This document shows positions 1-64,000 of a stretch of 64,000 nucleotides of DNA, piece by piece (positions within the stretch are counted from its first letter, which is position 1; every line of letters starts with the position of its first letter). This DNA is from a virus: IMG/VR virus record IMGVR_UViG_3300018055_000001, positions 122,880 to 186,879 of that record; one strand, written 5' to 3'. Under the pieces are notes generated by a model. The model was not told the DNA's origin. It did no database searches and saw only the letters and a program-made list of their open reading frames with translations. A program made the translations under genes and the position numbers.

Positions 1-1
1 G

Positions 2-349
2 GGTGGCATGCCGGAAGGTCCCCGCGGACTGGTTAGCTCGAACGAGTCGGCCATCAACTACCAGAAGCGTGAGGCGAAAGCGCCGATGAAGGCGCAGCTG
101 GCACGTGTGCTCACTGAGCCTGCGTTGTCGGCCGCACACGATCACATTCTGGAGCAAGCATTCGACAACACCGGCAAAGCTGGTGTCAAAATCGCCTCCT
201 CAGTTCGCGCCATGGCCGCGCGAGCTGTCCTCGAGAAGCTGGCCGAAGAAGCCTGCGGCACCGATGGCAAACCTAAAAAGAAGGTAAGTGCTGGCATGGG
301 CACCTTCCAAGCTCCCCAAGTTGGCGGCGTGGCCAGCTCGGCAATGTAA
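2..349 (+). CDS. Hypothetical protein, possibly truncated by the window edge
   Basis: The frame is open to the left edge, so this may be the C-terminal part of a longer gene. The first ATG is at 8, and too little upstream sequence is visible to judge a ribosome site. The visible part is mostly helical and Ala/Lys/Glu-rich, with VLEKLAEEA near residue 75, and ends in a Gly/Ser-rich tail. It lies three genes upstream of the capsid gene, where head-assembly proteins usually sit, but no family was recognised. Confidence 0.55.
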   Translation, partial: GGMPEGPRGLVSSNESAINYQKREAKAPMKAQLARVLTEPALSAAHDHILEQAFDNTGKAGVKIASSVRAMAARAVLEKLAEEACGTDGKPKKKVSAGMGTFQAPQVGGVASSAM

Positions 350-365
350 TTGGAGAACAACGAAG

Positions 366-719
366 ATGAACAAGCTAAGTGCAGCAGACCAGCAGGCAGT
401 GCTAGCGGAAGTTCCCGGTACATTGCGCAAGCTCGCCGCTGAACGCGATTTCTACCGAGACGCGTACCTGGCGGGTCAATCCCGACAACGAATTGAGAAG
501 ATTGCCTCCACGATGATCGACAAAGGGATTCGTGACGGCAATGTTCAAACCGTGGCTGATGAGTTGGAGAAGTCGGCTTCGGCCGGTTCCGTCAACATTG
601 ACGCCATAGAACAGGCTGTGGAGCTCGTAGGGACGGACATGGGAAAGCATGCCGCCGTGTCTGATGAGCTCTTGAGTTCCGCAGGGTCCAGCGACCTCGA
701 GCGGTTTTTGCTTGGCTGA
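366..719 (+). CDS. Small helical protein upstream of the capsid gene, unknown function
   Basis: 117 residues. ATG 366 is chosen because GGAG lies 10 bases upstream; a longer in-frame version from 288 would overlap the preceding gene. The protein is helical, with LRKLAAERDFYRDAYLAG in the N-terminal third and RIEKIAST just after. These match the short helix motif shared by many proteins in this window. The C-terminus is acidic and Ser-rich. A head-associated role is inferred from position only. Confidence 0.65.
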   Translation: MNKLSAADQQAVLAEVPGTLRKLAAERDFYRDAYLAGQSRQRIEKIASTMIDKGIRDGNVQTVADELEKSASAGSVNIDAIEQAVELVGTDMGKHAAVSDELLSSAGSSDLERFLLG

Positions 720-747
720 CAGAAGCTGACAGGAGGAAAGTAGTAAA

Positions 748-1272
748 ATGTCGACGATTCAGAAGGTCAATTTTGAACCCGTCAGCGACATTCTGCCCAT
801 CTGGAGGAAAGACCTCCCGCTAGCAGACCCGTCGCTGGCTGATCCCACCAACGCTGTTGCCCTAGTGGACGGCGAATGGCTGACGATTGATACGAACTAC
901 AAGTGGGTTCGTGCGTCCGCCGTCGCTACGCCCGGTAACGCTGCCACCATTCGAAGCTTCATCTGCTTCAGTGAACGTGGCCGCTCGGACCGGATGGGCA
1001 TGGCCGAAAAGAAGACCACGGCCCTATTCCGTGGTGAGTACGAAGGCGACACCCGCGTGTTCGACGCGTCCGTCACCATCGGAGCTGGCGCCCCCATCAC
1101 TGTCCCCTTGCAGCCCCTCAAGGTTGCGACCATCACCGCTGGTGGACGCAACTACACTGGCCTCGTTGGCCACGGTGGTTCAGCAGATCCCTCCCCAGTA
1201 GTGGGGTACGTCACTCGGCTTCCCTCCAGCAATGGTGGTAAGCTCAGATACATCTCGGGATACCGCAGCTAA
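748..1272 (+). CDS. Probable small capsid-associated (decoration-like) protein
   Basis: 174 residues, preceded by a strong AGGAGG site. The protein is beta-rich, with Val/Thr/Gly-rich stretches and a middle segment (VFDASVTIGAGAPITVPLQ) typical of small beta-barrel virion proteins. It lies directly upstream of the major capsid gene, with 50 bases between them that carry only the capsid ribosome site. Position and composition fit a decoration or head-stabilising protein, but no family signature was recognised. Confidence 0.6.
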   Translation: MSTIQKVNFEPVSDILPIWRKDLPLADPSLADPTNAVALVDGEWLTIDTNYKWVRASAVATPGNAATIRSFICFSERGRSDRMGMAEKKTTALFRGEYEGDTRVFDASVTIGAGAPITVPLQPLKVATITAGGRNYTGLVGHGGSADPSPVVGYVTRLPSSNGGKLRYISGYRS

Positions 1273-1322
1273 CCGCTGGAACCCCGTAGGCAACAACAAG
1301 GGAAATACAAAGGAGATACCCA

Positions 1323-2441
1323 ATGTCAGTTCCGGCGAGCGTTATGAACGAGCTCTTTGCTTCCAAGCTCAGTACGAGCGAAGGCAAGGAAAAGATCGCC
1401 GAGTATGGTGGTTCCTACATTCGTGACCGCCTCCGTGAGGTGAGCTTTGCCCGCAAAGTCATTCCGCCGGAGCAGGTTACGCGTGCCGACTGCCAGCGCT
1501 CGGTAAACCACGACACCCTGGTCAAGATTGTGGACATCGAGCCGCAGTCTCGCGCCATGTCGATCACGTTCCGAGGGCAACCCCAAGCCCGCTTCATCCG
1601 AGGCGACAAGGCCGAAGTTGCTTTCTACACCATCAGCTCTGAGATGTTCCAGAAGACGGAGCAAGAGCTCTTGGCGTATGAGATGCCCATCACCAAGGTC
1701 ATCGAAGAGAACAGCGTCAAGGACATCCAGGAGATTGAGGACCGTGAGTTCACGATCCACATCGAAGCTGCGGTGCAGGCACTGCAAACCGAAGCCAACG
1801 GCGGAACGCCCGCGGCTTTGCACGTTGGAACCATCGGCGCGACCGTCGAGTTCTCCGTCCGCAAGGGCGAGCTCGCACGCAACGCCTTGGCCAACAGTGC
1901 TGAGGTGCTTCCAATCCAACGCCCCGACCTCGTCAACCTCTTCAAGATGTTGGACGGGAACCGACTGCGGTCCGAGCGCATGCTCATGACCGAGGTCGAT
2001 TGGGACGACGTCCTCCAATGGACGGTGGAAGACGTTGGTGACCGCGTTCAGTCTGAGACTACGGTCGACGGGTACAAGTACAACACTCTGCTGGGTCGTT
2101 CGTACATTCGTACCATCAAGACCGACATTCTCCGGCCGGGCAACGTCTACATCTTCACCAAGCCTGAGTTCTTCGGGAAGTTCTACGTTCTGAACAACAC
2201 GAAGTTCTATATCGACAAGATCGCGAATACGATCACGTTCCAGGCCTGGGAAGACATTGGCATGTCGGTGGTCAACATTGCTGCAGTCCGAAAGCTCGAG
2301 CTGTACGCTGGCGATGCGAACCCCACCACGGACGCCGATGGGCTGCTTACCAACTTCATCCCGAAGTCGGAAGACGCACTGGGTGCGGTAAACAACCGCG
2401 TGGCCGAGGGATTGAAGTTCCCGCAAGTCTCCCAGTTCTAG
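1323..2441 (+). CDS. Major capsid protein
   Basis: 372 residues, with GGAG 8-11 bases upstream of ATG. The protein starts with a helical arm, has an E-loop-like beta segment (residues 60-90) and a long central helical section. The C-terminal half carries DILRPGNVYIFTKPEFFGKF and ITFQAWEDIGMSVVNIAAV, a pattern I associate with HK97-type capsid proteins of large myoviruses. No long N-terminal scaffold-like region is present. A strong terminator follows directly, consistent with high expression. Identity rests on pattern recognition and context. Confidence 0.75.
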   Translation: MSVPASVMNELFASKLSTSEGKEKIAEYGGSYIRDRLREVSFARKVIPPEQVTRADCQRSVNHDTLVKIVDIEPQSRAMSITFRGQPQARFIRGDKAEVAFYTISSEMFQKTEQELLAYEMPITKVIEENSVKDIQEIEDREFTIHIEAAVQALQTEANGGTPAALHVGTIGATVEFSVRKGELARNALANSAEVLPIQRPDLVNLFKMLDGNRLRSERMLMTEVDWDDVLQWTVEDVGDRVQSETTVDGYKYNTLLGRSYIRTIKTDILRPGNVYIFTKPEFFGKFYVLNNTKFYIDKIANTITFQAWEDIGMSVVNIAAVRKLELYAGDANPTTDADGLLTNFIPKSEDALGAVNNRVAEGLKFPQVSQF

Positions 2442-2467
2442 TCTGCAATAGCTGCGCAGACACGCGG

Positions 2468-2499
2468 AAGGGCGTCGGTGCCGTGGGCCCGGCGCCCTT
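2468..2499 (+). terminator. Rho-independent terminator after the capsid gene
   Basis: An 11-bp stem (2468-2478 with 2489-2499, one G-T pair) with a 10-base loop, followed by the T-rich TTTCTTAGTTCT. It lies 27 bases after the capsid stop codon and would separate capsid expression from the following genes. Confidence 0.8.
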
Positions 2500-2541
2500 T
2501 CTTAGTTCTGGGAAAGTTGTATGCTCAGCGTGGAGGTACAG

Positions 2542-3459
2542 ATGGAAGATCGAAGAGAGCCGCCTCGAGAAGCCAACGGCTTGTTGAAGCGTCCGTGCAT
2601 CGAGGAGTTCGTGGCTGCCGGCTACAAGGCGGAGAACTACGACGCTTACTTCGATGCTGAGGAATGGGGCCCTGGTTGGAGTAATCCCAGGTGGACGAAG
2701 GAGGGCACCAAGTACGACGAAGAGATCGACGACGTGGCGCGGAAACTAGAGCTGCCCGACATTTTCATGGTGCACAGTCAGGTACGCAAAGTCTCCACGC
2801 GCACCGTGCGTACGCGGCAACCTACCCGGCATAAGTTCAAGCAATACCTCTTGGGTGACCCACACAAGCGTCTGACACGTCGCCGTCCGGTGGCTATTAC
2901 TGCACGCGACCTCCTGCGTAACCTCGACACGTTCATTCAGGATGAGTCGATAGGGAAGCTCTCTGTGCATACCCGCGATGGACGTCGCTTGGATTTGAAC
3001 CAGTTGAAGGTCGGCATGCCCCTTCTTTCCAATGCGCCCCCAGTCCCTGCTCTTTACAACCGTCGGTTGGACTCGCTCCAACACGACAAGCCTGCAGGCA
3101 TTCCATTGCCTGTTTACGTCGATGGAACTTTCCCCGGCGATCCGGCGGCGCAGCGCGCTCTCGACCGAATGACGACAGAGAAGCAGGCTGAAGCGATACG
3201 GCAGGGCGCTACTGAAGAGCCCGTGATCACTGAGGAAACAACTGAGAATGCCCCTGAAATCGAGGCCTCGATTTCGGAGGTGGAATCCGTTGAGACTTCA
3301 CCGGAGACCACTGAGGTTTCGGGAAATGAGGAAGGTCAAGACGATCCAGTCGACGTTCTGCCACCTCCATCAGATCCGGAGCCTATCCCTCCCTCAATCG
3401 CGGTCGATCCTGCTGCAGGAAGAGTCGCACCACAGCAGGGTAAGAGACGGAGGCGTTGA
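2542..3459 (+). CDS. Hypothetical protein with acidic tail, next to the capsid gene
   Basis: 305 residues from ATG 2542, chosen because GGAGG lies just upstream; ATG 2521 is an in-frame alternative with a weaker site. Residues 1-200 look folded, with a basic patch (HKRLTRRRPVAITARD). Residues 205-300 are low-complexity, Glu/Thr/Pro-rich and acidic, and the chain ends in KRRRR. The stop overlaps the next start (TGATG). An acidic disordered tail near the capsid gene would suit a scaffold-interacting or neck protein, but the function is unknown. Confidence 0.65.
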   Translation: MEDRREPPREANGLLKRPCIEEFVAAGYKAENYDAYFDAEEWGPGWSNPRWTKEGTKYDEEIDDVARKLELPDIFMVHSQVRKVSTRTVRTRQPTRHKFKQYLLGDPHKRLTRRRPVAITARDLLRNLDTFIQDESIGKLSVHTRDGRRLDLNQLKVGMPLLSNAPPVPALYNRRLDSLQHDKPAGIPLPVYVDGTFPGDPAAQRALDRMTTEKQAEAIRQGATEEPVITEETTENAPEIEASISEVESVETSPETTEVSGNEEGQDDPVDVLPPPSDPEPIPPSIAVDPAAGRVAPQQGKRRRR

Positions 3460-3836
3460 TGCGCGTCTACAACCTCACTGATGTACCTACACCCACGCTG
3501 GAGCGACACGGTCTGGTCAATCAGAGCATCGTGGCGCATCGGCGTGTAGTGGCTCCTGGCGAGTACGTTGAAGTTGAGACCAGCGAATCCATGAAAGTTC
3601 GCTTGTCCCATCTGCTTACGGTGGGGGCAGTCTCGATAGACCAGCTCCCTCCCGCCTATTTGAGAGCCAGGCAGTTGGCAGTTCCCTCGACTGGCCATCT
3701 CGGCGTTATCCCTGTTCGACACTTGGACATGCAGGAAACACCAGTGCTCGGTGTGTCCAAGGTTCCTCCCCCGCCCCCGGTTACTACCACCGCACCGACT
3801 GTGGTTTTGAGGAGTAAGAAAAAAGGCCGGTCATGA
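3459..3836 (+). CDS. Small virion-region protein, unknown function
   Basis: 125 residues, starting at ATG 3459 inside TGATG. The N-terminal half is beta-rich (SIVAHRRVVAPGEYVEVE). Residues 90-115 are Pro/Thr-rich and the chain ends in basic SKKKGRS. It is translationally coupled on both sides, so it is probably part of the head-completion operon. Confidence 0.6.
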   Translation: MRVYNLTDVPTPTLERHGLVNQSIVAHRRVVAPGEYVEVETSESMKVRLSHLLTVGAVSIDQLPPAYLRARQLAVPSTGHLGVIPVRHLDMQETPVLGVSKVPPPPPVTTTAPTVVLRSKKKGRS

Positions 3837-4351
3837 CCGATGTAAACCGCGACACATTGCAGGGCTTGCCCGGAGTCACTCCGATGTTCCGGGCATTCGT
3901 GCAGGCTGTGCGGTTGTACACGCGGGATTTTCCTGAGTTGAACAGGTTGCTCTCTGGTGAAGAGTCCACGGATAGGCAAATCGCTTGGTCGGTGTTGGAC
4001 GCGATGTCGGACTTCAACGGAACTCCGCACTTCACCACGTTGTCCTTAGAAGACTTGCTTGGGCGCAACCAGCAGTTTTTGATTCTTCGGATGACGGTTA
4101 TCTCGCTCATTGAGCAGGTAGGCCTGCTTCAGACCAGGAACCACATCAACTACTCAACCGGTGGCATCAACGTTGGCATCAACGATAAGACTCCGCTCTT
4201 GATGAACTGGCTTCAGTACTTCAGGGCGTTCACAGACCAGCGCAAGCAGCAAGTGAAGGTTGCGCTCAACATCGAAGGCATTTTAGGTCCCACGAACTCC
4301 GGGGTTTTCAGTGAATATTGGGCAATAAATAGTACTTACGCCGCCTTCTAA
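3833..4351 (+). CDS. Probable neck or head-completion protein
   Basis: 172 residues, overlapping the previous stop as ATGA. The N-terminal two-thirds is helical, with MFRAFVQAVRLYTRDFPELN and a second helix pair at 85-105. A beta hairpin (GGINVGINDKTPLLMNWL) and an aromatic C-terminus follow. This architecture and its place before the sheath gene fit a head-to-tail connector protein. That is inference; no family was identified. Confidence 0.55.
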   Translation: MTDVNRDTLQGLPGVTPMFRAFVQAVRLYTRDFPELNRLLSGEESTDRQIAWSVLDAMSDFNGTPHFTTLSLEDLLGRNQQFLILRMTVISLIEQVGLLQTRNHINYSTGGINVGINDKTPLLMNWLQYFRAFTDQRKQQVKVALNIEGILGPTNSGVFSEYWAINSTYAAF

Positions 4352-4358
4352 TAAGCAT

Positions 4359-4383
4359 ATTGGGCATGCTACATATGCCCAAT
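4359..4383 (+). promoter_or_regulatory. Hairpin covering the HNH gene start codon
   Basis: A perfect 9-bp inverted repeat (ATTGGGCAT at 4359-4367, ATGCCCAAT at 4375-4383) with a 7-base loop. Its 3' arm includes the first two bases of the ATG at 4382, and no Shine-Dalgarno sequence is visible. It could hide the start and limit endonuclease translation, as known for some T4 homing endonuclease mRNAs. It may also act as a weak terminator for the upstream gene. Confidence 0.55.
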
Positions 4384-4915
4384 GTCAGGGCGTAAACCAG
4401 GCAGTAAGAACAAGCACAAAAAGATTTCAATCACAATGATGCCAGAACTCATAGATAGATACGGAAAAGGAGCTAGCACCGAGGAGTTGGGCGTCTGTGT
4501 CGGTGCGAGCGCTGGTACTGTGGCGACTTATTTGAAGCGAGCAGGAGTTGAGCTGCGCACCCCTGGCTTTCGTAAAGGCACAGACCATCATGCCTGGGCA
4601 GGTGGTCGTCATCAGGGGGATGACGGATACGTCCGTGTTTGGTTATCCGCGGGTGACCCATTTGTGGCCATGGCGCAACGGCATGGAGAGTGCGCTGGTG
4701 GTTATGTGCTTGAGCAACGTCTCGTGATGGCTCGCAAGCTTGGGCGTTTACTGCTTGATAGTGAGACGGTGCATCATAAGGATCTGGACCACGGCAACAA
4801 TGACCCTAGCAATCTTCAACTGAGACAGGGCAAGCACGGAAATGGGGGAGCTTTTCGTTGTTGCGACTGCGGTTCCCACAACGTAATTGCTGAAGAACTG
4901 GAAGAACCATCATGA
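4382..4915 (+). CDS. HNH homing endonuclease with N-terminal helix-turn-helix
   Basis: 177 residues. Residues 15-60 form a basic helix-turn-helix-like region (GASTEELGVCVGASAGTVAT). Residues 105-150 carry the HNH core: LEQRLVMARKLGRLL, then ETVHHKDLDHGNNDPSNLQL, where the HH...N pattern coordinates metal. A final CCDC segment could bind zinc. Such genes are mobile and cut intron-less or intron-bearing alleles. It sits between two genes of a coupled operon and ends in ATGA with the next gene. Confidence 0.85.
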   Translation: MSGRKPGSKNKHKKISITMMPELIDRYGKGASTEELGVCVGASAGTVATYLKRAGVELRTPGFRKGTDHHAWAGGRHQGDDGYVRVWLSAGDPFVAMAQRHGECAGGYVLEQRLVMARKLGRLLLDSETVHHKDLDHGNNDPSNLQLRQGKHGNGGAFRCCDCGSHNVIAEELEEPS

Positions 4916-5364
4916 TTCAAATCAACAAGTACGCCACGGTCACCGAAGCCAACTTCAAGATCCGTGGTGGCATCATTGGAGGGGTTCCGACGAATCAACC
5001 ATTTGAGAACTTGGTTGGCCTCGTTCTTACGCTCTCTTCCCCATCAGGGAGTTGTACTTTCACGCAGCCTTCTGGCACTGGCTACTTACAGCTGCGCTTT
5101 GCAGATGTGAAGTCCCAGATTGAGGCAGCGATTGCTGATGTCGAGGTCTGTACCATTGATAACAAACTCGGATTGGTGCGGAAGACTCATGGGGATAACA
5201 TTGCTATGGCAGCTCTTGATGAGCCTGCCCGAAGGATTCTCGGCTTTGCCAACAATGAAATTATTGTTGGACAATTCTTGAGTGGGCCCAGCGGATCAAA
5301 TCCAAAGTATCTGGAGTTTGTATCCGAGTTCGGCGCTATTTACATTTCCATCGAGGTGGACTAA
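4912..5364 (+). CDS. Beta-rich virion-region protein, unknown function
   Basis: 150 residues, coupled to the upstream HNH gene by ATGA and to the next gene by TAATG. It is mixed alpha/beta, with a Gly-rich start (RGGIIGGVP) and a repeated short-strand pattern resembling phage neck or tail-terminator proteins. The motif FADVKSQIEAAIADVEV may be a helix packing on a sheet. No confident family. Confidence 0.55.
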   Translation: MIQINKYATVTEANFKIRGGIIGGVPTNQPFENLVGLVLTLSSPSGSCTFTQPSGTGYLQLRFADVKSQIEAAIADVEVCTIDNKLGLVRKTHGDNIAMAALDEPARRILGFANNEIIVGQFLSGPSGSNPKYLEFVSEFGAIYISIEVD

Positions 5365-6467
5365 TGGACGCATTTCAAAGAGGTTTGAGTCGACCGATCC
5401 CCCTGGAGAAGGCAGCTTCGTTCTTTGTGGGGATGAAGACGTGGCAGCAGCCTGCTCCAGTGCATGCGCGCGGCATGAAGAAGGCAGCGGCTCAATCGAT
5501 GGAGTTGCCGCTTGATCGTTTTCGGAAGGTTGCCGCTGAGAACGAAGAGCCTATTCAGCCTGGTGCGGCGATGTCATCACCCACCCCTAATCGTGCCCCG
5601 GCGCAAGAGGAGTACTTGGCCAATGAGGCACAAGGCTTGGAAGCCGAGAACAACTCCGCAGTTGAGTACTACCAGAGTTTGCTCGAGCAACTGCGTGGTG
5701 AGGCAGCGACGGCGCAGCAGACTGCGCAGGAGGCAGAGGAGCGTGCTCAACAGCTGGAGGAAGCACAGGCCGAGCATGACAGTCAGGTGGCTGCTGCCCA
5801 GCAAGAGGGGCAGATCGCCCAGCAGGCTGCGATGCAGCAGGTTCAATCGGCGAATGCGGCTGCATCCACAGCTATGCAACAGGCTGTGGACGCAGAGAAT
5901 CGTGCGCTGCAGGCTAAGACGACTGAAACTACGGCCAAGATTCAGCAGCAACAGCTTCGAAGCCAGCTCCTCGATCTGGCCGCGCAAGGTTTGCCGGGAA
6001 CAGAGCCCGAGCTCGGTGATGAAGGAAATGCCGCCGAGGGTTTGGCTCCTGAGCAACCCCCGGCTACTGGCGCAGAGGCAGGTGCCGCGACGGGGGCAGA
6101 AGGTGCTGAAGGACAGGAGGCGACTGCCGCCGCTGGACCAGGTGCTGGAGGCTTGAATCAACAAGCTCAGGCGGCGAATGCCGAGGGCATGCCTGGCCAA
6201 GAAGCGTCTCCGGAAGCAGCCGGTGCCGCCGCTCCCGGCACGCAAGCTCAACCCCCGGGCGACACCTCTGGTGGAGTTGGTGCAGGATCAGGGGCTGGTC
6301 CCCAGACCAATACCGATGGGCAGCCGGCGCAGCCCGAGCAGGACCCCACGGCGAAGCGGCAAGGGCAGGTTTCCATCAAGGTGGGTCACTTCGGGAATCC
6401 CAACCTCATCTCCTTGCTTGACCGCTTGGAGGGTGAGCAGCGTCTCCCTTTAGCCGCGGGCAGGTAA
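5364..6467 (+). CDS. Coiled-coil virion-type protein (0-frame product of a frameshift gene)
   Basis: 367 residues. Residues 49-60 (LPLDRFRKVAAE) match the helix motif shared by many proteins here. Residues 85-210 form a long Gln/Ala/Glu-rich coiled coil, and residues 215-335 are disordered and Gly/Ala/Pro-rich. The zero-frame stop at 6465 lies 12 bases after a C CCT TTA slippery heptamer, so this is the shorter of two predicted products. The longer one runs to 6826. A scaffold-like or internal head role is possible. Confidence 0.8.
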   Translation: MDAFQRGLSRPIPLEKAASFFVGMKTWQQPAPVHARGMKKAAAQSMELPLDRFRKVAAENEEPIQPGAAMSSPTPNRAPAQEEYLANEAQGLEAENNSAVEYYQSLLEQLRGEAATAQQTAQEAEERAQQLEEAQAEHDSQVAAAQQEGQIAQQAAMQQVQSANAAASTAMQQAVDAENRALQAKTTETTAKIQQQQLRSQLLDLAAQGLPGTEPELGDEGNAAEGLAPEQPPATGAEAGAATGAEGAEGQEATAAAGPGAGGLNQQAQAANAEGMPGQEASPEAAGAAAPGTQAQPPGDTSGGVGAGSGAGPQTNTDGQPAQPEQDPTAKRQGQVSIKVGHFGNPNLISLLDRLEGEQRLPLAAGR

Positions 6468-6475
6468 AGTCTGCC
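6446..6475 (+). promoter_or_regulatory. Programmed -1 frameshift site C CCT TTA
   Basis: The heptamer at 6446-6452 is in the correct phase (X XXY YYZ) relative to the frame starting at 5364. A 6-base spacer follows, then a stem GGCAG/CTGCC (6459-6463 with 6471-6475) with a 7-base loop holding the zero-frame stop. Slipping back one base enters the frame of the next reading frame, which is open to 6826. The same heptamer, spacer length and context recur at 9447. Confidence 0.75.
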
Positions 6476-6826
6476 GGCCTCGGTCAGTACATGCGCAATC
6501 CTCGCGTCATCGGCGCGCTAGCCGGTGGCGCCCTTGCCGGTGGTGCGACGGCGCTCGAGGTATCTGGTCACGGTCCTTCATTGGATAAGCTGCGTGACCG
6601 CATCGCCGAGAAGGACACCAGGATGAAGCAGCCTGGCTTTCGAAACTTCGCACGCGTCATGGATCTGACACAGGATAAGGCGATGCTGACGCTGGGTGAG
6701 GCAGTTCAAGCGCACCCGTTTGCTTCAACGGCAGCCATGGGGGCCCTTGGTGCGGTTACCGGGGCTACATTGCCAGGGGAATTATCTGGGCTTTGGCGAG
6801 AGGCCAAGTCGTACCATAGAGGCTAA
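6452..6826 (+). CDS. -1 frame extension giving a Gly-zipper C-terminal domain
   Basis: Codons read after slippage at 6452; the fused product would be about 487 residues. The extension begins SRGQVKSAGLGQY, then has two glycine/alanine-rich hydrophobic segments (VIGALAGGALAGGATALE and AAMGALGAVTGATL) flanking a charged helix. These could be membrane-associating. The ATG at 6491 has no ribosome site, which argues against independent translation. Frameshifting would append a membrane-active domain to a fraction of the coiled-coil protein. Confidence 0.7.
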   Translation, partial: SRGQVKSAGLGQYMRNPRVIGALAGGALAGGATALEVSGHGPSLDKLRDRIAEKDTRMKQPGFRNFARVMDLTQDKAMLTLGEAVQAHPFASTAAMGALGAVTGATLPGELSGLWREAKSYHRG

Positions 6827-6832
6827 TTGGCC

Positions 6833-7450
6833 ATGTCTGTAGCTACTAAGAAATGTCCTAAATGTGGCGACGATAAACCAGCCACTGTTGACTTCTTTTA
6901 CAAGTTGAAGTCAAAGAGTCAAGGGTTGCGAAACCGAGATGGGTTACTTCTATCAAGCTATTGTCGTGAATGTACCAGGAGGTACAAGGCTGACTATTAT
7001 CGTAAGAATAGAGGTGATTGGGAGGTTGTTTATTCAGCTAGGAGGCTTGCTGTTAGAGGACAAACTAATGAGCAGGCGGCAGAGTATCGTAGGTTGAATG
7101 CTGACAAAGTTGCAGAGGCTCAGAGGCAAAGTGCTAGGAAGCACCCTAACACACGCAAAAATGGGCATCTGCGTAGAACTTATGGAATTTCAATTGATCA
7201 ATATCTGCAATTAGTCGAAGAGCAGCAAGGGACTTGCGCCATTTGTCTAGTAGTCCCTAATGGAAAACTTCAAGTTGATCACGATCACAACACTGGGAAA
7301 GTACGAAGACTTTTGTGTAGAGAGTGCAATTTGGGCTTGGGTAAATTCAGGGAAGATCCAAATTTGTTGATCAAAGCCGCAAGGTATTTACGTGAACACG
7401 TAGAAATGAGCACGTCTTCTGTGCTCCATATTGTAGGAGGTAAGGCGTGA
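6833..7450 (+). CDS. Endonuclease VII-like (HNH/ββα-metal) nuclease, probably mobile
   Basis: 205 residues from ATG 6833; a TTG at 6827 would add two residues. The C-terminal part matches the endonuclease VII fold: CAICLVV, then LQVDHDHNTGKVRRLLCREC and NLGLGKFREDPNLL. The four cysteines bind structural zinc and DHDH is catalytic. An N-terminal CPKCGD...YCREC zinc ribbon precedes it. Base composition is visibly more AT-rich than its neighbours, suggesting recent transfer as a homing-type gene. It interrupts two frameshift-bearing genes. Confidence 0.85.
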   Translation: MSVATKKCPKCGDDKPATVDFFYKLKSKSQGLRNRDGLLLSSYCRECTRRYKADYYRKNRGDWEVVYSARRLAVRGQTNEQAAEYRRLNADKVAEAQRQSARKHPNTRKNGHLRRTYGISIDQYLQLVEEQQGTCAICLVVPNGKLQVDHDHNTGKVRRLLCRECNLGLGKFREDPNLLIKAARYLREHVEMSTSSVLHIVGGKA

Positions 7451-9459
7451 TGTTCGACCAATGGGTAGAAGTTGCATACAGGCACAACCAAACCAAGACA
7501 GCCTCTCGCGAGCTCATCAACAAGATGAAGCTCTTGCCCCTTGACGAGCTCATCAAGGCGGCCGCTGGTGATCCGACTTCGAAGTTGGCCTACGTGGATG
7601 GGCCCGAGGACAAGCAATGGATCGACAAGTACAAGGGCACTCCCTTGTTCGAACAAGCTGTTGGCCTTGAGAAGGAGCTTCTCCAGATCGACATGCAGGA
7701 AAATGAAGAGCATGCCGCTCGTCGCGCCGAGGAGAAGGCTGAGGAACCTCGCACCAACTTCTACGACATGCGCGATGCCCTCAAGTTGAAGCAGCGCATG
7801 CTCGATCTCGAACTGGCGATATCCCAGGAAGGCGGAGGTGGTGCCGAGGCAACACCTGCTGTCAGCGTGGAACAAATCGCACCCCCTGCCGCCGCTGTTG
7901 GGCAGGCTCCAGCCCAACCCACAGAACCCGTGACAGCACCCAAGGTAGCGGGCCTCAATCCAAAGGCGCACGTTATGCGTTTCTACACGGATCCTGACTA
8001 CCGTGCCGCTTGTGAGAAGACGGCAGGTAGTGCGACGGGAACCTTCCTTCCTGAGACCCGCAGCACTGGCAAAACTCCCACGGATGACCGGGTACAGGGT
8101 GCCGGAGCTGGTAACTACACGCCTGAACCGTCTGAGACGGTCACTGGAAACATCCAGGTCGACAAGACTGCAGCAGCGGCAGATACCTTGAAGCGATACG
8201 GTCAGTTGGTTACAGGCAACAAGGCCAAGGAACTTGGTCAGACCGCTAAGGGCTGGACTCGTGCTGCGCGTTTGACAGAAGGTCGTCCTATCCATGATCT
8301 TGCGGCCCGTGCGGCAGAGCGTGTTGGATCCATGGCAAAGTCGGAGCGACTCAAGTCGCTAGGAACTCAAGCGGCCACTGCGGCTGGGGCCGGCGCAGCA
8401 GCGGCTGGGGTACATCATGCGGTGCAGCGTGAGAAAACGGCTACTCCATATGACGACTACACAAAGACGGAGTTGGCGCAAAGGCACCATGAGCGTAAGG
8501 CCAAGAGTGAAGAAACTCATCCGACAAGAACCCGTATTCTTGGGGCATTGGGAGAAGGTGCACGTCTTGGAATACCGTTAGGGTTGGGAAGCGCTGGCGC
8601 TGCTGCATTGTTGACGCGTGATCCTAGATTTGCGGCAGAGCAGGGACTGAAGGGCTTAGCTGTAGGTGGAGGTCTTGGCGCGTTGACTGGTGCGATGCGC
8701 ACCCCTGGCGCGTACGACAGAAGTATGTCTGAGATATACAGGGATGTGCTTTCCCCAGAGTCTATTCAGCAAGACGCTAACTTCACCCGGGAACTGGGTG
8801 AACACGTCAACAAGCATCCAACTCAGATTCGAGTGGCCAGAGGTGTGGGATTAGGAGCGGCTGGTGCCCTTGGCGGAAGGCTTATCGGTAAGCACTTCGG
8901 TCATCCGGATTTAGGAACTGCGATAGGGGCTGGGGCTGGTGGACTTTTGGGGGCATTGCCAAAGCCCAGCGGCAAAAAGCATATGGAGGATGCTGCTGAG
9001 ATAGAAAAGTACATGCAAACGCGCGGCATGCAGCCTGGAGCAGAGAAGCAGGCCAATGTACTTTTCACTACGGCGAGGGAGCACAAGGCCTTGAAGAAGG
9101 CTGCTGCGCTAACCCCCACGGATGAACGGGCGGCGGTCCACAAGGCTATCGCCGAGAAACATCCGGGGCTGGTATCTAAGCACCTACCTCCGAAGATAGC
9201 GGGTATTGGTGATGTGGTGAGCGCCGGCAAGAATCTGGCAACGAGTGCATTCAAGGGTGGTGGCATTGGACAAGTGGCTAAGTCCTTTGGGAATGTGGCT
9301 GGTGGTCTAGCCAAGGCGCATCCTCTGGCAACTGCTGGTCTCGCCGCTGGTGGCGGACTTCTCGCCGGTAAGATGTTGAGCCGCCCACAGCAACCCAAGC
9401 TGGCAGCAGTCAATTTGCGCGGCGTGGCGAAGGGCGCGCGCCAGCTCCCTTTAGGGTAA
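7450..9459 (+). CDS. Large Gly/Ala-rich virion-type protein (0-frame product of a frameshift gene)
   Basis: 669 residues from ATG 7450, with GGAGGT 8 bases upstream; it overlaps the previous stop as TGATG. Residues 27-38 (LPLDELIKAAAG) carry the shared helix motif. A disordered Pro/Ala region spans 130-180. Several Gly/Ala hydrophobic segments follow (for example GIPLGLGSAGAAALL, VGGGLGALTGAM, GLGAAGALGGRLIG, LAAGGGLLAG), so it may insert in membranes. It ends QLPLG just after a second C CCT TTA site. An ejection or internal virion protein is a reasonable inference. Confidence 0.8.
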   Translation: MFDQWVEVAYRHNQTKTASRELINKMKLLPLDELIKAAAGDPTSKLAYVDGPEDKQWIDKYKGTPLFEQAVGLEKELLQIDMQENEEHAARRAEEKAEEPRTNFYDMRDALKLKQRMLDLELAISQEGGGGAEATPAVSVEQIAPPAAAVGQAPAQPTEPVTAPKVAGLNPKAHVMRFYTDPDYRAACEKTAGSATGTFLPETRSTGKTPTDDRVQGAGAGNYTPEPSETVTGNIQVDKTAAAADTLKRYGQLVTGNKAKELGQTAKGWTRAARLTEGRPIHDLAARAAERVGSMAKSERLKSLGTQAATAAGAGAAAAGVHHAVQREKTATPYDDYTKTELAQRHHERKAKSEETHPTRTRILGALGEGARLGIPLGLGSAGAAALLTRDPRFAAEQGLKGLAVGGGLGALTGAMRTPGAYDRSMSEIYRDVLSPESIQQDANFTRELGEHVNKHPTQIRVARGVGLGAAGALGGRLIGKHFGHPDLGTAIGAGAGGLLGALPKPSGKKHMEDAAEIEKYMQTRGMQPGAEKQANVLFTTAREHKALKKAAALTPTDERAAVHKAIAEKHPGLVSKHLPPKIAGIGDVVSAGKNLATSAFKGGGIGQVAKSFGNVAGGLAKAHPLATAGLAAGGGLLAGKMLSRPQQPKLAAVNLRGVAKGARQLPLG

Positions 9460-9480
9460 AGGCCTTGGCGCACGAGGCCT
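9447..9480 (+). promoter_or_regulatory. Programmed -1 frameshift site C CCT TTA (second copy)
   Basis: The heptamer at 9447-9453 is in phase with the frame from 7450. A 6-base spacer contains the zero-frame stop, then a 6-bp stem AGGCCT (9460-9465 with 9475-9480) with a 9-base loop. The -1 frame is open to a stop at 9618 that overlaps the next start as TAATG, so the extension fits the operon's coupling pattern. Confidence 0.8.
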
Positions 9481-9620
9481 ACAAGAAGGGCGGTGTGCCA
9501 GAGGTCATAGGCACCTTCGAAGACAAGGGCATGGACGCCCTGCTTGGCTTGTCTAAGAAGTACGAGGGTGCCACAAAGAAGCTGCACAGCTTGGCTAATG
9601 CCACGAATCCTTGGTTGTAA
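9453..9620 (+). CDS. -1 frame extension of the large Gly/Ala-rich protein
   Basis: 55 extra codons, giving a fused product of about 723 residues. It begins RVKALAHEAYKKGG and ends LHSLANATNPWL, and reads like real protein (charged amphipathic helices). It fills an otherwise empty gap of 160 bases. Its stop TAA (9618) shares a base with ATG 9620 of the next gene. There is no start codon with a ribosome site inside it, so frameshifting is the best explanation. Confidence 0.75.
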   Translation, partial: RVKALAHEAYKKGGVPEVIGTFEDKGMDALLGLSKKYEGATKKLHSLANATNPWL

Positions 9621-10519
9621 TGCCAGTCCCCATCGAACTACGCGATCTCAAGGTCACCTCATTGGATGTGGATTTCCATGAGGTGTCTTGGGCTATCGCG
9701 CCCACTACGGTGGACGTACTGGACTTTCAATTCGAAGTACTACGTTCTGAGTCTGTGGAGGGCCCATACGAGTCTCTGGCAGGGCCGTTTGAGGATCGTT
9801 ACTCATTTGTCGACAACATCCTGCTGATCTTGCACCGGTGGAGGACGTACCAGTACATCATCCGTGTGCGTGAGAAGACAACCAGCGACTTCAAAGATTT
9901 TGGACCGGTGTCCCATGAACCAGAGCCAGACATTGTTGCCATCGAGCTCCGACGACATATCCGAGTACTCTTCCAGGAGTTCGCAGGGAGACGATGTATC
10001 GTTCTTCCCGTTCGCACTTTTGGTCAGCGTTGCCCTGATTGTTGGAATTCGGCACTTCAGAAGAGGACCAAGAGCGGGTGCATAACTTGCTACGACACTG
10101 GGTTCAATCGTGGGTACATGCATCCCATAGAGGCATGGATCCAGGTGGACCCCAGCACGAAGTCGCAGCAGCACAACAATCCCGGTGAGACGCAGCAGGA
10201 CAATACAACGATGCGAATGGGGTACTACCCATCCATCAAGCCCCATGACCTCATCGTTGAGCCAGAGAATCTCCGCTGGAGAGTTGAGGAGCAGACGCAG
10301 ACGGAGCATTCACGGGCAGCGGTACATCAGGAGGTGAAACTACATCGGGTTCCTGAGAAGGATATTGAGTACTCAATCCCAGTGCATTACGCCACCGCTT
10401 TGAAGAACCTGTTTTTCACTCCTGCTCGTAATTACACGAACCCTTCGAATCTTTCCAATTTTGAGGCCAACGAAATCCCTGGTATATTCGATTTGTACTC
10501 AGTGAAAAGGCGCCCATGA
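9620..10519 (+). CDS. Neck-type structural protein with zinc knuckle
   Basis: 299 residues from ATG 9620 (TAATG overlap). Residues 1-110 resemble a fibronectin-III-like beta sandwich (FEVLRSESVEGPYESLAGP, then an aromatic strand). Residues 135-165 contain CPDCWN and CITCYDTGF, a four-cysteine zinc site. The rest is beta-rich with a conserved-looking FFTPARNYTNPSN near the end. Its place just upstream of the sheath gene suggests a head-tail connector or tail-completion protein. Confidence 0.65.
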   Translation: MPVPIELRDLKVTSLDVDFHEVSWAIAPTTVDVLDFQFEVLRSESVEGPYESLAGPFEDRYSFVDNILLILHRWRTYQYIIRVREKTTSDFKDFGPVSHEPEPDIVAIELRRHIRVLFQEFAGRRCIVLPVRTFGQRCPDCWNSALQKRTKSGCITCYDTGFNRGYMHPIEAWIQVDPSTKSQQHNNPGETQQDNTTMRMGYYPSIKPHDLIVEPENLRWRVEEQTQTEHSRAAVHQEVKLHRVPEKDIEYSIPVHYATALKNLFFTPARNYTNPSNLSNFEANEIPGIFDLYSVKRRP

Positions 10520-10935
10520 TTTCTCGAGTGAACCTGCAGCAGCTTCCGATGGCTAGAGAGTTCTTGAAGATTGCAGAACTCCCCGAGCCTCCGCCGGATT
10601 TTGGTGAGGTTCCACAGGAAGAAGTTAGGTATCCCGTTACAACCCCGAAAGAGGAGATCAAGCACCCAATTTTGCATGCGTTGAAGGCTGTAGCATTACC
10701 AGCCGCTGCGTTTGGTGCAGGGACGATAGCAGGCCACTATGGTCAGCGAGGCATTGAGAAGGTCTTGAATATGAGTTCAAAAGATGTTCCAGCCTGGCGT
10801 AGAGCTGCAGTCCCTGTCTTAGGTGGCGCGTTCGGACTAGCTATGCAGCAGTACAAGTCTCGCGAGAACAAGGAGTTGCACAATGCCCTCGAAGCCCACC
10901 ATCGTCAATCCGCGAGGCGAGTACCCACCCAGTAG
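10516..10935 (+). CDS. Small protein with Gly/Ala membrane-like segments and helix motif
   Basis: 139 residues, ATGA-coupled to the neck protein. LPMAREFLKIAE at residues 10-21 carries the shared short helix motif. A Pro-rich linker follows, then two hydrophobic Gly/Ala segments (AVALPAAAFGAGTIAGHYG and AAVPVLGGAFGLAMQ). The layout matches the cassette of proteins at 48.6-52.6 kb. Internal or ejection function is inferred only. Confidence 0.7.
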   Translation: MISRVNLQQLPMAREFLKIAELPEPPPDFGEVPQEEVRYPVTTPKEEIKHPILHALKAVALPAAAFGAGTIAGHYGQRGIEKVLNMSSKDVPAWRRAAVPVLGGAFGLAMQQYKSRENKELHNALEAHHRQSARRVPTQ

Positions 10936-11848
10936 CTTCAAAGACGAACCTTTGATGCAGCTGCGTGTGCTGTACAACGCCTTCGTGAAGGGGTTGTTTG
11001 GGGCGCAGGTCAAGGGCTCGTACCATTGGAGCGAAGGGGATGACTCCGAGATTTGGGTCACTGACGAACATCCAGTAAAGGCTGCAGCTATTGGCGCGCG
11101 CCCTGCGGTTAGCTTCACTCGTTCTGCCGTGCAGTTTTATTCGCTTGGCCAAGACGACATGCTCGATTTCAAGTTCGAGACAGGCCGTAAAACGAAGAGT
11201 GTGCTCATCCCTGGCGCTATGAGCATCAACTGCAGTTCTCGCTCCGATCTTGAGAGCGAACGTATCGCTTGGGTAATCGCAGAGCATTTATGGTTGTTAC
11301 GTGAACGACTCATGGGTCTCGATTTGTTTTTCGAGATTGGGCGTCAAGCTCAAATCTCCCCACCCACTCCGGCCGAGGGCGTGGTGGTGATGGACGCGGG
11401 GGACGAGTGGTACTGCACGACAGTCACTTCCCCCTTCCAGTTCCCACGTACGTCTCAAGTCACACCGTTGAACCGTCGGATTGCGCAGCACATTGAGCTG
11501 CAGATTCGAATTAGGTTGCTTCAGCTGAAATCCATGAGTACTGGGGGCCCTGTGGCGGGTCCCAATGGGGTAGAGCCTGGTTTGCACACCTGCGAAAAAG
11601 GGCCACCCGCATTCTTCCCGGCAGCATCGGATGCGCGAGGTCGAACCCCTGACCCGGGAGGCAGGCTACCGCCTCCCCTGCAATACTCAACTCACCCGTT
11701 GGATCCATCGAGAACCGTCGTGGTGCGAGCCATTCATCCGTTCCGACCGGGCCTACGCCCACCGTCAATGGGCGGTCGCGCTATTCCCATAGCCCAGAGC
11801 TGCGTGGAAGAATCGAGCTCGACACTGCCTTTCAAGCTGAAAGTATAA
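10883..11848 (+). CDS. Probable tail terminator or completion protein
   Basis: 321 residues. ATG 10883 has AAGGAG upstream and overlaps the previous gene by 53 bases. Residues 60-150 are mixed alpha/beta with SFTRSAVQFYSLGQDDMLDF and a long helix LESERIAWVIAEHLWLLRER, resembling tail-terminator folds. The last 90 residues are Pro/Arg-rich and probably flexible. It precedes the sheath gene by 16 bases. Confidence 0.6.
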   Translation: MPSKPTIVNPRGEYPPSSFKDEPLMQLRVLYNAFVKGLFGAQVKGSYHWSEGDDSEIWVTDEHPVKAAAIGARPAVSFTRSAVQFYSLGQDDMLDFKFETGRKTKSVLIPGAMSINCSSRSDLESERIAWVIAEHLWLLRERLMGLDLFFEIGRQAQISPPTPAEGVVVMDAGDEWYCTTVTSPFQFPRTSQVTPLNRRIAQHIELQIRIRLLQLKSMSTGGPVAGPNGVEPGLHTCEKGPPAFFPAASDARGRTPDPGGRLPPPLQYSTHPLDPSRTVVVRAIHPFRPGLRPPSMGGRAIPIAQSCVEESSSTLPFKLKV

Positions 11849-11864
11849 GGAAGGAGCCTGTTTC

Positions 11865-14800
11865 ATGGCCGCAGAGTTACCCCGCCCAGGCGTTGAAGTA
11901 GTCCAAGTTATCCGCACAACTACCCCCTCGGTGGTTACTCCTACGCTCGTTCCTTGCGTTGTTGGAGTCGCCCGACAAGTCGTCGACCTGTTGGTTGATG
12001 ACGGCAGCGGTAGCAAGACGTTGAATGGAGATGCCCTCATTAGTTTGCCGGCATTCTTCCTTGCCAAAGCTGCGACAGGGAATCCTGCCGTTTACACAGG
12101 TTTGGATGGATTGCACCTGGTTTTCTCTCCGAACAATGGCGTCAACGTCGATGTGTTGTTCGCAGATACTACGATGGCTGGATTGACTCCGACCGCTGTC
12201 ATCAATGCCATCAATAGGGCATTGGCGGCCGCCGGTGTGACATCTGCCGTCGCTGAACTCATTGGCACCACCCAGTTCCGTCTTCGAACACTGGCTACTG
12301 GGCAGTATCAAAGTATCTTCATTGCTACGTCCACAAGCCCCGCAGTCTGTACTGCCTTCGGCATTGGCCCAGGTCGTAGCTACGATGGAGTTGATAACTA
12401 CAATCAGCTCGAGGAGTCGATTCCAGAGGTGAATTTGCCCGATCCGCGGGGCAATCTGGACGAGTTGGTGGTTGAGCCTGCCAGCATCCGTGTATTCTTG
12501 GCGATGTCCGCCTCGAACTTCATTGAAGTTCTTCGCACAGAAGCATTCTTGCGCAACGGCGCCGTCGATGGCCCCGCTGTACTAACCGGCACAGTGGATT
12601 TGACCACTCTGGACCTTGTACTTGGTGCAGATGTTGCCGGTAAGACCTTGATCATTTCCGTCGACAACACGGCAGCCCAGACAGTGCTGTTTACCACGTC
12701 GGAGACTTCAATCTCCTTGCTATTGGCAAAGATCGCCGCTGGAACCACGGGAATTACGCCCAGTGAAGACCCAACGACGCATTACTTGGTTCTCACCGAT
12801 GACTCGACTGGTGCTTCCGCGAGTTTGACCATTGGCGCGGGTACGGTGAATTCTACGTTGGGCTTTACCAATGGGGAAACCACAGCTGGTACTTCAATCG
12901 AAGTTATCGATGACGGAAATGGCGACAACTTCTCCCCGCTCATGAAGTTCCCGGGTGTGGACTTTACTGCCGTTGGCATTGTTGCCAGCATTGTGGGGAC
13001 AGTTGATATCTCAGGCCTCACGTACCCATTCGCGGGGCTAGAAAATAGGACGTTGGAGATCAGCGATGGTCAGCAGCTGCAGACTATCGTGTTCCCCGCG
13101 ACTATCCTGGCTAACTCGGCGGCGCTGCTGGCAGTGATCAATGATGTGATGGACACCTCCGCCGGCGGACGCCTGATTGCGACGTTGGACGGTGTCACTC
13201 ACTACTTGGTGCTGACTAGTACGGATACGGGAGCCGATGCCTTCATCTGGGTGAAGAGCGGAACTGCATTGTCTGTTCTTGGTTTCACTGCTGATACTCA
13301 GGCGCACGGATCTTTGGGCCATGCCGTTGCCGGCGATGAGCTGTTTGTCGACGGTATCTCGGCAGGGACCATTGTGGCTGTCGCGCCGGGCGGGCACGTG
13401 GACACGCTCAAGCTGAACAACCAGAAGGCATTGACCCTCGATTACGGTATGCACTGGTACATCACCGCCAAGAACTTGACGGGCACTGGTGTCGACCGAC
13501 CTACACCGAACTTGGTCGTGGACGCCAACGTCATGACCACCCTGAAGAACACCCTTCTTAGGGACACCAACGGCAATCCGGTCAGTCCCACTCAGGCGCG
13601 CGCGCCGGTGTACCTGTCCTACACGGCCATCCGTAAGGATGTGTCGGCGTCGGCCAGGAACGCCAGCCTTCTTCGGATCGACAACCAGACGCAACTCGAG
13701 TCGACATTGCCTCCGCTTACCACGGTGAACCCGTTGGGATTGGGTATGTTCTTCGCGCTGGTGAATGCACCTGGCGTTCAGATCACGGGCTTGGGTGTCG
13801 ATGGAGTGAGCGCGGACGAGCCGTACGGCACCGTCGAGGCCTTCAACAAGGCTGCAGAGTTCCTCGAGTCGTTTGAGGTCTATGGCCTGGCTCCTTTGAC
13901 GCATTCCCCTGAAGTTGGCCAGCTGTTCAATACGCATGTCAACTTTATGTCGGAACCCTCTGAGAAGGGCGAACGCATTGTGCTGTTCAACTCGGAGCAG
14001 CCCACCAATGCTCTCGACACGCTTGTCGGATCGGGCGGCAACGGCAACAGCGTGGGCACCGGTGGGTTGTCCTTCGACACGGGCATCCCAAATCTTTCGG
14101 CGCTGCTCCTCAATAAGGGCGTGAATTCGGTCGGCTCCATCGCCACCTCGGCCGGGGTGTTTTTGGACATCGCAAGCGATGCCAAGAACTACTCCATCCT
14201 ACAGGTCAATGGGTCGGTTGTTACCATCGCCATTACCTTCCTCCCGGGTACGAACGACGACGATTTCTATTCGACCACGCCGCTCAATACCCCACCGCTG
14301 CCCAGTCAGCTCATCCAAGAGGCCTTCGCGGTTCGTATCCGCGGCGCAGCCTTGGTGACTGCCGACGGCAGCCCGGACAAGAACGCCATCGCCTCTGCCT
14401 ACGCAGCGGTGAGCCAGGTCTACGGCAATCGGCGCTTCTGGCACACCATGCCTGACCAGTGTGCGTCGACCATCGGTGGAGTTGAGCAGGTGCTCGAGGG
14501 CTTTTACATGAACGCCGGCATCGTCGGCATGATTGGCCAACAGCCCCCGCAGCAATCCTTCACGAACTTCCCAATGGCCGGTTACACCCGTGTCATTGGG
14601 TCGACCAACTACTTCTCCGAACGCCAGATGAACGTCATGGCAGCGGGAGGTACCTACATCATCGTGCAGGACGCGCCAAGCGCACCGCTCATCGCGCGCA
14701 TGGCCCTCACCACCGACATGACCTCGGTGGAAACTCGCACCGACTCCATCACCAAGGTGGTGGACTTTACGGCGAAGTTCCTACGGCGCGGCCTGAAGAA

Positions 14801-15017
14801 CTTCATCGGTCGGTTCAACATCACGCAGGCCTTCCTCGATCAGTTAGGCACTGTGATAGGCGGCCTAGGTGGGTACTTGACGGAGGTCGGTGTCCTCGTC
14901 GGCTTCAACCTCAACAACATCATTCAGGACGAGCAGGCACCCGACACGGTGCTGATTGACGTCCTCATCGATCCGCCCTACCCCTGCAACTACATTCGAA
15001 TCACGCTGGTGATCTGA
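11865..15017 (+). CDS. Contractile tail sheath protein
   Basis: 1,050 residues, with a GGAGCC site. The start (RPGVEVVQVIRTTTPSVVTP) and the C-terminal 200 residues are typical of tail sheath proteins: RTDSITKVVDFTAKFLRRGL, a helix, and the final strands VLIDVLIDPPYPCNYIRITL that link neighbouring subunits. It is much longer than the usual 400-700 residues because three related domains are inserted at residues 75-176, 245-342 and 383-484. It defines the particle as a myovirus. Confidence 0.92.
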   Translation: MAAELPRPGVEVVQVIRTTTPSVVTPTLVPCVVGVARQVVDLLVDDGSGSKTLNGDALISLPAFFLAKAATGNPAVYTGLDGLHLVFSPNNGVNVDVLFADTTMAGLTPTAVINAINRALAAAGVTSAVAELIGTTQFRLRTLATGQYQSIFIATSTSPAVCTAFGIGPGRSYDGVDNYNQLEESIPEVNLPDPRGNLDELVVEPASIRVFLAMSASNFIEVLRTEAFLRNGAVDGPAVLTGTVDLTTLDLVLGADVAGKTLIISVDNTAAQTVLFTTSETSISLLLAKIAAGTTGITPSEDPTTHYLVLTDDSTGASASLTIGAGTVNSTLGFTNGETTAGTSIEVIDDGNGDNFSPLMKFPGVDFTAVGIVASIVGTVDISGLTYPFAGLENRTLEISDGQQLQTIVFPATILANSAALLAVINDVMDTSAGGRLIATLDGVTHYLVLTSTDTGADAFIWVKSGTALSVLGFTADTQAHGSLGHAVAGDELFVDGISAGTIVAVAPGGHVDTLKLNNQKALTLDYGMHWYITAKNLTGTGVDRPTPNLVVDANVMTTLKNTLLRDTNGNPVSPTQARAPVYLSYTAIRKDVSASARNASLLRIDNQTQLESTLPPLTTVNPLGLGMFFALVNAPGVQITGLGVDGVSADEPYGTVEAFNKAAEFLESFEVYGLAPLTHSPEVGQLFNTHVNFMSEPSEKGERIVLFNSEQPTNALDTLVGSGGNGNSVGTGGLSFDTGIPNLSALLLNKGVNSVGSIATSAGVFLDIASDAKNYSILQVNGSVVTIAITFLPGTNDDDFYSTTPLNTPPLPSQLIQEAFAVRIRGAALVTADGSPDKNAIASAYAAVSQVYGNRRFWHTMPDQCASTIGGVEQVLEGFYMNAGIVGMIGQQPPQQSFTNFPMAGYTRVIGSTNYFSERQMNVMAAGGTYIIVQDAPSAPLIARMALTTDMTSVETRTDSITKVVDFTAKFLRRGLKNFIGRFNITQAFLDQLGTVIGGLGGYLTEVGVLVGFNLNNIIQDEQAPDTVLIDVLIDPPYPCNYIRITLVI
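12087..13316 (+). repeat. Three related inserted domains within the sheath protein
   Basis: Approximate copies at 12087-12392, 12597-12890 and 13011-13316. Each has a hydrophobic first strand, a central helix (VINAINRALAAAG, ISLLLAKIAAG, LLAVINDVMD), then a strand pair and a final FGI or LGFT plus glycine turn. They are diverged at DNA level, so the duplication is old. They probably project from the tail surface. Confidence 0.6.
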
Positions 15018-15235
15018 TGGGTGACCGTTTTCACGACGCCGTGGTTCAAGTTCGGGCCGAGCAGTACTTCGAAGAGAAGGCTGCCTCGGTTCGGGGCGGT
15101 CTCGACCCCGTTTCCTACGCGTTGTTTGTCAAGTCTGCGGCCGAGATGAGCAAGCAGGCAGAGCCCCCACCGCCTGACGGGGTATCCGTCAAAGAGTGGG
15201 ACCGGACCTTGAACAAGAAACCCCGGCAGTCCTGA
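15017..15235 (+). CDS. Small helical protein between sheath and tube genes
   Basis: 72 residues, starting within TGATG. It is helical and charged, with SYALFVKSAAEMSKQAE resembling the shared helix motif, followed by a Pro-rich tail. Function unknown. Confidence 0.65.
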   Translation: MGDRFHDAVVQVRAEQYFEEKAASVRGGLDPVSYALFVKSAAEMSKQAEPPPPDGVSVKEWDRTLNKKPRQS

Positions 15236-15252
15236 ACTGCAAGTTTTCATCG

Positions 15253-15261
15253 TGATAGACT
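15253..15261 (+). promoter_or_regulatory. Possible extended -10 promoter for the tube gene
   Basis: TGATAGACT fits an extended -10 (TGnTAnAnT) and lies 21 bases before the tube ATG, in a 46-base gap. The same nine bases recur at 63120 in another gap. No good -35 is visible here. Confidence 0.4.
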
Positions 15262-15281
15262 GAGACAAGGAGCAACACAAC

Positions 15282-16046
15282 ATGGCTGGCAACTTCAGTG
15301 ACTGGTCGCCCTACACGAACTACGTGCAGGCTGGTTTGGTCGATGGCGCGTACGCCAACGCAGGGTTCACCATGCTCGCTGCTGGCCCGCCCCGTATCGC
15401 CAACATTGGTGGTGCTGCCGCGTTTGCACAGGCAACGAGCGGTACAGGCCAGAACGCGAATCAGATTGTACTGCCTGTGGGCATCGTGCAGAACTTCCAG
15501 CTCTCGCACACCCGGCAGTTCAACCGCATCTTCGAGATTGGCTCGGAGCGAAGCTACTTCATCACGGGCCGTACCGTGGGTCAGCTTGGTCTAGGTCGTA
15601 TCTACTACCACGGTGCGTCGCTCCTACGCACGTTGTACGCGTACTACCAGGACCTGCTTCCTCCCACGATTGTGCCCGCCATGTTCCTCAATGCTGGTTC
15701 CGCCAGCATGTCGAACCCGCACAATGTGGTCATTCCGCCCGGGTACGAGAACATCTACATCAACCTGGCGTCGGACCTCTTTACGCAGCCAGTGGGCTTG
15801 CTCATGTACGTCAGGGACATCAACCAGGATGCCCTCGGCGCTGTGTACTTCGAAGCCTGCTACTTGCCGAACCACACTTGGGCGACGGACGCGCAAGGCG
15901 TCCTCATCCAGGAGTCGGTGGCGATGCAGTTCGAACGCGCAGTGCCTGTGGCGATCTCGGCACTCACGCTCATTTCAAGCGCAACCAACCCCAATGCCGG
16001 CGGAGCCAACGCTAACGCTACCTTCCTCGGGATTCCAGGGTCGTAA
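15282..16046 (+). CDS. Tail tube protein
   Basis: 254 residues, with AAGGAG upstream. The core has PVGIVQNFQLSHTRQFNRIF and EIGSERSYFITGRTVGQLGL, a beta-barrel-type pattern seen in tube proteins of large myoviruses. An aromatic helix (LLRTLYAYYQDLLPP) follows. It lies one small gene after the sheath, the usual place, and probably forms the inner tube through which DNA passes. Confidence 0.75.
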   Translation: MAGNFSDWSPYTNYVQAGLVDGAYANAGFTMLAAGPPRIANIGGAAAFAQATSGTGQNANQIVLPVGIVQNFQLSHTRQFNRIFEIGSERSYFITGRTVGQLGLGRIYYHGASLLRTLYAYYQDLLPPTIVPAMFLNAGSASMSNPHNVVIPPGYENIYINLASDLFTQPVGLLMYVRDINQDALGAVYFEACYLPNHTWATDAQGVLIQESVAMQFERAVPVAISALTLISSATNPNAGGANANATFLGIPGS

Positions 16047-16426
16047 TGGCTGCTTCCACGAATCCGTTTCAGGTGCAGGGCACGCTGAGCTATCCTCCTG
16101 AGCAGGGCGCGCAGCAAGTGGCCCTGCCTTTCGGGCTCTCAGGAGCGTTCACATCGCTCATGGATGTGCGGTTGGTCATGGTTGGGGCAGGAACGCAGGA
16201 TGTTCCATTTGGCTCCATTGAAAATGCCAAGCTGCTTTTGCTTGAGTACGAATCAACGACTGGGGCACTCCCAGTCCTTCTGCACATCAATGGATCTACG
16301 GACGGCCTTGAGCTCACCCCCGGAGGGATGCTTCTTTACGGGAGTCCCAATCCTTTGGCGGGCCTAGCTTCGCTGGGAATCGAGCGAACTGCGGATGCAG
16401 TAGTGCGCGTACGGGTACTTGGCTGA
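16046..16426 (+). CDS. Beta-rich virion-type protein, unknown function
   Basis: 126 residues, overlapping the tube stop as TAATG. It is beta-rich throughout with a short turn-rich middle (LEYESTTGALPVLLHING). It is coupled to the tube gene, so it is probably a tail protein; family not recognised. Confidence 0.6.
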   Translation: MAASTNPFQVQGTLSYPPEQGAQQVALPFGLSGAFTSLMDVRLVMVGAGTQDVPFGSIENAKLLLLEYESTTGALPVLLHINGSTDGLELTPGGMLLYGSPNPLAGLASLGIERTADAVVRVRVLG

Positions 16427-16440
16427 TAAGCTAAGGCAGC

Positions 16441-17130
16441 GTGGCTGCCGCACCCCCTCGTAAACCGCCGTCGCGTTCAAAGAGCAGCGACGATTTGGAT
16501 GCCGTGTCCTTACTGGATGCGGCTGAATCGCGTGCACGCGCCTCACTTCATCTGGCGGAGGAGGCTTCGGCAAGGGTCGAAGAACTCGAGGCCGCCTTGG
16601 CCAGGGTGCGGGATGATGCCCAAAACGTAGATAATGCTCAGCGGGTAAGTGTGGTGGACACCGCCGCACTCATCGCGATGGCTAAGGGAGCACCGGCGAA
16701 GCCGTCGGACAAACCCATCTCATTTTCCCCGCAGGCGTTGACCATCCGTGGGCGCCATTGGAAGTTTACAGTCCCTATCGCCTTGTTGGTCGGTTTGATC
16801 CCAACCGTCTGGGCATTGGTGAGCGACTACCTCCAGTTGAAGCGTGATCTCAAAGTACAAAGTGACGCATTTGGCTCAATCTCTAAGCGTATCGAAGAAG
16901 TGGACCAGCGTGTAAGTAAGCTGGCTGAGTCTCTCAGCTCTTTGCGGGAAACAGTCGCGGAGCAGTCTGGTTACATTGCGGCAGTACTTCCCAATGCTGG
17001 AGTGAAGGTGCCAGGGGCTGCGCCTGGAGCCATTCCTGTCATCGTGGTGGCAGATCCATTACCATTGGGGACAAAGCGGCAAACCCCAGTGACTACCCAC
17101 ACGTTTGTACCGGCGCCTAAATCCCCATGA
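16441..17130 (+). CDS. Membrane-anchored coiled-coil protein (spanin-like architecture)
   Basis: 229 residues, GTG start with AAGG upstream. The basic N-terminus is followed by a coiled coil (40-65) and a single membrane segment around residues 103-121 (FTVPIALLVGLIPTVWALV). A second coiled coil (residues 130-175) and a Pro-rich C-terminus follow. An inner-membrane protein with a periplasmic coiled coil resembles i-spanins, but it sits in the tail operon and no partner was found nearby, so function is open. Confidence 0.6.
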   Translation: MAAAPPRKPPSRSKSSDDLDAVSLLDAAESRARASLHLAEEASARVEELEAALARVRDDAQNVDNAQRVSVVDTAALIAMAKGAPAKPSDKPISFSPQALTIRGRHWKFTVPIALLVGLIPTVWALVSDYLQLKRDLKVQSDAFGSISKRIEEVDQRVSKLAESLSSLRETVAEQSGYIAAVLPNAGVKVPGAAPGAIPVIVVADPLPLGTKRQTPVTTHTFVPAPKSP

Positions 17131-17465
17131 GTTGTCTTCCCGGCCTAGTTGAGCGTAGGATGGAGGTCACTGTGCCAGAAGATGACAAAGAGAATAGGGT
17201 CTCCATTGGGCCTGGTCATTACATCAAGCTTGCCAACTACGGCGGCGTTGTAGTTGGTTTGAATGAGTGGCATCCTGACAAAAGAGATCCATCTCGAGAA
17301 TGTCAGGGCTTTGTGTTTTTCGACGTGCAGACTGAGGCCAGGTGCAAAGACACCCCCATCTGGCAGGTTTTGTCTATGGAACCACTGACGCTGTCGCCTT
17401 CTCTTCTATGCAGGACTTGTGGCAACCATGGGTTTATTAGGGAAGGAAAGTGGGTACCGGCATGA
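17127..17465 (+). CDS. Small Cys-containing protein, unknown function
   Basis: 112 residues, ATGA-coupled on both sides. The C-terminus has LSPSLLCRTCGNHGFIREGK, a Cys-x-x-Cys plus His/Gly arrangement I have seen in small uncharacterised phage proteins, possibly metal-binding. The middle is beta-rich. No function can be assigned. Confidence 0.65.
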   Translation: MSCLPGLVERRMEVTVPEDDKENRVSIGPGHYIKLANYGGVVVGLNEWHPDKRDPSRECQGFVFFDVQTEARCKDTPIWQVLSMEPLTLSPSLLCRTCGNHGFIREGKWVPA

Positions 17466-18070
17466 ATAGGGCAATTGCTGCGGCATTTGGCACAGATAAG
17501 TTGGCTGCCCAAACTGAGTGGAAGCCCATGAAAGGTGGTCTGCCTCTGGCTGCATTGGTGGGCGGCGCGCTGCTGTATAGTGGGATGCATCGTGGTGCAA
17601 GGCAGGACGCGGCGCAAAACGAGGCTAAGCAGGAGGCAAATCGAGCCTTTGAAGCTAATCGTTTTGCTGGCACCGACGCGGCGCTACGTGGCGGGGTACC
17701 GCTTAGTCCAGTCGGTAGCTCGATCTACAACAACGAACGGGCAGACAGCAATGTGCTCGGCGACATGTCTATGTTCGACAAAGGGGCCTCGGTAGCGGGG
17801 ACTATGGCGGGGAAGATACTGGCGAAGCAGGCTGGTATCGGAAGTGCCATTCTTGGAGGAACCAAGGCTTTGGGGAATGCTATCAAACCAGGGTGGAAGA
17901 CGAAGGCATTGATTGGCGCGGGAGCATTGGGCGCAGGCTACATGGCTACAAAAGGCCTTCGGGCGGCCAACAATTTCATGCAAACCCCTGCGGGTACGCA
18001 GGAATTGGGTGGCCACAATGCAGCTCTCCCTACGGGCGTAAGTCAATTCGGAGTTCCGACCATGGGTTGA
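17462..18070 (+). CDS. Gly/Ala-rich virion-type protein with helix motif
   Basis: 202 residues from ATG 17462. AAFGTDKLAAQ near residue 8 resembles the shared helix motif. Hydrophobic segments lie at about 23-38 (GLPLAALVGGALLYSG) and 135-155 (ALIGAGALGAGYMATKG), separated by a polar Asn/Ala/Arg-rich region. The layout matches the internal-protein candidates at 10.5 and 48-52 kb. Confidence 0.65.
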   Translation: MNRAIAAAFGTDKLAAQTEWKPMKGGLPLAALVGGALLYSGMHRGARQDAAQNEAKQEANRAFEANRFAGTDAALRGGVPLSPVGSSIYNNERADSNVLGDMSMFDKGASVAGTMAGKILAKQAGIGSAILGGTKALGNAIKPGWKTKALIGAGALGAGYMATKGLRAANNFMQTPAGTQELGGHNAALPTGVSQFGVPTMG

Positions 18071-18136
18071 GGTAAGATAGTTCGAAATCTGGGCCGTACT
18101 GGCCCGCAAGTTCCGGGCAATGTATCGGAGGAAATC

Positions 18137-19174
18137 ATGACAATCGGTTCAGGTTTATTCAGTCAGATGAAAGCGCGGCTGACCCACTTGGTGAAGCCCG
18201 GCAGTGGTTTTCAAGCGGAGTTTTTCAATCTCCGTAAGGATGTCTCATCCACACTGGGCGCATTGGCAGCTTTGGCCGTAGAAGAGATCACTAATGCAGT
18301 TGGTACAGCCGCCCCTGGTGCCGCTGCTTTGCTAGACCCAGCCGCGTCCGTGGCCGCCCCTGTGACGGTTCTTGCCGCTGCTTTGAAGGCAGCTGGTCTC
18401 ACCCAGTTGGCACTATGGCCTCGTGCGCTGTCGTTCACGACGGCAGGTACGACCCCTGCTGACGCTCCTGCGACGGCGACTATCACTGGTCTCGACCAAA
18501 ATGGTGCGGCTCAAACCGAAGTCGTCACTCTGGCACAAACCAATACTATCGCGCACGGTGTCAAGTACTGGAGCGCCATTGTAAGCGTCGCGTATCCCGC
18601 TGCAGATGGTACCGGGGCTACCGTGGAGATCGGCATCGATGCCGCAGTGGTGAAAGCTGCTACGGCCACTGTTGCCACGGCCGTGACGCTAACTGCCGCT
18701 GACCTTGTGCAGACGGACTTGGTGAATAACCCGCGTGCGTTGATCTTCACAACGGCCGGTACAACCCCAGCGCATGCCCCTGCCAGTTGCCTGATTACTG
18801 GTAAGGACATCAATGGTTTGCTCATCAGTGAGACCCTGCCGCTGGCACAGACAGCAACCACGGCGACATCCGTCAACTCGTATGCCAAGGTGACTTCGAT
18901 TGCCTACGCTGCCGGTGACGGCACAGGGGCAACAATCGCGATCACCTTCGCGGCACCCATCGGCCTGCGCAAGACCATCAAGTCACGTGCCGGATACCTA
19001 GGTCTCCTCAAGGAAATCGCTGGTGGTTCTGTGGTTACGAACGGTGTTGTGACGGCTGCCTCAACGGCTAAGCCGTATGGTTCCTACGCGCCGAATACCC
19101 CGGCGGATGGATCTACGGATTACGCCATCTACTACGAGTACGACGCTACGAAGGACTTGGACGCAGTTTCCTAA
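18137..19174 (+). CDS. Virion surface or fibre-like protein with tandem Ig-like repeats
   Basis: 345 residues, with GGAGG upstream. Two related repeats (about residues 77-168 and 181-274) each contain PRAL.FTTAGTTPA, a TITG/LITG strand, TE or SE, LAQT and DGTGAT. The pattern is beta-sandwich-like, as in phage decoration or fibre domains. It is the last plus-strand gene of the tail cluster, and its stop overlaps the stop of the converging minus-strand gene by 4 bases. Confidence 0.7.
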   Translation: MTIGSGLFSQMKARLTHLVKPGSGFQAEFFNLRKDVSSTLGALAALAVEEITNAVGTAAPGAAALLDPAASVAAPVTVLAAALKAAGLTQLALWPRALSFTTAGTTPADAPATATITGLDQNGAAQTEVVTLAQTNTIAHGVKYWSAIVSVAYPAADGTGATVEIGIDAAVVKAATATVATAVTLTAADLVQTDLVNNPRALIFTTAGTTPAHAPASCLITGKDINGLLISETLPLAQTATTATSVNSYAKVTSIAYAAGDGTGATIAITFAAPIGLRKTIKSRAGYLGLLKEIAGGSVVTNGVVTAASTAKPYGSYAPNTPADGSTDYAIYYEYDATKDLDAVS

Positions 19175-19707
19175 AGTAGCCACCAGTACGCGGGAAGCTC
19201 CGTTACCGGGACATCAATGCCGGGGCGGGGCTTCTGCGCTTGTGCCCTCGCCTTGTTGAAGAGTCCTGTGCGTCGACGCGGCTTAGACTGCATGCTCGTC
19301 CCAGGCTTCTTGATCGTCGGTGGCTTCTTGGGTGGGGCTGCCTGATGGAAATCGAGAGTAGCCAGATTCAGCAAACGTCTGTCGTTCTGGCTCAATTGCT
19401 CGACGGATAAGTTCCCAGACGCCAGCCGTTGCAGAAGATCGTGGCACTCTTCCCCGTACTTTTCTGGGTACTTCTGGAAGTCTTCGATCAAGCGGGTCTG
19501 GTCCCCTAGAGTTCCATCGAAGAGGTCCGAGAGACGATGATTCCCCGTCTCCCTCGAAGTCATTGCATCCAGGTCTACGAGCTCCTGGAAGGTAGGAAAT
19601 CGAGGGGCCCCTTGGGGCTGTAGCTCTGGCAGCCTCTTCAACTCCGGATGCAATTCTTGCTGTTGGGTAGTTGAGCTTTTTTCTTTGCGACGTTTCTTGG
19701 TAATCAT
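19171..19707 (-). CDS. Helical protein, unknown; probable C-terminal part of a frame-split gene
   Basis: 178 residues from ATG 19707, with GGGGAT upstream that could serve as a ribosome site. Lys/Gln-rich start, then a helical core (LVDLDAMTSRETGNHRLSDL, LLQRLASGNLSVEQLSQNDR) and a basic C-terminus. The frame just upstream holds a good 62-residue N-terminal segment one base out of phase; removing one G from the run at 19715-19718 would fuse them. It is the last gene of a minus-strand operon. Confidence 0.65.
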   Translation of the reverse strand: MITKKRRKEKSSTTQQQELHPELKRLPELQPQGAPRFPTFQELVDLDAMTSRETGNHRLSDLFDGTLGDQTRLIEDFQKYPEKYGEECHDLLQRLASGNLSVEQLSQNDRRLLNLATLDFHQAAPPKKPPTIKKPGTSMQSKPRRRTGLFNKARAQAQKPRPGIDVPVTELPAYWWLL

Positions 19708-19715
19708 TGATGATC

Positions 19716-19900
19716 CCCGAACGGATGGCTAATAAAAAGTGCGAGCAGATTGCACCCATCACTTTGATCTGGCTGACTTGTGGAAGCCCCTGAGACTTCA
19801 ACCTGTCGTTGACTACGACAGTGTACATCTTCAAGAGCTCCCACACTTCTGGAAATAGCACTGGTCCCCAGTGACCGTAGCGCTGTTCAAGTTGTAGCAT
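19716..19900 (-). CDS. N-terminal part of the frame-split gene
   Basis: From ATG 19900 (MLQLEQRYGHWGPVLFPEVW) the frame encodes about 62 convincing residues up to SHFLLAIRSG at 19716. Beyond that the same frame runs 430 more bases as Arg/Pro/Gly-rich shadow sequence over the next gene. It starts 20 bases after the methyltransferase stop. The split is either a sequencing error or a real lesion. Confidence 0.6.
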
Positions 19901-19920
19901 CCCATCAAATGTAGCATCAA

Positions 19921-20661
19921 TCAGGCTACCAGTTCAAGTGTGGTGCGTTCTTCCAGCGTGGTGGAGGCCAGGTTCCTCGTAAGACCATGACTTTTGCGAC
20001 GCTCGTCCTTTGGTCCCCAAAGGAACCAGGAGTAGTCACTAGAGTCTCCTGGCATGAGCTTCCCGCGCAGTTCTACTTTCTCGAAGTCCATCGGGTATCG
20101 GGGGAATTCACCGTTGACCATAAACTTGATGCGGTCTGGTAGCGGATAGACGTCAGGTGGAAACTCACGCAGGAAATCGTTCTTACCACTGTTCGATCCC
20201 CCTCCTAGCCAGTCGGTGCGCTGCAGCATGGCTACGTGTTCGGAGATGGCCAGGCACTTCGACAGCACTTCAAATGACTTGGAGAATGGCGGGTTTGTGA
20301 TCGCTACATCGAAGTAGCTGGATCCAGTCAATGGTCTGTGCTCGTGCGGGTTGAATCCTTTCGTGAACTCTCGGGGGCATTGGACTAGGCGAGGATCGAT
20401 CTTTGACCTGCCCCTTGCAAGCATCTGCGGACCTGCCAGCAGCAAATTTGGCAGACACTCTTTACGTAGCTCCACTGCGGTGAAGCTGATGCATCCGGGG
20501 CGATCCTCGCAAACTGCTCGGATGATTCGTCCGTTTCCCGCGCACGGCTCGAGCCAATGCCCAGGGGGCAGCCATACCTCCTCGAGGAGCCTACGGACTA
20601 CCCAGCGGGGGGTTTCGTAGTTCTCATGGTGAACGGCAGGGTTTCTGTTGGTGGATGTCAT
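19921..20661 (-). CDS. DNA adenine-N6 methyltransferase-like protein
   Basis: 246 residues. Motif I, which binds S-adenosylmethionine, is WLEPCAGNGRI at residues 37-47. Motif IV is DVAITNPPFSKS at 118-129, with the NPPF catalytic tetrad of amino-methyltransferases. Residues after 150 may form target recognition. No restriction endonuclease is adjacent, so it is an orphan enzyme, perhaps protecting phage DNA. Its ATG overlaps the upstream stop. Confidence 0.82.
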   Translation of the reverse strand: MTSTNRNPAVHHENYETPRWVVRRLLEEVWLPPGHWLEPCAGNGRIIRAVCEDRPGCISFTAVELRKECLPNLLLAGPQMLARGRSKIDPRLVQCPREFTKGFNPHEHRPLTGSSYFDVAITNPPFSKSFEVLSKCLAISEHVAMLQRTDWLGGGSNSGKNDFLREFPPDVYPLPDRIKFMVNGEFPRYPMDFEKVELRGKLMPGDSSDYSWFLWGPKDERRKSHGLTRNLASTTLEERTTLELVA

Positions 20662-21161
20662 GGTTCCTTGCAGGTGTGGAGTCGAGCGTCTATGGGGTGA
20701 GGTATTTCTCTTGTACCGATACCTGCCTCAATGTTGCACGCTTCGCAATTACCTTGGTAACCAGGTTCCCGTTTAGGGCCAAACACCTTCTCCTTGATGA
20801 ACTCGTCCAGGACGTTGCCGTCGTACAGCAAAGTGCGAAGCCTGGTTGCCTCCATTGGCATCATTGCCTCGAGGATCCATGTCCGGAAATGGGTCCAGAT
20901 GACAGGTTCCTTGCAGCGATTGCATCCGAATCCCACGACTCTGCCATCTTCGTCGTTCGTGTCGTCGTAGCCGTCTAGCACCGCTCTCAGGTTGCTGGTC
21001 CCTATCTCCAGAGACGTGCGCCCTTGCGCCATGGCCACGTGTAAAACCAGCAAATTGTTTTCGTCTTCGTCTTCGAACCAGGCGTGGCAGTTGGGACAGC
21101 TGGTGGGAAGATCTACGGGTACTTCAACGAACACCGCATGATTTACGTGAACTTGTGGCAT
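20658..21161 (-). CDS. Zinc-ribbon protein, unknown function
   Basis: 167 residues, with AGGAG upstream. Two Cys-x-x-Cys pairs (CPNCHAW near 22 and CNRCKEP near 80) suggest a zinc ribbon, with a further CEACN near 143. The core also has an acidic patch (FEDEDENN). It lies one base downstream of the preceding gene's stop and overlaps the methyltransferase start by 4 bases, so it belongs to the same operon. Confidence 0.7.
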   Translation of the reverse strand: MPQVHVNHAVFVEVPVDLPTSCPNCHAWFEDEDENNLLVLHVAMAQGRTSLEIGTSNLRAVLDGYDDTNDEDGRVVGFGCNRCKEPVIWTHFRTWILEAMMPMEATRLRTLLYDGNVLDEFIKEKVFGPKREPGYQGNCEACNIEAGIGTREIPHPIDARLHTCKEP

Positions 21162-21162
21162 G

Positions 21163-22056
21163 TTATCTCCTGTTCCATTCAGCTCTAGCGAACCCCAGTG
21201 AGTCGATGATGTACTCGTAGAGGATCGGCCGTAAGTTTGATTTGATCCATGCGGAGGGGATGCTGGGCATTGGTCGATTGAACTTGAGTGAGTTTTCGGT
21301 GCGTTGTGCCAGCTGGTTTATTGTACGTGGATTTCTAAACGGGGTTGAGCCTTCGGAGATTAGGACTTCAACTATTTCCGATAGCTCTAGGCCCCCATAG
21401 CAAAGTGATTTGCCCCATTCGTTCACCGCGAGCTGTGCCAGATCGCTGAAGTGGAAATTGTCCACCACGCAATTGGCCAGTGCTCTGCTGTGCTTCATGG
21501 GGTCTGGTTCCCGTATGGAGTAGATGGCGTCTGTGTTGACGTCGTTGTCGCATGGAAGGCAGTGAAGCAAGCGGTTCAAGTAGTCTTCGACGTAGTCAGG
21601 TAGCGCGGCTACGGCTGCACTGGCTTTGTCCGTGTACCAATTGAAGCCTGCTCCTGCATAGGACAACGTTGTTGGCATGTTGTACGGGTATGTTCCGAGC
21701 GGCGTTTTGACAAAGCTGACGGTATTGGGTTTGTTCAGGTACTGTACCCGATGGGAATAGATGCTGAAGCCTCGAGGCATGTATTGGTTTAGGCGTTCGT
21801 GGGTAGTTCGGCTGTACCATCCTTGGTCGTTGATGACGAACGCTTCCCTGTGAAATACAAGGATAGGATTGCCGAATAGCTTCAGCTCGTACTCAGGTGC
21901 CCCTGTAGCAGTGAGTTTGGCGTCAACGAAGTTCAATGTAGTTTTGTTCTCCAAGTTCCTTTTGATCGGGCTGGCATTGGCCTTTACGGCGCCGTGGCTG
22001 GACTCCACCGCGGCGCGGTGCTGGTCCATGATGTCTTTGGCTTGTTCGTAGTTCAT
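21163..22056 (-). CDS. Unknown 297-residue protein, first gene of the minus-strand operon
   Basis: Starts at ATG 22056, with a poor ribosome site but a CAGGGATAAT word 15 bases upstream. The middle is aromatic-rich (INDQGWYSRTTHERLNQYMP), followed by a Gly/Tyr segment and a helical C-terminal half. I recognise no family. As the promoter-proximal gene of the methyltransferase operon it may be an early accessory protein. Confidence 0.65.
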   Translation of the reverse strand: MNYEQAKDIMDQHRAAVESSHGAVKANASPIKRNLENKTTLNFVDAKLTATGAPEYELKLFGNPILVFHREAFVINDQGWYSRTTHERLNQYMPRGFSIYSHRVQYLNKPNTVSFVKTPLGTYPYNMPTTLSYAGAGFNWYTDKASAAVAALPDYVEDYLNRLLHCLPCDNDVNTDAIYSIREPDPMKHSRALANCVVDNFHFSDLAQLAVNEWGKSLCYGGLELSEIVEVLISEGSTPFRNPRTINQLAQRTENSLKFNRPMPSIPSAWIKSNLRPILYEYIIDSLGFARAEWNRR

Positions 22057-22071
22057 GTTTTCTCTAGGCTA

Positions 22072-22081
22072 TTATCCCTGC
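22072..22081 (-). promoter_or_regulatory. CTTATCCC-type word before a minus-strand gene
   Basis: Reads CAGGGATAA on the minus strand, ending 15 bases before ATG 22056. It belongs to the repeated intergenic word also found at 38477, 38716, 38931, 42827 and 63087. GATAAT could act as a -10 hexamer. Confidence 0.45.
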
Positions 22082-22096
22082 TAGGCAGCTGATTTT

Positions 22097-22113
22097 ATTG
22101 TAGCTGCTACAAT
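22097..22113. promoter_or_regulatory. Perfect 17-base palindrome in a divergent intergenic region
   Basis: ATTGTAGC-T-GCTACAAT lies between divergent genes starting at 22056 (minus) and 22175 (plus). It contains TACAAT -10 hexamers on both strands; the plus one is preceded by TG (extended -10) and the minus one has CTGTCA 16 bases upstream. A TTGACA follows at 22118. The palindrome looks like an operator overlapping divergent promoters. Confidence 0.55.
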
Positions 22114-22174
22114 ACTATTGACAGCCGTGGCGTTCGTGCTTTCATTGACCGGAAGGTAATCTCAAGGAGTCTCA

Positions 22175-22705
22175 ATGCGTCACTTTGTATATGCAATGAA
22201 TGGCAAAGCCCCCGCACCCGCCGCTGGCGGTGATACGGATAGTTGGTTTTTCTTCTACAAGTGGGACACAGGGGGTGATGCCTTCGTCCCAATCCCCTCC
22301 TCTTTAGGAAAGAATCTGCCGGTGGTGGGGGATTTGTTGTGGTTTGTGCTGGACCTAGTTCCCATAGGGTTTGTGCCAGTCACCAAGATAGAACAGATGG
22401 ACAATGGGGACTACGAGGTGCACTACGACACTCAGAAGATCATCGGACCTGGCAAAGTAGTGTCGAGCTTCCTCTTTCAAGACCCCACTGGGATCGTCAA
22501 ACCTGCGTCAGTTGAAGCTCTTCAGAGGCTTCAGCACCACTACACCGTCACTTACCCGCCTCGAGGCAGTAGCGCTCCTCCTCCAGTGCCGAAGGCTCCT
22601 CCCGAGCCCACCATTGGAAAGCCAGTGGAGCAGGAGCCAGTGAAGAACTTTCCCAAGCCTATTAGACCAGCTGGTCCCAGGAAGCCAGAGCCAAGTAAGT
22701 CTTGA
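22175..22705 (+). CDS. Small protein with Pro-rich tail, unknown function
   Basis: 176 residues, with AAGGAG 5 bases before ATG. The folded part (1-115) has an aromatic hydrophobic stretch (LLWFVLDLVPIGFVPV) and a beta segment DNGDYEVHYDTQK. The last 50 residues are Pro/Lys-rich. It stands first in the plus-strand block after the palindrome, so it may be an early gene. Confidence 0.65.
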   Translation: MRHFVYAMNGKAPAPAAGGDTDSWFFFYKWDTGGDAFVPIPSSLGKNLPVVGDLLWFVLDLVPIGFVPVTKIEQMDNGDYEVHYDTQKIIGPGKVVSSFLFQDPTGIVKPASVEALQRLQHHYTVTYPPRGSSAPPPVPKAPPEPTIGKPVEQEPVKNFPKPIRPAGPRKPEPSKS

Positions 22706-22719
22706 GCCAAGTAAGTCTT
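22688..22719 (+). repeat. Tandem 16-base duplication at a gene end
   Basis: GAGCCAAGTAAGTCTT occurs twice in a row. The first copy carries the last codons and part of the stop of the gene ending at 22705; the second is non-coding. A recent slippage event. Confidence 0.8.
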
Positions 22720-22813
22720 GAGCTTGTAGTTTTGCAGTATCCAATGCCAGCTGGCCGTAGCTAGCTGAATCAGTTACGTTTTGTCACAGCAATTACCAGG
22801 TAGGAACACAGTC

Positions 22814-23806
22814 ATGAGCAGCTATCAAAAGTTCACTCTCCAAACCATCAGGGACAACCTCAAGTCTGGCAAGTACGCAAATGCCACTGGGGCGAATCGT
22901 GCAATCGGCAAGACCCAGGAGCTGTCTGAAGCAGACAAGGAAAAGGCTAAGGCCTTAGTGGCCAAGCACTTTGGTGTTGATGTCAAGCCTGTAAAAAAAG
23001 CTCCCGTGAAGAAGGCCTCCGCGAAGAAGGCTCCTGCAAAGAAGGTTCAGGCGAAGAAGATCATTGCCAAGAAAGTCGTTTCCAAGAAGGCTACGGCAAA
23101 GCCGGTCAAAGTTGCAAAGACTCCTGTCGCCAAGAAAGTTGCTAAGAAGGTCGCTAAGAAGTCTGCTGTAAAGCCAGTGAAGGAAGTGTCCGCAAAGGTC
23201 AGGGGTAAGAAGACCGCGGCTAAGGCAGCTGCTAAGCCGAAGAAGGCACCTGCAGCAAAGCGTGCCTCGAAGTCCAAGGCTGCGCAAATTGTTGAGGCTG
23301 TTCCTGTTCTTCAGGAAACGTCTGCATTGATAGAGGGGGCTTCCCGTAAGCTCGACAATAAGCGGACTTCGACACTGAAGAATACGGAGACAATCGGGTA
23401 CGTGGGCAAGATCATTGAAAGCCTCCACCTGGCCATCAAGACCATGGAGTCTGCCAGAACGTCTTTCCCAAAAGTATCGTTTGACGAGGGCGTCAGCACT
23501 GCGCAGAGTGCAATGACAAAGGCCGTGGCGCTGTTGCGGCGTGACGTACTTGGTGGAGAGGACACCACTGCCAAAGCGTCAACGGCACCCCCTGCGGCAA
23601 AGACGTCGGCCAAGAAGGTACAAAAGACCAAAGGCGGAGCGGCGGTACCCAAGAACGGTAAGAGCAGGCAGATCAATGGAGTGACTATTGATCAAGATCT
23701 GTGGGAGACCGCCGATGTCTCGGATGAGGACAAGTTGAGTGCTCAACTGGCTAGGGAACATCGTCCGGCCAACGAAGCCTCTCCAGGCAATACTGCTGAA
23801 GCCTAA
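22814..23806 (+). CDS. Histone H1-like Lys/Ala-rich DNA-binding protein
   Basis: 330 residues from ATG 22814 (TAGGAA upstream). Residues 1-50 form a small helical domain (YQKFTLQTIRDNLKSGKY). Residues 58-160 are Lys/Ala/Pro-rich with repeated AKKAPAKK and VAKKVAKK units like the tails of bacterial H1-type proteins. Residues 175-245 are helical, and a second Lys/Ala stretch follows. It probably binds and compacts DNA, either phage DNA during growth or host DNA. The stop overlaps a converging gene. Confidence 0.75.
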   Translation: MSSYQKFTLQTIRDNLKSGKYANATGANRAIGKTQELSEADKEKAKALVAKHFGVDVKPVKKAPVKKASAKKAPAKKVQAKKIIAKKVVSKKATAKPVKVAKTPVAKKVAKKVAKKSAVKPVKEVSAKVRGKKTAAKAAAKPKKAPAAKRASKSKAAQIVEAVPVLQETSALIEGASRKLDNKRTSTLKNTETIGYVGKIIESLHLAIKTMESARTSFPKVSFDEGVSTAQSAMTKAVALLRRDVLGGEDTTAKASTAPPAAKTSAKKVQKTKGGAAVPKNGKSRQINGVTIDQDLWETADVSDEDKLSAQLAREHRPANEASPGNTAEA

Positions 23807-24207
23807 TTAGCTTTCCAACGGACGCCGATTGATTCGGTATTGTCCTTGTAGCTCGGTTGACCGAGGATACTGACGTCTCCATGCTTCTTGATGGGAAAAC
23901 GCCACGTCCTTGTCCCTTGCTCGCTCTCCAGGATCATGCGCACGGCATCTTCGAGTTGCTCCGTCAGGAGTAACCCGTAGGCGTCGCACGCTCGAGCCGC
24001 TTCGACAATTTTGGCGCGTCGTTGTCCCGTATCCTTCGGGAGATCGACCGTCACTAGGGTCGCGGTCTTCCCCTCGATGGTGGTTACCTCGTGCGCTGGC
24101 CACAGCAATAGGGTTGGTTCAATGCTCTTGTGTTCCCTCCATAGGTCAAAAACGGTAGGGATGAGACTCGCCGCCGTCATCAAAAGTACAACGTGTGGGC
24201 CGCTCAT
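23803..24207 (-). CDS. Unknown 134-residue protein
   Basis: ATG 24207 is chosen because upstream sequence runs into the divergent gene. The N-terminus is hydrophobic (HVVLLMTAASLIPTVFDLW), which could be a signal anchor or a buried strand-helix unit. The core has a helix ARACDAYGLLLTEQLEDAVR. No family recognised. It converges with the H1-like gene, overlapping by 4 bases. Confidence 0.6.
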   Translation of the reverse strand: MSGPHVVLLMTAASLIPTVFDLWREHKSIEPTLLLWPAHEVTTIEGKTATLVTVDLPKDTGQRRAKIVEAARACDAYGLLLTEQLEDAVRMILESEQGTRTWRFPIKKHGDVSILGQPSYKDNTESIGVRWKAN

Positions 24208-24231
24208 GTTTGGTGTATATTCGGTTGGCAC
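24208..24231. promoter_or_regulatory. 24-base divergent promoter region, probably leaderless transcripts
   Basis: The gap between ATGs on opposite strands contains a shared TATA core. The plus strand reads TATATT (24216-24221), and the minus strand reads TATACA 6 bases before its ATG. Neither gene has a Shine-Dalgarno site, so both mRNAs may start at or near the ATG. The same layout occurs at 36347-36367. Confidence 0.45.
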
Positions 24232-24513
24232 ATGCCAACTATGAAACGGGAGGAGCGTCTCTTGCAACTGTTGCGTGCGGAACTCACCCGGCATACCCCC
24301 TGGCTCAGTCAAAAAACCGGCGCAGTTGTGACGGTTCAGCCATTGGGGCATGGTAACGCTTTTACTCTGGTGGCGGTGTGGGCTGGCGGCAGGCACGGTA
24401 AGTTCTTCAATGAGGACTCCGTGAAGACCCTGGGTGGACGTGGCGGTTGTGCAGCGCGAATGGCTGAGGCGTACATCGTTGAAGTGCTTGAAGCGAGGAA
24501 AGGAACTACATGA
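24232..24513 (+). CDS. Small protein, unknown function
   Basis: 93 residues from ATG 24232; ATG 24241 is an alternative. Basic helical start (KREERLLQLLRAELTRH), beta middle, then a helix AARMAEAYIVEVLEARK. ATGA-coupled to the kinase gene. Confidence 0.65.
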   Translation: MPTMKREERLLQLLRAELTRHTPWLSQKTGAVVTVQPLGHGNAFTLVAVWAGGRHGKFFNEDSVKTLGGRGGCAARMAEAYIVEVLEARKGTT

Positions 24514-25343
24514 TTATCGGCATCACTGGGTGTTGCGAAGACCCCGATGGCCATCGTCGGATTGCTGGAGCTGGCAAGGATGAAGTGGCCAAGCGCCTGA
24601 TGGAGAAGCACAAGTTCACGTCCATCGCGTGGGCGGACCCACTGAAGAGGTACTGCCAGGAGGTATTTGGTTTTTCGGATGAGCAGCTCTGGGGTAGCAG
24701 TGATGTGCGCGTGCTACCCGATACGCGCTATCCGCGCCCCAAGGATAGGCCACTGGACGGCTCGGCTGACGTGACCGTTCATGCCCTTGAGTACTTGACC
24801 CCAAGATATGCCTTGCAGACGTTGGGTACCGGGTGGGGTCGTAACTGCTACGAGAGAGTTTGGGTGGATTACGGTGTGCGCCAGGCAAAAGCCTTGATGG
24901 CAGACAACGGGCTGGTGTATTCGCCACAGCTAGGCGTAATCCCTCGTCACGAGCAGACCAGTCAGGGTGAGTTTGAATCTATCGAAGGGTTCCCTAACCC
25001 CATAGGTGGGGTGGTGTTCAGCGATCTCAGGTACTTCAATGAGTACTACGGGGTGCGAGACCAAGGTGGGAAGGTCATGCGCGTCAAGCGCTACGTGACC
25101 ACCCCATTCGACATGAAGGGCATGGACCATACGCATTCGAGCGAGCGTGAACTCCTACTTTGGGATGATGAAAAGTTCGACTACGTCATCGACAATCTGG
25201 GGACTTTGCACATGCTGCAACTTATGGTTGACACGATGGTGGATGTATTCAAAGGGAAAATCATTCCGTTTGACGAGGACCAGGTGGATACCCCGCCCTT
25301 CCTGCGGAAGAAGTCTCCCGGTGGTACCATTCAAGGCAGGTGA
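24510..25343 (+). CDS. Deoxynucleoside monophosphate kinase (T4 gp1-like)
   Basis: 277 residues. The P-loop is GITG...AGAGKDEVAK, with about ten extra residues between the first strand and the GAGKD turn (residues 20-24). LQTLGTGWGRNCYERVWVD around residue 99 is typical of phage dNMP kinases, as is the final VIDNLGTLHMLQ segment. It would phosphorylate dNMPs for phage DNA synthesis, complementing ThyX further along. Coupled to the upstream gene by ATGA. Confidence 0.85.
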   Translation: MIIGITGCCEDPDGHRRIAGAGKDEVAKRLMEKHKFTSIAWADPLKRYCQEVFGFSDEQLWGSSDVRVLPDTRYPRPKDRPLDGSADVTVHALEYLTPRYALQTLGTGWGRNCYERVWVDYGVRQAKALMADNGLVYSPQLGVIPRHEQTSQGEFESIEGFPNPIGGVVFSDLRYFNEYYGVRDQGGKVMRVKRYVTTPFDMKGMDHTHSSERELLLWDDEKFDYVIDNLGTLHMLQLMVDTMVDVFKGKIIPFDEDQVDTPPFLRKKSPGGTIQGR

Positions 25344-25346
25344 TAC

Positions 25347-25742
25347 ATGCCGTTCCCAATTACCCTGCAGCAAAGCGATTACGAAACGTTGGTTGAACTT
25401 GCCCGCCGCGGCACTCTGGACTCCAGCGGGCAGGTCATGCCTGACAAAGCGCGTGATCTTGATTCTTGGCTGAAGGATCTTGAGCTTGCGAACGACATAC
25501 ACCGGTACGCGCTTTGGGTGCAATGGCAGGAGCAAGAGGCACCGCTGCCCCCTGGCACTCAGTTCCCTGAGCGATGGCCGCCGGAAATGAGGGCATACTT
25601 GGCCCTTACTAGCAGACCCATTGCCCGCAGTGACGTGGATACCTTGTTAGATTCTAAGGCCAGAAGTCCCACGAATGTATTGGTCACCAGAGATCCTGGG
25701 GCCACGGTGGGTTGGACGCAGGTGGATGTTTTCTTCAAGTAG
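25347..25742 (+). CDS. Small protein, unknown function
   Basis: 131 residues, with GGCAGG upstream, 3 bases after the kinase stop. Helical N-terminal half (ITLQQSDYETLVELARRG, SWLKDLELANDIHRYALWVQ), Pro-rich middle, beta end. No family recognised. Confidence 0.65.
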   Translation: MPFPITLQQSDYETLVELARRGTLDSSGQVMPDKARDLDSWLKDLELANDIHRYALWVQWQEQEAPLPPGTQFPERWPPEMRAYLALTSRPIARSDVDTLLDSKARSPTNVLVTRDPGATVGWTQVDVFFK

Positions 25743-26046
25743 TTCAATAGCTGCCAGGATCAAGCAGCAAGCTCAGGCGTACGCGCCACAGGCGAAAGAA
25801 GTAGAGCTTGATCGATTGCGGCAAGAGCACGGCCTTCTGCAGGCGCAGCACAAGGCCACTGTGGAGAAGAACACTGAGTTGACCCAACGTCTGGCTCTTT
25901 ACCTGCACGGACTCGATGTAGCATTGGACTTCATAGCGAAGAGCGGAGTGGAGATTACGGAAGATGTAGCCGGAGTCATCGCACAGCAAGAAGAGTTACG
26001 TATCGTTAGGAGAATCAGGTCGGATCTTACAAGAGGCAAACCATGA
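25726..26046 (+). CDS. Coiled-coil protein, unknown function
   Basis: 106 residues from ATG 25726 (CAGGTGG upstream); an earlier in-frame ATG at 25675 would overlap the previous gene by 68 bases and encode an implausible Trp/Arg-rich start. Residues 10-60 form a coiled coil (VELDRLRQEHGLLQAQHKAT). ATGA-coupled to the next gene. Confidence 0.65.
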   Translation: MFSSSSSIAARIKQQAQAYAPQAKEVELDRLRQEHGLLQAQHKATVEKNTELTQRLALYLHGLDVALDFIAKSGVEITEDVAGVIAQQEELRIVRRIRSDLTRGKP

Positions 26047-26363
26047 ATCTAGTCGACGTTGCCATCGAGAACAACGAGGGTAACTTCTATCAGTTTTTGT
26101 ACGTGTCAGAACAGACGTTGAGGGGAGCAGTATCTCGCTCAGCGTCTGACGGCGGTGCTCTCTCCATGGTGAGCTCCGACAACAGTGCGGCCCTAGTGGT
26201 GCCGTGGCACTCAGTTCGAAAGGTGCTCTACATCGAGGTGCAACGAGAGGCACGCGGTGAGAGTGAATGGACGATCCTTTGGGACAGGGACAGGGATCAG
26301 GCGGCAGTGGTTCCCAAGAAAAAGAAGCGTGCGCGCCGTACTAAGAAGGTGGAGCATGGCTGA
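26043..26363 (+). CDS. Small beta-rich protein with basic tail
   Basis: 106 residues. The N-terminal 80 residues are beta-rich (WHSVRKVLYIEVQREARG). The tail is Lys/Arg-rich (PKKKKRARRTKKVEHG), suggesting nucleic-acid or protein contact. Overlaps the next start. Confidence 0.65.
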   Translation: MNLVDVAIENNEGNFYQFLYVSEQTLRGAVSRSASDGGALSMVSSDNSAALVVPWHSVRKVLYIEVQREARGESEWTILWDRDRDQAAVVPKKKKRARRTKKVEHG

Positions 26364-26760
26364 CGGGCTACCCTGCATGAACTGCAAGAGGCAGGTGGAT
26401 CCTGAGCAGGCTAAGCTGTTCGCGGAGGTCTTCGTTTGTGAGGACTGTCATACGATGGCGGTTCATTTTTGGGATCGAATGGAGCTTGAACTTCGCTACC
26501 TGCTGACCATGGCGAAGGAATCTATCCGGATTGCACTCCTCGAGGGAAAGTTTTCTTTCCCCGAGGGGGTGGCACAAGAAGTTTCAAAGACTGATGTGCT
26601 GCAGGCCATCCTGCAGATGCATGAGGCTAGGGAAAAAGCTCAATGCCGTACCGACAGCCAGGACCAAACGACGCTCTCTACGGAGAGTACACCGCTCATT
26701 GCACCAGAATTGGGTGCGCAGGAAAGCGCATCTTCACTCACGCGATCACCGCAGGGTTGA
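26356..26760 (+). CDS. Zinc-finger protein, unknown function
   Basis: 134 residues, with GTGGAGC upstream. CMNCKRQVD (residue 6) and CEDCHTMAVHFW (residue 30) form a zinc-binding ribbon, followed by a long helix (MELELRYLLTMAKESIRIAL). The last 40 residues are Ser/Thr/Gln-rich and overlap the next gene by 118 bases in another frame. Confidence 0.65.
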   Translation: MADGLPCMNCKRQVDPEQAKLFAEVFVCEDCHTMAVHFWDRMELELRYLLTMAKESIRIALLEGKFSFPEGVAQEVSKTDVLQAILQMHEAREKAQCRTDSQDQTTLSTESTPLIAPELGAQESASSLTRSPQG

Positions 26761-26909
26761 AGCCAGGTGACTTGATCCCTCCGGATGCATCGCGACCGGA
26801 GTTTGGAAAATGTCCAGTTTGCAAACGCTACTCGATGAAAATACGTCTCGCGCCAGTGCCAGATCCCCCTCCACCCCCGAAGGGATTCTCGAAGGTGCCG
26901 GAGAAATAG
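26643..26909 (+). CDS. Small zinc-binding protein with Pro-rich tail
   Basis: 88 residues. CTRIGCAGKRIFTHAI and CPVCKRYSMKI suggest a zinc site (four cysteines). The tail is Pro-rich. The start overlaps the previous gene by 118 bases; both frames look protein-like, so either a true overlap or an indel in the A run at 26633-26637. Confidence 0.55.
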   Translation: MPYRQPGPNDALYGEYTAHCTRIGCAGKRIFTHAITAGLKPGDLIPPDASRPEFGKCPVCKRYSMKIRLAPVPDPPPPPKGFSKVPEK

Positions 26910-27292
26910 AGTGGTATCGGACTGACTGGGGCCGTGCCGCAGGTACTATGCCGTCGTACTCGATGCGTCGCATCGCGCATGCGAGCAGATCCATCTCGTT
27001 CTTTTGGGACCTCGTAGAGATTCCAGAGTTGTACTTGTGCCACAAGGCGGCACTGCTTCTACTTCAAGGGCAGAAGCTTTCGAGTATCCTCATTCCCAAC
27101 CATGAGCTACGCCGGGGGGTTTACCGTTCGGGGGACCCCGTGGCTCATGTACTTCTGCGGGTGGACCCGTGGGATTACTGCCTTCCGAGTCCTGTGCTTA
27201 CGGGATTGAAGTTGGCACATTTGTCGGAGATTCCCGAGGAACTGGCCCCCATGGAGGTGCTGGAGATCCTAGTGGCTGGCTCGGCTACTTGA
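26810..27292 (+). CDS. Unknown 160-residue protein
   Basis: ATG 26810 has GGAG at good spacing but overlaps the previous gene by 100 bases; ATG 26948 is a possible later start. From there on the protein is convincing: helices ISFFWDLVEIPELYLCHKAA and a beta segment ending before a Leu-rich helix. No family recognised. Confidence 0.6.
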   Translation: MSSLQTLLDENTSRASARSPSTPEGILEGAGEIEWYRTDWGRAAGTMPSYSMRRIAHASRSISFFWDLVEIPELYLCHKAALLLLQGQKLSSILIPNHELRRGVYRSGDPVAHVLLRVDPWDYCLPSPVLTGLKLAHLSEIPEELAPMEVLEILVAGSAT

Positions 27293-27320
27293 CCCCGGCC
27301 TTTTTTCTAGCTACCTATTA

Positions 27321-27337
27321 GGCGTACGCTGTACGCC
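27321..27337 (+). other. Hairpin upstream of the tail chaperone gene
   Basis: GGCGTAC-GCT-GTACGCC, a perfect 7-bp stem, ends 3 bases before the AGGAG ribosome site of the gene at 27352. It may stabilise the mRNA 5' end or regulate translation. The upstream gap also has a run of six T (27301-27306). Confidence 0.5.
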
Positions 27338-27351
27338 AGGAGTGATTCTGC

Positions 27352-28692
27352 ATGAAGCGAACACCAGGAAGTGTGACGGATCCAGGCGGGCCAGGTATTG
27401 CCCCAACCACCTCGATACGAGACAAGAACAACCCCACACAGCTGGGTCCTGACCCGCGCGGCCCGCGGCAGCCATTCGTCGATCCTGCGGTGGCCGACCC
27501 GGTGGCCATCAAGTATGCGCAGGGCGCAGAAGGGCGTCGACGCAATGCTCCGGCGCCGATTCCACGCTATTCGGAGCCTGTAGCCGGTGGGCCAGATCTG
27601 CCCATTCCTCATTTAGGAAGTGACGCCACGGATGGAACGATGGCCGATCAGGCGCGTCGACAGCGCGGGCTCCCACAGCCTGGGCTCATCCCTGATCTCA
27701 ACTCGGTGTTGGCCACGATGGGCAATGAACCAGCATTGCAGAGGGGTGGCCCCGGGATTGTGGCGGGTGATGCCCATCATCAAACTCCCGCAGCACCCAA
27801 CGCTTTGTCGCAAAACCTTCCTCCTAGCTTGCGTCGGGACGACATGCTGCCGGAGCAAGCCACTAAGGACCCGACCTTCCAACAGGGTCCAGGCAGTATG
27901 TACGCGGCGAACCAGCCCGCATTGGCTCTCAAGTACGGTGTCATGCGCAACAAGCAGTTCATTCCCCCGCAACAGCTAAAGTCACCGGCGGTACCGGGTG
28001 GGCTTCGAAGTGAGACCGTAGCTGGTCTGCAGGCGCTGGAAGAGTTTCAAACTCAACGTAGGCAGGTTGAGTCTGGTGACGCCGCGGTGGATAGGCAAAT
28101 CGCCAAAGAGGCTGCCGCTGGCCCAGCCGGTGGCGCTGGTACGACGGAAAAGCCTCTTACCGACGACGACAAGAAGCAGCTACTCGACGATATGGACGAG
28201 TTCCAGCTAAGTCGATTGAAGAACGCTCTCTTCAAAGACATGCTCAATAACGATGAGCAGCGCGCGATCATTGAGGCACGGCTTGCCCCGTTGGACCTAA
28301 GCGACTTGATTGTGACGGGTCGCTGCTCTCAGCTTGTTCCCATCCATCCAGGTGTATTTGAGGCGGAGTTCCAGTCGTACGCGTCAGAAGAAGATCTCCG
28401 GGTCAAGCGCATGATTGGAGAAGAGGCCGCCTCGTTGCGCCCCAGTGACCGTTACTTGATGGACAAATACCATTTGATGGGGCTCACCATCGCTATCGCC
28501 GCCATCAACAAGCGGCCGCTTCCAGACTATCGAGATGCCAAGGGTGACTTCGATGACGACAAGTTCTGGGTGAAGTACGGGATTGTCGCTCGGTTCAACT
28601 ACCACATGATGGCCAGTTTGATGGTCAATTGGTTTTGGTTCGACATGCGCGTGCGAGAGCTGTTCCGCGCGGAGGCACTGGGAAATGGATAG
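27352..28692 (+). CDS. Tail assembly chaperone, 0-frame product
   Basis: 446 residues, with AGGAG upstream. Residues 1-250 are disordered and Pro/Gln/Gly-rich. Residues 275-440 are folded and helical: DLIVTGRCSQLVPIHPGVFE then a strand and helices, resembling the N-terminal chaperone fold of tail assembly proteins. It ends EALGNG at a G GGA AAT slippery site. Tail chaperones of this kind bind the tape measure and come in short and frameshifted forms; the long disordered N-terminus is unusual. Confidence 0.75.
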   Translation: MKRTPGSVTDPGGPGIAPTTSIRDKNNPTQLGPDPRGPRQPFVDPAVADPVAIKYAQGAEGRRRNAPAPIPRYSEPVAGGPDLPIPHLGSDATDGTMADQARRQRGLPQPGLIPDLNSVLATMGNEPALQRGGPGIVAGDAHHQTPAAPNALSQNLPPSLRRDDMLPEQATKDPTFQQGPGSMYAANQPALALKYGVMRNKQFIPPQQLKSPAVPGGLRSETVAGLQALEEFQTQRRQVESGDAAVDRQIAKEAAAGPAGGAGTTEKPLTDDDKKQLLDDMDEFQLSRLKNALFKDMLNNDEQRAIIEARLAPLDLSDLIVTGRCSQLVPIHPGVFEAEFQSYASEEDLRVKRMIGEEAASLRPSDRYLMDKYHLMGLTIAIAAINKRPLPDYRDAKGDFDDDKFWVKYGIVARFNYHMMASLMVNWFWFDMRVRELFRAEALGNG

Positions 28693-28765
28693 AGACCCCC
28701 GAGGGCTGGGCGCAGGCAAATCTACTGCTTGCGACTCTGAGGGAGCCGCCACCTCGGGGGTCTCT
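28680..28765 (+). promoter_or_regulatory. Programmed -1 frameshift site G GGA AAT with a 13-bp stem
   Basis: The heptamer at 28680-28686 is in phase with the frame from 27352, directly before the stop codon TAG (28690). Four bases on, a perfect 13-bp stem starts: 28691-28703 pairs with 28753-28765. Its loop of 49 bases contains further pairing (GGCT with AGCC, and CGCAGGCA with TGCTTGCG). The heptamer class is the one used by lambda G-GT. Confidence 0.88.
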
Positions 28766-29108
28766 TCAATCTTACGTATTGCAGGCTCTCCTCATACGCA
28801 AAGATCAGATCGAGTACATGCGCACGCGCGCAGTCGTACAAGCTCTGGTGAACAAGGACGAAGCGCAGAAGGCACTTGACGCATATCGCGATGCCCAAAT
28901 GCCCTACCTGCAGGGAGTTCAGAAGAATGACAGACAGCAGCACATCAAACGCCTCATGGACGAAGTCGCCAAAGGTGCGATCAGCGTTACGCCGATCATG
29001 CCCAAGCAGGTGCGTAGTCGTCTCAAGACGCGTGTCGTGCAGCGCACGACTGAGGAACAACTTGCCCAGTCACGCCGGCTGTCGAAGCAAATGGGAGGTC
29101 TCTTGTGA
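28686..29108 (+). CDS. Tail assembly chaperone, -1 frame extension
   Basis: 140 codons, giving a fused product of about 585 residues. Begins WIETPEGWAQANLLLATL and has long helices (IRKDQIEYMRTRAVVQALVN, LMDEVAKGAI). A separate start would have to lie inside the upstream gene with no ribosome site. By analogy with lambda gpGT, the extension would recruit tail tube subunits to the tape measure. The stop overlaps the next GTG start. Confidence 0.8.
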   Translation, partial: WIETPEGWAQANLLLATLREPPPRGSLQSYVLQALLIRKDQIEYMRTRAVVQALVNKDEAQKALDAYRDAQMPYLQGVQKNDRQQHIKRLMDEVAKGAISVTPIMPKQVRSRLKTRVVQRTTEEQLAQSRRLSKQMGGLL

Positions 29109-29509
29109 CCGATAGTAAAGTCAGGTTCTGCCCGAGGTGCGGCAGCGCCAACGTGGAGTTCTCTGAGCTGGCAGGTGGTGGCGCCAACTGCGGCAACTGC
29201 CCGTGGTCTGGGACTGTGGACGATCTGTTTGTAGTCCCTTTCAGTCATGACTTCTTCAGCGATGAGGGCATGGTGCGTGGCCTGATGAACGATCTCAGGT
29301 CGATGCTGTCAGGAGAATTGGGGCTCCCCTACTTGAAGTTTCTGGTCAAGTGGGGGTTCGTCAAGAACCCAAATGGGGTCGTCGACAGAGTTGTGTTCAC
29401 CCGTTATCTAGTGGCCATAGCGAAAGCGTTGCTCGTTGCCATCTTCGAGGAGCGCAAGAAGCTTTCGGTCGAAGCTGCACCGCAGGTAGGAGCAAACGAT
29501 GCAAACTGA
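29105..29509 (+). CDS. Zinc-ribbon protein, unknown function
   Basis: 134 residues, GTG start with GGAGG upstream, overlapping the chaperone stop. CPRCGSANVEF and CGNCPWSG near the N-terminus form a classic zinc ribbon. The remainder is helical with a hydrophobic helix (RYLVAIAKALLVAIFEERKK). Confidence 0.7.
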   Translation: MTDSKVRFCPRCGSANVEFSELAGGGANCGNCPWSGTVDDLFVVPFSHDFFSDEGMVRGLMNDLRSMLSGELGLPYLKFLVKWGFVKNPNGVVDRVVFTRYLVAIAKALLVAIFEERKKLSVEAAPQVGANDAN

Positions 29510-29765
29510 TGCAGTCAATCCAGAGCCCTCCGAGTCCAAGCCATCGCTGGCCTGCTACAGGGATCAGCCGCGGGTGTGCGGCCCAGACTGCATGGCGCAC
29601 CTGCCACAAGTCCCAGACGGTCCGGCTTATCAAGGGGAAAACTGGGCACATTGCCTGCTGCTGGTGAACTCAGAGCGCGTGGGCAAGCACCTCATCATCT
29701 TGGCGGATCTTCTCAAGAAGGCGCAGGCCAACGCCGCACGAAACCAGCAACCTCCAGGAGTTTAG
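29499..29765 (+). CDS. Small Cys-containing protein, unknown function
   Basis: 88 residues, with GGTAGGAG upstream, overlapping the previous end by 11 bases. Cysteines at CYRDQPRVCGPDC and HC in the first 55 residues may bind metal; a helix (VGKHLIILADLLKKAQANAA) follows. Confidence 0.6.
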   Translation: MQTDAVNPEPSESKPSLACYRDQPRVCGPDCMAHLPQVPDGPAYQGENWAHCLLLVNSERVGKHLIILADLLKKAQANAARNQQPPGV

Positions 29766-29767
29766 CA

Positions 29768-30517
29768 ATGCACGCAAGAATTATTGGAATCCGGCAGGAG
29801 CTGTCCTTTGAGGACGGGGAAGCTGCCAACTACATGGTGATGGAGCTACCTAATGGCTCCCGCATTCAGGCGCCAATCGATGACGAAACTCTCCGCGAGT
29901 TGACTGTGTCGTTCGTGGACAATGGAGGTGTCGCTGCTGAGCAGGCAGTGGCTCGAGCTCGTTCTGAAAAGAGAGGGCCTGAGCACACGAAGATGTCCGC
30001 AGAGCAGATGAGGCAACAAGCCGAAGCTTCCACGGCGCACCCGGCGTTGGTGAACCCCATGGGTTCCCCCAATACAGCGGTAGATGATAGTCACGCCCCT
30101 CTTAGCATTCAAGATGGGGGCGAGGGCGATGCAGGTGAGTACGTATTCGGTGGGGATTATCAGGGGGGGACTGCTGATGAGGAAGAGGAACTGCATAACT
30201 TACAGCAGCAGTTCCATCAGGCGTCTGAGCGGGTACACCAAGCTGCGAGTACGGGGAACTTGGGGGAAGCAGTTCAGGCTCTCAGTCAGCCGCAGTCAGG
30301 CACGCTACCAACGCCTAGTTGGGCGGCTGAGGTTGTAGCTGCTACTCCTCCTAGAACTAAGATGAGGCGGGTCAGCGTGGCATCCCCTGTGGCGTTGGCG
30401 GCCGTACAAGTGAGTGCGGACTCAAAGGGTAACCCTATACTTCGAGGGGAAGGGTTGGTGGATCCTCTCGAGTTGACTGGTCAGACCGACGAGCAAGGTG
30501 AGGCTGCCCAGATATGA
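29768..30517 (+). CDS. Unknown protein with acidic linker
   Basis: 249 residues from ATG 29768 (AGGAG upstream). N-terminal beta region (MVMELPNGSRIQAPIDDETL), then disordered acidic stretches, a helix (LHNLQQQFHQASERVHQAAS) and a second structured patch near the end. ATGA-coupled to the next gene. Confidence 0.65.
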   Translation: MHARIIGIRQELSFEDGEAANYMVMELPNGSRIQAPIDDETLRELTVSFVDNGGVAAEQAVARARSEKRGPEHTKMSAEQMRQQAEASTAHPALVNPMGSPNTAVDDSHAPLSIQDGGEGDAGEYVFGGDYQGGTADEEEELHNLQQQFHQASERVHQAASTGNLGEAVQALSQPQSGTLPTPSWAAEVVAATPPRTKMRRVSVASPVALAAVQVSADSKGNPILRGEGLVDPLELTGQTDEQGEAAQI

Positions 30518-30990
30518 TTGTAATTGCCTGTAGCAAGTGCAGTCATGCTCTTCGCGTCAATGGCGAAGTGCGTGATGTGGACTCTCTTGTCGGTCAAGGT
30601 AGCGAGTATTGGCCGGACAAGTACCCTTGCTACAACTGTGGCGAAAGGGCTTCAGGTTTTCTTACTCCAGAAGTGAGTGTATTGGCCATGCAGGCCCTGC
30701 GCATTACTGACGTGAGCCCAGAGGAGGCTTTCGCTGCGTTGAATGGGTTAGGTGTTCCATCTGAGCGAACTTGTTGCGAGGAGGTCATCCTTCCGTACTT
30801 TGAATCGGTTGGAATTCAGGTGAAGGGCAAGCAGATGCGTGGGCAGACCCGTTTTATCCTGGAGGAACTCACGTTTCCGGATGGGACACGCATGCAGATT
30901 GGGGCCAGTCCGCAAGGGGCGATCATTTACCGTTTGGTGAAGAAACACTCGTATGTGAAGACGGTAGAGGAGAGTAGCGATGCCGGCTGA
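30514..30990 (+). CDS. Zinc-ribbon protein, unknown function
   Basis: 158 residues. CSKCSHALRV at residue 6 and YPCYNCGERASG near residue 38 form a zinc ribbon. The second half (EEAFAALNGLGVPSERTCCE, then beta strands) is probably a separate domain. Confidence 0.7.
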   Translation: MIVIACSKCSHALRVNGEVRDVDSLVGQGSEYWPDKYPCYNCGERASGFLTPEVSVLAMQALRITDVSPEEAFAALNGLGVPSERTCCEEVILPYFESVGIQVKGKQMRGQTRFILEELTFPDGTRMQIGASPQGAIIYRLVKKHSYVKTVEESSDAG

Positions 30991-31672
30991 TGTGACGATG
31001 ACTTATCGTAGAGTGGGGACTGAATACACCGGAGAAATCGATGGTGTGCCGTTCACCGGCAAGACGTTTGCCGCGATGATGACCCTCGTACATCTTCGTC
31101 TAGTTGAACATCCAGACCTTGGTTTGTTGCTTCGAAGAACAGAGCGTCCTGGGCTATTGACTGTGCGTGTTGACGGGGACAAGCTGGATTTACTGCGGAC
31201 AGATCCAGCCAGGTACATTGAGATGCACACCATTGCCCCAGTCACCATCGATCTGTCCGGAGGCAAGAAGGGTCAACGTGGCCTGGCCAGAGGGGAACGA
31301 ACTACAATCCCCAAGCACAGTGGTATTCGCGCTGGATACGACACTATTGCCGAGGCTTTTGGCAATGTTGTCTATGCGCGCATCCGTAACAACAATGTGG
31401 AAAGTCCAGACACTGGCAGGTGGGTTTCGCTCCAGGTTCTGGAGAATTGGTTGAATGCAGTCCCCGTAGAAGTCATTACACCAGCGCTGGGTTGGGTGGG
31501 GATTCGCATCATTGACTTGTTACGAACAAAGAACTCCAGGTTCTATTTGCCCAGGGAGTGGAATCCGTATCAAGGTTGGATAACCAAGGAACAATTGAGT
31601 GAACTGCTTGAGCAGTTCGAAGAGGAGAAAGTACTACTATGTCAATCGGCGGAAACAGTAACAACGTCTTAG
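30980..31672 (+). CDS. Unknown 230-residue protein
   Basis: Overlaps the preceding gene by 11 bases, with GGAG upstream. Beta-rich N-terminal half (VGTEYTGEIDGVPFTGKTF), a basic middle, and a helical C-terminus (TKEQLSELLEQFEEEKVLL). No family recognised. Confidence 0.65.
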   Translation: MPADVTMTYRRVGTEYTGEIDGVPFTGKTFAAMMTLVHLRLVEHPDLGLLLRRTERPGLLTVRVDGDKLDLLRTDPARYIEMHTIAPVTIDLSGGKKGQRGLARGERTTIPKHSGIRAGYDTIAEAFGNVVYARIRNNNVESPDTGRWVSLQVLENWLNAVPVEVITPALGWVGIRIIDLLRTKNSRFYLPREWNPYQGWITKEQLSELLEQFEEEKVLLCQSAETVTTS

Positions 31673-32043
31673 CAGCCCGCATGGCCGGGGTAAGAGTGGC
31701 AACCGACGGGACCCCCGCGCAGAGAGGGCAACCCAACAAGGTCACGGGGGTCGTTGAAGCTTCTGTGGTGTTCGTCTGGCATAACGACATGCGAGGCAAT
31801 GCGGCTCTTGCCATGTACTTCAAGGTCGGCAACGACTACTACTCCACGCCGGATACAACTGAGTGGTGCGACAAGCTACGCCCTATGGCGGAGTGGATGA
31901 AGAAAGAAATTGCAGCCAAATCTGCCATGCAGACCAGTGCTGAGCAGATTCCGAAGACAGATTCCGTCGACGTACTCGGTGAGGGCGAAGACGAGGTCGG
32001 TGCAACTACAGGAGAAGGCGATGAAGTTGACGTTGTTGCATGA
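31639..32043 (+). CDS. Unknown protein with acidic tail
   Basis: 134 residues, with AGGAG well upstream, overlapping the previous gene by 34 bases. A folded region (ASVVFVWHNDMRGNAALAMY) is followed by an acidic tail (GEGEDEVGATTGEGDEVDV). The last 23 bases overlap GroES. Confidence 0.6.
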   Translation: MSIGGNSNNVLAARMAGVRVATDGTPAQRGQPNKVTGVVEASVVFVWHNDMRGNAALAMYFKVGNDYYSTPDTTEWCDKLRPMAEWMKKEIAAKSAMQTSAEQIPKTDSVDVLGEGEDEVGATTGEGDEVDVVA

Positions 32044-32341
32044 TTGGGTGCACATCAAGGTAGATCCTGCGCCCACTCAATCTAGTGGCGGGATCCATCT
32101 TGTTGGGGCTGTGCCCATCCGCATGGCCACGGTGCTGGCTATAGGCCCTGGGAGACGCAACAAAAAGGGTGTGCTCATTCCCATGGAGCTGGTGGTCGGT
32201 GACCGTTTTCCGTTCTTCAAGGCTGTCACTGAGACCAAGCAGGGTCACGCCTTGGGGCTGTTGCTCGAGGATGATGAGGCTCTCATTCGTGAGAACGATG
32301 TACTGTTCATCGCGGATGAGGAGGTTGCGGTGACGATGTGA
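32021..32341 (+). CDS. groES: GroES-type co-chaperonin
   Basis: 106 residues from ATG 32021, with GGAGAAGG upstream; a longer in-frame start inside the previous gene is unlikely. LHDWVHIKVDPAPTQSSGGI with the mobile loop GGIHL at 23-27 (family GGIVL), then TVLAIGPGRRNKKG and ENDVLFIADEE match GroES throughout. It would cap the host GroEL, or a phage chaperonin outside the window, to fold virion proteins, as T4 gp31 does. No GroEL gene is seen. Confidence 0.88.
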   Translation: MKLTLLHDWVHIKVDPAPTQSSGGIHLVGAVPIRMATVLAIGPGRRNKKGVLIPMELVVGDRFPFFKAVTETKQGHALGLLLEDDEALIRENDVLFIADEEVAVTM

Positions 32342-32610
32342 GGTTTGTAGACAGAACAGCCCCCGGGAAGCTTGAGCTCAACTATATGTGGTTGCCCACC
32401 TGGATCGGGATGAATGAATCTTTGATTCGGGAGTTGGAGGCAGAGTTGAGCAAGACCATTGTTGGTCAGGCTTTGACTGATGACCTGCTGGATGTTGCTC
32501 ATCAGCAACTATTGGGCATACTTGTCGAGAAATTCCCACTCCAGCGGGGGCTCTTCGAGTATCTCGATGGAATCAAGTTTGTAGGTAATGATGGCAACCA
32601 AGCGGGATAG
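32338..32610 (+). CDS. Small protein downstream of GroES, unknown
   Basis: 90 residues, GTG start overlapping the GroES stop. Short beta start (LELNYMWLPTWIGM), then helices (LIRELEAELSKTIVGQAL, LLDVAHQQLLGILVEKFP). No family recognised. Confidence 0.65.
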   Translation: MRFVDRTAPGKLELNYMWLPTWIGMNESLIRELEAELSKTIVGQALTDDLLDVAHQQLLGILVEKFPLQRGLFEYLDGIKFVGNDGNQAG

Positions 32611-32782
32611 ATCAAGAAAGGGAGGGCGGTTACACCTGCGTGTGGCTGCAGACGTAGTAGAGCAGATGCATGACTACGCGAAGCGCCACCACACGGACTT
32701 GACTGCCCTAGTGACCACGCATTTCCTAGAACTCTTGGCTGCAGAAAAAGTTCTGCGAGTCCCAGAGGCTGAACAGATTTAG
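32591..32782 (+). CDS. Ribbon-helix-helix DNA-binding protein
   Basis: 63 residues from ATG 32591 (ATG 32588 adds one). Basic start, then GRLHLRVAADVVEQMHDYAK and a second helix LTALVTTHFLELLAAEK, a strand-helix-helix pattern typical of CopG/Arc-type repressors. It could be a phage transcription regulator and might bind one of the palindromes seen elsewhere in the window. Confidence 0.65.
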   Translation: MATKRDRSRKGGRLHLRVAADVVEQMHDYAKRHHTDLTALVTTHFLELLAAEKVLRVPEAEQI

Positions 32783-32784
32783 CC

Positions 32785-33327
32785 ATGCCTAACTACGAGG
32801 AAGAAGAGAAGAGTATTGAAATTCCCCGTGCCGCAGGGATCAAGGCGTACCTGGTGGTGATGGAGAAGATACTCGAGTTGCCGATGGTCAAGTCTGTGTC
32901 CATTCACATGACCCCCGGTAACATCACGTACCATCGGTTCAAGAGCCCTGGTGAGCCAGAGGCCACAGTTGGCATAGACTTGGAGTCTTTGCTCCCGTAT
33001 GCCGTCATACGTTCTCATGATCTGGCGGAGCTCAACCCATCAACTAAGATTGCGGCGATTGCCATCGCGCAGATGTTGGCGCAGGCGCATTTGGATGGGC
33101 TGAATCCAGTGGCGTTCGCTAGCGGACACGCGCTAACCCTTCGTAAGTGGCATGCGCACACCACTGGGATTGTACTGCCCCCCGATGAGATGTACGGCCT
33201 GCCGTTCTTAGCTGACAAGCAACTCCCTACAGAGGCCTTGTTTCTCTGCGCTGCATACGGGAGAAATGCTGCACTGGTGGATACGGTGCGCACGTACAAG
33301 ATCACCATCCCATGGAGTTCCAAATGA
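32785..33327 (+). CDS. Unknown 180-residue protein
   Basis: Starts 2 bases after the RHH gene. Mixed alpha/beta with a helix AYLVVMEKILELPMVKSVS and a long Ala-rich helix (IAAIAIAQMLAQAHLDGLNP). No family recognised. ATGA-coupled to the next gene. Confidence 0.65.
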   Translation: MPNYEEEEKSIEIPRAAGIKAYLVVMEKILELPMVKSVSIHMTPGNITYHRFKSPGEPEATVGIDLESLLPYAVIRSHDLAELNPSTKIAAIAIAQMLAQAHLDGLNPVAFASGHALTLRKWHAHTTGIVLPPDEMYGLPFLADKQLPTEALFLCAAYGRNAALVDTVRTYKITIPWSSK

Positions 33328-33812
33328 GCGAATTGACTAAGGCTGTAGTACTTTCAGGCGCCATCGACTCTGGGATGCTTCAGGAGTTTGCCAAGTGGAA
33401 ACTCCCTATTGAAGTACCGAGCGATGACTTTTACGATAGTCCCGAGGAGGCAATAGAGGCTATCGAGGAGGCCATGACTGGGTCTGACCAGGTGGAGATT
33501 CGAACTACGGATCTCGACGCATTGAAGCAGTTTCTTCGAACCAAGCGGAAGGGCAAGCTGCACTTGACCACTAGCAAGGGTAGCGGCACCATCGACGTAG
33601 AGTTTGGCGTATCTGCCATGGGTGAATACATCGTCCCATGGAATGCTGACTCCATCGTTGAAATCATGACGAATGGGGAAAGCTACATACTAGATGTACG
33701 CCGCAAGGTGTTCGTAACGGATGTTACTGAACTTTACTTTGGCGGGAACAAGGCCTTCATGCTGTGCACTCCACGCAGGGAACAACATGCCAAATCAAAC
33801 GACAAGAGCTGA
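33324..33812 (+). CDS. Unknown 162-residue protein
   Basis: ATG 33324 has GGAG upstream; the longer start at 33312 is less likely. Acidic helical middle (SPEEAIEAIEEAMTGSDQVE), basic strand-rich centre and beta C-terminus. No family recognised. Confidence 0.65.
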   Translation: MSELTKAVVLSGAIDSGMLQEFAKWKLPIEVPSDDFYDSPEEAIEAIEEAMTGSDQVEIRTTDLDALKQFLRTKRKGKLHLTTSKGSGTIDVEFGVSAMGEYIVPWNADSIVEIMTNGESYILDVRRKVFVTDVTELYFGGNKAFMLCTPRREQHAKSNDKS

Positions 33813-34260
33813 CATCTACGCTGCACTGGCAAAGAAGTGTGCCTTCGAGGTGGTGCAGGACAATGAAACGGCTAGGCAACTTCGCATCGTCGGGCGTTGT
33901 CACTACGAGAGGTGGCCTTTTCTCCTGCCAGTGGTCCACACGTTACTCTCGCATTCTGTGCAGGATACTGTCCCTTGGACGTGCGATATCTCGAAGCAGT
34001 ACACGATCAGGGATGGGAAAGTTCTTTATGGGTGGCGCATCATTTTTCAGGGCGACGCTTTGTCTAGGAGCTATGAGCAGATTGTGGCGGTCATCAACTC
34101 TGCTCAACGTTCAGCCAGGGTTGAGCTTGAATCCGTGCTGTTACCTGGGTACAAGCCAGGCCAAACACGTGGTGGGGTGAACGCTAAAGGTAAAGGGGCT
34201 TCTTCTGCAGGCTCTGTCCCAATGGCGATTCAACGCTTAGGTGGGGGCGTAACTAAATGA
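33787..34260 (+). CDS. Unknown 157-residue protein
   Basis: ATG 33787 with AGGGAAC upstream, overlapping the preceding gene by 26 bases. Beta-rich with a final Gly/Ser linker. Resembles the size of tail or regulatory proteins but no signature was found. ATGA-coupled onward. Confidence 0.65.
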   Translation: MPNQTTRADIYAALAKKCAFEVVQDNETARQLRIVGRCHYERWPFLLPVVHTLLSHSVQDTVPWTCDISKQYTIRDGKVLYGWRIIFQGDALSRSYEQIVAVINSAQRSARVELESVLLPGYKPGQTRGGVNAKGKGASSAGSVPMAIQRLGGGVTK

Positions 34261-34943
34261 CCGCGGTAGAGATCACTCGCGATGAAGCAGAGCATGCCCT
34301 TCGGTACGATGACGTGCGTGGTAGCCCTTTGATCTTGACTGCGGAAGACGCCGAGAAGTACGAGAAACAGGTGACCGCACTCAGGAAGCTACTTGGTGAC
34401 AAGAAGATTGTAGCCAAGTACAAGCTTGAGATCTTGTTTGGTAAGGCCAGGTCGAGGACGGAGTCAACTCCGGGTGTCATGAGCTTTTGGCATAGCGGTG
34501 CACGCTTTCACGGTGGGGGAGACGACAAGCTCTACATTTGCCCGGGGGCTTCTTTGAAGAAGAGTAATTGCCACGCGCTCATGCAGGAGTCGTACAACGT
34601 CACGGAGGGCATTGTTTGCCCGGCTTGTGGGACTATTTGGGCACATGAGGCTGTGATCGGGGAGCTGTTCTTCAGGCTGCCTATGCAGAAATGGGCCACC
34701 GCGGTGTATCGGTACTTCCGCCTGTTGGAGTACAACTGCGACATCTATTTGAAGTTTGCTCCAGAAGATATCAGAACTGTCGCATTGGCTCAGGCAGACA
34801 GACAAACGTTCAAGGGTAGCCGCCAGCTGGAAGGTGCCAGAGCGAAAAGAGCTCGGGCTATTTACCCCCTGCACAATATAATCAAGGATACCTCTGCTGG
34901 CGCAGACCTCCTCACACGTATCTACGCATTCCTGGTAGCATGA
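34257..34943 (+). CDS. Unknown protein with a zinc-binding cysteine cluster
   Basis: 228 residues. N-terminal helical region (AEDAEKYEKQVTALRKLLGD), then a cysteine cluster (CPGASLKKSNCHAL, CPACGTIWAHE at residues 98-133) that could bind zinc. The C-terminal helical half has LPMQKWATAVYRYFRLLEYN and a basic segment. Function unknown. Confidence 0.65.
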   Translation: MTAVEITRDEAEHALRYDDVRGSPLILTAEDAEKYEKQVTALRKLLGDKKIVAKYKLEILFGKARSRTESTPGVMSFWHSGARFHGGGDDKLYICPGASLKKSNCHALMQESYNVTEGIVCPACGTIWAHEAVIGELFFRLPMQKWATAVYRYFRLLEYNCDIYLKFAPEDIRTVALAQADRQTFKGSRQLEGARAKRARAIYPLHNIIKDTSAGADLLTRIYAFLVA

Positions 34944-35383
34944 CAACTCCCGCCTATGTCCGATTAGCTCACGAACGCGCAGCGCTTATGGCGTTGTCGC
35001 GCATAGCTCAAGAAACATTCCTAGCCATCGAGGGGGTTGACGATCCCCAGCGTACGGTGGAATGTGAGGAGCTTCCTCGGAATGAGAGTGAAGTACCCAG
35101 GGACGTGTGGATCGATGTAGTGGCCAGACTTGGTGTCATGGCTGGTACTCGACTAGAAAAGATGGGCAAATACCAGTTTGTCTCCACGGAGGAACGCAAT
35201 GAGCAGGAATGGGCAGCAGCAGCGAAAGATTCGAACAAAGGTAGTGAAGAAAAAGCTGGAACGACGGCAGGTCAAGGAGCGGCAGAAGGTAGCTCGCCAC
35301 ATCCTAAACCTGCAGCAGCTCGGAGAAGCGGACCAAAACCCGGTAATACTCGAGCTAAGGCAGCAGCTAGAAGCAAACCGTAA
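34940..35383 (+). CDS. Small helical protein with Ala/Pro/Lys-rich tail
   Basis: 147 residues, ATGA-coupled to the gene before. Helical first 85 residues (AHERAALMALSRIAQETFLA). The last 60 residues, read over the start of the next gene, are low-complexity and Ala/Gly/Pro/Lys-rich. Both frames look translated. Confidence 0.65.
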   Translation: MTTPAYVRLAHERAALMALSRIAQETFLAIEGVDDPQRTVECEELPRNESEVPRDVWIDVVARLGVMAGTRLEKMGKYQFVSTEERNEQEWAAAAKDSNKGSEEKAGTTAGQGAAEGSSPHPKPAAARRSGPKPGNTRAKAAARSKP

Positions 35384-35804
35384 GGGCCACAACGAGCTCG
35401 CGCAGGCGTTCAACAAGAACTTTCGAACATATTCGGATGCATTCCAGCATCTTGATGCCCGCATTGGGTCGTTGATGCTTGTAACGAATGATCTTGTTGA
35501 GCTCTTGCACAGCAAAGGTCTTTTGAACGAGGATATCCTCACGACCACCATCGTCAAGGGGATCGACGATAAGGGCGTGGAAGCTGAGAAGCATCAGCCC
35601 TATTGGGAAGCGTATATCTCTCACTACTTGAAGTTGGTCAAGGTGGCTGCCGATAACGCGGCTGAGGCCGAGAAGGAGGCACAGCCCCTGATAGAATCAA
35701 CTTCTAGCGATTCAGATTCTGACTATGCCGACACAACGTTCGGCGGAGAGGACACACCACATGTCGAAATTAGTTCCGGGGGAGAGGCGAGCCCGTCAAG
35801 TTGA
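35199..35804 (+). CDS. Coiled-coil protein with basic start and acidic tail
   Basis: 201 residues from ATG 35199, which has GGAGG 8 bases upstream. Strongly basic N-terminus (KVVKKKLERRQVKERQKVAR), coiled coil to residue 90, and an acidic Ser/Asp tail. Overlaps the previous gene by 185 bases. Confidence 0.65.
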   Translation: MSRNGQQQRKIRTKVVKKKLERRQVKERQKVARHILNLQQLGEADQNPVILELRQQLEANRKGHNELAQAFNKNFRTYSDAFQHLDARIGSLMLVTNDLVELLHSKGLLNEDILTTTIVKGIDDKGVEAEKHQPYWEAYISHYLKLVKVAADNAAEAEKEAQPLIESTSSDSDSDYADTTFGGEDTPHVEISSGGEASPSS

Positions 35805-35973
35805 AGGCACGCCTGTGCAAGTAGTTCATGAGTCGGCCCCGGGTGGTATGCGTAAGATGCGCTGCCCAGGTACCCATCAGATTGCAGTACCTGATCGGGC
35901 ACCTGATGGAAGTCAGATTCTCAAGACCCCCGGGGGTACGAGGTACAGAGTCAAGAAACTCGGTCGTACCTAA
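35761..35973 (+). CDS. Small basic protein, unknown function
   Basis: 70 residues from ATG 35761 (GGAGAGG upstream), overlapping the previous gene by 44 bases and the converging acetyltransferase by 23. Basic and Gly/Pro-rich, with PGGTRYRVKKLGR at the end. No family recognised. Confidence 0.6.
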   Translation: MSKLVPGERRARQVEGTPVQVVHESAPGGMRKMRCPGTHQIAVPDRAPDGSQILKTPGGTRYRVKKLGRT

Positions 35974-36346
35974 GAACCCAACCATGTCCCTCCTGCAGGC
36001 GCCCGATGACTTTGAACCCATTGCGTAGGTAGAGCCGTAGAGCGCCTGTATTGCTCTCTCGAACTGTAAGCATGACTGGTTTTCCCAGGCTTTGAACGTA
36101 GTGCAAAAGGTCCGAGCCGATGCCATGGCCTTGATACTCTGGATGGACTCCTAGCCTGAGCAAGTCGTAGATTTCACCTCCTCTAACCAGCGCGTAGGCA
36201 ACGATTGTGCGATGGATCCATTCCACCCAGCAGAAACCCAGCTCAATTTCCCGGGCCAGGGTCGTTTCATTGAAGCAGTTCTCGGGGAATAGAAGTGCGT
36301 CCAAGGCCGCAAGCTCATCTGCTCTAGATGAAGTGACTTGTTCCAT
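35951..36346 (-). CDS. GNAT-family N-acetyltransferase
   Basis: 131 residues from ATG 36346. The acetyl-CoA binding motif is LGVHPEYQGHGIGSDLLHYV (residues 71-90, Q/R-x-x-G-x-G/A). It is followed by LTVRESNTGALRLYLRNGF, which matches motif B of RimI-like enzymes. Substrate unknown. It lies alone on the minus strand with a 21-base divergent promoter region. Confidence 0.85.
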   Translation of the reverse strand: MEQVTSSRADELAALDALLFPENCFNETTLAREIELGFCWVEWIHRTIVAYALVRGGEIYDLLRLGVHPEYQGHGIGSDLLHYVQSLGKPVMLTVRESNTGALRLYLRNGFKVIGRLQEGHGWVLRYDRVS

Positions 36347-36367
36347 GCCGCGTGTTATAGCAGGTAC
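36347..36367. promoter_or_regulatory. 21-base divergent promoter region, probably leaderless transcripts
   Basis: Between ATGs on opposite strands. The plus strand reads TG-T-TATAGC (extended -10) 6 bases before ATG 36368; the minus strand reads TATAAC 7 bases before ATG 36346. A weak AGGT is the only ribosome signal. Same design as at 24208. Confidence 0.45.
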
Positions 36368-36616
36368 ATGGCTCAAGTACATGTGGTTGTGGGTGAGAGC
36401 GTGTTTGTGGACACTGACCGAGAGATTACCGACCCTAAAGAGCTTGAGTCTGCTATCGATGTTGATATCGCCAGCTTCAACGACTGCTTTCAACGGGAAC
36501 TAGGCAATGAGCCCCTCGTGCGGTCTGAACTTGCGATTCTCAAAACCTACCTTTGGTGGAAAACTCATTCGGAGAAGTTCAATGCCCCCCAAGAAGATGC
36601 TGCAGTACCAGTGTGA
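36368..36616 (+). CDS. Small protein, unknown function
   Basis: 82 residues. Beta start (AQVHVVVGESVFVDTDREIT), then helices (DPKELESAIDVDIASFNDCF, ELAILKTYLWWKTHSEKF). No family recognised. Overlaps the next gene. Confidence 0.6.
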   Translation: MAQVHVVVGESVFVDTDREITDPKELESAIDVDIASFNDCFQRELGNEPLVRSELAILKTYLWWKTHSEKFNAPQEDAAVPV

Positions 36617-37037
36617 CCGTTGCCCCAGTGTTTGGTACTCAGAAGAGAGTAAACCCGAGCCCCCCTGTGCAATCGAAGTCAAAGCGGACTTTGGTGATGG
36701 AGGATCGGCACTTCGGGCGAAGTTCGAGTGTCTTTGCCCCAGCTGCCGGCAGACGGTGCACGCGCTGGTAAAGCAAATCTCCAGAACCCTCCAGAAGGCG
36801 AGTTCAATTCGAGTAGCTAAGAAAAAGGTCAATGGGGTAGGTGCTGAGACGGCGGATAAGGCTTCCGCCTCATCCGCCGACCCTACTAAGCCGTCAACTC
36901 CTGTGGCTTCGCAGATTTCTGCGTTGACCGAGGCTTCAACTCCCGTGCGTCAGACACCATCGGTTCCCGCGCCCGCCGCGACGGGAGCCGCCGCTGGCAA
37001 GCCTCCTCAAGTAATTGCGCCCCATCCCAAGAGATGA
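36582..37037 (+). CDS. Zinc-ribbon protein with disordered tail
   Basis: 151 residues from ATG 36582 (GGAGAAG upstream). CDRCPSVWYSEE and CPSCRQTVHALVKQ (residues 11 and 51) form a zinc ribbon. The last 80 residues are Ala/Ser/Thr/Pro-rich. Its 3' end overlaps the converging minus-strand gene by 152 bases. Confidence 0.65.
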   Translation: MPPKKMLQYQCDRCPSVWYSEESKPEPPCAIEVKADFGDGGSALRAKFECLCPSCRQTVHALVKQISRTLQKASSIRVAKKKVNGVGAETADKASASSADPTKPSTPVASQISALTEASTPVRQTPSVPAPAATGAAAGKPPQVIAPHPKR

Positions 37038-37512
37038 TGAAGCGTTTGGGCCTTCCTGTGAAGACTTCCAGAGCTGCGGCTGGCCAGCATACGAACAATG
37101 CTGAGCCCGGTTCGAAACAAAATAGTTCTCTGGTGTAGCCTAGCCCTTCGAATCCTGCGATGTGCTCGGGAAGTTTTCTGCCCCGAGCTTTGTCGATCTT
37201 TGTGCTGCCCAGTTCTTGGTCCACGCAGCGATCTACGAATACCAATGCTCTCCTCTCTGCTATTGCCTCATTCTCTGGCTGTTTGACCAGAGTGCGCCCG
37301 GAAGGGGCATGCTTCAGTGCTGCTCGATACAGCGTGAAGACCCCGTCCGAGTCATCGGGATGTCCCATCCATCTTGAGATGGACTTTCCTACCGGTAGCA
37401 GAATGGTAGTTCCGTTGGCCTTGTTGATTCCCAATGGAACCCCCACGCAACCTGTTTGCAGTACAAGCCTTACGCCAGGTCGCACACTATCGGTGACTTC
37501 GAACAACCACAT
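36886..37512 (-). CDS. Unknown 208-residue minus-strand protein
   Basis: ATG 37512 is chosen for GGAGG 6 bases upstream; the frame is open from 37566. Mixed alpha/beta with GTTILLPVGKSISRWMGHPD, ALVFVDRCVDQELGSTKID and RPKRFIISWDGAQLL. The last 50 residues are basic and overlap the converging gene in antisense. No family recognised. Confidence 0.6.
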   Translation of the reverse strand: MWLFEVTDSVRPGVRLVLQTGCVGVPLGINKANGTTILLPVGKSISRWMGHPDDSDGVFTLYRAALKHAPSGRTLVKQPENEAIAERRALVFVDRCVDQELGSTKIDKARGRKLPEHIAGFEGLGYTRELFCFEPGSALFVCWPAAALEVFTGRPKRFIISWDGAQLLEEACQRRLPSRRAREPMVSDARELKPRSTQKSAKPQELTA

Positions 37513-37585
37513 ACAGCGCCTCCATCTGGAAGACCCCACGTCTCCCACATGTTTCTTATCTCGCATGCTGTAGTGATTTTTGCAG

Positions 37586-37864
37586 TCACCCAGCGAGGCG
37601 CATTGTGGCCTTCATTGAGTTGATAGCATCTGCCAGCGCTTTGATGGTGTACCTGCGCACGTCGGCCACGCCCTCGTAAGCGGGGATGTCTCGTACCGTA
37701 AGCAGTGCAACGCGGGCTGTGTCAAGGGACGTGACGTCCAAGCCTCGAAGGGATTGAACTACGTCCCCATATCCTGCCCGCTCGTACTCTTCACGGCACA
37801 AGTCCAGCATTACCTGGGCATTTTCGAGCGCGAAGGGGCTCTCGAAGATGGTTACCTTGTTCAT
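37586..37864 (-). CDS. Small helical protein, unknown function
   Basis: 92 residues from ATG 37864 (GCAGGT upstream). Helical, with SPFALENAQVMLDLCREEYE and TIKALADAINSMKATMRL. A promoter-like element lies about 40 bases upstream. Confidence 0.65.
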   Translation of the reverse strand: MNKVTIFESPFALENAQVMLDLCREEYERAGYGDVVQSLRGLDVTSLDTARVALLTVRDIPAYEGVADVRRYTIKALADAINSMKATMRLAG

Positions 37865-37900
37865 GGGATTACCTGCGGGTTGGGGTTTCGTTGTAGCGTC

Positions 37901-37928
37901 TATAATCATTTTGAATGAATTTGCAAGT
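37901..37928 (-). promoter_or_regulatory. Probable minus-strand promoter
   Basis: On the minus strand TTGCAA and TGAT-TATAGA are separated by 16 bases (extended -10). It lies about 40 bases before ATG 37864. The surrounding 185-base gap (37865-38049) also holds an 8-bp inverted repeat, GGGTTGTA (37952-37959) with TACAACCC (37983-37990). Confidence 0.5.
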
Positions 37929-38008
37929 ACTTCAAGCGAATTCAACGTGGCGGGTTGTAGCCGCCTCATGTACGCCACCCATTACAACCCTCAAATGAGG
38001 GGCTAGGA

Positions 38009-38040
38009 AAAGAGGCTTGGTTGTAAAAACCAGCGTCTTT
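38009..38040 (-). terminator. Terminator of the minus-strand small-gene operon
   Basis: Imperfect hairpin (AAGAGGC..TGGTT with AACCA.GCGTCTT) about 10 bases after the stop of the gene ending at 38050, followed on the minus strand by TCTTTTCC. Confidence 0.55.
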
Positions 38041-38049
38041 CCCACTACT

Positions 38050-38343
38050 TCACTTCGCTATCCAGCGCTTATTCACCCACAGCACCCCCAGGGCTGCAGC
38101 GAAGAAAATGGGCACGGTGACCGCCGCTTTCTTTAGCTCCTGCTTGGCGATTCCCCACAAAGTCTCCTGCTGGGAGAGGTTTCGCAGTACTCGTCGCGCC
38201 TGGGTATGCTCGGCGCTTCCTTGTCCAAGTTTCTCGTCAGCTCTCTGTTCGTTCACAACTAGCTCCAATGCTGGCAGGAATTCTAGGCCTGCCTCCTTCT
38301 GGTTTTCCCTACGTTGTTCTGTGGACATGCCGCTTAGGTTCAT
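38050..38343 (-). CDS. Small membrane protein with C-terminal TM helix
   Basis: 97 residues. Helical charged first two-thirds, then one membrane segment near the C-terminus (AVTVPIFFAAALGVLWV) followed by basic NKRWIAK. Tail-anchored topology. ATGA-coupled to the 38-residue gene before it. Could be a lysis or superinfection protein; unproven. Confidence 0.65.
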   Translation of the reverse strand: MNLSGMSTEQRRENQKEAGLEFLPALELVVNEQRADEKLGQGSAEHTQARRVLRNLSQQETLWGIAKQELKKAAVTVPIFFAAALGVLWVNKRWIAK

Positions 38344-38456
38344 CGCAATCGTCCTTCAGCTCGCGCTTTTTTGATGTCTCGCATGAACTTATTGTGGATT
38401 TTCAGCGGCATCTTGATGAGAAGTTCGATGCCAAGTAGCCCCATTGCAACCAACAT
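38340..38456 (-). CDS. 38-residue small protein
   Basis: Begins MLVAMGLLGIELLIKM and ends in a Lys/Arg-rich helix. GGAGGT lies 5 bases before ATG 38456, and the stop shares ATGA with the next gene, strong support for translation. The hydrophobic N-terminus suggests a membrane peptide. Confidence 0.7.
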   Translation of the reverse strand: MLVAMGLLGIELLIKMPLKIHNKFMRDIKKARAEGRLR

Positions 38457-38476
38457 CGTCTACCTCCTTCATTCTT

Positions 38477-38486
38477 CTTATCCCTG
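38477..38486 (-). promoter_or_regulatory. CTTATCCC-type word
   Basis: CAGGGATAAG on the minus strand, ending 20 bases before ATG 38456; it includes the stop codon of the preceding small gene. Confidence 0.45.
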
Positions 38487-38696
38487 AATCTGCGCGGGAA
38501 TTACGCCGTGTATGTGCAGCACCAGCAGTGTAATTGCCGCTCTGCGGGAGTCGCTCAGGGTCTTGTTGCAGCGCTGCGCAGTGGCGCATTGAGATTTTAG
38601 GATGCAGGATTCCCTGAATGAGGAGCCCATACATTCCGCTGCTTTTTTCGAGTGCATCACACCGAAGCAAGCAGGAACCTCTTCTTTTATGCACAT
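38478..38696 (-). CDS. Small Cys-rich protein
   Basis: 72 residues from ATG 38696 with GGAGGA 7 bases upstream. Six cysteines in the first 45 residues (CIKEEVPACFG, AECMG, SCILKSQCATAQRC) suggest metal binding or disulfides; the end is hydrophobic. First gene of a three-gene operon. Confidence 0.65.
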   Translation of the reverse strand: MCIKEEVPACFGVMHSKKAAECMGSSFRESCILKSQCATAQRCNKTLSDSRRAAITLLVLHIHGVIPAQIQG

Positions 38697-38715
38697 GCTA
38701 AAGTCCTCCACACCT

Positions 38716-38725
38716 CTTATCCCTG
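38716..38725 (-). promoter_or_regulatory. CTTATCCC-type word
   Basis: CAGGGATAAG on the minus strand, ending 19 bases before ATG 38696. Nothing else convincing was found in 38726-38894. Confidence 0.45.
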
Positions 38726-38894
38726 GTTTTGTCGAGGTTTATAGGGGCTAAGTGAAATACCATCTAGGTAGTGGCACCTCACCGGTAGCATCCAGGAGAA
38801 CTAGGACACCGCCGGTGAGGTACGTGGGGAACTGCCACCCGCCTTGCCAAAGGGCGAGCCAAAGGCACTGGCCAAGAAGAAGGAGGTGCGCTCC

Positions 38895-38978
38895 ATGAAG
38901 AAGAGGAGAGCTTCCAGTACCTTCAACTTTCTTATCCCCGGTCCGCCCTTGTTTTTGCGTGATACGATGAAGAGGTAA
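38895..38978 (+). CDS. 27-residue leader peptide before the tape measure gene
   Basis: AGGAGG lies 8 bases before ATG 38895. The peptide is basic then hydrophobic (ASSTFNFLIPGPPLFLRD), and its stop TAA overlaps the tape measure ATG as TAATG. The larger gene has no other good ribosome site, so this peptide may couple its translation. Confidence 0.55.
   Translation: MKKRRASSTFNFLIPGPPLFLRDTMKR
38931..38940. promoter_or_regulatory. CTTATCCCCG word upstream of the tape measure gene
   Basis: Member of the repeated word, here inside the leader peptide; an extended -10-like TGATACGAT follows at 38960-38968. Confidence 0.4.
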
Positions 38979-41900
38979 TGCCGCTTTCAAGCTCACAGAT
39001 TGCTCAGTTGAATGGCTCGTTTCAGCAGCAATACCTGATGCAGCAGCAATTGTCGCAAGGCATACAACCTCCCAGCTACAACATCGGCGGGTACAACACT
39101 GGAGCGCAAAACGAGGGACTTGCCGGGCGCGCGATGAACACCGCCACTGCCGTCGGTGCCCCCATGGCCACGTTGGGCATGGGCCTATTGGGCGTCGACC
39201 CAATATCCATGGGGGTCAAGTACGGCATGTCCGCCGGTGCCTCTGGTGGTCTTGGGGCAGGTCTGGCCGTGGGCGCGGGTGTTGCCGGAGTCGGCATGCT
39301 TGGTGTTGGCGCCGTTGGGTACATGGGCAATCAGATGATGCAGGGGGCGCAGCAATCCCAGCAGTTCAACCAGGGAATGCGCTCGAGCTTCGCCTTTGCC
39401 AATCCTCATGGGCAGCACGGCCGTGGCTTCTCTGAAGGGGACATTCACCAGATCGGTGGATCGCTGCGCGGCATGGCCGCCGGCGGCATGAGTGGCGCCA
39501 ATTTTGGAGGCACGTCGGATCAGTTCCAGTTGGGTCCAAGCTTCGCCGAGCTAGGCAGGTTGGCAGCCAATATGGGCCGTATGGGGCTCGCCGATGGCGT
39601 GCGAAACGCCAAGGAGTTCACCGACAAGTTCAAAGAGATGATGAAGTCGGTGAAATCCATCGCCGAGGACATGGGCGCCACTTTGGAGGAAGCCCAGAAG
39701 ACGATGGCCTCTATGAAGGGGTCGGGAGTCTTCGGGCGGCAAGCGGGAGTGAGTCACGCGATACGCGCGGCGGCGGTCGGCGGCGGGTTGGCGACCACCG
39801 AGGTTACAGGGATGATGAACATCGGCTCTCAAATCAGCCGCATGTTCGGTGGAACTGGGCGTCAGGGCGCCATGGGTGGCATCAAAGCCATAGAGAATGT
39901 GGGCGCTTCCATCCAGACTGGTGTGCTGAGTGAGGAGGACATTTACCAGGCCACTGGATTGACAGGCGCCGAGGGGCGGCAGGCAATGGCTCAGCAAGGC
40001 CTCCTCCAGACTGGCTCCTTCCTGAAGTCTTCGAAGGGGCGTTGGCTTGTGGCGTCCTTGGCGGGGAAGAATGGTCAGCTCGATGCTAGCTCTGTGGCTG
40101 ATTTCATGTCGGGGGGCATGGGTGTGAATGACACCCGTGGTGCGGCGCATCGGAACTTGAGCAAGGTAGGAAGGGCCAACTTCATTCGGAACGAAGGCCG
40201 GTTGCGCGGCGCGGTAATGGAGCAATTCGGGGACATGGCCCCTGCGATGGCGATGATGGGGTGGGCGCAGGGCAAGGGCATTGATATCAACTCGATGGGT
40301 GATCGAGAGATGCTCTTCATGCAGCGCCAGATGGGGCTCGGTCGTGATGAGGCGGACGCGTTGGTGAAGCGCGCCAAGGCATTGCCCCAGCTCATGGAGC
40401 ACCTGCGTGAGTCGAAGGTGGAGGACACGTTTTCTCGAGAGCATGGTCTACGCGCCCAAGGCTCCGGCATTGAAGGAATCAAGCGCAAGCTCGAGGCTGC
40501 ACGAGACCAAGTCAACAACAGCATGCAGAAAGTCGGGCAGGACATCCTCAACTCCACCACTGACATGATTGCTGAGTGGGGCAACAAGCTTTCTGGAGTT
40601 TACGAGGAGCGTGAGATTGAAGTTCAAGATCTCAAGAAGTCTTTGCTCATGGGTGGAGCCGCGGGGAAAACTGCTGTCGCCACATTGACTGGAGGAAACC
40701 TGGGTAAGCCCCTTGGTGGTGGCGGGCCTCACGAGGATATTGGTCAACGCGCGTACATCAGTAAGATGCAGGACTTCCAGTTCTCTACGAGAATGGCCAG
40801 TGCGCAGAGCTTGGGTGCTGGCGACCGAGGCATGATCGAATCCAGGCAGTCCAAACTCTTGGGAGTTTATGCTGCTGGAACCGCTTCGGCGCAGGGGGAA
40901 GATCGCTTGTACCAGTTGCGGGAAGCGTTCAAGGGCGACACTGAAATGCAGAAGTTCCTGCATGGCAAGAACCAAAAGGACACGTTGATGCGCATCCAGG
41001 AGATGGAGGCTCAGCTCAAGATCCCTCCCGAGCGCAGGCTGAGTGAGTCCTTTGACATTCCAAAGTTGCCAGAGTTGGTCGGTGGTGGTGCAGATCACAC
41101 TGATGCGCGTGTCCGAGAACGACTCGGGCATGGATTGCTCGCTACATCGACTTCAGAGGAACGGCTCAAGCAGGTGTCAGATCGTAGTCGTCAAATCGCA
41201 ATGGCTGGTGGCGGCATGGCTGGCGGCATGGCCCCTGGGGGTATCGGCCTATTCGACATCATTGCCGACAAGTTTTTCAACAGAGCAAAGGATGCGCAGG
41301 CGCAAGCAGCGGGGGCGCTGTTTGATAAGAAGGAAACCAGGGAGCTGGCCTTTGGTGTACTTACCGGTGCAGAAGGTGCCAATGATCGCATCAGCAGACG
41401 ACTTATCGAGTTGAGTGGTGACAAGAGCGATGCGGCCATAGGTGAGCGGGGATCCCTTGAGGCAATACAGCATGCTGGCTCTGTCATGTCCGTTGCTAGC
41501 GAACGCGGCGGAGTCAATAATTTGACTGATGCTGATTGGGAAGGTTTGGCCAAGAAGTCTAAGATGTCAGTGGAGGCGATGAAGGCCCAGTTCAATACAG
41601 TGCGTGGGGGTGCCGCGCAGTGGCAGAAAGAGGCTAAGCAGAAGATTGCTGAACAGATCACGCGCACCACCCGCGAAGAAGGTGAGTTCATTCAAGCGGG
41701 AGGCATTGCCAATTACAAGAATGGCGTGTTCAGTCTAACTGAGACAGCAGAGAAGTCTTTGATGAAAAAAGGCGGCAAGGGCGCAGTGCAGGCGGCGCGC
41801 TTGGCCATGACCGCGCAGACAGCGGCGGCCAACATTGGCCCAGAGGGCGAAGGGATTGTGGCCATGGAGTCTGCGAACAGCGACTTCATGAAGGCCATGT

Positions 41901-42457
41901 CTGGATTGAGCACCAAAGAGATACGTGCAGTTGCGTCCTCATTGGCAGGAACCTCCCGTGGTGGGATTGCCTCAGAAGCTGTGATGCGTGGTTCGGCCAT
42001 CGACGCGAGTAAGGGTAAGCGTGGGGTGGGCGGAGCCTTCGCTGGGGCGATGGGCATGGACTTGACACCTGAGGAGATGGCGCAGTTGAAAGGGGCTGCA
42101 CCAGAGCAGGCTGCCCGAATGCTGGCATCCAAGCTTGGGCTTGGGGACGATAAGAACCTTATGGGCGGACTCACTGAGGCAATGAAGACTGCTTCTAAAA
42201 AGGGTGGGGGTGCCGCAGGTAGTGTCCTGTTGAGCCAGACTTTGCAGAACGACCCAGAGGCTAGGAAGAAACTCGAGGAGCTTGCCAAGGGGAAGGGTTC
42301 CCCCGAGGGGAAGATCATCGACAAGATTGGAGAGGGCAACAACTACTTGAAGGCGCTGGTACAATCCAATGATGCGGCCAAGGCCCAACTTGCTGTCATT
42401 GCCGGTAATACTAAGGACTATTCACCTGACGGCGAGCAGCACCAAACTAAGAAGTGA
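38978..42457 (+). CDS. Tape measure protein candidate
   Basis: 1,159 residues, the longest plus-strand gene here. Gln-rich start, then a Gly/Ala/Met hydrophobic region at about 45-125 (GASGGLGAGLAVGAGVAGVG), long helical stretches with coiled-coil character (residues 200-260, 480-560), more Gly-rich segments (AMAGGGMAGGMAPGGIGLF) and a helical C-terminus. Length, helix content and membrane-like patches fit a tape measure, which sets tail length and enters the host membrane. It lies 10 kb after the chaperone, unlike the usual adjacency. Confidence 0.65.
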   Translation: MPLSSSQIAQLNGSFQQQYLMQQQLSQGIQPPSYNIGGYNTGAQNEGLAGRAMNTATAVGAPMATLGMGLLGVDPISMGVKYGMSAGASGGLGAGLAVGAGVAGVGMLGVGAVGYMGNQMMQGAQQSQQFNQGMRSSFAFANPHGQHGRGFSEGDIHQIGGSLRGMAAGGMSGANFGGTSDQFQLGPSFAELGRLAANMGRMGLADGVRNAKEFTDKFKEMMKSVKSIAEDMGATLEEAQKTMASMKGSGVFGRQAGVSHAIRAAAVGGGLATTEVTGMMNIGSQISRMFGGTGRQGAMGGIKAIENVGASIQTGVLSEEDIYQATGLTGAEGRQAMAQQGLLQTGSFLKSSKGRWLVASLAGKNGQLDASSVADFMSGGMGVNDTRGAAHRNLSKVGRANFIRNEGRLRGAVMEQFGDMAPAMAMMGWAQGKGIDINSMGDREMLFMQRQMGLGRDEADALVKRAKALPQLMEHLRESKVEDTFSREHGLRAQGSGIEGIKRKLEAARDQVNNSMQKVGQDILNSTTDMIAEWGNKLSGVYEEREIEVQDLKKSLLMGGAAGKTAVATLTGGNLGKPLGGGGPHEDIGQRAYISKMQDFQFSTRMASAQSLGAGDRGMIESRQSKLLGVYAAGTASAQGEDRLYQLREAFKGDTEMQKFLHGKNQKDTLMRIQEMEAQLKIPPERRLSESFDIPKLPELVGGGADHTDARVRERLGHGLLATSTSEERLKQVSDRSRQIAMAGGGMAGGMAPGGIGLFDIIADKFFNRAKDAQAQAAGALFDKKETRELAFGVLTGAEGANDRISRRLIELSGDKSDAAIGERGSLEAIQHAGSVMSVASERGGVNNLTDADWEGLAKKSKMSVEAMKAQFNTVRGGAAQWQKEAKQKIAEQITRTTREEGEFIQAGGIANYKNGVFSLTETAEKSLMKKGGKGAVQAARLAMTAQTAAANIGPEGEGIVAMESANSDFMKAMSGLSTKEIRAVASSLAGTSRGGIASEAVMRGSAIDASKGKRGVGGAFAGAMGMDLTPEEMAQLKGAAPEQAARMLASKLGLGDDKNLMGGLTEAMKTASKKGGGAAGSVLLSQTLQNDPEARKKLEELAKGKGSPEGKIIDKIGEGNNYLKALVQSNDAAKAQLAVIAGNTKDYSPDGEQHQTKK

Positions 42458-42461
42458 TTGA

Positions 42462-42731
42462 ATGGCTAGATCTCTTTTGTATCAACCGAGTACAACCATG
42501 CATGTACCGCCTGGGTGTGGGCAGTGCGACCGCGTTGAGATCCCAGTGTCTCTCCGTAAGAACGGGCGTATCTATCGCTTTGTGCTGCGCGACAAGATTG
42601 TTCCGGAGGATCTTGTAATTGTGATGATGAAGGCCGCGGCGTTCGCCATCTCCCAAGGTGAAGCCTACGCTGGTACGCCTCCTGCAAGGCAGCTTCGAGA
42701 TTTCCTCATCAAGCAAGATACCGTAATTTGA
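42462..42731 (+). CDS. Small conserved-looking protein after the tape measure
   Basis: 89 residues, starting 4 bases after the stop. CGQCDRVEIP near residue 19, then a strand pair and a helix (LVIVMMKAAAFAISQGEAYA). Possibly a tail protein; family unknown. Confidence 0.6.
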   Translation: MARSLLYQPSTTMHVPPGCGQCDRVEIPVSLRKNGRIYRFVLRDKIVPEDLVIVMMKAAAFAISQGEAYAGTPPARQLRDFLIKQDTVI

Positions 42732-42746
42732 GGGGCTAGTTTTGGG

Positions 42747-42768
42747 GCACGGCCCCGTCGGGCCGTGC
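42747..42768 (+). terminator. Strong hairpin after the tape measure operon
   Basis: Perfect 9-bp GC-rich stem GCACGGCCC/GGGCCGTGC with loop CGTC. It lacks a clear T run, so termination efficiency is uncertain. The gap 42732-42878 also has the CTTATCCCCG word. Confidence 0.55.
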
Positions 42769-42826
42769 TGTGCGCCGTTTAGCATCATGCCTCTCGTCAA
42801 AGTGCTTATGTGCTCCCATTGTTTGT

Positions 42827-42836
42827 CTTATCCCCG
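42827..42836. promoter_or_regulatory. CTTATCCCCG word upstream of the HNH gene
   Basis: Copy of the repeated word 43 bases before ATG 42879, followed by TATGATAGA at 42862, a possible -10. Confidence 0.4.
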
Positions 42837-42878
42837 GAACCGCTAGTTATTTTTATGAAGGTATGATAGATCCCTTTT

Positions 42879-43460
42879 ATGCCGGCATCGAGGCCATTGG
42901 AAGAAAGGTTCTGGGAGAAAGTCAATAAGCATGGGCGGCTAATGCCGCACATGAAAACATGTTGTTGGGAATGGGCCGCGTCTAAGGACGGGAATGGCTA
43001 CGGGTTGATTGGGCTAGGCCCAGGAAAGCCGCTCGGTAAAGCCAATCGAGTTTCTTGGGAGTTGAGGCACAAAAGAAAGATACCAAGAGGTAAGTGTGCG
43101 TTGCACCACTGTGATAACTCTTCTTGCGTGCGTCTATCTCACTTGTACCTTGGTACCCAAAAGCAAAATGCGGCGGATAGGGAGCGGCGTGGGCGCATGC
43201 ACCATGCAACTGGGGCTGCTCATGGAAGCCACACTCATCCAGAAAGTTTGAGGAGAGGGGATGATCACTGGACTAGACAAGCGCATCCTTGGGCCGGTTC
43301 CTCCAACTGCAAAGCGGTGCTTACGCCTACCTTGGTACTGAGGATACGGGCTGCGTTCAACCCTGCTACAATGGAGTACGTTGACCTAGCAGGTAAGTAC
43401 AACGTGTCTCCATCCACTATAGGCAATATAATTCGCAGGGAAACCTGGGCGAACATCTGA
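42879..43460 (+). CDS. HNH homing endonuclease with C-terminal helix-turn-helix
   Basis: 193 residues. N-terminal FWEKVNKHG and CCWEWAASKDGNGYG, then the HNH core GKCALHHCDNSSCVRLSHLY with HH, N and H ligands. The C-terminus (YVDLAGKYNVSPSTIGNII) is a helix-turn-helix that would bind the target. AT-richer than neighbours. It lies between the tape measure and baseplate genes. Confidence 0.87.
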   Translation: MPASRPLEERFWEKVNKHGRLMPHMKTCCWEWAASKDGNGYGLIGLGPGKPLGKANRVSWELRHKRKIPRGKCALHHCDNSSCVRLSHLYLGTQKQNAADRERRGRMHHATGAAHGSHTHPESLRRGDDHWTRQAHPWAGSSNCKAVLTPTLVLRIRAAFNPATMEYVDLAGKYNVSPSTIGNIIRRETWANI

Positions 43461-43468
43461 GGGAATTT

Positions 43469-45412
43469 ATGTGCGCAGTGTTCGTAGAATTGACGACGGA
43501 TCCATTCGAGGCTAACTACAACAGGCTCAAGAGCAGGAATGATCCGGCGCTCTCCCGCAGTGGGCGCGCTGGTCTATCGAATGTACGTCGTCCCTTGCGC
43601 GGTATGGAGATCAAAGAGGACACGTACGGGGCATTGAAAGTCATTCGATCTGACGGAACTGAAATTCCGTTTCTGGATTCGAGCAATGCATCAGGGGAGT
43701 CCACTTCGTACTCGAACTTCATTCTGCAGTCGGTGCAGGAAGCACGGATGGAGAAACATCAGATCATCGAGACGTTCGGGGACGCTTACATTTACTTTTT
43801 CGGAGAGTCGCCTCGTTTCTTAGAGGTGCAGGCTGTTCTGCTCAACAGCAACGATTTCAACTGGCAAGCAGAGTGGTGGGCGAACTGGGACAGGACATTG
43901 AGGGGCTCAAAATCTGTAGAGAATGGCGCGCGCACATACCTTTTCTACGACGACAACGTAGTTGAAGGGTACATGCTCATGGCACAGGCCGTCACTCTGA
44001 GCACCGAACCTTTCTTGGTGCAGCTCAGTTGGCGTATGTTCATTTCCAGCTACAGGAATGTTTCATTCGTGGGCGACCCGAATTTCCCAGTGGCTGAGTC
44101 TGTTGTACTTCCTCCAGATGTTTCGCTGACTGACGCAGATGCATTCAGCAAGCTTTTGACCGTACTTTCTGACGGGGGCAGGCCTTTGGATGACACCTCA
44201 TCTTGGCCGGACGAGGTAGAGAACAATTCTACAGGAGACTTTGGGACTGTTGGGAGGCTAGTTCAAACGTTGAATCAAGGTGCGCACTCTGTTGCATTCC
44301 CTGCGTCGGTGCAGGCATACATAGATGGTTTGCAGGAGCAAGGGTTCACAGATTCTACTTTTGAGTTGTACAATCAGAAGCCTCTGCGTGGCCTGATCGC
44401 GGATAACTCTGACGAGTACACAGGGTCGGGGGTAATCACAATTGATCCTTATCATGGGGAAACACCCGACTCCATAGATCCACAAGTACGCGGCGCACTC
44501 GAAGTCGATGACTTGTCCCAGGAAGCCATCAGCTGGATGGCGTGCTTTGGCGCAGACATCAATAGCTACCAGGCGTTGAACGGCCTGGGGATGGGAGTCA
44601 CCTTTGGCGCAGGGATCGGTGTTGGTATTGGCTTTGGCGCTGGCATTGGCGCTGGCATTGGGTCAGGGGCCACGTTTGGAGCGACACCCAGGGCTGGTGT
44701 TGGTTTTGGCGGTAGTGCTGGTTCTGGGTTTGGATTTGGTTCAAACCAAAGATCCAACTTCACCGCGGGGGCATTTGCAGGAGCTGGTGCGTTCGGTTTC
44801 GCAGGGGCAGGAGCTGGACTGTCCGCAAATGGATTCACTGCTGCAGGAGTATCCGCAGCTTCCTATTCTGCTGGGTCCCTTGCCTCCATGCAGGACGATG
44901 TCCTCTTCAGCTCGGGAAATTCATCAATTATCGCCGCAGCTGGCGTTGAAACTGGGTATGGTGATCCCGTTTACGGATACGACAGCCCTTATGGTGGACC
45001 CGGGTACGGGAAAGCTGGCTATGGTGACTATGGGGGACTTGGCTTCGGAGCAAGCTTTGGTTCTATGGGAGACCCCGGGTATATGGCTCCAACGAATCTC
45101 ACCCTCGCCAGAGTCGAAAACCAAAGCAGCGATTTGGAACGACTTCTAACGCCCAAGGCTGGGTATGGCACAGGATTTGGAGGGGTTGGTGCTGGTGACA
45201 GCTACGCTGGTCCAGGCGGTGGCTCCTCCGTCTCTGTAGGAGGTGTTGTTAGCGCGTTTGCGATTTTCGCTGCTCCAGGTACCTTGATGCCCGATGGAAA
45301 TGCGCTCACTTCCACGGGGCGTCGTTTGGGATTCACTCCGACTAACCCATACGGTGTCCCGTGCCTTACCCAGTCAAATGCCACAGGCATTGACCTGTTG
45401 AGTCTTCTCTGA
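43469..45412 (+). CDS. Baseplate-type protein with long Gly-rich insert
   Basis: 647 residues, AGGG upstream. Residues 55-220 form a folded domain (YGALKVIRSDGTEIPFLDSS, EWWANWDRTLRGSKSVENGA, YMLMAQAVTLSTEPFLVQLS) resembling tail-tip or tube-cap proteins of large myoviruses. Residues 375-460 are Gly-rich with G-I/F/V-G triplets. Residues 490-540 are Gly/Tyr-rich. The Gly-rich parts might form a stacked polyglycine-II-like sheet. Probable baseplate or adhesin role. Confidence 0.6.
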   Translation: MCAVFVELTTDPFEANYNRLKSRNDPALSRSGRAGLSNVRRPLRGMEIKEDTYGALKVIRSDGTEIPFLDSSNASGESTSYSNFILQSVQEARMEKHQIIETFGDAYIYFFGESPRFLEVQAVLLNSNDFNWQAEWWANWDRTLRGSKSVENGARTYLFYDDNVVEGYMLMAQAVTLSTEPFLVQLSWRMFISSYRNVSFVGDPNFPVAESVVLPPDVSLTDADAFSKLLTVLSDGGRPLDDTSSWPDEVENNSTGDFGTVGRLVQTLNQGAHSVAFPASVQAYIDGLQEQGFTDSTFELYNQKPLRGLIADNSDEYTGSGVITIDPYHGETPDSIDPQVRGALEVDDLSQEAISWMACFGADINSYQALNGLGMGVTFGAGIGVGIGFGAGIGAGIGSGATFGATPRAGVGFGGSAGSGFGFGSNQRSNFTAGAFAGAGAFGFAGAGAGLSANGFTAAGVSAASYSAGSLASMQDDVLFSSGNSSIIAAAGVETGYGDPVYGYDSPYGGPGYGKAGYGDYGGLGFGASFGSMGDPGYMAPTNLTLARVENQSSDLERLLTPKAGYGTGFGGVGAGDSYAGPGGGSSVSVGGVVSAFAIFAAPGTLMPDGNALTSTGRRLGFTPTNPYGVPCLTQSNATGIDLLSLL

Positions 45413-45413
45413 C

Positions 45414-48400
45414 ATGACCGCCCATGCTCTGCGGCTGAAGCTCCGAATGTTCCTTGAGGGGATTGAGGTCCCTATCGTAGGAATACAACTGCAATGCTTG
45501 CCGAATGCCCCCCTGATGGCTGCTATCCAAGTGCCTCCGGTGCCGGAGGGCACAAGGCTAAAGCCGCGCACGTTGGTTCACGTTTTCTTCTTGGACCCGT
45601 ACGAGGAGGAGAGTCCACTTTTGTCGGGGTCTCAGGCGGGCACAACATCAAGGAGCATGGATCCATCGTCCTATCAAAAGGTGATGAATCAGGATGAGAC
45701 CGATGTGAATGGAGGTCTAGGGCTAGTAGTTGACGATTTGACCCGGTACAAGCTGTTCTTTGGAGGGGAGTATCTGGGCTTTGAGTGGAGTAAGGATCAA
45801 GCGCAGCGCGCACTCATCATGCAGTGCGCCGACTGGTCCAACTATTGGGATTACGCGTACCAATGGACGAACACTGACTTGTTTGGGCCCGGCATAAAGG
45901 CGTTGTTTTCTGGGGGTTCCACCAATCTGTTCACCGACTTCTTGTCCAGCTCCGCGGAGGTCATTACGACGATACTCAGGACCCCGTCCATCACGTTCCC
46001 CAAGTTGAAGGGGCTCGCAGGAGGTATAGTTCATCTCCTCGAGTCCATCGGCGGTTCGTATTACTACGACAAGAAAATTGCGGGACAGAACATCTTTTTC
46101 ACGCTGGCCGAGCTACGCCTGCACATCAATCAGATGATCATGGCCATCGAGGATGACCCAACCACCTCGAGGCTGCTGGCTCTACAGGGTTACACCAGCA
46201 TGATGAGTCGTCTGCTGGGAGGCATGGGTGGGCAAACCTCCATTCGGCAGAGCATTACTGCGCTGCAGGGTGTTGTATTCCATGAGACTTACGCGCAGCC
46301 TTGCCCCAAGTACATCCCAGGTGTCGACGGGACTGTGAGTGGACAAGTTCGAAAGAAGCTTGAACAGGATCCTGGTACCGTCTTCATTGTCAGGAATGCC
46401 ATTGCGGTTTCGACTGAGCTTGTCTCGATCATCCAACAGCTGCATGTGGCAGACAATCGCCCTGATGTATCGGTGTTTTCTACAGAGGGTACGGTGCAGG
46501 CTAGCCTTCGAAGTCAAATAATCGCCCGGCTTCGTAGGCAACAGCAGTTCATGAACAGCACCATCATGCAGTTACGGAAGGTACGTCCTCCTGTGCCTTC
46601 TGCGTCATCCCTGCTGAATACTGCCGCGCAGAAGATTGGTATAGCAGCCACGAAGACTGTGAAGTGGAATGCCAATAATCCGAAGTCTATTTCTGACGTA
46701 GAAGCTCCTCTCAATGAAGCCATCTCCAGCTTGAATCGTGTGGCGAATCTCACAGTCGTTACTAACTCAAGTAAGAACCGTCAGCCTGCCAGGTTGGCGC
46801 AACAGATTCTTCGCCCCGACGTGTGGTTCAGTGCGCCTCCTAGGTGTAATGTCCTCTTCCCCGAGCACTACAACAGACTGTCGTACAAGCGCAGCTTCAT
46901 GGAGGAACCTACTAGGTTGCTGTTGAAGACCAATGACGAATTCTTCGGGGAGGATGAGCTATTTGACCGTTTCTACTTCGCGCCCAAGACGTCGAGCGTG
47001 AAGAAGAGCAAGGTCAACCTGCAAGCGCTGCTGACGAATGACTTACTTGAGCACGAGCTCTTCACTGGTATTTTGCCTGTATTCGAGAAGATGGGAGAGC
47101 TCAACATTTTTGCCGCCCGTGGTGGTGTGGTCAACGACCGGGTGCCGCAGGTCGGCCTGGCGCAGCGCTCCGCAAACTTCCTCTATTTCAAATACCGTTT
47201 TGCCGCTCGACAGATGACGGTAAGTGGGAGATTCAATCCGTACGTCGCCGTCGGTTTCCCAGGCTTGGTGCTGGACAAGTACGTCGACATCGATACGCTC
47301 AACCTTTACAATGAGCTTTTACAAAAGTCTGGGGCTCCTACGAGGGACATCAACAAGCTTCTGGGCACAGCCTTCCTAGGGAATTTTACTCAGGTCACGT
47401 ACACGGTGAATCAGAGCAGCGGGCAAATGGACATCGTGATGAGTTACCCCCGCCAGCCCGACGAGGGCGTTGAGTATTTGGGTGCCACTGACAAAGAGGA
47501 GACTACAATCAGCAGAAGATTCAACGAGGATGTGACGCGCGTGACCGACGTGGCCTCCATCGGTCAGCCCTCTGTAGAGTCGCTAGGCCCTAACCTAGGC
47601 AGAATCACTAACGTCGAAGAGGTATCGTCTCTGTACAAAGGCAGCCCAAACGCTGTGTCTGTGCGTGATGCGGCCAGCAGCAAGCCTCTGCTGTTGTTCA
47701 GCAGCCAACTTGGGAAGAAGCCTAGGTCTCCGTCTGACCGCAAGCGTGCCAAGGTTCCTGTAGGAGTTGAGGTGGATGCCCGTGACATCGACAAAGATGT
47801 TCTGCGGGAACTAGGTATGTTGCCCACTGGTGGTGGAAACACCTCGTCCAATCAGGAGGCTTCTTTTTACACTCAGCCTAGGCCCGTCACCATTAGGGCG
47901 TATCGACTGCAGGAAGAAGTCCCACGCTACTACCAAGAGACGGTGGACTTGCCGGCAGAAGAGTACATTCGCCCTGGTTGGTATGGGGACATCTGGCATC
48001 CAGCCAAGATTGGGGAAGCCTACGATACGTTCTTCTCGACAGGGGCTATTACTGATCCGCACACCATCAATGATCCCAGTGGTGCTCAGTCCCCGGCCCT
48101 GAATAATGAGTCCAGCGATGCCGTAGCTTCCGCGGCAGAGACCGACGACCCGAATGACCCCCGAACCACAGCCCCAGTGGCATACCAATTGGCTGCTGGA
48201 GCTTCCATAGAACAGGCTGTTGCGTTCCTTCAGGCTACATACAGTCACATCAAGCAGTCGGGATTGGATATTGAACAGTTCATTCGCTCCTACACTTGGC
48301 GGCCAGTCGCCACTTTGATCGACATGTTTGGTACAACCGACCTTCAGCTGAGCCCCGATGGTCAGTACATCGTTCAGGGCATAGAAGGGTTTCACTCCAG

Positions 48401-48575
48401 GGCTTTTGGACCTTACAACGACTTATTCGGCCTGGTGACGGCCGAGCTCGAAGAGGTTGTTGGGTTGCGCCGTGGCACCACTGCTGCGCAAAAAGGCGAC
48501 ACTCGAAAAGTGAAGCAAGACGCGGTGAAGGACTATCTGGCGGGTCTTGGCATCGGTAGAGCCATACTTGGCTAG
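45414..48575 (+). CDS. Large baseplate hub-type protein
   Basis: 1,053 residues, starting one base after the preceding stop. The beginning (LEGIEVPIVGIQLQCLPNAP, LVHVFFLDPYEEES) and RQMTVSGRFNPYVAVGFPGL near residue 600 are typical of hub or gp27-like proteins. A long helical middle and a Pro/Ser-rich linker precede a helical C-terminus. It probably anchors baseplate parts to the tail tube. Confidence 0.65.
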   Translation: MTAHALRLKLRMFLEGIEVPIVGIQLQCLPNAPLMAAIQVPPVPEGTRLKPRTLVHVFFLDPYEEESPLLSGSQAGTTSRSMDPSSYQKVMNQDETDVNGGLGLVVDDLTRYKLFFGGEYLGFEWSKDQAQRALIMQCADWSNYWDYAYQWTNTDLFGPGIKALFSGGSTNLFTDFLSSSAEVITTILRTPSITFPKLKGLAGGIVHLLESIGGSYYYDKKIAGQNIFFTLAELRLHINQMIMAIEDDPTTSRLLALQGYTSMMSRLLGGMGGQTSIRQSITALQGVVFHETYAQPCPKYIPGVDGTVSGQVRKKLEQDPGTVFIVRNAIAVSTELVSIIQQLHVADNRPDVSVFSTEGTVQASLRSQIIARLRRQQQFMNSTIMQLRKVRPPVPSASSLLNTAAQKIGIAATKTVKWNANNPKSISDVEAPLNEAISSLNRVANLTVVTNSSKNRQPARLAQQILRPDVWFSAPPRCNVLFPEHYNRLSYKRSFMEEPTRLLLKTNDEFFGEDELFDRFYFAPKTSSVKKSKVNLQALLTNDLLEHELFTGILPVFEKMGELNIFAARGGVVNDRVPQVGLAQRSANFLYFKYRFAARQMTVSGRFNPYVAVGFPGLVLDKYVDIDTLNLYNELLQKSGAPTRDINKLLGTAFLGNFTQVTYTVNQSSGQMDIVMSYPRQPDEGVEYLGATDKEETTISRRFNEDVTRVTDVASIGQPSVESLGPNLGRITNVEEVSSLYKGSPNAVSVRDAASSKPLLLFSSQLGKKPRSPSDRKRAKVPVGVEVDARDIDKDVLRELGMLPTGGGNTSSNQEASFYTQPRPVTIRAYRLQEEVPRYYQETVDLPAEEYIRPGWYGDIWHPAKIGEAYDTFFSTGAITDPHTINDPSGAQSPALNNESSDAVASAAETDDPNDPRTTAPVAYQLAAGASIEQAVAFLQATYSHIKQSGLDIEQFIRSYTWRPVATLIDMFGTTDLQLSPDGQYIVQGIEGFHSRAFGPYNDLFGLVTAELEEVVGLRRGTTAAQKGDTRKVKQDAVKDYLAGLGIGRAILG

Positions 48576-48611
48576 TTCCACTTGGCTCGGCCCCGTGATA
48601 AAACTGATGGC

Positions 48612-48848
48612 ATGGATAGTCCCTCCGTGTACCCAAGTTTCATCGACGAGTTGCAGAAGATTGGGGCAGGCAGAGGTGTCGGAGAACTTCTGTCTCACTT
48701 GGCAGAGCGTCAGGGAGTCCGTCCCTCCATGTTCCCCAGCATCCAACAGGTGAAGAATGTGGCCACCAAGGATCGTAGAAGGGCCGCTGAGATTGCTGGC
48801 AACATCAGGGCTCACTTGAAGTCAATCAAGCAACCAGCGATGGCGTGA
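48612..48848 (+). CDS. Small protein with N-terminal helix motif
   Basis: 78 residues from ATG 48612, with a weak ribosome site. SFIDELQKIGAGRGVGELL near residue 9 carries the shared helix motif; then a basic helix region. TGATG overlap with the next gene. First member of the 48.6-52.6 kb cassette. Confidence 0.65.
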   Translation: MDSPSVYPSFIDELQKIGAGRGVGELLSHLAERQGVRPSMFPSIQQVKNVATKDRRRAAEIAGNIRAHLKSIKQPAMA

Positions 48849-50299
48849 TGAATCCCTATCTCTTTGCACCGAGTAAAAGCCTTCTGGAAGAGTTTCAGAA
48901 GTTGGCTGCTTCAAAGCAACGAATGGCCGTTCCTCAGACTCGGTCAGGTCGTCGCTCAATGCGCGTCGACACATTACTTAGGAAAGACCGAGACGGTACT
49001 CTGTTCAAGAAGCATTGGCACGACCATCTGCCGGGAGGATTGGCAGACAACAAAAAGCCACAAGACTTTGATCCCAAGGCGTTGGCGCAAGGGCAGAAGG
49101 TGGAAAGCGAGCACACAAGTCGCCCTGAAATAGCCGAAGAAATCTCGATGGATCATCTTACGGAGGACCCGCACTACTACACCAAACTACGAAAGATGGA
49201 AGCGGGTGAAGGCCGAGAGAAGAGCGCGGGCCTGGGTGACCTTTTGAAAACCCCTATCCCTGGAACGCGTGATTGGGTAGTGAACACCAGCCGGCGTCCA
49301 CTGCAGGGAATGGCCACCATAGCCAAGAAAGGTCTACAGACTAGGCCTCCTCCCAGCCTGTCGGGTACATTCAGGACCGCAAAACAGTCCGTGAAACCCG
49401 GTGCAACACGCACGATGAGCGGGGTCACCCACATCAGTGAGGACGAACTGCAACGCTTGGGTTTTGGCGATTTGGCGAAGACGAGCTCTGTTGCATTGGT
49501 GGAGCGGCTTGTTGAATTTCGTAAGCTTGCTTACACGCTGCAAGGGCACACGCAGGTGCAAGGTTTGCCCATTTACATCGAGAATCGCAAGGGTTCCGTT
49601 CGTAAGGGCGTAGACAAGGACGGCAAGCCTTGGAAGACCAAGTTCAAGATTCCCTATGGCTACATCACGGGTACCGAGGGTAATGACGGGGAAGAGATTG
49701 ATGTTTACGTAGGGCCCGATAAGAGGGCTCCGAATGCTTTCGTGGTGCATCAGCGCAAGCTTACGGGTGGAGGCTACGACGAGGACAAGGTCATGCTTGG
49801 CTTCCCCACGGAGGAGGCAGCGCGCTCAGCTTATCTAGAGCACTACAACAGTGTAGGCAAGAAGCTGCTGGGACCCATTTCCACCATCACCGTGGAAGAG
49901 CTTCGTCGACATCTTGACGAGAAGCGCAAGCACAAGAAGATCGCCACAGTCGATCCATCGAATACGACACTCTACGCTGACCGTGTTGGTGCGCAGCAGC
50001 CAAAGAAGCCCGGCGACTTCCCCGACATGGAAGGTAGCGATTCCCCCACATCGAAGTTGGCCTGGGACGGGGTGGGTTCCACCGGCAGTCCGCTGACCAG
50101 CAGCACTATGGCTCGCATCGATTCTGATGAGAAACCTGACCGCGCAAAGAGGGGTGACGTACCATCAAGGGATGGCACCAGCCCCGGCTCGGCGATCACT
50201 GTCAAACATGAGGCCGGACCCGATTTCATGACCACTGTGCCTACAGCGGCCGCGACTGCAGATGCTGGCTCTCAAACCGGTGCTACCACGAGGATGTGA
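48848..50299 (+). CDS. Multidomain virion-type protein (DUF5661-like plus InPase-like domain)
   Basis: 483 residues. LLEEFQKLAAS (residues 12-22) carries the helix motif, and a second copy, LVEFRKLAYT, is at 221-230. Residues 74-120 (KVESEHTSRPEIAEEISMDH) resemble DUF5661. Residues 238-360 match the phage InPase-like domain: KGVDKDGKPWKTKFKIPYGY, EIDVYVGPDKRAPNAFVV, DEDKVMLGFPTEEAARSA. Such modules occur in phage polyvalent proteins that enter the host with DNA; the enzymatic activity is unproven. Confidence 0.78.
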   Translation: MNPYLFAPSKSLLEEFQKLAASKQRMAVPQTRSGRRSMRVDTLLRKDRDGTLFKKHWHDHLPGGLADNKKPQDFDPKALAQGQKVESEHTSRPEIAEEISMDHLTEDPHYYTKLRKMEAGEGREKSAGLGDLLKTPIPGTRDWVVNTSRRPLQGMATIAKKGLQTRPPPSLSGTFRTAKQSVKPGATRTMSGVTHISEDELQRLGFGDLAKTSSVALVERLVEFRKLAYTLQGHTQVQGLPIYIENRKGSVRKGVDKDGKPWKTKFKIPYGYITGTEGNDGEEIDVYVGPDKRAPNAFVVHQRKLTGGGYDEDKVMLGFPTEEAARSAYLEHYNSVGKKLLGPISTITVEELRRHLDEKRKHKKIATVDPSNTTLYADRVGAQQPKKPGDFPDMEGSDSPTSKLAWDGVGSTGSPLTSSTMARIDSDEKPDRAKRGDVPSRDGTSPGSAITVKHEAGPDFMTTVPTAAATADAGSQTGATTRM

Positions 50300-51078
50300 T
50301 GGATTACACGGAGGTGATGCAGGCCGCGTTCTACGACGAGCTTCGAAAGATCGCGGAGGCCAACGGCGGAGTGCTCCCCGGAATGGAGAAGATGGCCGGG
50401 TTTCTCAGCACAGCGCTGACGAAACTGCGCCCTGCGGCACAGTCTGCTGAGCAGGCTGCCATGCGTAAGAGCCCCAGCATCTTCCAAAGCATGGGACAAA
50501 GCATGATGGAGGGTGGCAAGGGGCTAATGAGCCCTAAGCTGGTCGGTCCTGGTAGGTTTGCACCAGCAGGACCCGTTAGCCGCACTGTCGGGGAGGTAGC
50601 GCACAGTGTTGGGCATCACTACGCGAACAAGAGCACCTTTGGCAACCTTATCAATCCCTTCGGTGGTGCGCTCGGGGGTACCGCTGAGGGGCTTACTCGG
50701 GCAACTGGACGTGAACTTCATGGGGCTGGTACCAACATCGCTGGTCGCACAGGGCGCGTTATGCAGGCAACGGGGACTGGGTTGCAGCGGTCGGCCAAGA
50801 ATGTCGGACGTGTAGGTGAAGTGGCTGGGCTCGCAGCCATCGGTGGGGCTGTGCACGCTCCTATCTCATTGGCCGGGATGGTTGGCCATCATCTCGCAGG
50901 GGGAGCGGCAGCGGCGGCGCCTGCGATTGGAGAGGCGATTCACGGCTTAGGGGGCATGGGGGCGCATGCGGCGCATGACGTCATTGGCAACGCTGCGCAT
51001 TCGGCTCTTGGTAAGACCAAGAATTTGGCGACTCGAGGCCTGTCTCAAATGAGGCCTCAGATGGGACTGGCGGCATGA
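50299..51078 (+). CDS. Gly/Ala-rich virion-type protein with N-terminal helix motif
   Basis: 259 residues. AFYDELRKIAE (residues 9-19) has the helix motif. Gly/Ala-rich, with LAGGAAAAAPAIGEAIHGLG near 195 and several Gly-zipper-like stretches. TGATG overlap with the preceding gene and ATGA with the next. Probable internal or ejection protein. Confidence 0.7.
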   Translation: MDYTEVMQAAFYDELRKIAEANGGVLPGMEKMAGFLSTALTKLRPAAQSAEQAAMRKSPSIFQSMGQSMMEGGKGLMSPKLVGPGRFAPAGPVSRTVGEVAHSVGHHYANKSTFGNLINPFGGALGGTAEGLTRATGRELHGAGTNIAGRTGRVMQATGTGLQRSAKNVGRVGEVAGLAAIGGAVHAPISLAGMVGHHLAGGAAAAAPAIGEAIHGLGGMGAHAAHDVIGNAAHSALGKTKNLATRGLSQMRPQMGLAA

Positions 51079-51512
51079 CACTCAGCGATGAACTTCGTGT
51101 GTTGAAGCTGGCATGTGCCCGTGAGCTTTTGGCTCAAGGGGCAGTTCTGCCGCAGCAGGCGTTGGATCTGGCCAAGTACGCCGAGGTTTCTCCGGAGCAC
51201 GCGCGCCGTTCTCTCGACAGGCTTGATGCGCTCGAACAGAACAAACCCACAAGAGGCCAGGCGGCCAGGTATGGAGCCATCGGGGCGCTAGGTGGGGCCG
51301 GCATCGGAGCCATTGGGCATTTGATTGAGGGAGGTTCCCCGGTGAAAGGGGCAACACCCAAGGCCAAGCTGCTCAATTTGGGTGCCAATGCGGCGAAGGG
51401 CGCTCTAGGTGGAGGGGCCATCCCATTGGTGCGTAACACCATGGATCGCCATGCGGAGGCGGGTACGCTTCGCAAATACATGAAGGAAAACGCAGGAGTC
51501 AATCATGCCTGA
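51075..51512 (+). CDS. Gly-rich small virion-type protein with helix motif
   Basis: 145 residues. The start LSDELRVLKLACARELLAQG is amphipathic and resembles the shared motif; LDLAKYAEVSPEHARRSLD follows. A hydrophobic Gly segment (YGAIGALGGAGIGAIGHLI) sits near residue 75. Overlaps both neighbours. Confidence 0.68.
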   Translation: MTLSDELRVLKLACARELLAQGAVLPQQALDLAKYAEVSPEHARRSLDRLDALEQNKPTRGQAARYGAIGALGGAGIGAIGHLIEGGSPVKGATPKAKLLNLGANAAKGALGGGAIPLVRNTMDRHAEAGTLRKYMKENAGVNHA

Positions 51513-52176
51513 GTGGATGCATAATCGATCTGAGCACATCTTGGCGAAGAACCCATCGATGCCAAAGTCCGAAGCCTTTGCTATTGCCACTCAGCAGATG
51601 GAGGCCGGTGGGCACGGCCCGAAGAGTTACGGCACTGCCCACGGGCGCCATGCGGCCAAGGTCAAGTACAACACTCCTAAGAACGATGAGGAAAAGTCGA
51701 ATCCTGGTGGGCTTGAGTCCCCGAAGATGAAGCATGCGTCTGTAGGTTCCATGCTTGTTGACATCCTCACCAAGATTGGATTCAATGCGTCTGCCTACGG
51801 CGGACAGCCAGCGCAGAATGGCCCTGGTATGAAGGGACAAAGTCAGATCCCTCCATTCGTGGCACCGCCTATCGCGGTGAAGTCCGCGGGCGCAGGTGTT
51901 GGCGCAGGTACATCTACTTCCCAATACTCAGGCCCCCTTTCATTTGGACCCTTCAAGCAGACCAGTCAAATTCCACCATTTGTGGCACCTCCGATTGAGC
52001 AGGCAAAGACCGCTGCCCCTGCTACGGGGGCTATGGGAGTGGCTGGGAAACTTCGAGCAGCACAGCGTGTGGCCGGGCCCAAAGTCACCGGGTTTGCTGG
52101 ACCAAGTATCTCTGAAGTATCCAAGCCTAAGGGTTTCGGTAAACCGCTTTCCGGCACTTTGAAGAACCAGCTCTGA
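51505..52176 (+). CDS. Virion-type protein with a recurrent phage N-terminal domain
   Basis: 223 residues. Residues 1-60 (HNRSEHILAKNPSMPKSEAF, IATQQMEAGG, YGTAHGRHAAKVKY) match a small domain I have seen in many phage genomes, often near InPase-like genes. SMLVDILTKIGFN near residue 88 has the helix motif. SQIPPFVAPPI occurs twice (around 112 and 152). Function unknown. Confidence 0.68.
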   Translation: MPEWMHNRSEHILAKNPSMPKSEAFAIATQQMEAGGHGPKSYGTAHGRHAAKVKYNTPKNDEEKSNPGGLESPKMKHASVGSMLVDILTKIGFNASAYGGQPAQNGPGMKGQSQIPPFVAPPIAVKSAGAGVGAGTSTSQYSGPLSFGPFKQTSQIPPFVAPPIEQAKTAAPATGAMGVAGKLRAAQRVAGPKVTGFAGPSISEVSKPKGFGKPLSGTLKNQL

Positions 52177-52592
52177 TGGACTTTGAGTTTTCCTCCATGC
52201 GGCGTGAGCTCGAAAAGGTTGCCTTGCTTGAGCGATTGGTGCGTTTGGGGGCGACTGACGTACCCAAGACCCCACGCTTTTTGATGCGTCATCGAAGCCC
52301 GGGGGAGCTTGCCGGCCTGCAGCATGCAGTGTCCAGCGGGTGGGACAAGCGGGTTACGGATCCCATCATGCATGTTGCTGACAAAGGCCTGAAAAAACTC
52401 CCCGAAGGGAAAGTGAAGGAAGTTGTGTCTGGGCAAGTCCGCAATGTAGCCCGAGATCCGTTGGGATCTGTTGCTACGAATGCCGTACCTATGCCTGGTG
52501 CAACTCTGGCTTACCAGGCTGGAAAACGTGGCTTGGAGAAGTTGATTGATCGTGTAGCCCCCCTTGCAACTACCAGTGCACAGACGGCATAA
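52176..52592 (+). CDS. Small virion-type protein with helix motif
   Basis: 138 residues, TGATG start. SMRRELEKVALLERL (residues 6-20) has the helix motif. The rest is basic with a moderately hydrophobic C-terminal segment. Last gene of the cassette. Confidence 0.65.
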   Translation: MDFEFSSMRRELEKVALLERLVRLGATDVPKTPRFLMRHRSPGELAGLQHAVSSGWDKRVTDPIMHVADKGLKKLPEGKVKEVVSGQVRNVARDPLGSVATNAVPMPGATLAYQAGKRGLEKLIDRVAPLATTSAQTA

Positions 52593-52629
52593 GAACTACG
52601 AACAACCCGCCTTTGCGCTAGGAGGCTAC

Positions 52630-53286
52630 ATGAACGCAGCCTGCCCTGTGGTCGAAAGTTATTTGGTGCAGGTACGTAAGTACATGGAGGAAAGCACTCT
52701 CCTAGTTGCCAACGCCTACCAGTATCGACTAGGGTGCCTTGAAGGACTACTACAACAACATCGTTTCGGAAATACAAGATCTCGACAACATCAACGGGCA
52801 TTTTTATGCGTCGAATGGATGCTGTATCGATTACCGGTGTGCTTGCCCACGAACACGGCAAGGCAGCTAGAGATGTCCCCCTGGCCAAGATCTCGGGAGG
52901 GATTGACCAACTTGATCACGATGTTGCGTGGGGATAACGAAGAGCTACTTGGCGTTATGACTGAGCACTCATTCTCGTTAGGGATGGTGTATCAGCCGGA
53001 AGATCCCACTATAGTAGCCGTTCGAGTGGGAGATGGAGCTGATCAGATTTATCAAGACAACCGACGGCTGCTGCAGTATGTGTACCGTTATGCAGGAGAA
53101 TCTGCCGTCATTCTCAGGCAATCCTTGCGTAACCCAAACGTGAGACTTACCCGCATAGGCACCAGGTTGGCTAAGTCTGCCATCGTGGCGCGCACCGGCA
53201 TGGCGGGGCTACTTGAGTTAGCTGAAACCTTACTCGCTCAATCCGAGGATAACGCTCTCCGAGCTTGGGAAATACCAGTGATGTGA
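52630..53286 (+). CDS. Unknown protein whose middle reads out of frame (three compensating insertions)
   Basis: 218 residues as written, with AGGAGG just before ATG 52630. Residues 1-34 and 100-218 read naturally, but 35-99 are Arg/His/Cys-rich. Removing one base each from GGG (52732-52734), TTTTT (52801-52805) and GGGG (52930-52933) gives a continuous protein of natural composition (RLGALKDYYNNIVSEIQDLD, then MRRMDAVSITGVLAHEHGKA). Likely sequencing errors or compensated frameshifts. Function unknown. Confidence 0.65.
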   Translation: MNAACPVVESYLVQVRKYMEESTLLVANAYQYRLGCLEGLLQQHRFGNTRSRQHQRAFLCVEWMLYRLPVCLPTNTARQLEMSPWPRSREGLTNLITMLRGDNEELLGVMTEHSFSLGMVYQPEDPTIVAVRVGDGADQIYQDNRRLLQYVYRYAGESAVILRQSLRNPNVRLTRIGTRLAKSAIVARTGMAGLLELAETLLAQSEDNALRAWEIPVM

Positions 53287-53287
53287 A

Positions 53288-53653
53288 ATGGCAGAGCTAA
53301 AGGAAGTTGAAGACAAACTCCCAGGTTTGCGCTTCTACGGTGTGAGATCTGAGATTCGTTCGAATCGAGTAGGAGTTCGCACCGGTACGATCACGATGTT
53401 ATGCGAGGTTCACGACGAGGCCCTTTGGGAGATGGCCGTCGAGAAGTTCGAAGAATTCAAAGTCTTTAGTAGCACCACGGAGGAAATGCTGTCGGCACTG
53501 GGGGATGCCTTGACCAGCACGGACACGGAACTGCAGGAGGCCAGGCATCACGAACAAGAGGCCTGGGCAGCGGTGCAGGAAAAGGTGACAAGAATCGAGG
53601 AATTGGAGGCAATCCTGGCGTCAATCGGCGCAGACCTGGGCATTACGCAATGA
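53288..53653 (+). CDS. Coiled-coil protein, unknown function
   Basis: 121 residues, 1 base after the preceding stop. Beta-rich first 50 residues, then a helix that becomes a coiled coil (VQEKVTRIEELEAILASIGA). No family recognised. Confidence 0.65.
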   Translation: MAELKEVEDKLPGLRFYGVRSEIRSNRVGVRTGTITMLCEVHDEALWEMAVEKFEEFKVFSSTTEEMLSALGDALTSTDTELQEARHHEQEAWAAVQEKVTRIEELEAILASIGADLGITQ

Positions 53654-53674
53654 ATGCCGTAGTATTCTGGGGAC

Positions 53675-54169
53675 ATGGCACTCACCGACGACGTCCCCAT
53701 TCGCATTACGGCCGAAAACTACACGACCGCTGCCAACAGCGAACTCGCCAGGTGGTTGGCGAAGGAAGCGGCCGCTGGTGGAGGAGGTGAAGTACCAGAA
53801 ACGAATGAGTCGGCTGGTACTGCCGCGTACTCGGACTTGTACGATGATCCCAAAGGGCGCAAAGACGTGAGTAACGTCGATGGGCATTGGGGGAAGAAGA
53901 CGCACAGCTCAGAGTCCAAGGTGGATCCCCTTCATCAGAATCGAGGCACATTCAACGTTTCTCAAGAGGAGCGGCACATGGTTACTAGTCGCGCACTGGA
54001 CTCGTTGCCATCGGCTGAAGCCAATGCACAGGCAGTCCTTGCCGAGAACTTTGACCACGTGAGGTCTGGCGACTTTATAGCGCACTCCTTGTTGCTTCAA
54101 CCCAAGACCAAGGTGAGCTCTGTGGGGTCACTATCGGAACGTGTTCGAAGAATCGTAGAACAATTTTGA
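53675..54169 (+). CDS. Unknown protein upstream of the sigma factor
   Basis: 164 residues, GGGG upstream. Acidic and polar, with SELARWLAKEAAAGGGG near residue 22, which resembles the shared helix motif, and a helical C-terminus (VGSLSERVRRIVEQF). Disordered middle. Six bases before the sigma gene. Confidence 0.6.
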   Translation: MALTDDVPIRITAENYTTAANSELARWLAKEAAAGGGGEVPETNESAGTAAYSDLYDDPKGRKDVSNVDGHWGKKTHSSESKVDPLHQNRGTFNVSQEERHMVTSRALDSLPSAEANAQAVLAENFDHVRSGDFIAHSLLLQPKTKVSSVGSLSERVRRIVEQF

Positions 54170-54175
54170 GGCGTC

Positions 54176-54946
54176 ATGGATGAGAATCCAGCCCAGGAGT
54201 TCCTGGGCTTTCAAACGAAAGAAGCCAACAAAAAGGCGGAGGAAGACCTTCGCCTTTGGCATGTATGGGACCAATCAGGGCGTACTCCAGAGAACCTTCA
54301 ACCACTTATGAAGCGTTACGAGCCCCTGTTGTCCCGTAAGGCACGGGATTGGAGAGCACCCTCGGTAGAGCCTTCGGCATTCAACTCTGAATTACAAAGG
54401 CAGTTCATACAGGCTGCGCACACTTTTGATCCGATGCGCGGAGTTGCTTTCAATACGCATGTGCAAACCAGATTGCCAAAAGCACAACGGTTCAATGCCC
54501 GCTACCAGAATGTCGGGTACATCCCCGAAGGTCAATCCGTAAACATTGGCCCAATGGATCGTGCCCACGAAGAATTGCTGGATGAGCTTGGAAGGGCCCC
54601 TACCCCTGGGGAAATAGCCAATAGGATGGGGCTGCCTGAGCATAAGGTAGTGAACTTGATGAAAGCCCGAAGGAAAGACATTCCTCAGACGAATCGCGAG
54701 GGAGTGTCTGAGTACTTGGTGGGTTCAACTACTTCCAGGGAGATGGATGTGATTAGGCTTATGCAGGCGCGGCCGCACGAATATCTCACGCCGGATGAGG
54801 CGAGAGTGTTCAACCACATCTATGGTGTTGGTGGCGCCAGGAAAATTACCGATACAACTGGGTTGGCAGCCCAGCTTGGTATTTCACAGCCAAAAGTGTC
54901 CAGGTTGAAGACTTCAATCGCGGGCAAAGTCAAAAAGAACATGTGA
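54176..54946 (+). CDS. Phage sigma-70-family sigma factor
   Basis: 256 residues. Region 2-like: SELQRQFIQAAHTFDPMRGV and FNTHVQTRLPKAQRFNARY. Region 3-like: LDELGRAPTPGEIANRMGLP. Region 4 helix-turn-helix: LAAQLGISQPKVSRLKTSIA at the C-terminus. It would redirect host RNA polymerase to phage promoters. Divergent from cellular sigmas, as expected for a phage factor. Confidence 0.8.
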   Translation: MDENPAQEFLGFQTKEANKKAEEDLRLWHVWDQSGRTPENLQPLMKRYEPLLSRKARDWRAPSVEPSAFNSELQRQFIQAAHTFDPMRGVAFNTHVQTRLPKAQRFNARYQNVGYIPEGQSVNIGPMDRAHEELLDELGRAPTPGEIANRMGLPEHKVVNLMKARRKDIPQTNREGVSEYLVGSTTSREMDVIRLMQARPHEYLTPDEARVFNHIYGVGGARKITDTTGLAAQLGISQPKVSRLKTSIAGKVKKNM

Positions 54947-54947
54947 T

Positions 54948-55412
54948 GTGGTAGCTGTCATAAAGCACGGGCATACCCGCGGCTACAGCACGTCGCCCAC
55001 ATATAATTCTTGGAAAGGCATGGTGCAGCGTTGTGCCAATGCTACTAGTTCAGATTTTTCCAGGTATGGAGGGCGGGGCATTGCAGTATGCAGGCGTTGG
55101 TTGCGCTTTGAGAATTTTCTGCGTGACATGGGTGAAAGGCCCAAGGGGACCACGCTAGACAGGAAATGCAACAGTGGAAATTACTGCAAGAGCAATTGCC
55201 GTTGGGTAACTCAATTAGAGCAAGCTAACAACAGGAGAGATAACACCTACCTAACTGTCGGAGGTACGCGTATGAGTATCGCCGACTGGGGCAGGAAATA
55301 TGGGCTTAGGAAGAGTGTCATATCGCAGCGCCTTCTGCACGGCTGGTCCATCAAGGCAGCCGTAACCACCCCGTCACGAGGGTATAAGTGCAGTACACGG
55401 AGACTTGTATGA
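54948..55412 (+). CDS. Homing endonuclease-like protein (SPxYxxWxxMxQRC family)
   Basis: 154 residues, GTG start overlapping the context of the sigma stop. TYNSWKGMVQRCANATSSDF, RYGGRGIAVCRRWLRFENFL, CRWVTQLEQANNRRDN form the hallmark of a phage endonuclease-like family often annotated as HNH or AP2-type. Its C-terminus may bind DNA. AT-richer than neighbours. ATGA-coupled to the next gene. Confidence 0.75.
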   Translation: MVAVIKHGHTRGYSTSPTYNSWKGMVQRCANATSSDFSRYGGRGIAVCRRWLRFENFLRDMGERPKGTTLDRKCNSGNYCKSNCRWVTQLEQANNRRDNTYLTVGGTRMSIADWGRKYGLRKSVISQRLLHGWSIKAAVTTPSRGYKCSTRRLV

Positions 55413-56584
55413 GTTTTTCTGAAAAAGATTACGAGATTATTGAAGATGAGCAAACCAGGGCGCAGCGGCAGAGGCTGCTTGCCTACATAAGCTTGGGGGC
55501 ACATGAGCAAGCACGGTTGGTCCGTTTTTGTGCCGATAATATTCCGACAGACCGTTACGTACACCCGAACCTCATGTCCTTCTTCGTTGAGGGTAGTTCT
55601 TCTGGTGATCTCCGCGCGACTGTACGTGTTCTCTACAAGATGCGACAAGGTCCGCCGGAGTCCAAGGCGATCCACCCCCATGCTCTCAAGCAACTTAGCG
55701 AGATAGCGGGGTTGAAGCTCCTCTACCTGAACTTCCTAAACGAGGACACGCCTGGCGCATGGAAACGTAGGCTTCTGGTGGTGAACCTCAACACTTTGTA
55801 CGAAAAACAAGTGTTCTTGAACAAGTTGAAGCGGGAAGCAGAGTTCCTCCACCGCACAGTGAAAGGCCAGCTGCGCGCGGTATTGACTCAGAGTTACAAC
55901 CGGCATCTAGTGAGCGCCGCAGTGCTGCAGCCGTTCTTGGAGGTGTGCCAAGAAGTTGGGCTTCAGCCGGCCAAGGCGCACATCACAGACACTCGAGTGC
56001 ACCTGCAGACGTACTTGCCCTACGCGTTTCAGCCGTTCCCAGGAGAGTTTGTTGCCATCGGCACATGCTGGGGAAACAGCGACTTTGGCGAAGGCAAAGT
56101 GAAGATCAGCCACAACGTGCTGCGCCTCAATGGCAAGGGCAGTTTCATCACTGGAGATGCCTTCAGCCGTATCCACATCGGGTCTGTAGTGCAGGACACG
56201 GACATCAAGATGGATGATCGCGTTGCCGTGAAAGAGCTCGAGGCAGTCGCAGCAGCGTCCCAGGCAGCCGTACGTGAGGTGATGAAGCCAGACTCTATCC
56301 AACACCTGCTGGACATAATTGGAAAGGCGCACGCCGAGGACATTCCGTGGGTGAAGCTCAAGGATCGCCTGAACAAGGTGTTGTCGAAGGGGGATGTGAC
56401 TACCCTCGAAGGCTTCCTGACGGATGGAGTCATTGACCTGCCTAAGCCGGGCATCGGCAGCAATGGCGCGCCTTTGCCGTCAAAGTGGTGGGCGGCTGCC
56501 GCACTCTCCCTATTGGCGGAGAACCAAACGGACGTGGCCAAGGGCATGGAACTCAAGGCTCTTGCCGGTACGTACCTGTGCTAA
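55409..56584 (+). CDS. DUF932-like phage protein
   Basis: 391 residues from ATG 55409 (CGGAG upstream). The region FVAIGTCWGNSDFGEGKVKI, RLNGKGSFITGDAFSRIHIG resembles DUF932 proteins found in phages and plasmids. Helical termini. Function of the family is not established; some members are near recombination genes. Confidence 0.5.
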   Translation: MSFSEKDYEIIEDEQTRAQRQRLLAYISLGAHEQARLVRFCADNIPTDRYVHPNLMSFFVEGSSSGDLRATVRVLYKMRQGPPESKAIHPHALKQLSEIAGLKLLYLNFLNEDTPGAWKRRLLVVNLNTLYEKQVFLNKLKREAEFLHRTVKGQLRAVLTQSYNRHLVSAAVLQPFLEVCQEVGLQPAKAHITDTRVHLQTYLPYAFQPFPGEFVAIGTCWGNSDFGEGKVKISHNVLRLNGKGSFITGDAFSRIHIGSVVQDTDIKMDDRVAVKELEAVAAASQAAVREVMKPDSIQHLLDIIGKAHAEDIPWVKLKDRLNKVLSKGDVTTLEGFLTDGVIDLPKPGIGSNGAPLPSKWWAAAALSLLAENQTDVAKGMELKALAGTYLC

Positions 56585-56640
56585 GTAGGCGGGACCGGCG
56601 CAAGCTTGAGCGCTACGTAAATGTGAAGCAGGAGAGTCCT

Positions 56641-56937
56641 ATGGCAGATGAGAAGAAAATCTGGAGAGTCATCCTGGATGTGCCCCGCGAACAGCTGGAG
56701 GACACATTGAATAAGCTGGCTGACGAGGGCTACCAGATTCACAGCAAGGATAGGGTGTGCACCGAGGTTGGCGCCCTGGGAGGGAACACCACCACTGTGT
56801 ACACATACGATTTGGTGGCGTTCAATCCTCAGCTACTAGGTGCTAAGCACGCACAAAGCATGGTTGCGTCAATGGGCTTTGGTACCTTGGCGCAGCAAAT
56901 GCAGCCTGGCCCAGGCGTGGGCAGCAAGGTTCCATGA
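56641..56937 (+). CDS. Small protein, unknown function
   Basis: 98 residues from ATG 56641, with GGAGAG upstream. KKIWRVILDVPREQLEDTLN then a beta segment YTYDLVAFNPQLL. No family recognised. Confidence 0.65.
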   Translation: MADEKKIWRVILDVPREQLEDTLNKLADEGYQIHSKDRVCTEVGALGGNTTTVYTYDLVAFNPQLLGAKHAQSMVASMGFGTLAQQMQPGPGVGSKVP

Positions 56938-57392
56938 GTCGTTGGCTGGAGTTGTACACGACTTCACCAAGCGGAAAGACGATGTTTGTGTGCAGGATGT
57001 GCGGCGTCGTGACGCCGGTACCAATGGCGGAGTGCCCCTCACCTCCCCAGGTATGCAGCGATAAGCTGGCCATGTCCTGCGCCATCCTCGAGGAAATCGA
57101 GAATGCCTTGGTGGACGTCGGGGAAGCTCATGTGCCTTTGAACTCCAAGATGTGGCTGTTCAAGCAGGGCGACAAGACCATGGTGAGCTGGGAGTCTTCT
57201 CCTGGGAACGTGAAGCGTACCGAGATTAGGCTGAGGGAGTACAAGGACAAGAAGTCCAACCAGAGTCTTCCACCAGTGATGCTACGTACTCCCGAAGGTC
57301 ACCTAAACAACTGCGCCCTGGCTAACGGGGATGCTGAATCGAATTGTCAAGTTTGTGGCGGTAATTGTCCAGATAGGGATTTGTTCACATGA
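56934..57392 (+). CDS. Cys-rich protein upstream of thyX, unknown
   Basis: 152 residues, ATGA coupled at both ends. CRMCGVVTPVPMAEC near residue 20 and CQVCGGNC near 138 suggest zinc binding at both ends of a beta/helical core. Confidence 0.65.
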   Translation: MSRWLELYTTSPSGKTMFVCRMCGVVTPVPMAECPSPPQVCSDKLAMSCAILEEIENALVDVGEAHVPLNSKMWLFKQGDKTMVSWESSPGNVKRTEIRLREYKDKKSNQSLPPVMLRTPEGHLNNCALANGDAESNCQVCGGNCPDRDLFT

Positions 57393-58384
57393 GCATTGAA
57401 GCAGACGCAATCAAAGGAAAGTACTTTCGCGTGCTAGACCATGGCTTCGTGTCATTGGTCGATTACATGGGGGATGATGCGGCCGTGGTGCAAGCTGCCC
57501 GAGTCTCGTACGGGGCTGGGACTAAAACTCCCAAAGATGATCGGGCTACCCTGCGTTACATGAGACGGCAAAGGCACACTAGCCCCTTCGAGCAGGTGGA
57601 GTTGAAGTTCCATGTGAAGCTGCCCATCTTTGTGGCTCGCCAACTCATCCGACATCGAACGGCCAATATCAACGAGTACTCCATGAGGTTTTCCCTGCCG
57701 TTTATGCAGTTTTACATGCCTAAGCCTGAGCACATGGGCACTCAATCAAAGAAGAACAAACAAGGTCGGGCGGAACCAGTGAGCGTAGAACACGGTTCGC
57801 GCATCTTGGATAAATGGGCGCATCTGCAGAGGGAATCTGTGGAGCTGTACGAGCTCATTACGGCCAAGGACGTTGATTTAGCTCGAGAGCTTGCGCGAAT
57901 GCATCTACCGGTGTCCATCTACACCGAATGGTACTGGAAGATTGACATGCACAACCTGATGCACTTCCTTTGCCTGCGTTGCGATGGCCATGCCCAATGG
58001 GAGATTCAGCAGTTCTCCAACATGAAGGCTTCCATGATGAAGCTTGTGGCCCCTGTGTCTTACGAGGCCTGGATCGACTACGCTTTTCAAGCGCGCACGT
58101 TCAGCCGCATGGAAATGGTGATGCTGCGTAGGATGCTGTACGTGCACAGAGCCCCTGACGTGGCACCCTTTGTAACTCCGTTGGGTGGCTGCGTTACCAA
58201 AGAGGTAGCCGATGGAATGGGTATGACTGCACGTGAATGGGATGAGTTCGTAGAGACATTTGACTTGAAGACAGACCCAACACGTTACGAGAAGCCCATC
58301 GACTTCATCCTTGATGTAGCATCGGCGGTTCCTGCAGAATTGCTGCAGCAGGAAGCATTGATGAGTGCCCCCAGAGTGCCGTGA
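57389..58384 (+). CDS. thyX: Flavin-dependent thymidylate synthase ThyX
   Basis: 331 residues. The signature RHRTANINEYSMRF (residues 88-101) matches RHRxxSxNExSxRY, and LKFHVKLPIFVARQLI precedes it. It makes dTMP from dUMP with FAD and methylenetetrahydrofolate. The C-terminal half is about 80 residues longer than the common 220-250. With the dNMP kinase it supports phage DNA precursor supply. Overlaps rnhB. Confidence 0.93.
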   Translation: MSIEADAIKGKYFRVLDHGFVSLVDYMGDDAAVVQAARVSYGAGTKTPKDDRATLRYMRRQRHTSPFEQVELKFHVKLPIFVARQLIRHRTANINEYSMRFSLPFMQFYMPKPEHMGTQSKKNKQGRAEPVSVEHGSRILDKWAHLQRESVELYELITAKDVDLARELARMHLPVSIYTEWYWKIDMHNLMHFLCLRCDGHAQWEIQQFSNMKASMMKLVAPVSYEAWIDYAFQARTFSRMEMVMLRRMLYVHRAPDVAPFVTPLGGCVTKEVADGMGMTAREWDEFVETFDLKTDPTRYEKPIDFILDVASAVPAELLQQEALMSAPRVP

Positions 58385-59055
58385 TGGTGACGCTGACCTC
58401 TCGACAGCTGCAGGAGCAAGGGCTGCGTAAATTGCAGGATCAGCACTTGGACTTCGTCATCGGCATCGATGAGGTTGGGTACGGGGCGTGGGCTGGGCCA
58501 GTCGTGGTATGCGCCGCGGTTGCTCCAGCCCGTTGGTCTCATCCAGAAGTCAGGGATTCGAAGGACTACGGCAGCGACACGCGCGTCGCCAGAGCCACCC
58601 GAGAATCCCTGACCAGAAACCTCCTCATCCCGCCGATCATCCCTTACCACCTCATCCTTTCCTACAGCAGCATGGAAATCGACGAGAAGGGGCTGTCAAA
58701 AGCGAGGGACTCTCTGGCGCTGCGCGCGGCGCGCCGGTGCGCTGAAAAGTACCCGCAGTCTTACGTGGTCATGGATGGGAATACCAGACCGGCTGGCATG
58801 CCAGACAGGTTTATCTGCATGCCGAAGGCCGACAGTTTGGTGCCCGCTGTGAGCGCGGCCAGCATTCTCGCCAAGGTTTACCGGGACGAGCTGATGGAGG
58901 TCTTAGCTCTGGAATACCCGGGTTATGACTTCGAAAACAATGTCGGATACGGCACCCCCAAGCACCAGGCGGGCTTGGTCAAGCATGGGGTTTCGCTGGT
59001 ACATCGTAGAAGCTACAGGAATATCCGACAATTCATGGAGCGTTCCGCAAAGTAG
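58381..59055 (+). CDS. rnhB: Ribonuclease HII
   Basis: 224 residues from GTG 58381 (ATG 58384 is the alternative). IGIDEVGYGAWAGPVV (residues 25-40) has the catalytic Asp-Glu; DSK, then VVMDGN and KADSLVPAVSAASILAKVYR supply the other acidic residues, and GYGTPKHQAGL with HRRSYRNI closes the fold. It cuts RNA in RNA-DNA hybrids, such as primers or misincorporated ribonucleotides. Rare in phages, and coupled to thyX. Confidence 0.93.
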   Translation: MMVTLTSRQLQEQGLRKLQDQHLDFVIGIDEVGYGAWAGPVVVCAAVAPARWSHPEVRDSKDYGSDTRVARATRESLTRNLLIPPIIPYHLILSYSSMEIDEKGLSKARDSLALRAARRCAEKYPQSYVVMDGNTRPAGMPDRFICMPKADSLVPAVSAASILAKVYRDELMEVLALEYPGYDFENNVGYGTPKHQAGLVKHGVSLVHRRSYRNIRQFMERSAK

Positions 59056-59091
59056 TCGCCATGTTGTGCTGTTTCAGCTAGATTTTCTGGA

Positions 59092-59307
59092 ATGGCAACA
59101 GTCGCTGAACGCAACAAGCGGTTAGATGCTCTTCAAACTGCGGTGACCCAGTACGCAGCTCAGCAACGAAAGACGTTGAATCATCGGGTCGATGTGTGCC
59201 AAAGGATTCTGCAGGGTCGGACTGGGTCGACCCGGCTGGCACAAGCGGCGGTTAGCCAATCATCAGCCTTGGTTGTAACTTCCATCAATGACTTCCTAAC
59301 GGGGTAA
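59092..59307 (+). CDS. Small helical protein, unknown function
   Basis: 71 residues; a TGGA just upstream is the only ribosome signal. Helical throughout (RLDALQTAVTQYAAQQRKT). Confidence 0.6.
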   Translation: MATVAERNKRLDALQTAVTQYAAQQRKTLNHRVDVCQRILQGRTGSTRLAQAAVSQSSALVVTSINDFLTG

Positions 59308-59311
59308 GTGA

Positions 59312-59656
59312 ATGTCGGAACCACAAATTGAGACTACAGAAATTGATCCGTCTGAGCTTGGCGTACAAGAGGCGCCACAACCCGTTCGCATTGAACGAGA
59401 AGACCATCTGGAGTACCAATTAGTTGGAGCAGAAATTTCAAAGGCTCAGCTCCTCGTTGATATGTACACCCGGGAACTTCAGCGCGCTCAAGGAGACTTG
59501 GCCCAGCTTGGGCAAAAAGCGCGTGCCCTTTACTCCAAGTTTGAGGAGAAGTACAAAGTCAACCTGCAGCTCAACATGATTACAGACGATGGCGTGGTGG
59601 TGCCGAGACCCATGGCACAACGAGACGCCTTAGTTCGCCAAGCTCAGTCGAGGTGA
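59312..59656 (+). CDS. Coiled-coil protein, unknown function
   Basis: 114 residues. Acidic start, then a coiled coil at 45-85 (LLVDMYTRELQRAQGDLAQL) and a short folded tail. A virion chaperone or scaffold is possible. Confidence 0.6.
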   Translation: MSEPQIETTEIDPSELGVQEAPQPVRIEREDHLEYQLVGAEISKAQLLVDMYTRELQRAQGDLAQLGQKARALYSKFEEKYKVNLQLNMITDDGVVVPRPMAQRDALVRQAQSR

Positions 59657-59657
59657 C

Positions 59658-60692
59658 ATGGCTAGCATCGTAGTAAGCCCGCTCAAGTCCGAAGAGGTTC
59701 CTGCATTCGAAGTAGTGAACCTCGAGATACTCGTGAAAGATTCCGACTTCGAGGGATTCTTCGACCTCATTGAAGTGTGGAGGTCGCGCAGCACGGCGAG
59801 CGGGCCTTACGAGGAGTTGACGTCAGACTTTTGGCGTCCGGCACGGTTGCCAAAGACTGGTGGTGACGCGCCTGTAGCGCCTGTAACTGGACCTTCGGTG
59901 CAGTTAGTAGGCAAGACTTTGGAGCTTGTCCTGAAAGAGAAAGACACCATAGTGGTGGTGTTCTCGGGTACGGACCCTTTGACGCTGCAGCAAGCGTCTG
60001 TACAGATAGCCGCTCAGAGTGCTGGGAGGCTTCGCTCGTATGTGGACGACGCAGTGCAACTCGTAGTGGAAACACTAGAGCCAGGCACTGGGGCGGCCCT
60101 GCGTGTCCTACTCAGCGATGCCACCTCAATTTTAGCCCTCCCTTTGCAGTCACCTGACGATTTGGTGTTTGGTAAAGACGCCCGCATTCAGCTCATGGTG
60201 GGCGTGCATGTCTATCGCTTCAGCGACATCTCTGGCTCCACGCAGTTTTTCTACAAGACGCGGTTCCGTAATCGCTCTACCAGTGCTGTGAGCGGGTTCA
60301 GTCTGCCTTTCGGAGTGGGGCAAGCACTGGGGCTCAGCACTGCACAGCTTGTGTGCGGCTACTTGGATATGGTTGACCTGCAAGGAAAGCCCCTTGTTGG
60401 GCGTGAAGTGAGCCTGAGCTCCCAGTACAACGGCACTATAGTTGAAGGCAAGTCCGTCACGGGCAATCCTTTGATGAAGCGCACCGATGCCACGGGGCAT
60501 GTTGAGTTCAATCTGGTCCGAGGGATGCACTATGATTTGGCAGTTGCTGGGGCAAACCTAGTCAAGACCATAACGGTCCCTACGGACCCAACAGTTACCT
60601 CATTTCCCTTGCTGGATCCTGACGTGTCTGAGCAGCAGGACTACTTCCGTGTTCGGGTGCCACAGATTCCTACCTTGTTGAGAAACGTCTGA
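59658..60692 (+). CDS. Structural protein with Ig-like and carboxypeptidase-regulatory-like domains
   Basis: 344 residues, starting one base after the preceding stop. Residues 1-60 resemble a fibronectin-III strand set (FFDLIEVWRSRSTASGPYEE). Residues 235-320 are carboxypeptidase-regulatory-like (GYLDMVDLQGKPLVGREVSL, TDATGHVEFNLVRGMHYDLA). A homologous unit recurs in the gene at 61093. Likely a baseplate, neck or fibre component. Confidence 0.6.
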   Translation: MASIVVSPLKSEEVPAFEVVNLEILVKDSDFEGFFDLIEVWRSRSTASGPYEELTSDFWRPARLPKTGGDAPVAPVTGPSVQLVGKTLELVLKEKDTIVVVFSGTDPLTLQQASVQIAAQSAGRLRSYVDDAVQLVVETLEPGTGAALRVLLSDATSILALPLQSPDDLVFGKDARIQLMVGVHVYRFSDISGSTQFFYKTRFRNRSTSAVSGFSLPFGVGQALGLSTAQLVCGYLDMVDLQGKPLVGREVSLSSQYNGTIVEGKSVTGNPLMKRTDATGHVEFNLVRGMHYDLAVAGANLVKTITVPTDPTVTSFPLLDPDVSEQQDYFRVRVPQIPTLLRNV

Positions 60693-60694
60693 TC

Positions 60695-61090
60695 ATGCGC
60701 GAGCTTGAGCAACCCGAGCAGATACCGAGTGGTATCGTATTGGACGGCACAAGCTCGTCATCTGCCTTTCCTGCCAGCAGTGACTTGTTTGTGCCTCTAC
60801 GTGTAATCCCGGCCGCGCCGGAGCACATGGGGGTCACACCGACGCCGTCGAATCACGTGACTGTCCGCTACATGTCCCCTACTGGGACTCGCGCAGTGCA
60901 CGTGGGTTGGACGCCATCTCTCAACGTGCAACTCTTGTTCCGTGCGGCACGCCTGAAAGACCCCATTTTCAGGCATGTACCAGTTTTCAAGTATGCCCGA
61001 GTCATAGGAAGGCGCAGGGTGAAGCTCAATCACTTTCTGCAGCCTGGGGATGTTCTTGAGCTCAACAGTAGCGACAAGCCCTTCAGGTAA
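60695..61090 (+). CDS. Small beta-rich structural-type protein
   Basis: 131 residues, 2 bases after the preceding stop. Polar Ser-rich start, then beta strands (ITVRYMSPT-like VTVRYMSPTGTRAVHVGW) and a basic patch RVIGRRRVKLNHFLQPGDVL. It lies between two related structural genes. Confidence 0.55.
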   Translation: MRELEQPEQIPSGIVLDGTSSSSAFPASSDLFVPLRVIPAAPEHMGVTPTPSNHVTVRYMSPTGTRAVHVGWTPSLNVQLLFRAARLKDPIFRHVPVFKYARVIGRRRVKLNHFLQPGDVLELNSSDKPFR

Positions 61091-61092
61091 CC

Positions 61093-61980
61093 ATGTCACT
61101 ATCAAGCGTCAACGTTTACGTGAAAGACGATACGGTCGATTCCAATCCCATGCCGGGGGTTGTGGTCCGCATATTTGACGCGACTGGCACCAACTACTTG
61201 ATGCAAGCCATGTCGGATTCAAACGGACTAGCTGGATTCACTCTGGCAGCGCCGGCGACATACCAAGTTCGATTCTTCAAGGAGCAGTGCTCCATCCAAC
61301 AGCCTCAGAACATGGTGGTGCCTGACGCTGGAACGAGCAACTACACGGCAATTGGCCACGTGTACGTGCCGCCAGAGGCTGTCCATCCTCGCCTGTGTTG
61401 CTGCTCTGGGTTCTTCAGGAGACCTGATAATTCTCCAGCCATTGGGCATCTCATCCACATCATCCCCAAGTTCGATCCCATCCTGTTCGAAGGTGCAGCG
61501 ATGCTGACCGAGCTTCTGAAGCACAGGACTGACGAGTCTGGTTACGTTCAATTCAACCTAGTTCGTTTCGGTCAGTACGAAGTGACGGTAGAGGGGTTCG
61601 AGGATCAGGTGCGCATCATCACGGTCCCTGATGCTCCCAGTGTCAATTTGCCTGACCTCATCTTCCCAGTGGTGGAGAGCATTTCGTTCGATCCGCCAGG
61701 TCCGTACTCGTTGGGGAAGGGCACATTCAACGAGCTCACCATCACTCCGACTGTGCGCACGTCCGATGGACGAGTTCTTCCGGGCGTGGCCATCGCGGAC
61801 GTCCAGTGGGGATCGAGCGACAACAACATTTTGGCGGTGCTGCCTACGGATAAAACGATTGTGCTCCGTGGCCTAACCCCTGGGGTGGTGCAGCTGACGG
61901 CCATTCGCACCGACTGCTCCATCATTCGAATTCCCAATCCACCTATTGAAGGCGTCCCAGTGGACGTAACGGTGATTTGA
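61093..61980 (+). CDS. Structural protein with repeated carboxypeptidase-regulatory-like and Big2-like domains
   Basis: 295 residues. Residues 1-90 and 110-200 each form a carboxypeptidase-regulatory-like unit (NSPAIGHLI..., TDESGYVQFNLVRFGQYEVT). Residues 205-290 resemble a bacterial Ig-like Big2 domain (VQWGSSDNNILAVLPTDKT, GLTPGVVQLTAIRTD). A surface-exposed tail or fibre role is likely. Confidence 0.65.
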   Translation: MSLSSVNVYVKDDTVDSNPMPGVVVRIFDATGTNYLMQAMSDSNGLAGFTLAAPATYQVRFFKEQCSIQQPQNMVVPDAGTSNYTAIGHVYVPPEAVHPRLCCCSGFFRRPDNSPAIGHLIHIIPKFDPILFEGAAMLTELLKHRTDESGYVQFNLVRFGQYEVTVEGFEDQVRIITVPDAPSVNLPDLIFPVVESISFDPPGPYSLGKGTFNELTITPTVRTSDGRVLPGVAIADVQWGSSDNNILAVLPTDKTIVLRGLTPGVVQLTAIRTDCSIIRIPNPPIEGVPVDVTVI

Positions 61981-62768
61981 TGGAAGTGGACCAGCTCTTA
62001 CTTCAAGTCTTACGAGAGGTTTCCAATGGTGTTGAAGCCATGCGTTACGCGGCCATGGCTTCTGAGGTGCTGGACAGCACTTGGGTCTCGGCCAAGTTCC
62101 TCGATGCGATAACAGCGCCACTTCACGCATTGGATGGGATGTTGGGTGAATCGCCTCCTAAAGCGCGGGCGCGGGCGCCAAGGAAGCTACCGCCCCGGGT
62201 GCTGGCGAAAGGGCATGGCAGATGCGTCTCCAAGCGGGCGTTAGGGGTTTTGGATGCGCCTAACAAGCTGCCCATTCCTCCAGATCTGACTGGCCTTGAC
62301 TTCTTGGCCGGTACCTGGATGGACAAGAGGGTCAGGGCATCCCTCGAGGCCTCGGCGTGCCGAGCACTCCTTCTTGAGATCGTGAGGCGCGCCGCGTTCG
62401 ACTGGGTTCTTTACCGCTCGAGCTCGAAGTTGATCAACAAGCAGCTGGCCGAAGGTGCGTATCATTGGCTGTTCATTGAGGAGCCTGATTCAGCCACGTG
62501 GGCCATACGGCGCAGCAGTGGGAAAAGCATCACTGGCTTTGTTGCCATTTGCGAGCTGCTCGACTTGGACCCTGACAAAGTGCGTGACCGGATTCGCCTG
62601 CTTACCAAGAAACAGATCATGAACGCTGGTCGCCCCGCTGAGCGCCGCAAGCACAAGAACGTTTCAGAGGATGCCTTGCACACTGATGACTTGCGCGTGT
62701 TCGATGTGGCAGTTGATGATCTGCCTGTGCACGATCCGCTGTACTCGAGTTACTCAACGGAGGGCTAA
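61980..62768 (+). CDS. Unknown helical protein
   Basis: 262 residues from ATG 61980 (TTGATG overlap). Helical, with a basic linker (KARARAPRKLPPRVLAKGHG). FVAICELLDLDPDKVRDRIR near residue 190 recalls a conserved helix of small phage/myxobacterial-type proteins; function unknown. Confidence 0.6.
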   Translation: MEVDQLLLQVLREVSNGVEAMRYAAMASEVLDSTWVSAKFLDAITAPLHALDGMLGESPPKARARAPRKLPPRVLAKGHGRCVSKRALGVLDAPNKLPIPPDLTGLDFLAGTWMDKRVRASLEASACRALLLEIVRRAAFDWVLYRSSSKLINKQLAEGAYHWLFIEEPDSATWAIRRSSGKSITGFVAICELLDLDPDKVRDRIRLLTKKQIMNAGRPAERRKHKNVSEDALHTDDLRVFDVAVDDLPVHDPLYSSYSTEG

Positions 62769-62772
62769 AAGA

Positions 62773-62793
62773 AAGGTTGGTTGTACCAACCTT
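62773..62793. terminator. Bidirectional terminator between convergent genes
   Basis: Perfect 9-bp stem AAGGTTGGT/ACCAACCTT with loop TGT, between the stop of the plus gene and that of the minus gene. A-rich before and C/T-rich after. Confidence 0.75.
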
Positions 62794-62803
62794 CCCATGT
62801 CGC

Positions 62804-63067
62804 TCAGTGAGCAGCGTTAGCCCGAGCAGACTCTGACTGGGTTCGTACCCTCATGATCACGGTGGCCCCAGCGTCATCGTCGTGGCCGGTCTCCACAACC
62901 ATGGCGTCAGTGATGGGGACTTCTTGCACCTGCTTTGGCGCTCCTACGAATCTGAGTGCATTGCGCTCCAGGTAATGCATCAAGTCAATTGGTTGTACTA
63001 GCGTGTCGGGGCGCAGTTCTATTTCTGTCCCTGGCTCGTCCAAGTCGAAGCATCTGATCATTGGCAT
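62804..63067 (-). CDS. Small protein, unknown function
   Basis: 87 residues from ATG 63067, with GGAGG 2-6 bases upstream and the CTTATCCC word 19 bases upstream. Acidic start (CFDLDEPGTEIELRPDTLVQ), helix, then beta C-terminus (DAGATVIMRVRTQSESARA). No family recognised. Confidence 0.65.
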   Translation of the reverse strand: MPMIRCFDLDEPGTEIELRPDTLVQPIDLMHYLERNALRFVGAPKQVQEVPITDAMVVETGHDDDAGATVIMRVRTQSESARANAAH

Positions 63068-63086
63068 GACCTCCTTCTCTATTTCT

Positions 63087-63096
63087 CTTATCCCCG
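63087..63096 (-). promoter_or_regulatory. CTTATCCC-type word
   Basis: CGGGGATAAG on the minus strand, 19 bases before ATG 63067. Confidence 0.45.
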
Positions 63097-63098
63097 AG

Positions 63099-63128
63099 TT
63101 GCCAAATTCCTTGTGGCTCTGATAGACT
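63099..63128 (+). promoter_or_regulatory. Probable plus-strand promoter
   Basis: TTGCCA (-35, 5/6 to TTGACA) at 63099-63104, an 18-base spacer, and an extended -10, TG-A-TAGACT, at 63120-63128. It would serve the gene at 63230 with a long leader. Nothing else convincing was seen in 63129-63229. Confidence 0.6.
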
Positions 63129-63229
63129 TTGAGGTCTGCGCCCCGTCCGTATGTTCGAATCAACGGAACGTCTATCCAGTGGACATGTAAGCATGCATAG
63201 TTGCGTGCTTTCGCGGCATAAGAGGACCA

Positions 63230-63526
63230 ATGGGAGATCTCGTCGATCCGAAACCACCGCAATGGCAGCGCAAAACGACGGAGGACGATGTACGGGAAGA
63301 CAGTACAATCGACCTGGCACAGAGGCTCATGGAGTTGATCTGCGGAAACATGGAGCCTACGGTGGTTCAATTGGCAGCACTGCGGCTTGTGCAGAAGGCT
63401 GTCATTGGGAACTACCAATTATGCCAAGGTCGAGACGCCACGCTCATCTTGCTCGGGCAAGCGAAAGAGCTGGCTGAGGCCTATGTGATTCGAGGGTCAG
63501 ATGGAACAACGGAACATCAATTCTGA
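63230..63526 (+). CDS. Small helical protein, unknown function
   Basis: 98 residues, AGAGGA upstream. Polar start, then helices (IDLAQRLMELICGNMEPTVV, GQAKELAEAYVI). No family recognised. Overlaps the next gene by 26 bases. Confidence 0.65.
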   Translation: MGDLVDPKPPQWQRKTTEDDVREDSTIDLAQRLMELICGNMEPTVVQLAALRLVQKAVIGNYQLCQGRDATLILLGQAKELAEAYVIRGSDGTTEHQF

Positions 63527-63794
63527 TTACGAGCTTACGCAGGTAGAGGCACAAGCGCCTCGAGATACAGTCCCATGTGGTCCACCAAGCATCACTTCAT
63601 CGTACCCGCCACAGGAGGGTCCACCGCCCATGGCCATTCCGGGCGCACCCCCCGCTACCGAATTTATCTGGAGTGCATTCACAATGAAAAACGTCCTCAA
63701 AGTCATCTCAGGTGTTCTATGTCTATTACTGATTGCATGTTGGGCAACCGAGCAGCTACTGGAAGAAGGATTCTTCGATTTGGTGCCAGCCTAG
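63501..63794 (+). CDS. Pro-rich protein with membrane segment; possible internal lipoprotein start
   Basis: 97 residues, GAGGG upstream. Pro-rich residues 20-55, then a hydrophobic segment. An internal ATG near 63683, with GGAG about 10 bases upstream, would give a 36-residue protein starting MKNVLKVISGVLCLLLIAC, a near-perfect lipoprotein signal (lipobox LIAC). Short lipoproteins near other membrane genes can be o-spanins; no i-spanin is visible here. Confidence 0.6.
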   Translation: MEQRNINSDYELTQVEAQAPRDTVPCGPPSITSSYPPQEGPPPMAIPGAPPATEFIWSAFTMKNVLKVISGVLCLLLIACWATEQLLEEGFFDLVPA

Positions 63795-64000
63795 AGGAGA
63801 TATCGGATCTCGTAGAGCAAGCTCAACGTCTGCAGCACGCTGGCATGCAGTACAAGTTGGCCGGAGACCACCCGATGGCGGTGGTCACGTACCGCGAGCT
63901 TTTGCAGGTGGTGCGCCGCCTCGAGGAAGTGGGGGCTTTGAGCAGCCCATTGGGGTTGCCAACCCAGCTGGTGCAGCGTGCTATTGAAATCGAAGAAAGC
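63737..64000 (+). CDS. Helical protein truncated by the window edge
   Basis: Frame open to the right edge. From ATG 63737, which has no ribosome site and lies inside the preceding gene, the protein is convincing: ISDLVEQAQRLQHAGMQYKL, VTYRELLQVVRRLEEVGAL. The true start may differ. No function assigned. Confidence 0.55.
   Translation, partial: MLGNRAATGRRILRFGASLEEISDLVEQAQRLQHAGMQYKLAGDHPMAVVTYRELLQVVRRLEEVGALSSPLGLPTQLVQRAIEIEES

Follow-up and report, generated by a model that had tools for sequence, protein, structure and literature searches.

Two neighbouring genes in a metagenomic virus genome stop just past the same heptanucleotide, C CCT TTA, and behind each stop an open frame continues in the −1 register. 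The question raised by this locus is whether ribosomes are programmed to slip there and, if so, whether both the short and the long proteins are wanted or the long ones only. The window analysed here is a stretch of 64,000 nucleotides, bases 122880-186879 of a 186,879-base virus record. Judged from the sequence, programmed −1 frameshifting at C CCT TTA in both genes is highly probable. That both short and long products are wanted appears to be the better answer to the second part, but we hold it with only moderate confidence, as one product suffices in sister phages.

The window carries a capsid gene at 1323-2441 (PHROGs: major head protein), and its gene at 11865-15017 is related to one that carries a tail sheath annotation in Bacillus phage G. 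On account of these capsid and sheath-type genes the phage is placed, by sequence, among the large myoviruses, with Salmonella phage Arash and Vibrio phages D69, D148 and D181 as distant relatives. Among named phages only the sheath and the capsid reach Arash and the Vibrio phages; no DNA match to the region and no match to gene 2 were found in named phages, and a sheath profile search of bacterial genomes found no prophage relative. Genes 1 and 2 lie between the capsid and sheath genes and form, together with a gene of about 150 aa, a block (window 4912-9620) between homologues of Arash gp233 and gp234. These two genes adjoin each other in Arash, and their counterparts are adjacent in Vibrio phage D69 too. 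Since gp233 and gp234 are adjacent in Arash and were both detected in its virions by mass spectrometry, the block is an insertion into a virion gene cluster. The presence of the flanking homologues in Arash virions makes the term "virion-type", used for both genes in the original prediction, a reasonable if indirect one, and both proteins may act in assembly or as internal or neck-associated proteins. Free-standing HNH or endonuclease VII-type genes are inserted in the head-tail block at window 4382-4915 and 6827-7450. The latter, of endonuclease VII type (Pfam Endonuclease_7), lies between genes 1 and 2 and is absent from L003 and L004, the two nearest relatives.

With gene 2, gene 1 and the sheath as queries, the loci L003, L004 and L014 were obtained first and then 37 loci; the comparison covered about 25 related viruses. 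A tree was built from 35 sheath proteins, the window's among them, in which L009, L008 and L018 are on the contigs of L004, L003 and L014, respectively. The window, L009 and L008 form a fully supported group, and next to it come L018 and the pair L017/L021.

Gene 1 (5364..6467, plus strand) encodes a short 0-frame product of 367 aa, coiled-coil and Ala-Gln-Gly-rich, in the head-tail block, and its central region is present in about 27 loci. As predicted originally, the gene ends just past an in-phase C CCT TTA (6446..6452): its end reads CGT CTC CCT TTA GCC GCG GGC AGG TAA, with the 0-frame stop TAA at 6465-6467. The identical heptamer is found at L003:7598 and L004:7598, and at the homologous place L014:11116. 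The −1 frame tail (6446..6826, plus strand), a putative Gly-zipper/helical C-terminal domain, comprises 124 codons after Pro-Phe and closes with TAA at 6824-6826. Both L003 and L004 share the heptamer and the open −1 frame with the window, with tail identities of 61% and 79%, respectively. In these two phages and in the window the −1 frame opens just three codons before the heptamer, and therefore a shift in gene 1 must fall within that stretch. The 0-frame protein of gene 1 gave no PHROGs match, and neither the gene nor its tail gave a Pfam match; the structural model of the tail consists of helices at low confidence (pLDDT 69), with no PDB match.

A profile of the gene 1 tail recovers the C-terminus of the gene 1 protein in about 20 further loci, always in the same frame as the rest. 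Because the tail is in frame in these relatives, it is most simply read as the ancestral, ordinary C-terminus, the derived product in the window's clade being the short form. The original prediction had spoken of new C-terminal domains, a description that does not fit gene 1, whose tail is the standard C-terminus of about 20 relatives. In the window's clade a stop codon interrupts what is a one-piece protein elsewhere, and the tail would be reached only by slipping.

Gene 2 (7450..9459, plus strand) encodes a Gly-zipper-rich 0-frame short product of 669 aa, whose N-terminal part of about 125 aa is conserved in about 31 loci. Its end reads CAG CTC CCT TTA GGG TAA, with the heptamer in phase at 9447..9453 and the 0-frame stop TAA at 9457-9459. 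The heptamer is identical at L004:9662 and is CCCTTTT at L003:10223. The −1 frame tail (9447..9620, plus strand) has 55 codons after Pro-Phe and its stop TAA at 9618-9620; as noted before, it ends in TAATG, overlapping the ATG of the next gene at 9620. Gene 2 of L004 is arranged as in the window, and its tail is 82% identical to the window's. In L003, where the tail is 69% identical, an additional T in gene 2 (CCCTTTTAG; CTCCCTTTTAGG) lets the gene continue in one frame into this tail. The tail was found only in the three-phage clade of the window, L003 and L004. No PHROGs match was obtained with the 0-frame protein, a Pfam search gave only weak Gly-zipper matches, and the N-terminal domain was modelled as helical at low confidence, with no solved relative found. 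Since the gene 1 tail is in frame in about 20 relatives and the gene 2 tail in L003, both tails genuinely belong to these proteins.

The open frames of 124 and 55 codons are conserved as protein in L003 and L004, just as their protein-like appearance had suggested. For the two tails dN/dS is about 0.05-0.2 with synonymous sites near saturation; between the window and L004, dS is 1.4 and 2.6 and dN 0.14 and 0.13. Substitutions between the same two phages in the −1 frame of gene 1 number 20, 14 and 64 at the first, second and third codon positions, so that third positions are favoured. This pattern, together with a low dN/dS at near-saturating dS, indicates that the −1 frames encode protein under purifying selection. 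Within the three-phage clade there are six homologous sites; the heptamer itself is identical at five, and the remaining one is the CCCTTTT of gene 2 in L003, which is in frame. The slip site has thus persisted across a divergence that scrambles synonymous positions not under selection.

Could the heptamers stand at both gene ends by chance? The bare heptamer is neither rarer nor commoner in the window than chance (4 found, 4.3 expected), and what is unusual about it is its position, not its frequency. The 10-mer CTCCCTTTAG, in contrast, occurs exactly twice on the plus strand of the whole 187-kb record, once at the end of gene 1 and once at the end of gene 2, which upholds the claim of one signal in two nearby genes. 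Window positions 6445-6469 and 9446-9461 resemble one cassette: gene 2 has CTCCCTTTAG followed by GGTAAAG, and gene 1 has the same with nine bases between. This likeness suggests that the cassette was copied from one gene to the other. A search of IMG/VR with the DNA patterns of both cassettes recovered only L003 and L004 plus three chance matches without reading frames. The two genes had also been called related, which the comparison did not support: the proteins showed no similarity by BLASTP, nor did the tails by profile comparison.

Each gene was then considered for the elements known to stimulate slipping. An SD-like GGAGG (6428..6432, plus strand), missed in the earlier reading, lies 13 nt 5' of the gene 1 heptamer, with the same spacing in L003, L004 and L014; in these four phages its pairing with the anti-SD is within the top 1.4-2.5% of in-gene positions. 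For gene 2, the window has a weak SD-like AAGGG (9430..9434, plus strand) 12 nt 5' of the heptamer, and L004 and L003 have AAGGAG 10 nt upstream. The corresponding anti-SD pairing ranks at 28% in the window, which is not above background, at 3.9% in L004, where it is clear, and at a marginal 6.4% in L003. Such upstream elements are common at −1 sites but not obligatory. The published distance of SD-like elements for −1 shifts is 9-14 nt (PMC5009743), a range that holds the 13 nt of the four gene 1 sites and the 10 nt of two gene 2 sites. On the downstream side, a spacer of 6 nt and a short stem had been predicted for both genes. For gene 1 both are found: the stem GGCAG/CTGCC (6459..6475, plus strand) starts 6 nt 3' of the heptamer, spans the 0-frame stop TAA and is shared in sequence and spacing by the window, L003 and L004, although its fold is only modestly above background and, for the window and L004, does not exceed that of 19-30% of in-gene windows. 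For gene 2, the proposed AGGCCT/AGGCCT stem has to be given up: L004 and L003 lack it, and folding of the window sequence itself predicts another structure. The predicted stem is instead TGGCGCAC/GTGTGCCA (9466..9500, plus strand; MFE z = −2.6), which is partly kept in L004; the downstream fold here is stronger than 99.4% of in-gene windows. Downstream folds are thus strong at gene 2 of the window, and also at gene 1 of L014 and gene 2 of L028 described below, and ordinary at gene 1 of the window and L004.

These elements allow a simple mechanism to be proposed. Most ribosomes would stop one to four codons past the heptamer and release the short protein, while a fraction would slip from CCT-TTA to CCC-TTT and add the C-terminal tail. 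The slip in gene 1 would probably be stimulated by the GGAGG together with the short downstream hairpin, and that in gene 2 by the upstream AAGGAG, weak in the window, together with the downstream stem. The slipping itself, its efficiency, the function of both products and their presence in the virion are what we infer here. On the most economical reading, assembly of the virion calls for both proteins in short as well as long form.

The relatives bear on this, since slippery sites of two polarities may occur among them. In the window, in gene 1 of L003 and in L004, the default product would be short and the −1 shift would give the long one; in gene 1 of L014 and gene 2 of L003 the default would be long and the −1 shift would give the short one. 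Gene 1 of L014 is in frame (490 aa), and its junction reads CGC CCT TTA CCT AAG with an in-phase C CCT TTA, from which the −1 frame would read CCC TTT ACC TAA and stop one codon on. This heptamer is the only in-phase X XXY YYZ of that gene, and the other in-frame gene 1 homologues examined have no heptamer at the junction. TTA accounts for 2.1% of Leu codons and CCT for 26% of Pro codons; estimated from this codon use and the preceding C, C-CCT-TTA would arise by chance at the L014 Pro-Leu pair in about 0.2% of cases. GGAGG is again 13 nt away, and the next 48 nt fold above 99.4% of in-gene windows. Gene 2 of L003, likewise in frame, keeps C CCT TTT, and its −1 frame CCC TTT TAG stops at once; this is weaker evidence, as the slippery site follows automatically from the insertion of one T.

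The original prediction would be undermined, it had been stated, by close relatives that have both genes but lack the heptamer or an open −1 frame. Such a loss was found in part: gene 2 of L003 and gene 1 of L014 are in frame, and both keep a slippery heptamer. Their polarity would accordingly be inverted, the site itself not lost, and this suggests that having two products matters and not merely the repair of a frame. We put forward, tentatively and as somewhat less probable than its opposite, that unrelated neighbour genes are kept as short/long pairs by one cassette, that selection maintains both products without fixing the default, and that the default is flipped by one-base changes at the slip site or near it. 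In that case the short/long ratio of both proteins would be an assembly parameter in these large myoviruses. Two products seem not to be needed across the whole group, since gene 1 of the sisters L017 and L021 is in frame without a slippery heptamer and gene 2 of L014 has neither tail nor signal. It also counts against the proposed frameshifting that the default-short arrangement is seen in three phages only, that gene 2 of L003 departs from it, that the gene 1 hairpin is ordinary in the window and L004, and that the SD-like element of gene 2 is weak in the window. Furthermore, little precedent was found in the literature for C CCU UUA as a proven bacterial shift site, and the paper found, on Giardiavirus, doubts it as a shift site there.

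The main alternative is that slipping merely repairs the frame. An ancestral one-base deletion would have occurred by a shift-prone site, the long protein alone would matter and the short one would be a by-product; indel repair by frameshifting is a recognised category (PMC5009743). It would agree with this that nearly all relatives make just an in-frame long gene 1 protein, and that the one-T insertion in L003 puts gene 2 back into one frame. However, a rescued indel is easily mended, whereas here two unrelated genes carry one and the same signal across near-saturating synonymous divergence. L014 keeps the heptamer, the SD-like element and the immediate −1 stop despite an intact frame, and correctly spaced SD-like elements are hard to explain as an accident. 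Repair as the sole reason for the sites is therefore unlikely in our estimate, though it is the rival that survives best. In addition, the tails might be separate small proteins made from an internal start by translational coupling, with no frameshifting at all. Coupled genes with an SD before the stop are common, and in the tail frame of gene 1 in L003 a possible start is indeed present, GGAGG-7 nt-ATG two codons before the slip site. In the window, by contrast, ATG, GTG and TTG are missing from the gene 1 tail frame ahead of the slip and over the next 15 codons; in L004 they are missing ahead of it and over the next 28, and the gene 2 tail frame of L004 has no start codon for 16 codons, yet the codons in these stretches are conserved. 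For gene 1 of the window and L004 internal initiation is excluded by this lack of start codons, and the tails are fused to the upstream protein in relatives, so that separate small proteins seem very improbable. Lastly, sequencing or assembly error or gene decay, which might be thought of because these are metagenome contigs and one of six homologous sites departs from the others by just one T within a T run, can scarcely be credited when the same heptamer stands at five sites in three separately assembled genomes, three-T runs are not error-prone and both tails are under purifying selection.

The two-product reading finds a parallel in E. coli dnaX (tau/gamma), where an X XXY YYZ heptamer likewise follows an SD-like element and precedes a hairpin, here a predicted one, and where the default and frameshift products differ by a C-terminal part. 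The dnaX arrangement proper, with a long 0-frame product and a −1 stop directly after the site, would be that of gene 1 of L014 and gene 2 of L003 only, and the window has it reversed; reversed polarity is known for a few bacterial dnaX genes (PMC5009743). The phage genes differ from dnaX in that they do not encode a clamp loader, in that the site is C CCT TTA and not A AAA AAG, and in that both polarities would occur here among close relatives, in two neighbouring genes. Frameshifting in phage coat and tail genes is a second likeness, with virion genes making a short form and a C-terminally extended form: examples are T3/T7 gene 10, Lactobacillus phage A2 and Listeria phages A118, A500 and PSA, and in A2 and the Listeria phages two frameshift events occur in one phage (PMC5009743). 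Those systems concern the major capsid protein or the major tail protein, and the extension is often Ig-like. Here, instead, the signal would serve two accessory proteins, encoded between genes of head-completion type and the sheath gene, with helical or Gly-zipper tails and one common signal sequence. The lambda G/GT chaperone is similar in that a minor fusion arises by −1 frameshifting close to where the upstream ORF ends, but genes 1 and 2 are upstream of the sheath and adjoin no recognisable tape measure, and neither matched a chaperone family in PHROGs or Pfam. Few systems of phage virion-gene frameshifting outside the tail chaperones are known. In this one a recent origin may be readable within one phage group, which holds single in-frame genes and slip sites of either polarity, and the choice between two products and frame repair can thereby be tested by comparison and simple reporters.

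Both strands of the genome were scanned for ORFs of at least 80 codons in which an in-phase X XXY YYZ stands no more than 45 nt from the stop and the −1 frame extends at least 20 codons beyond it. Eleven candidates were obtained, most of them in unlikely frames, and three are backed by comparison: gene 1, gene 2 and a site at 28680. In a frameshift scan of the relatives, the matches in L021, L023, L035, L039/L042, L046, L049 and L051, judged by their coordinates, were rejected as shadow frames within longer genes or as downstream frames having an ordinary start of their own. The third site (slip 28680-28686, window 27352-29107) is far more widely conserved than those of genes 1 and 2. Its gene (27352-28692, 446 aa) ends CTG GGA AAT GGA TAG, and the 142-codon −1 frame is conserved in 4 close and 11 distant relatives. 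At the junction, the 14 of these that were read have their heptamer, either G GGA AAT or A AAA AAT, in one fixed position and a 0-frame stop one codon later, and several have no −1 start codon before it. The upstream protein gave no PHROGs, Pfam or PDB match; the gene may be a tail chaperone-like gene. Standard gene calling would overlook some 180 conserved protein-coding codons in genes 1 and 2 together with this third frameshift product.

Another site is present in gene 2 of L028 (6294-7774; also L029 and L030, which have identical sheath sequences and represent one phage). This gene is split elsewhere, at C CCA AAA at 6785, the rest being in the −1 frame; an SD-like sequence precedes the site, and a strong hairpin (z = −3.9) follows it immediately. 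As this site is independent of that in the window, −1 sites seem to have arisen more than once in this gene pair.

Finally, short basic motifs recur in gene 2. Ten [KR]-x-A motifs were counted in window 7450-9456, where 3.9 are expected by shuffling (p about 0.01), and both frameshift tails start with a similar V-K-[SA] motif. These are possibly processing or interaction motifs.
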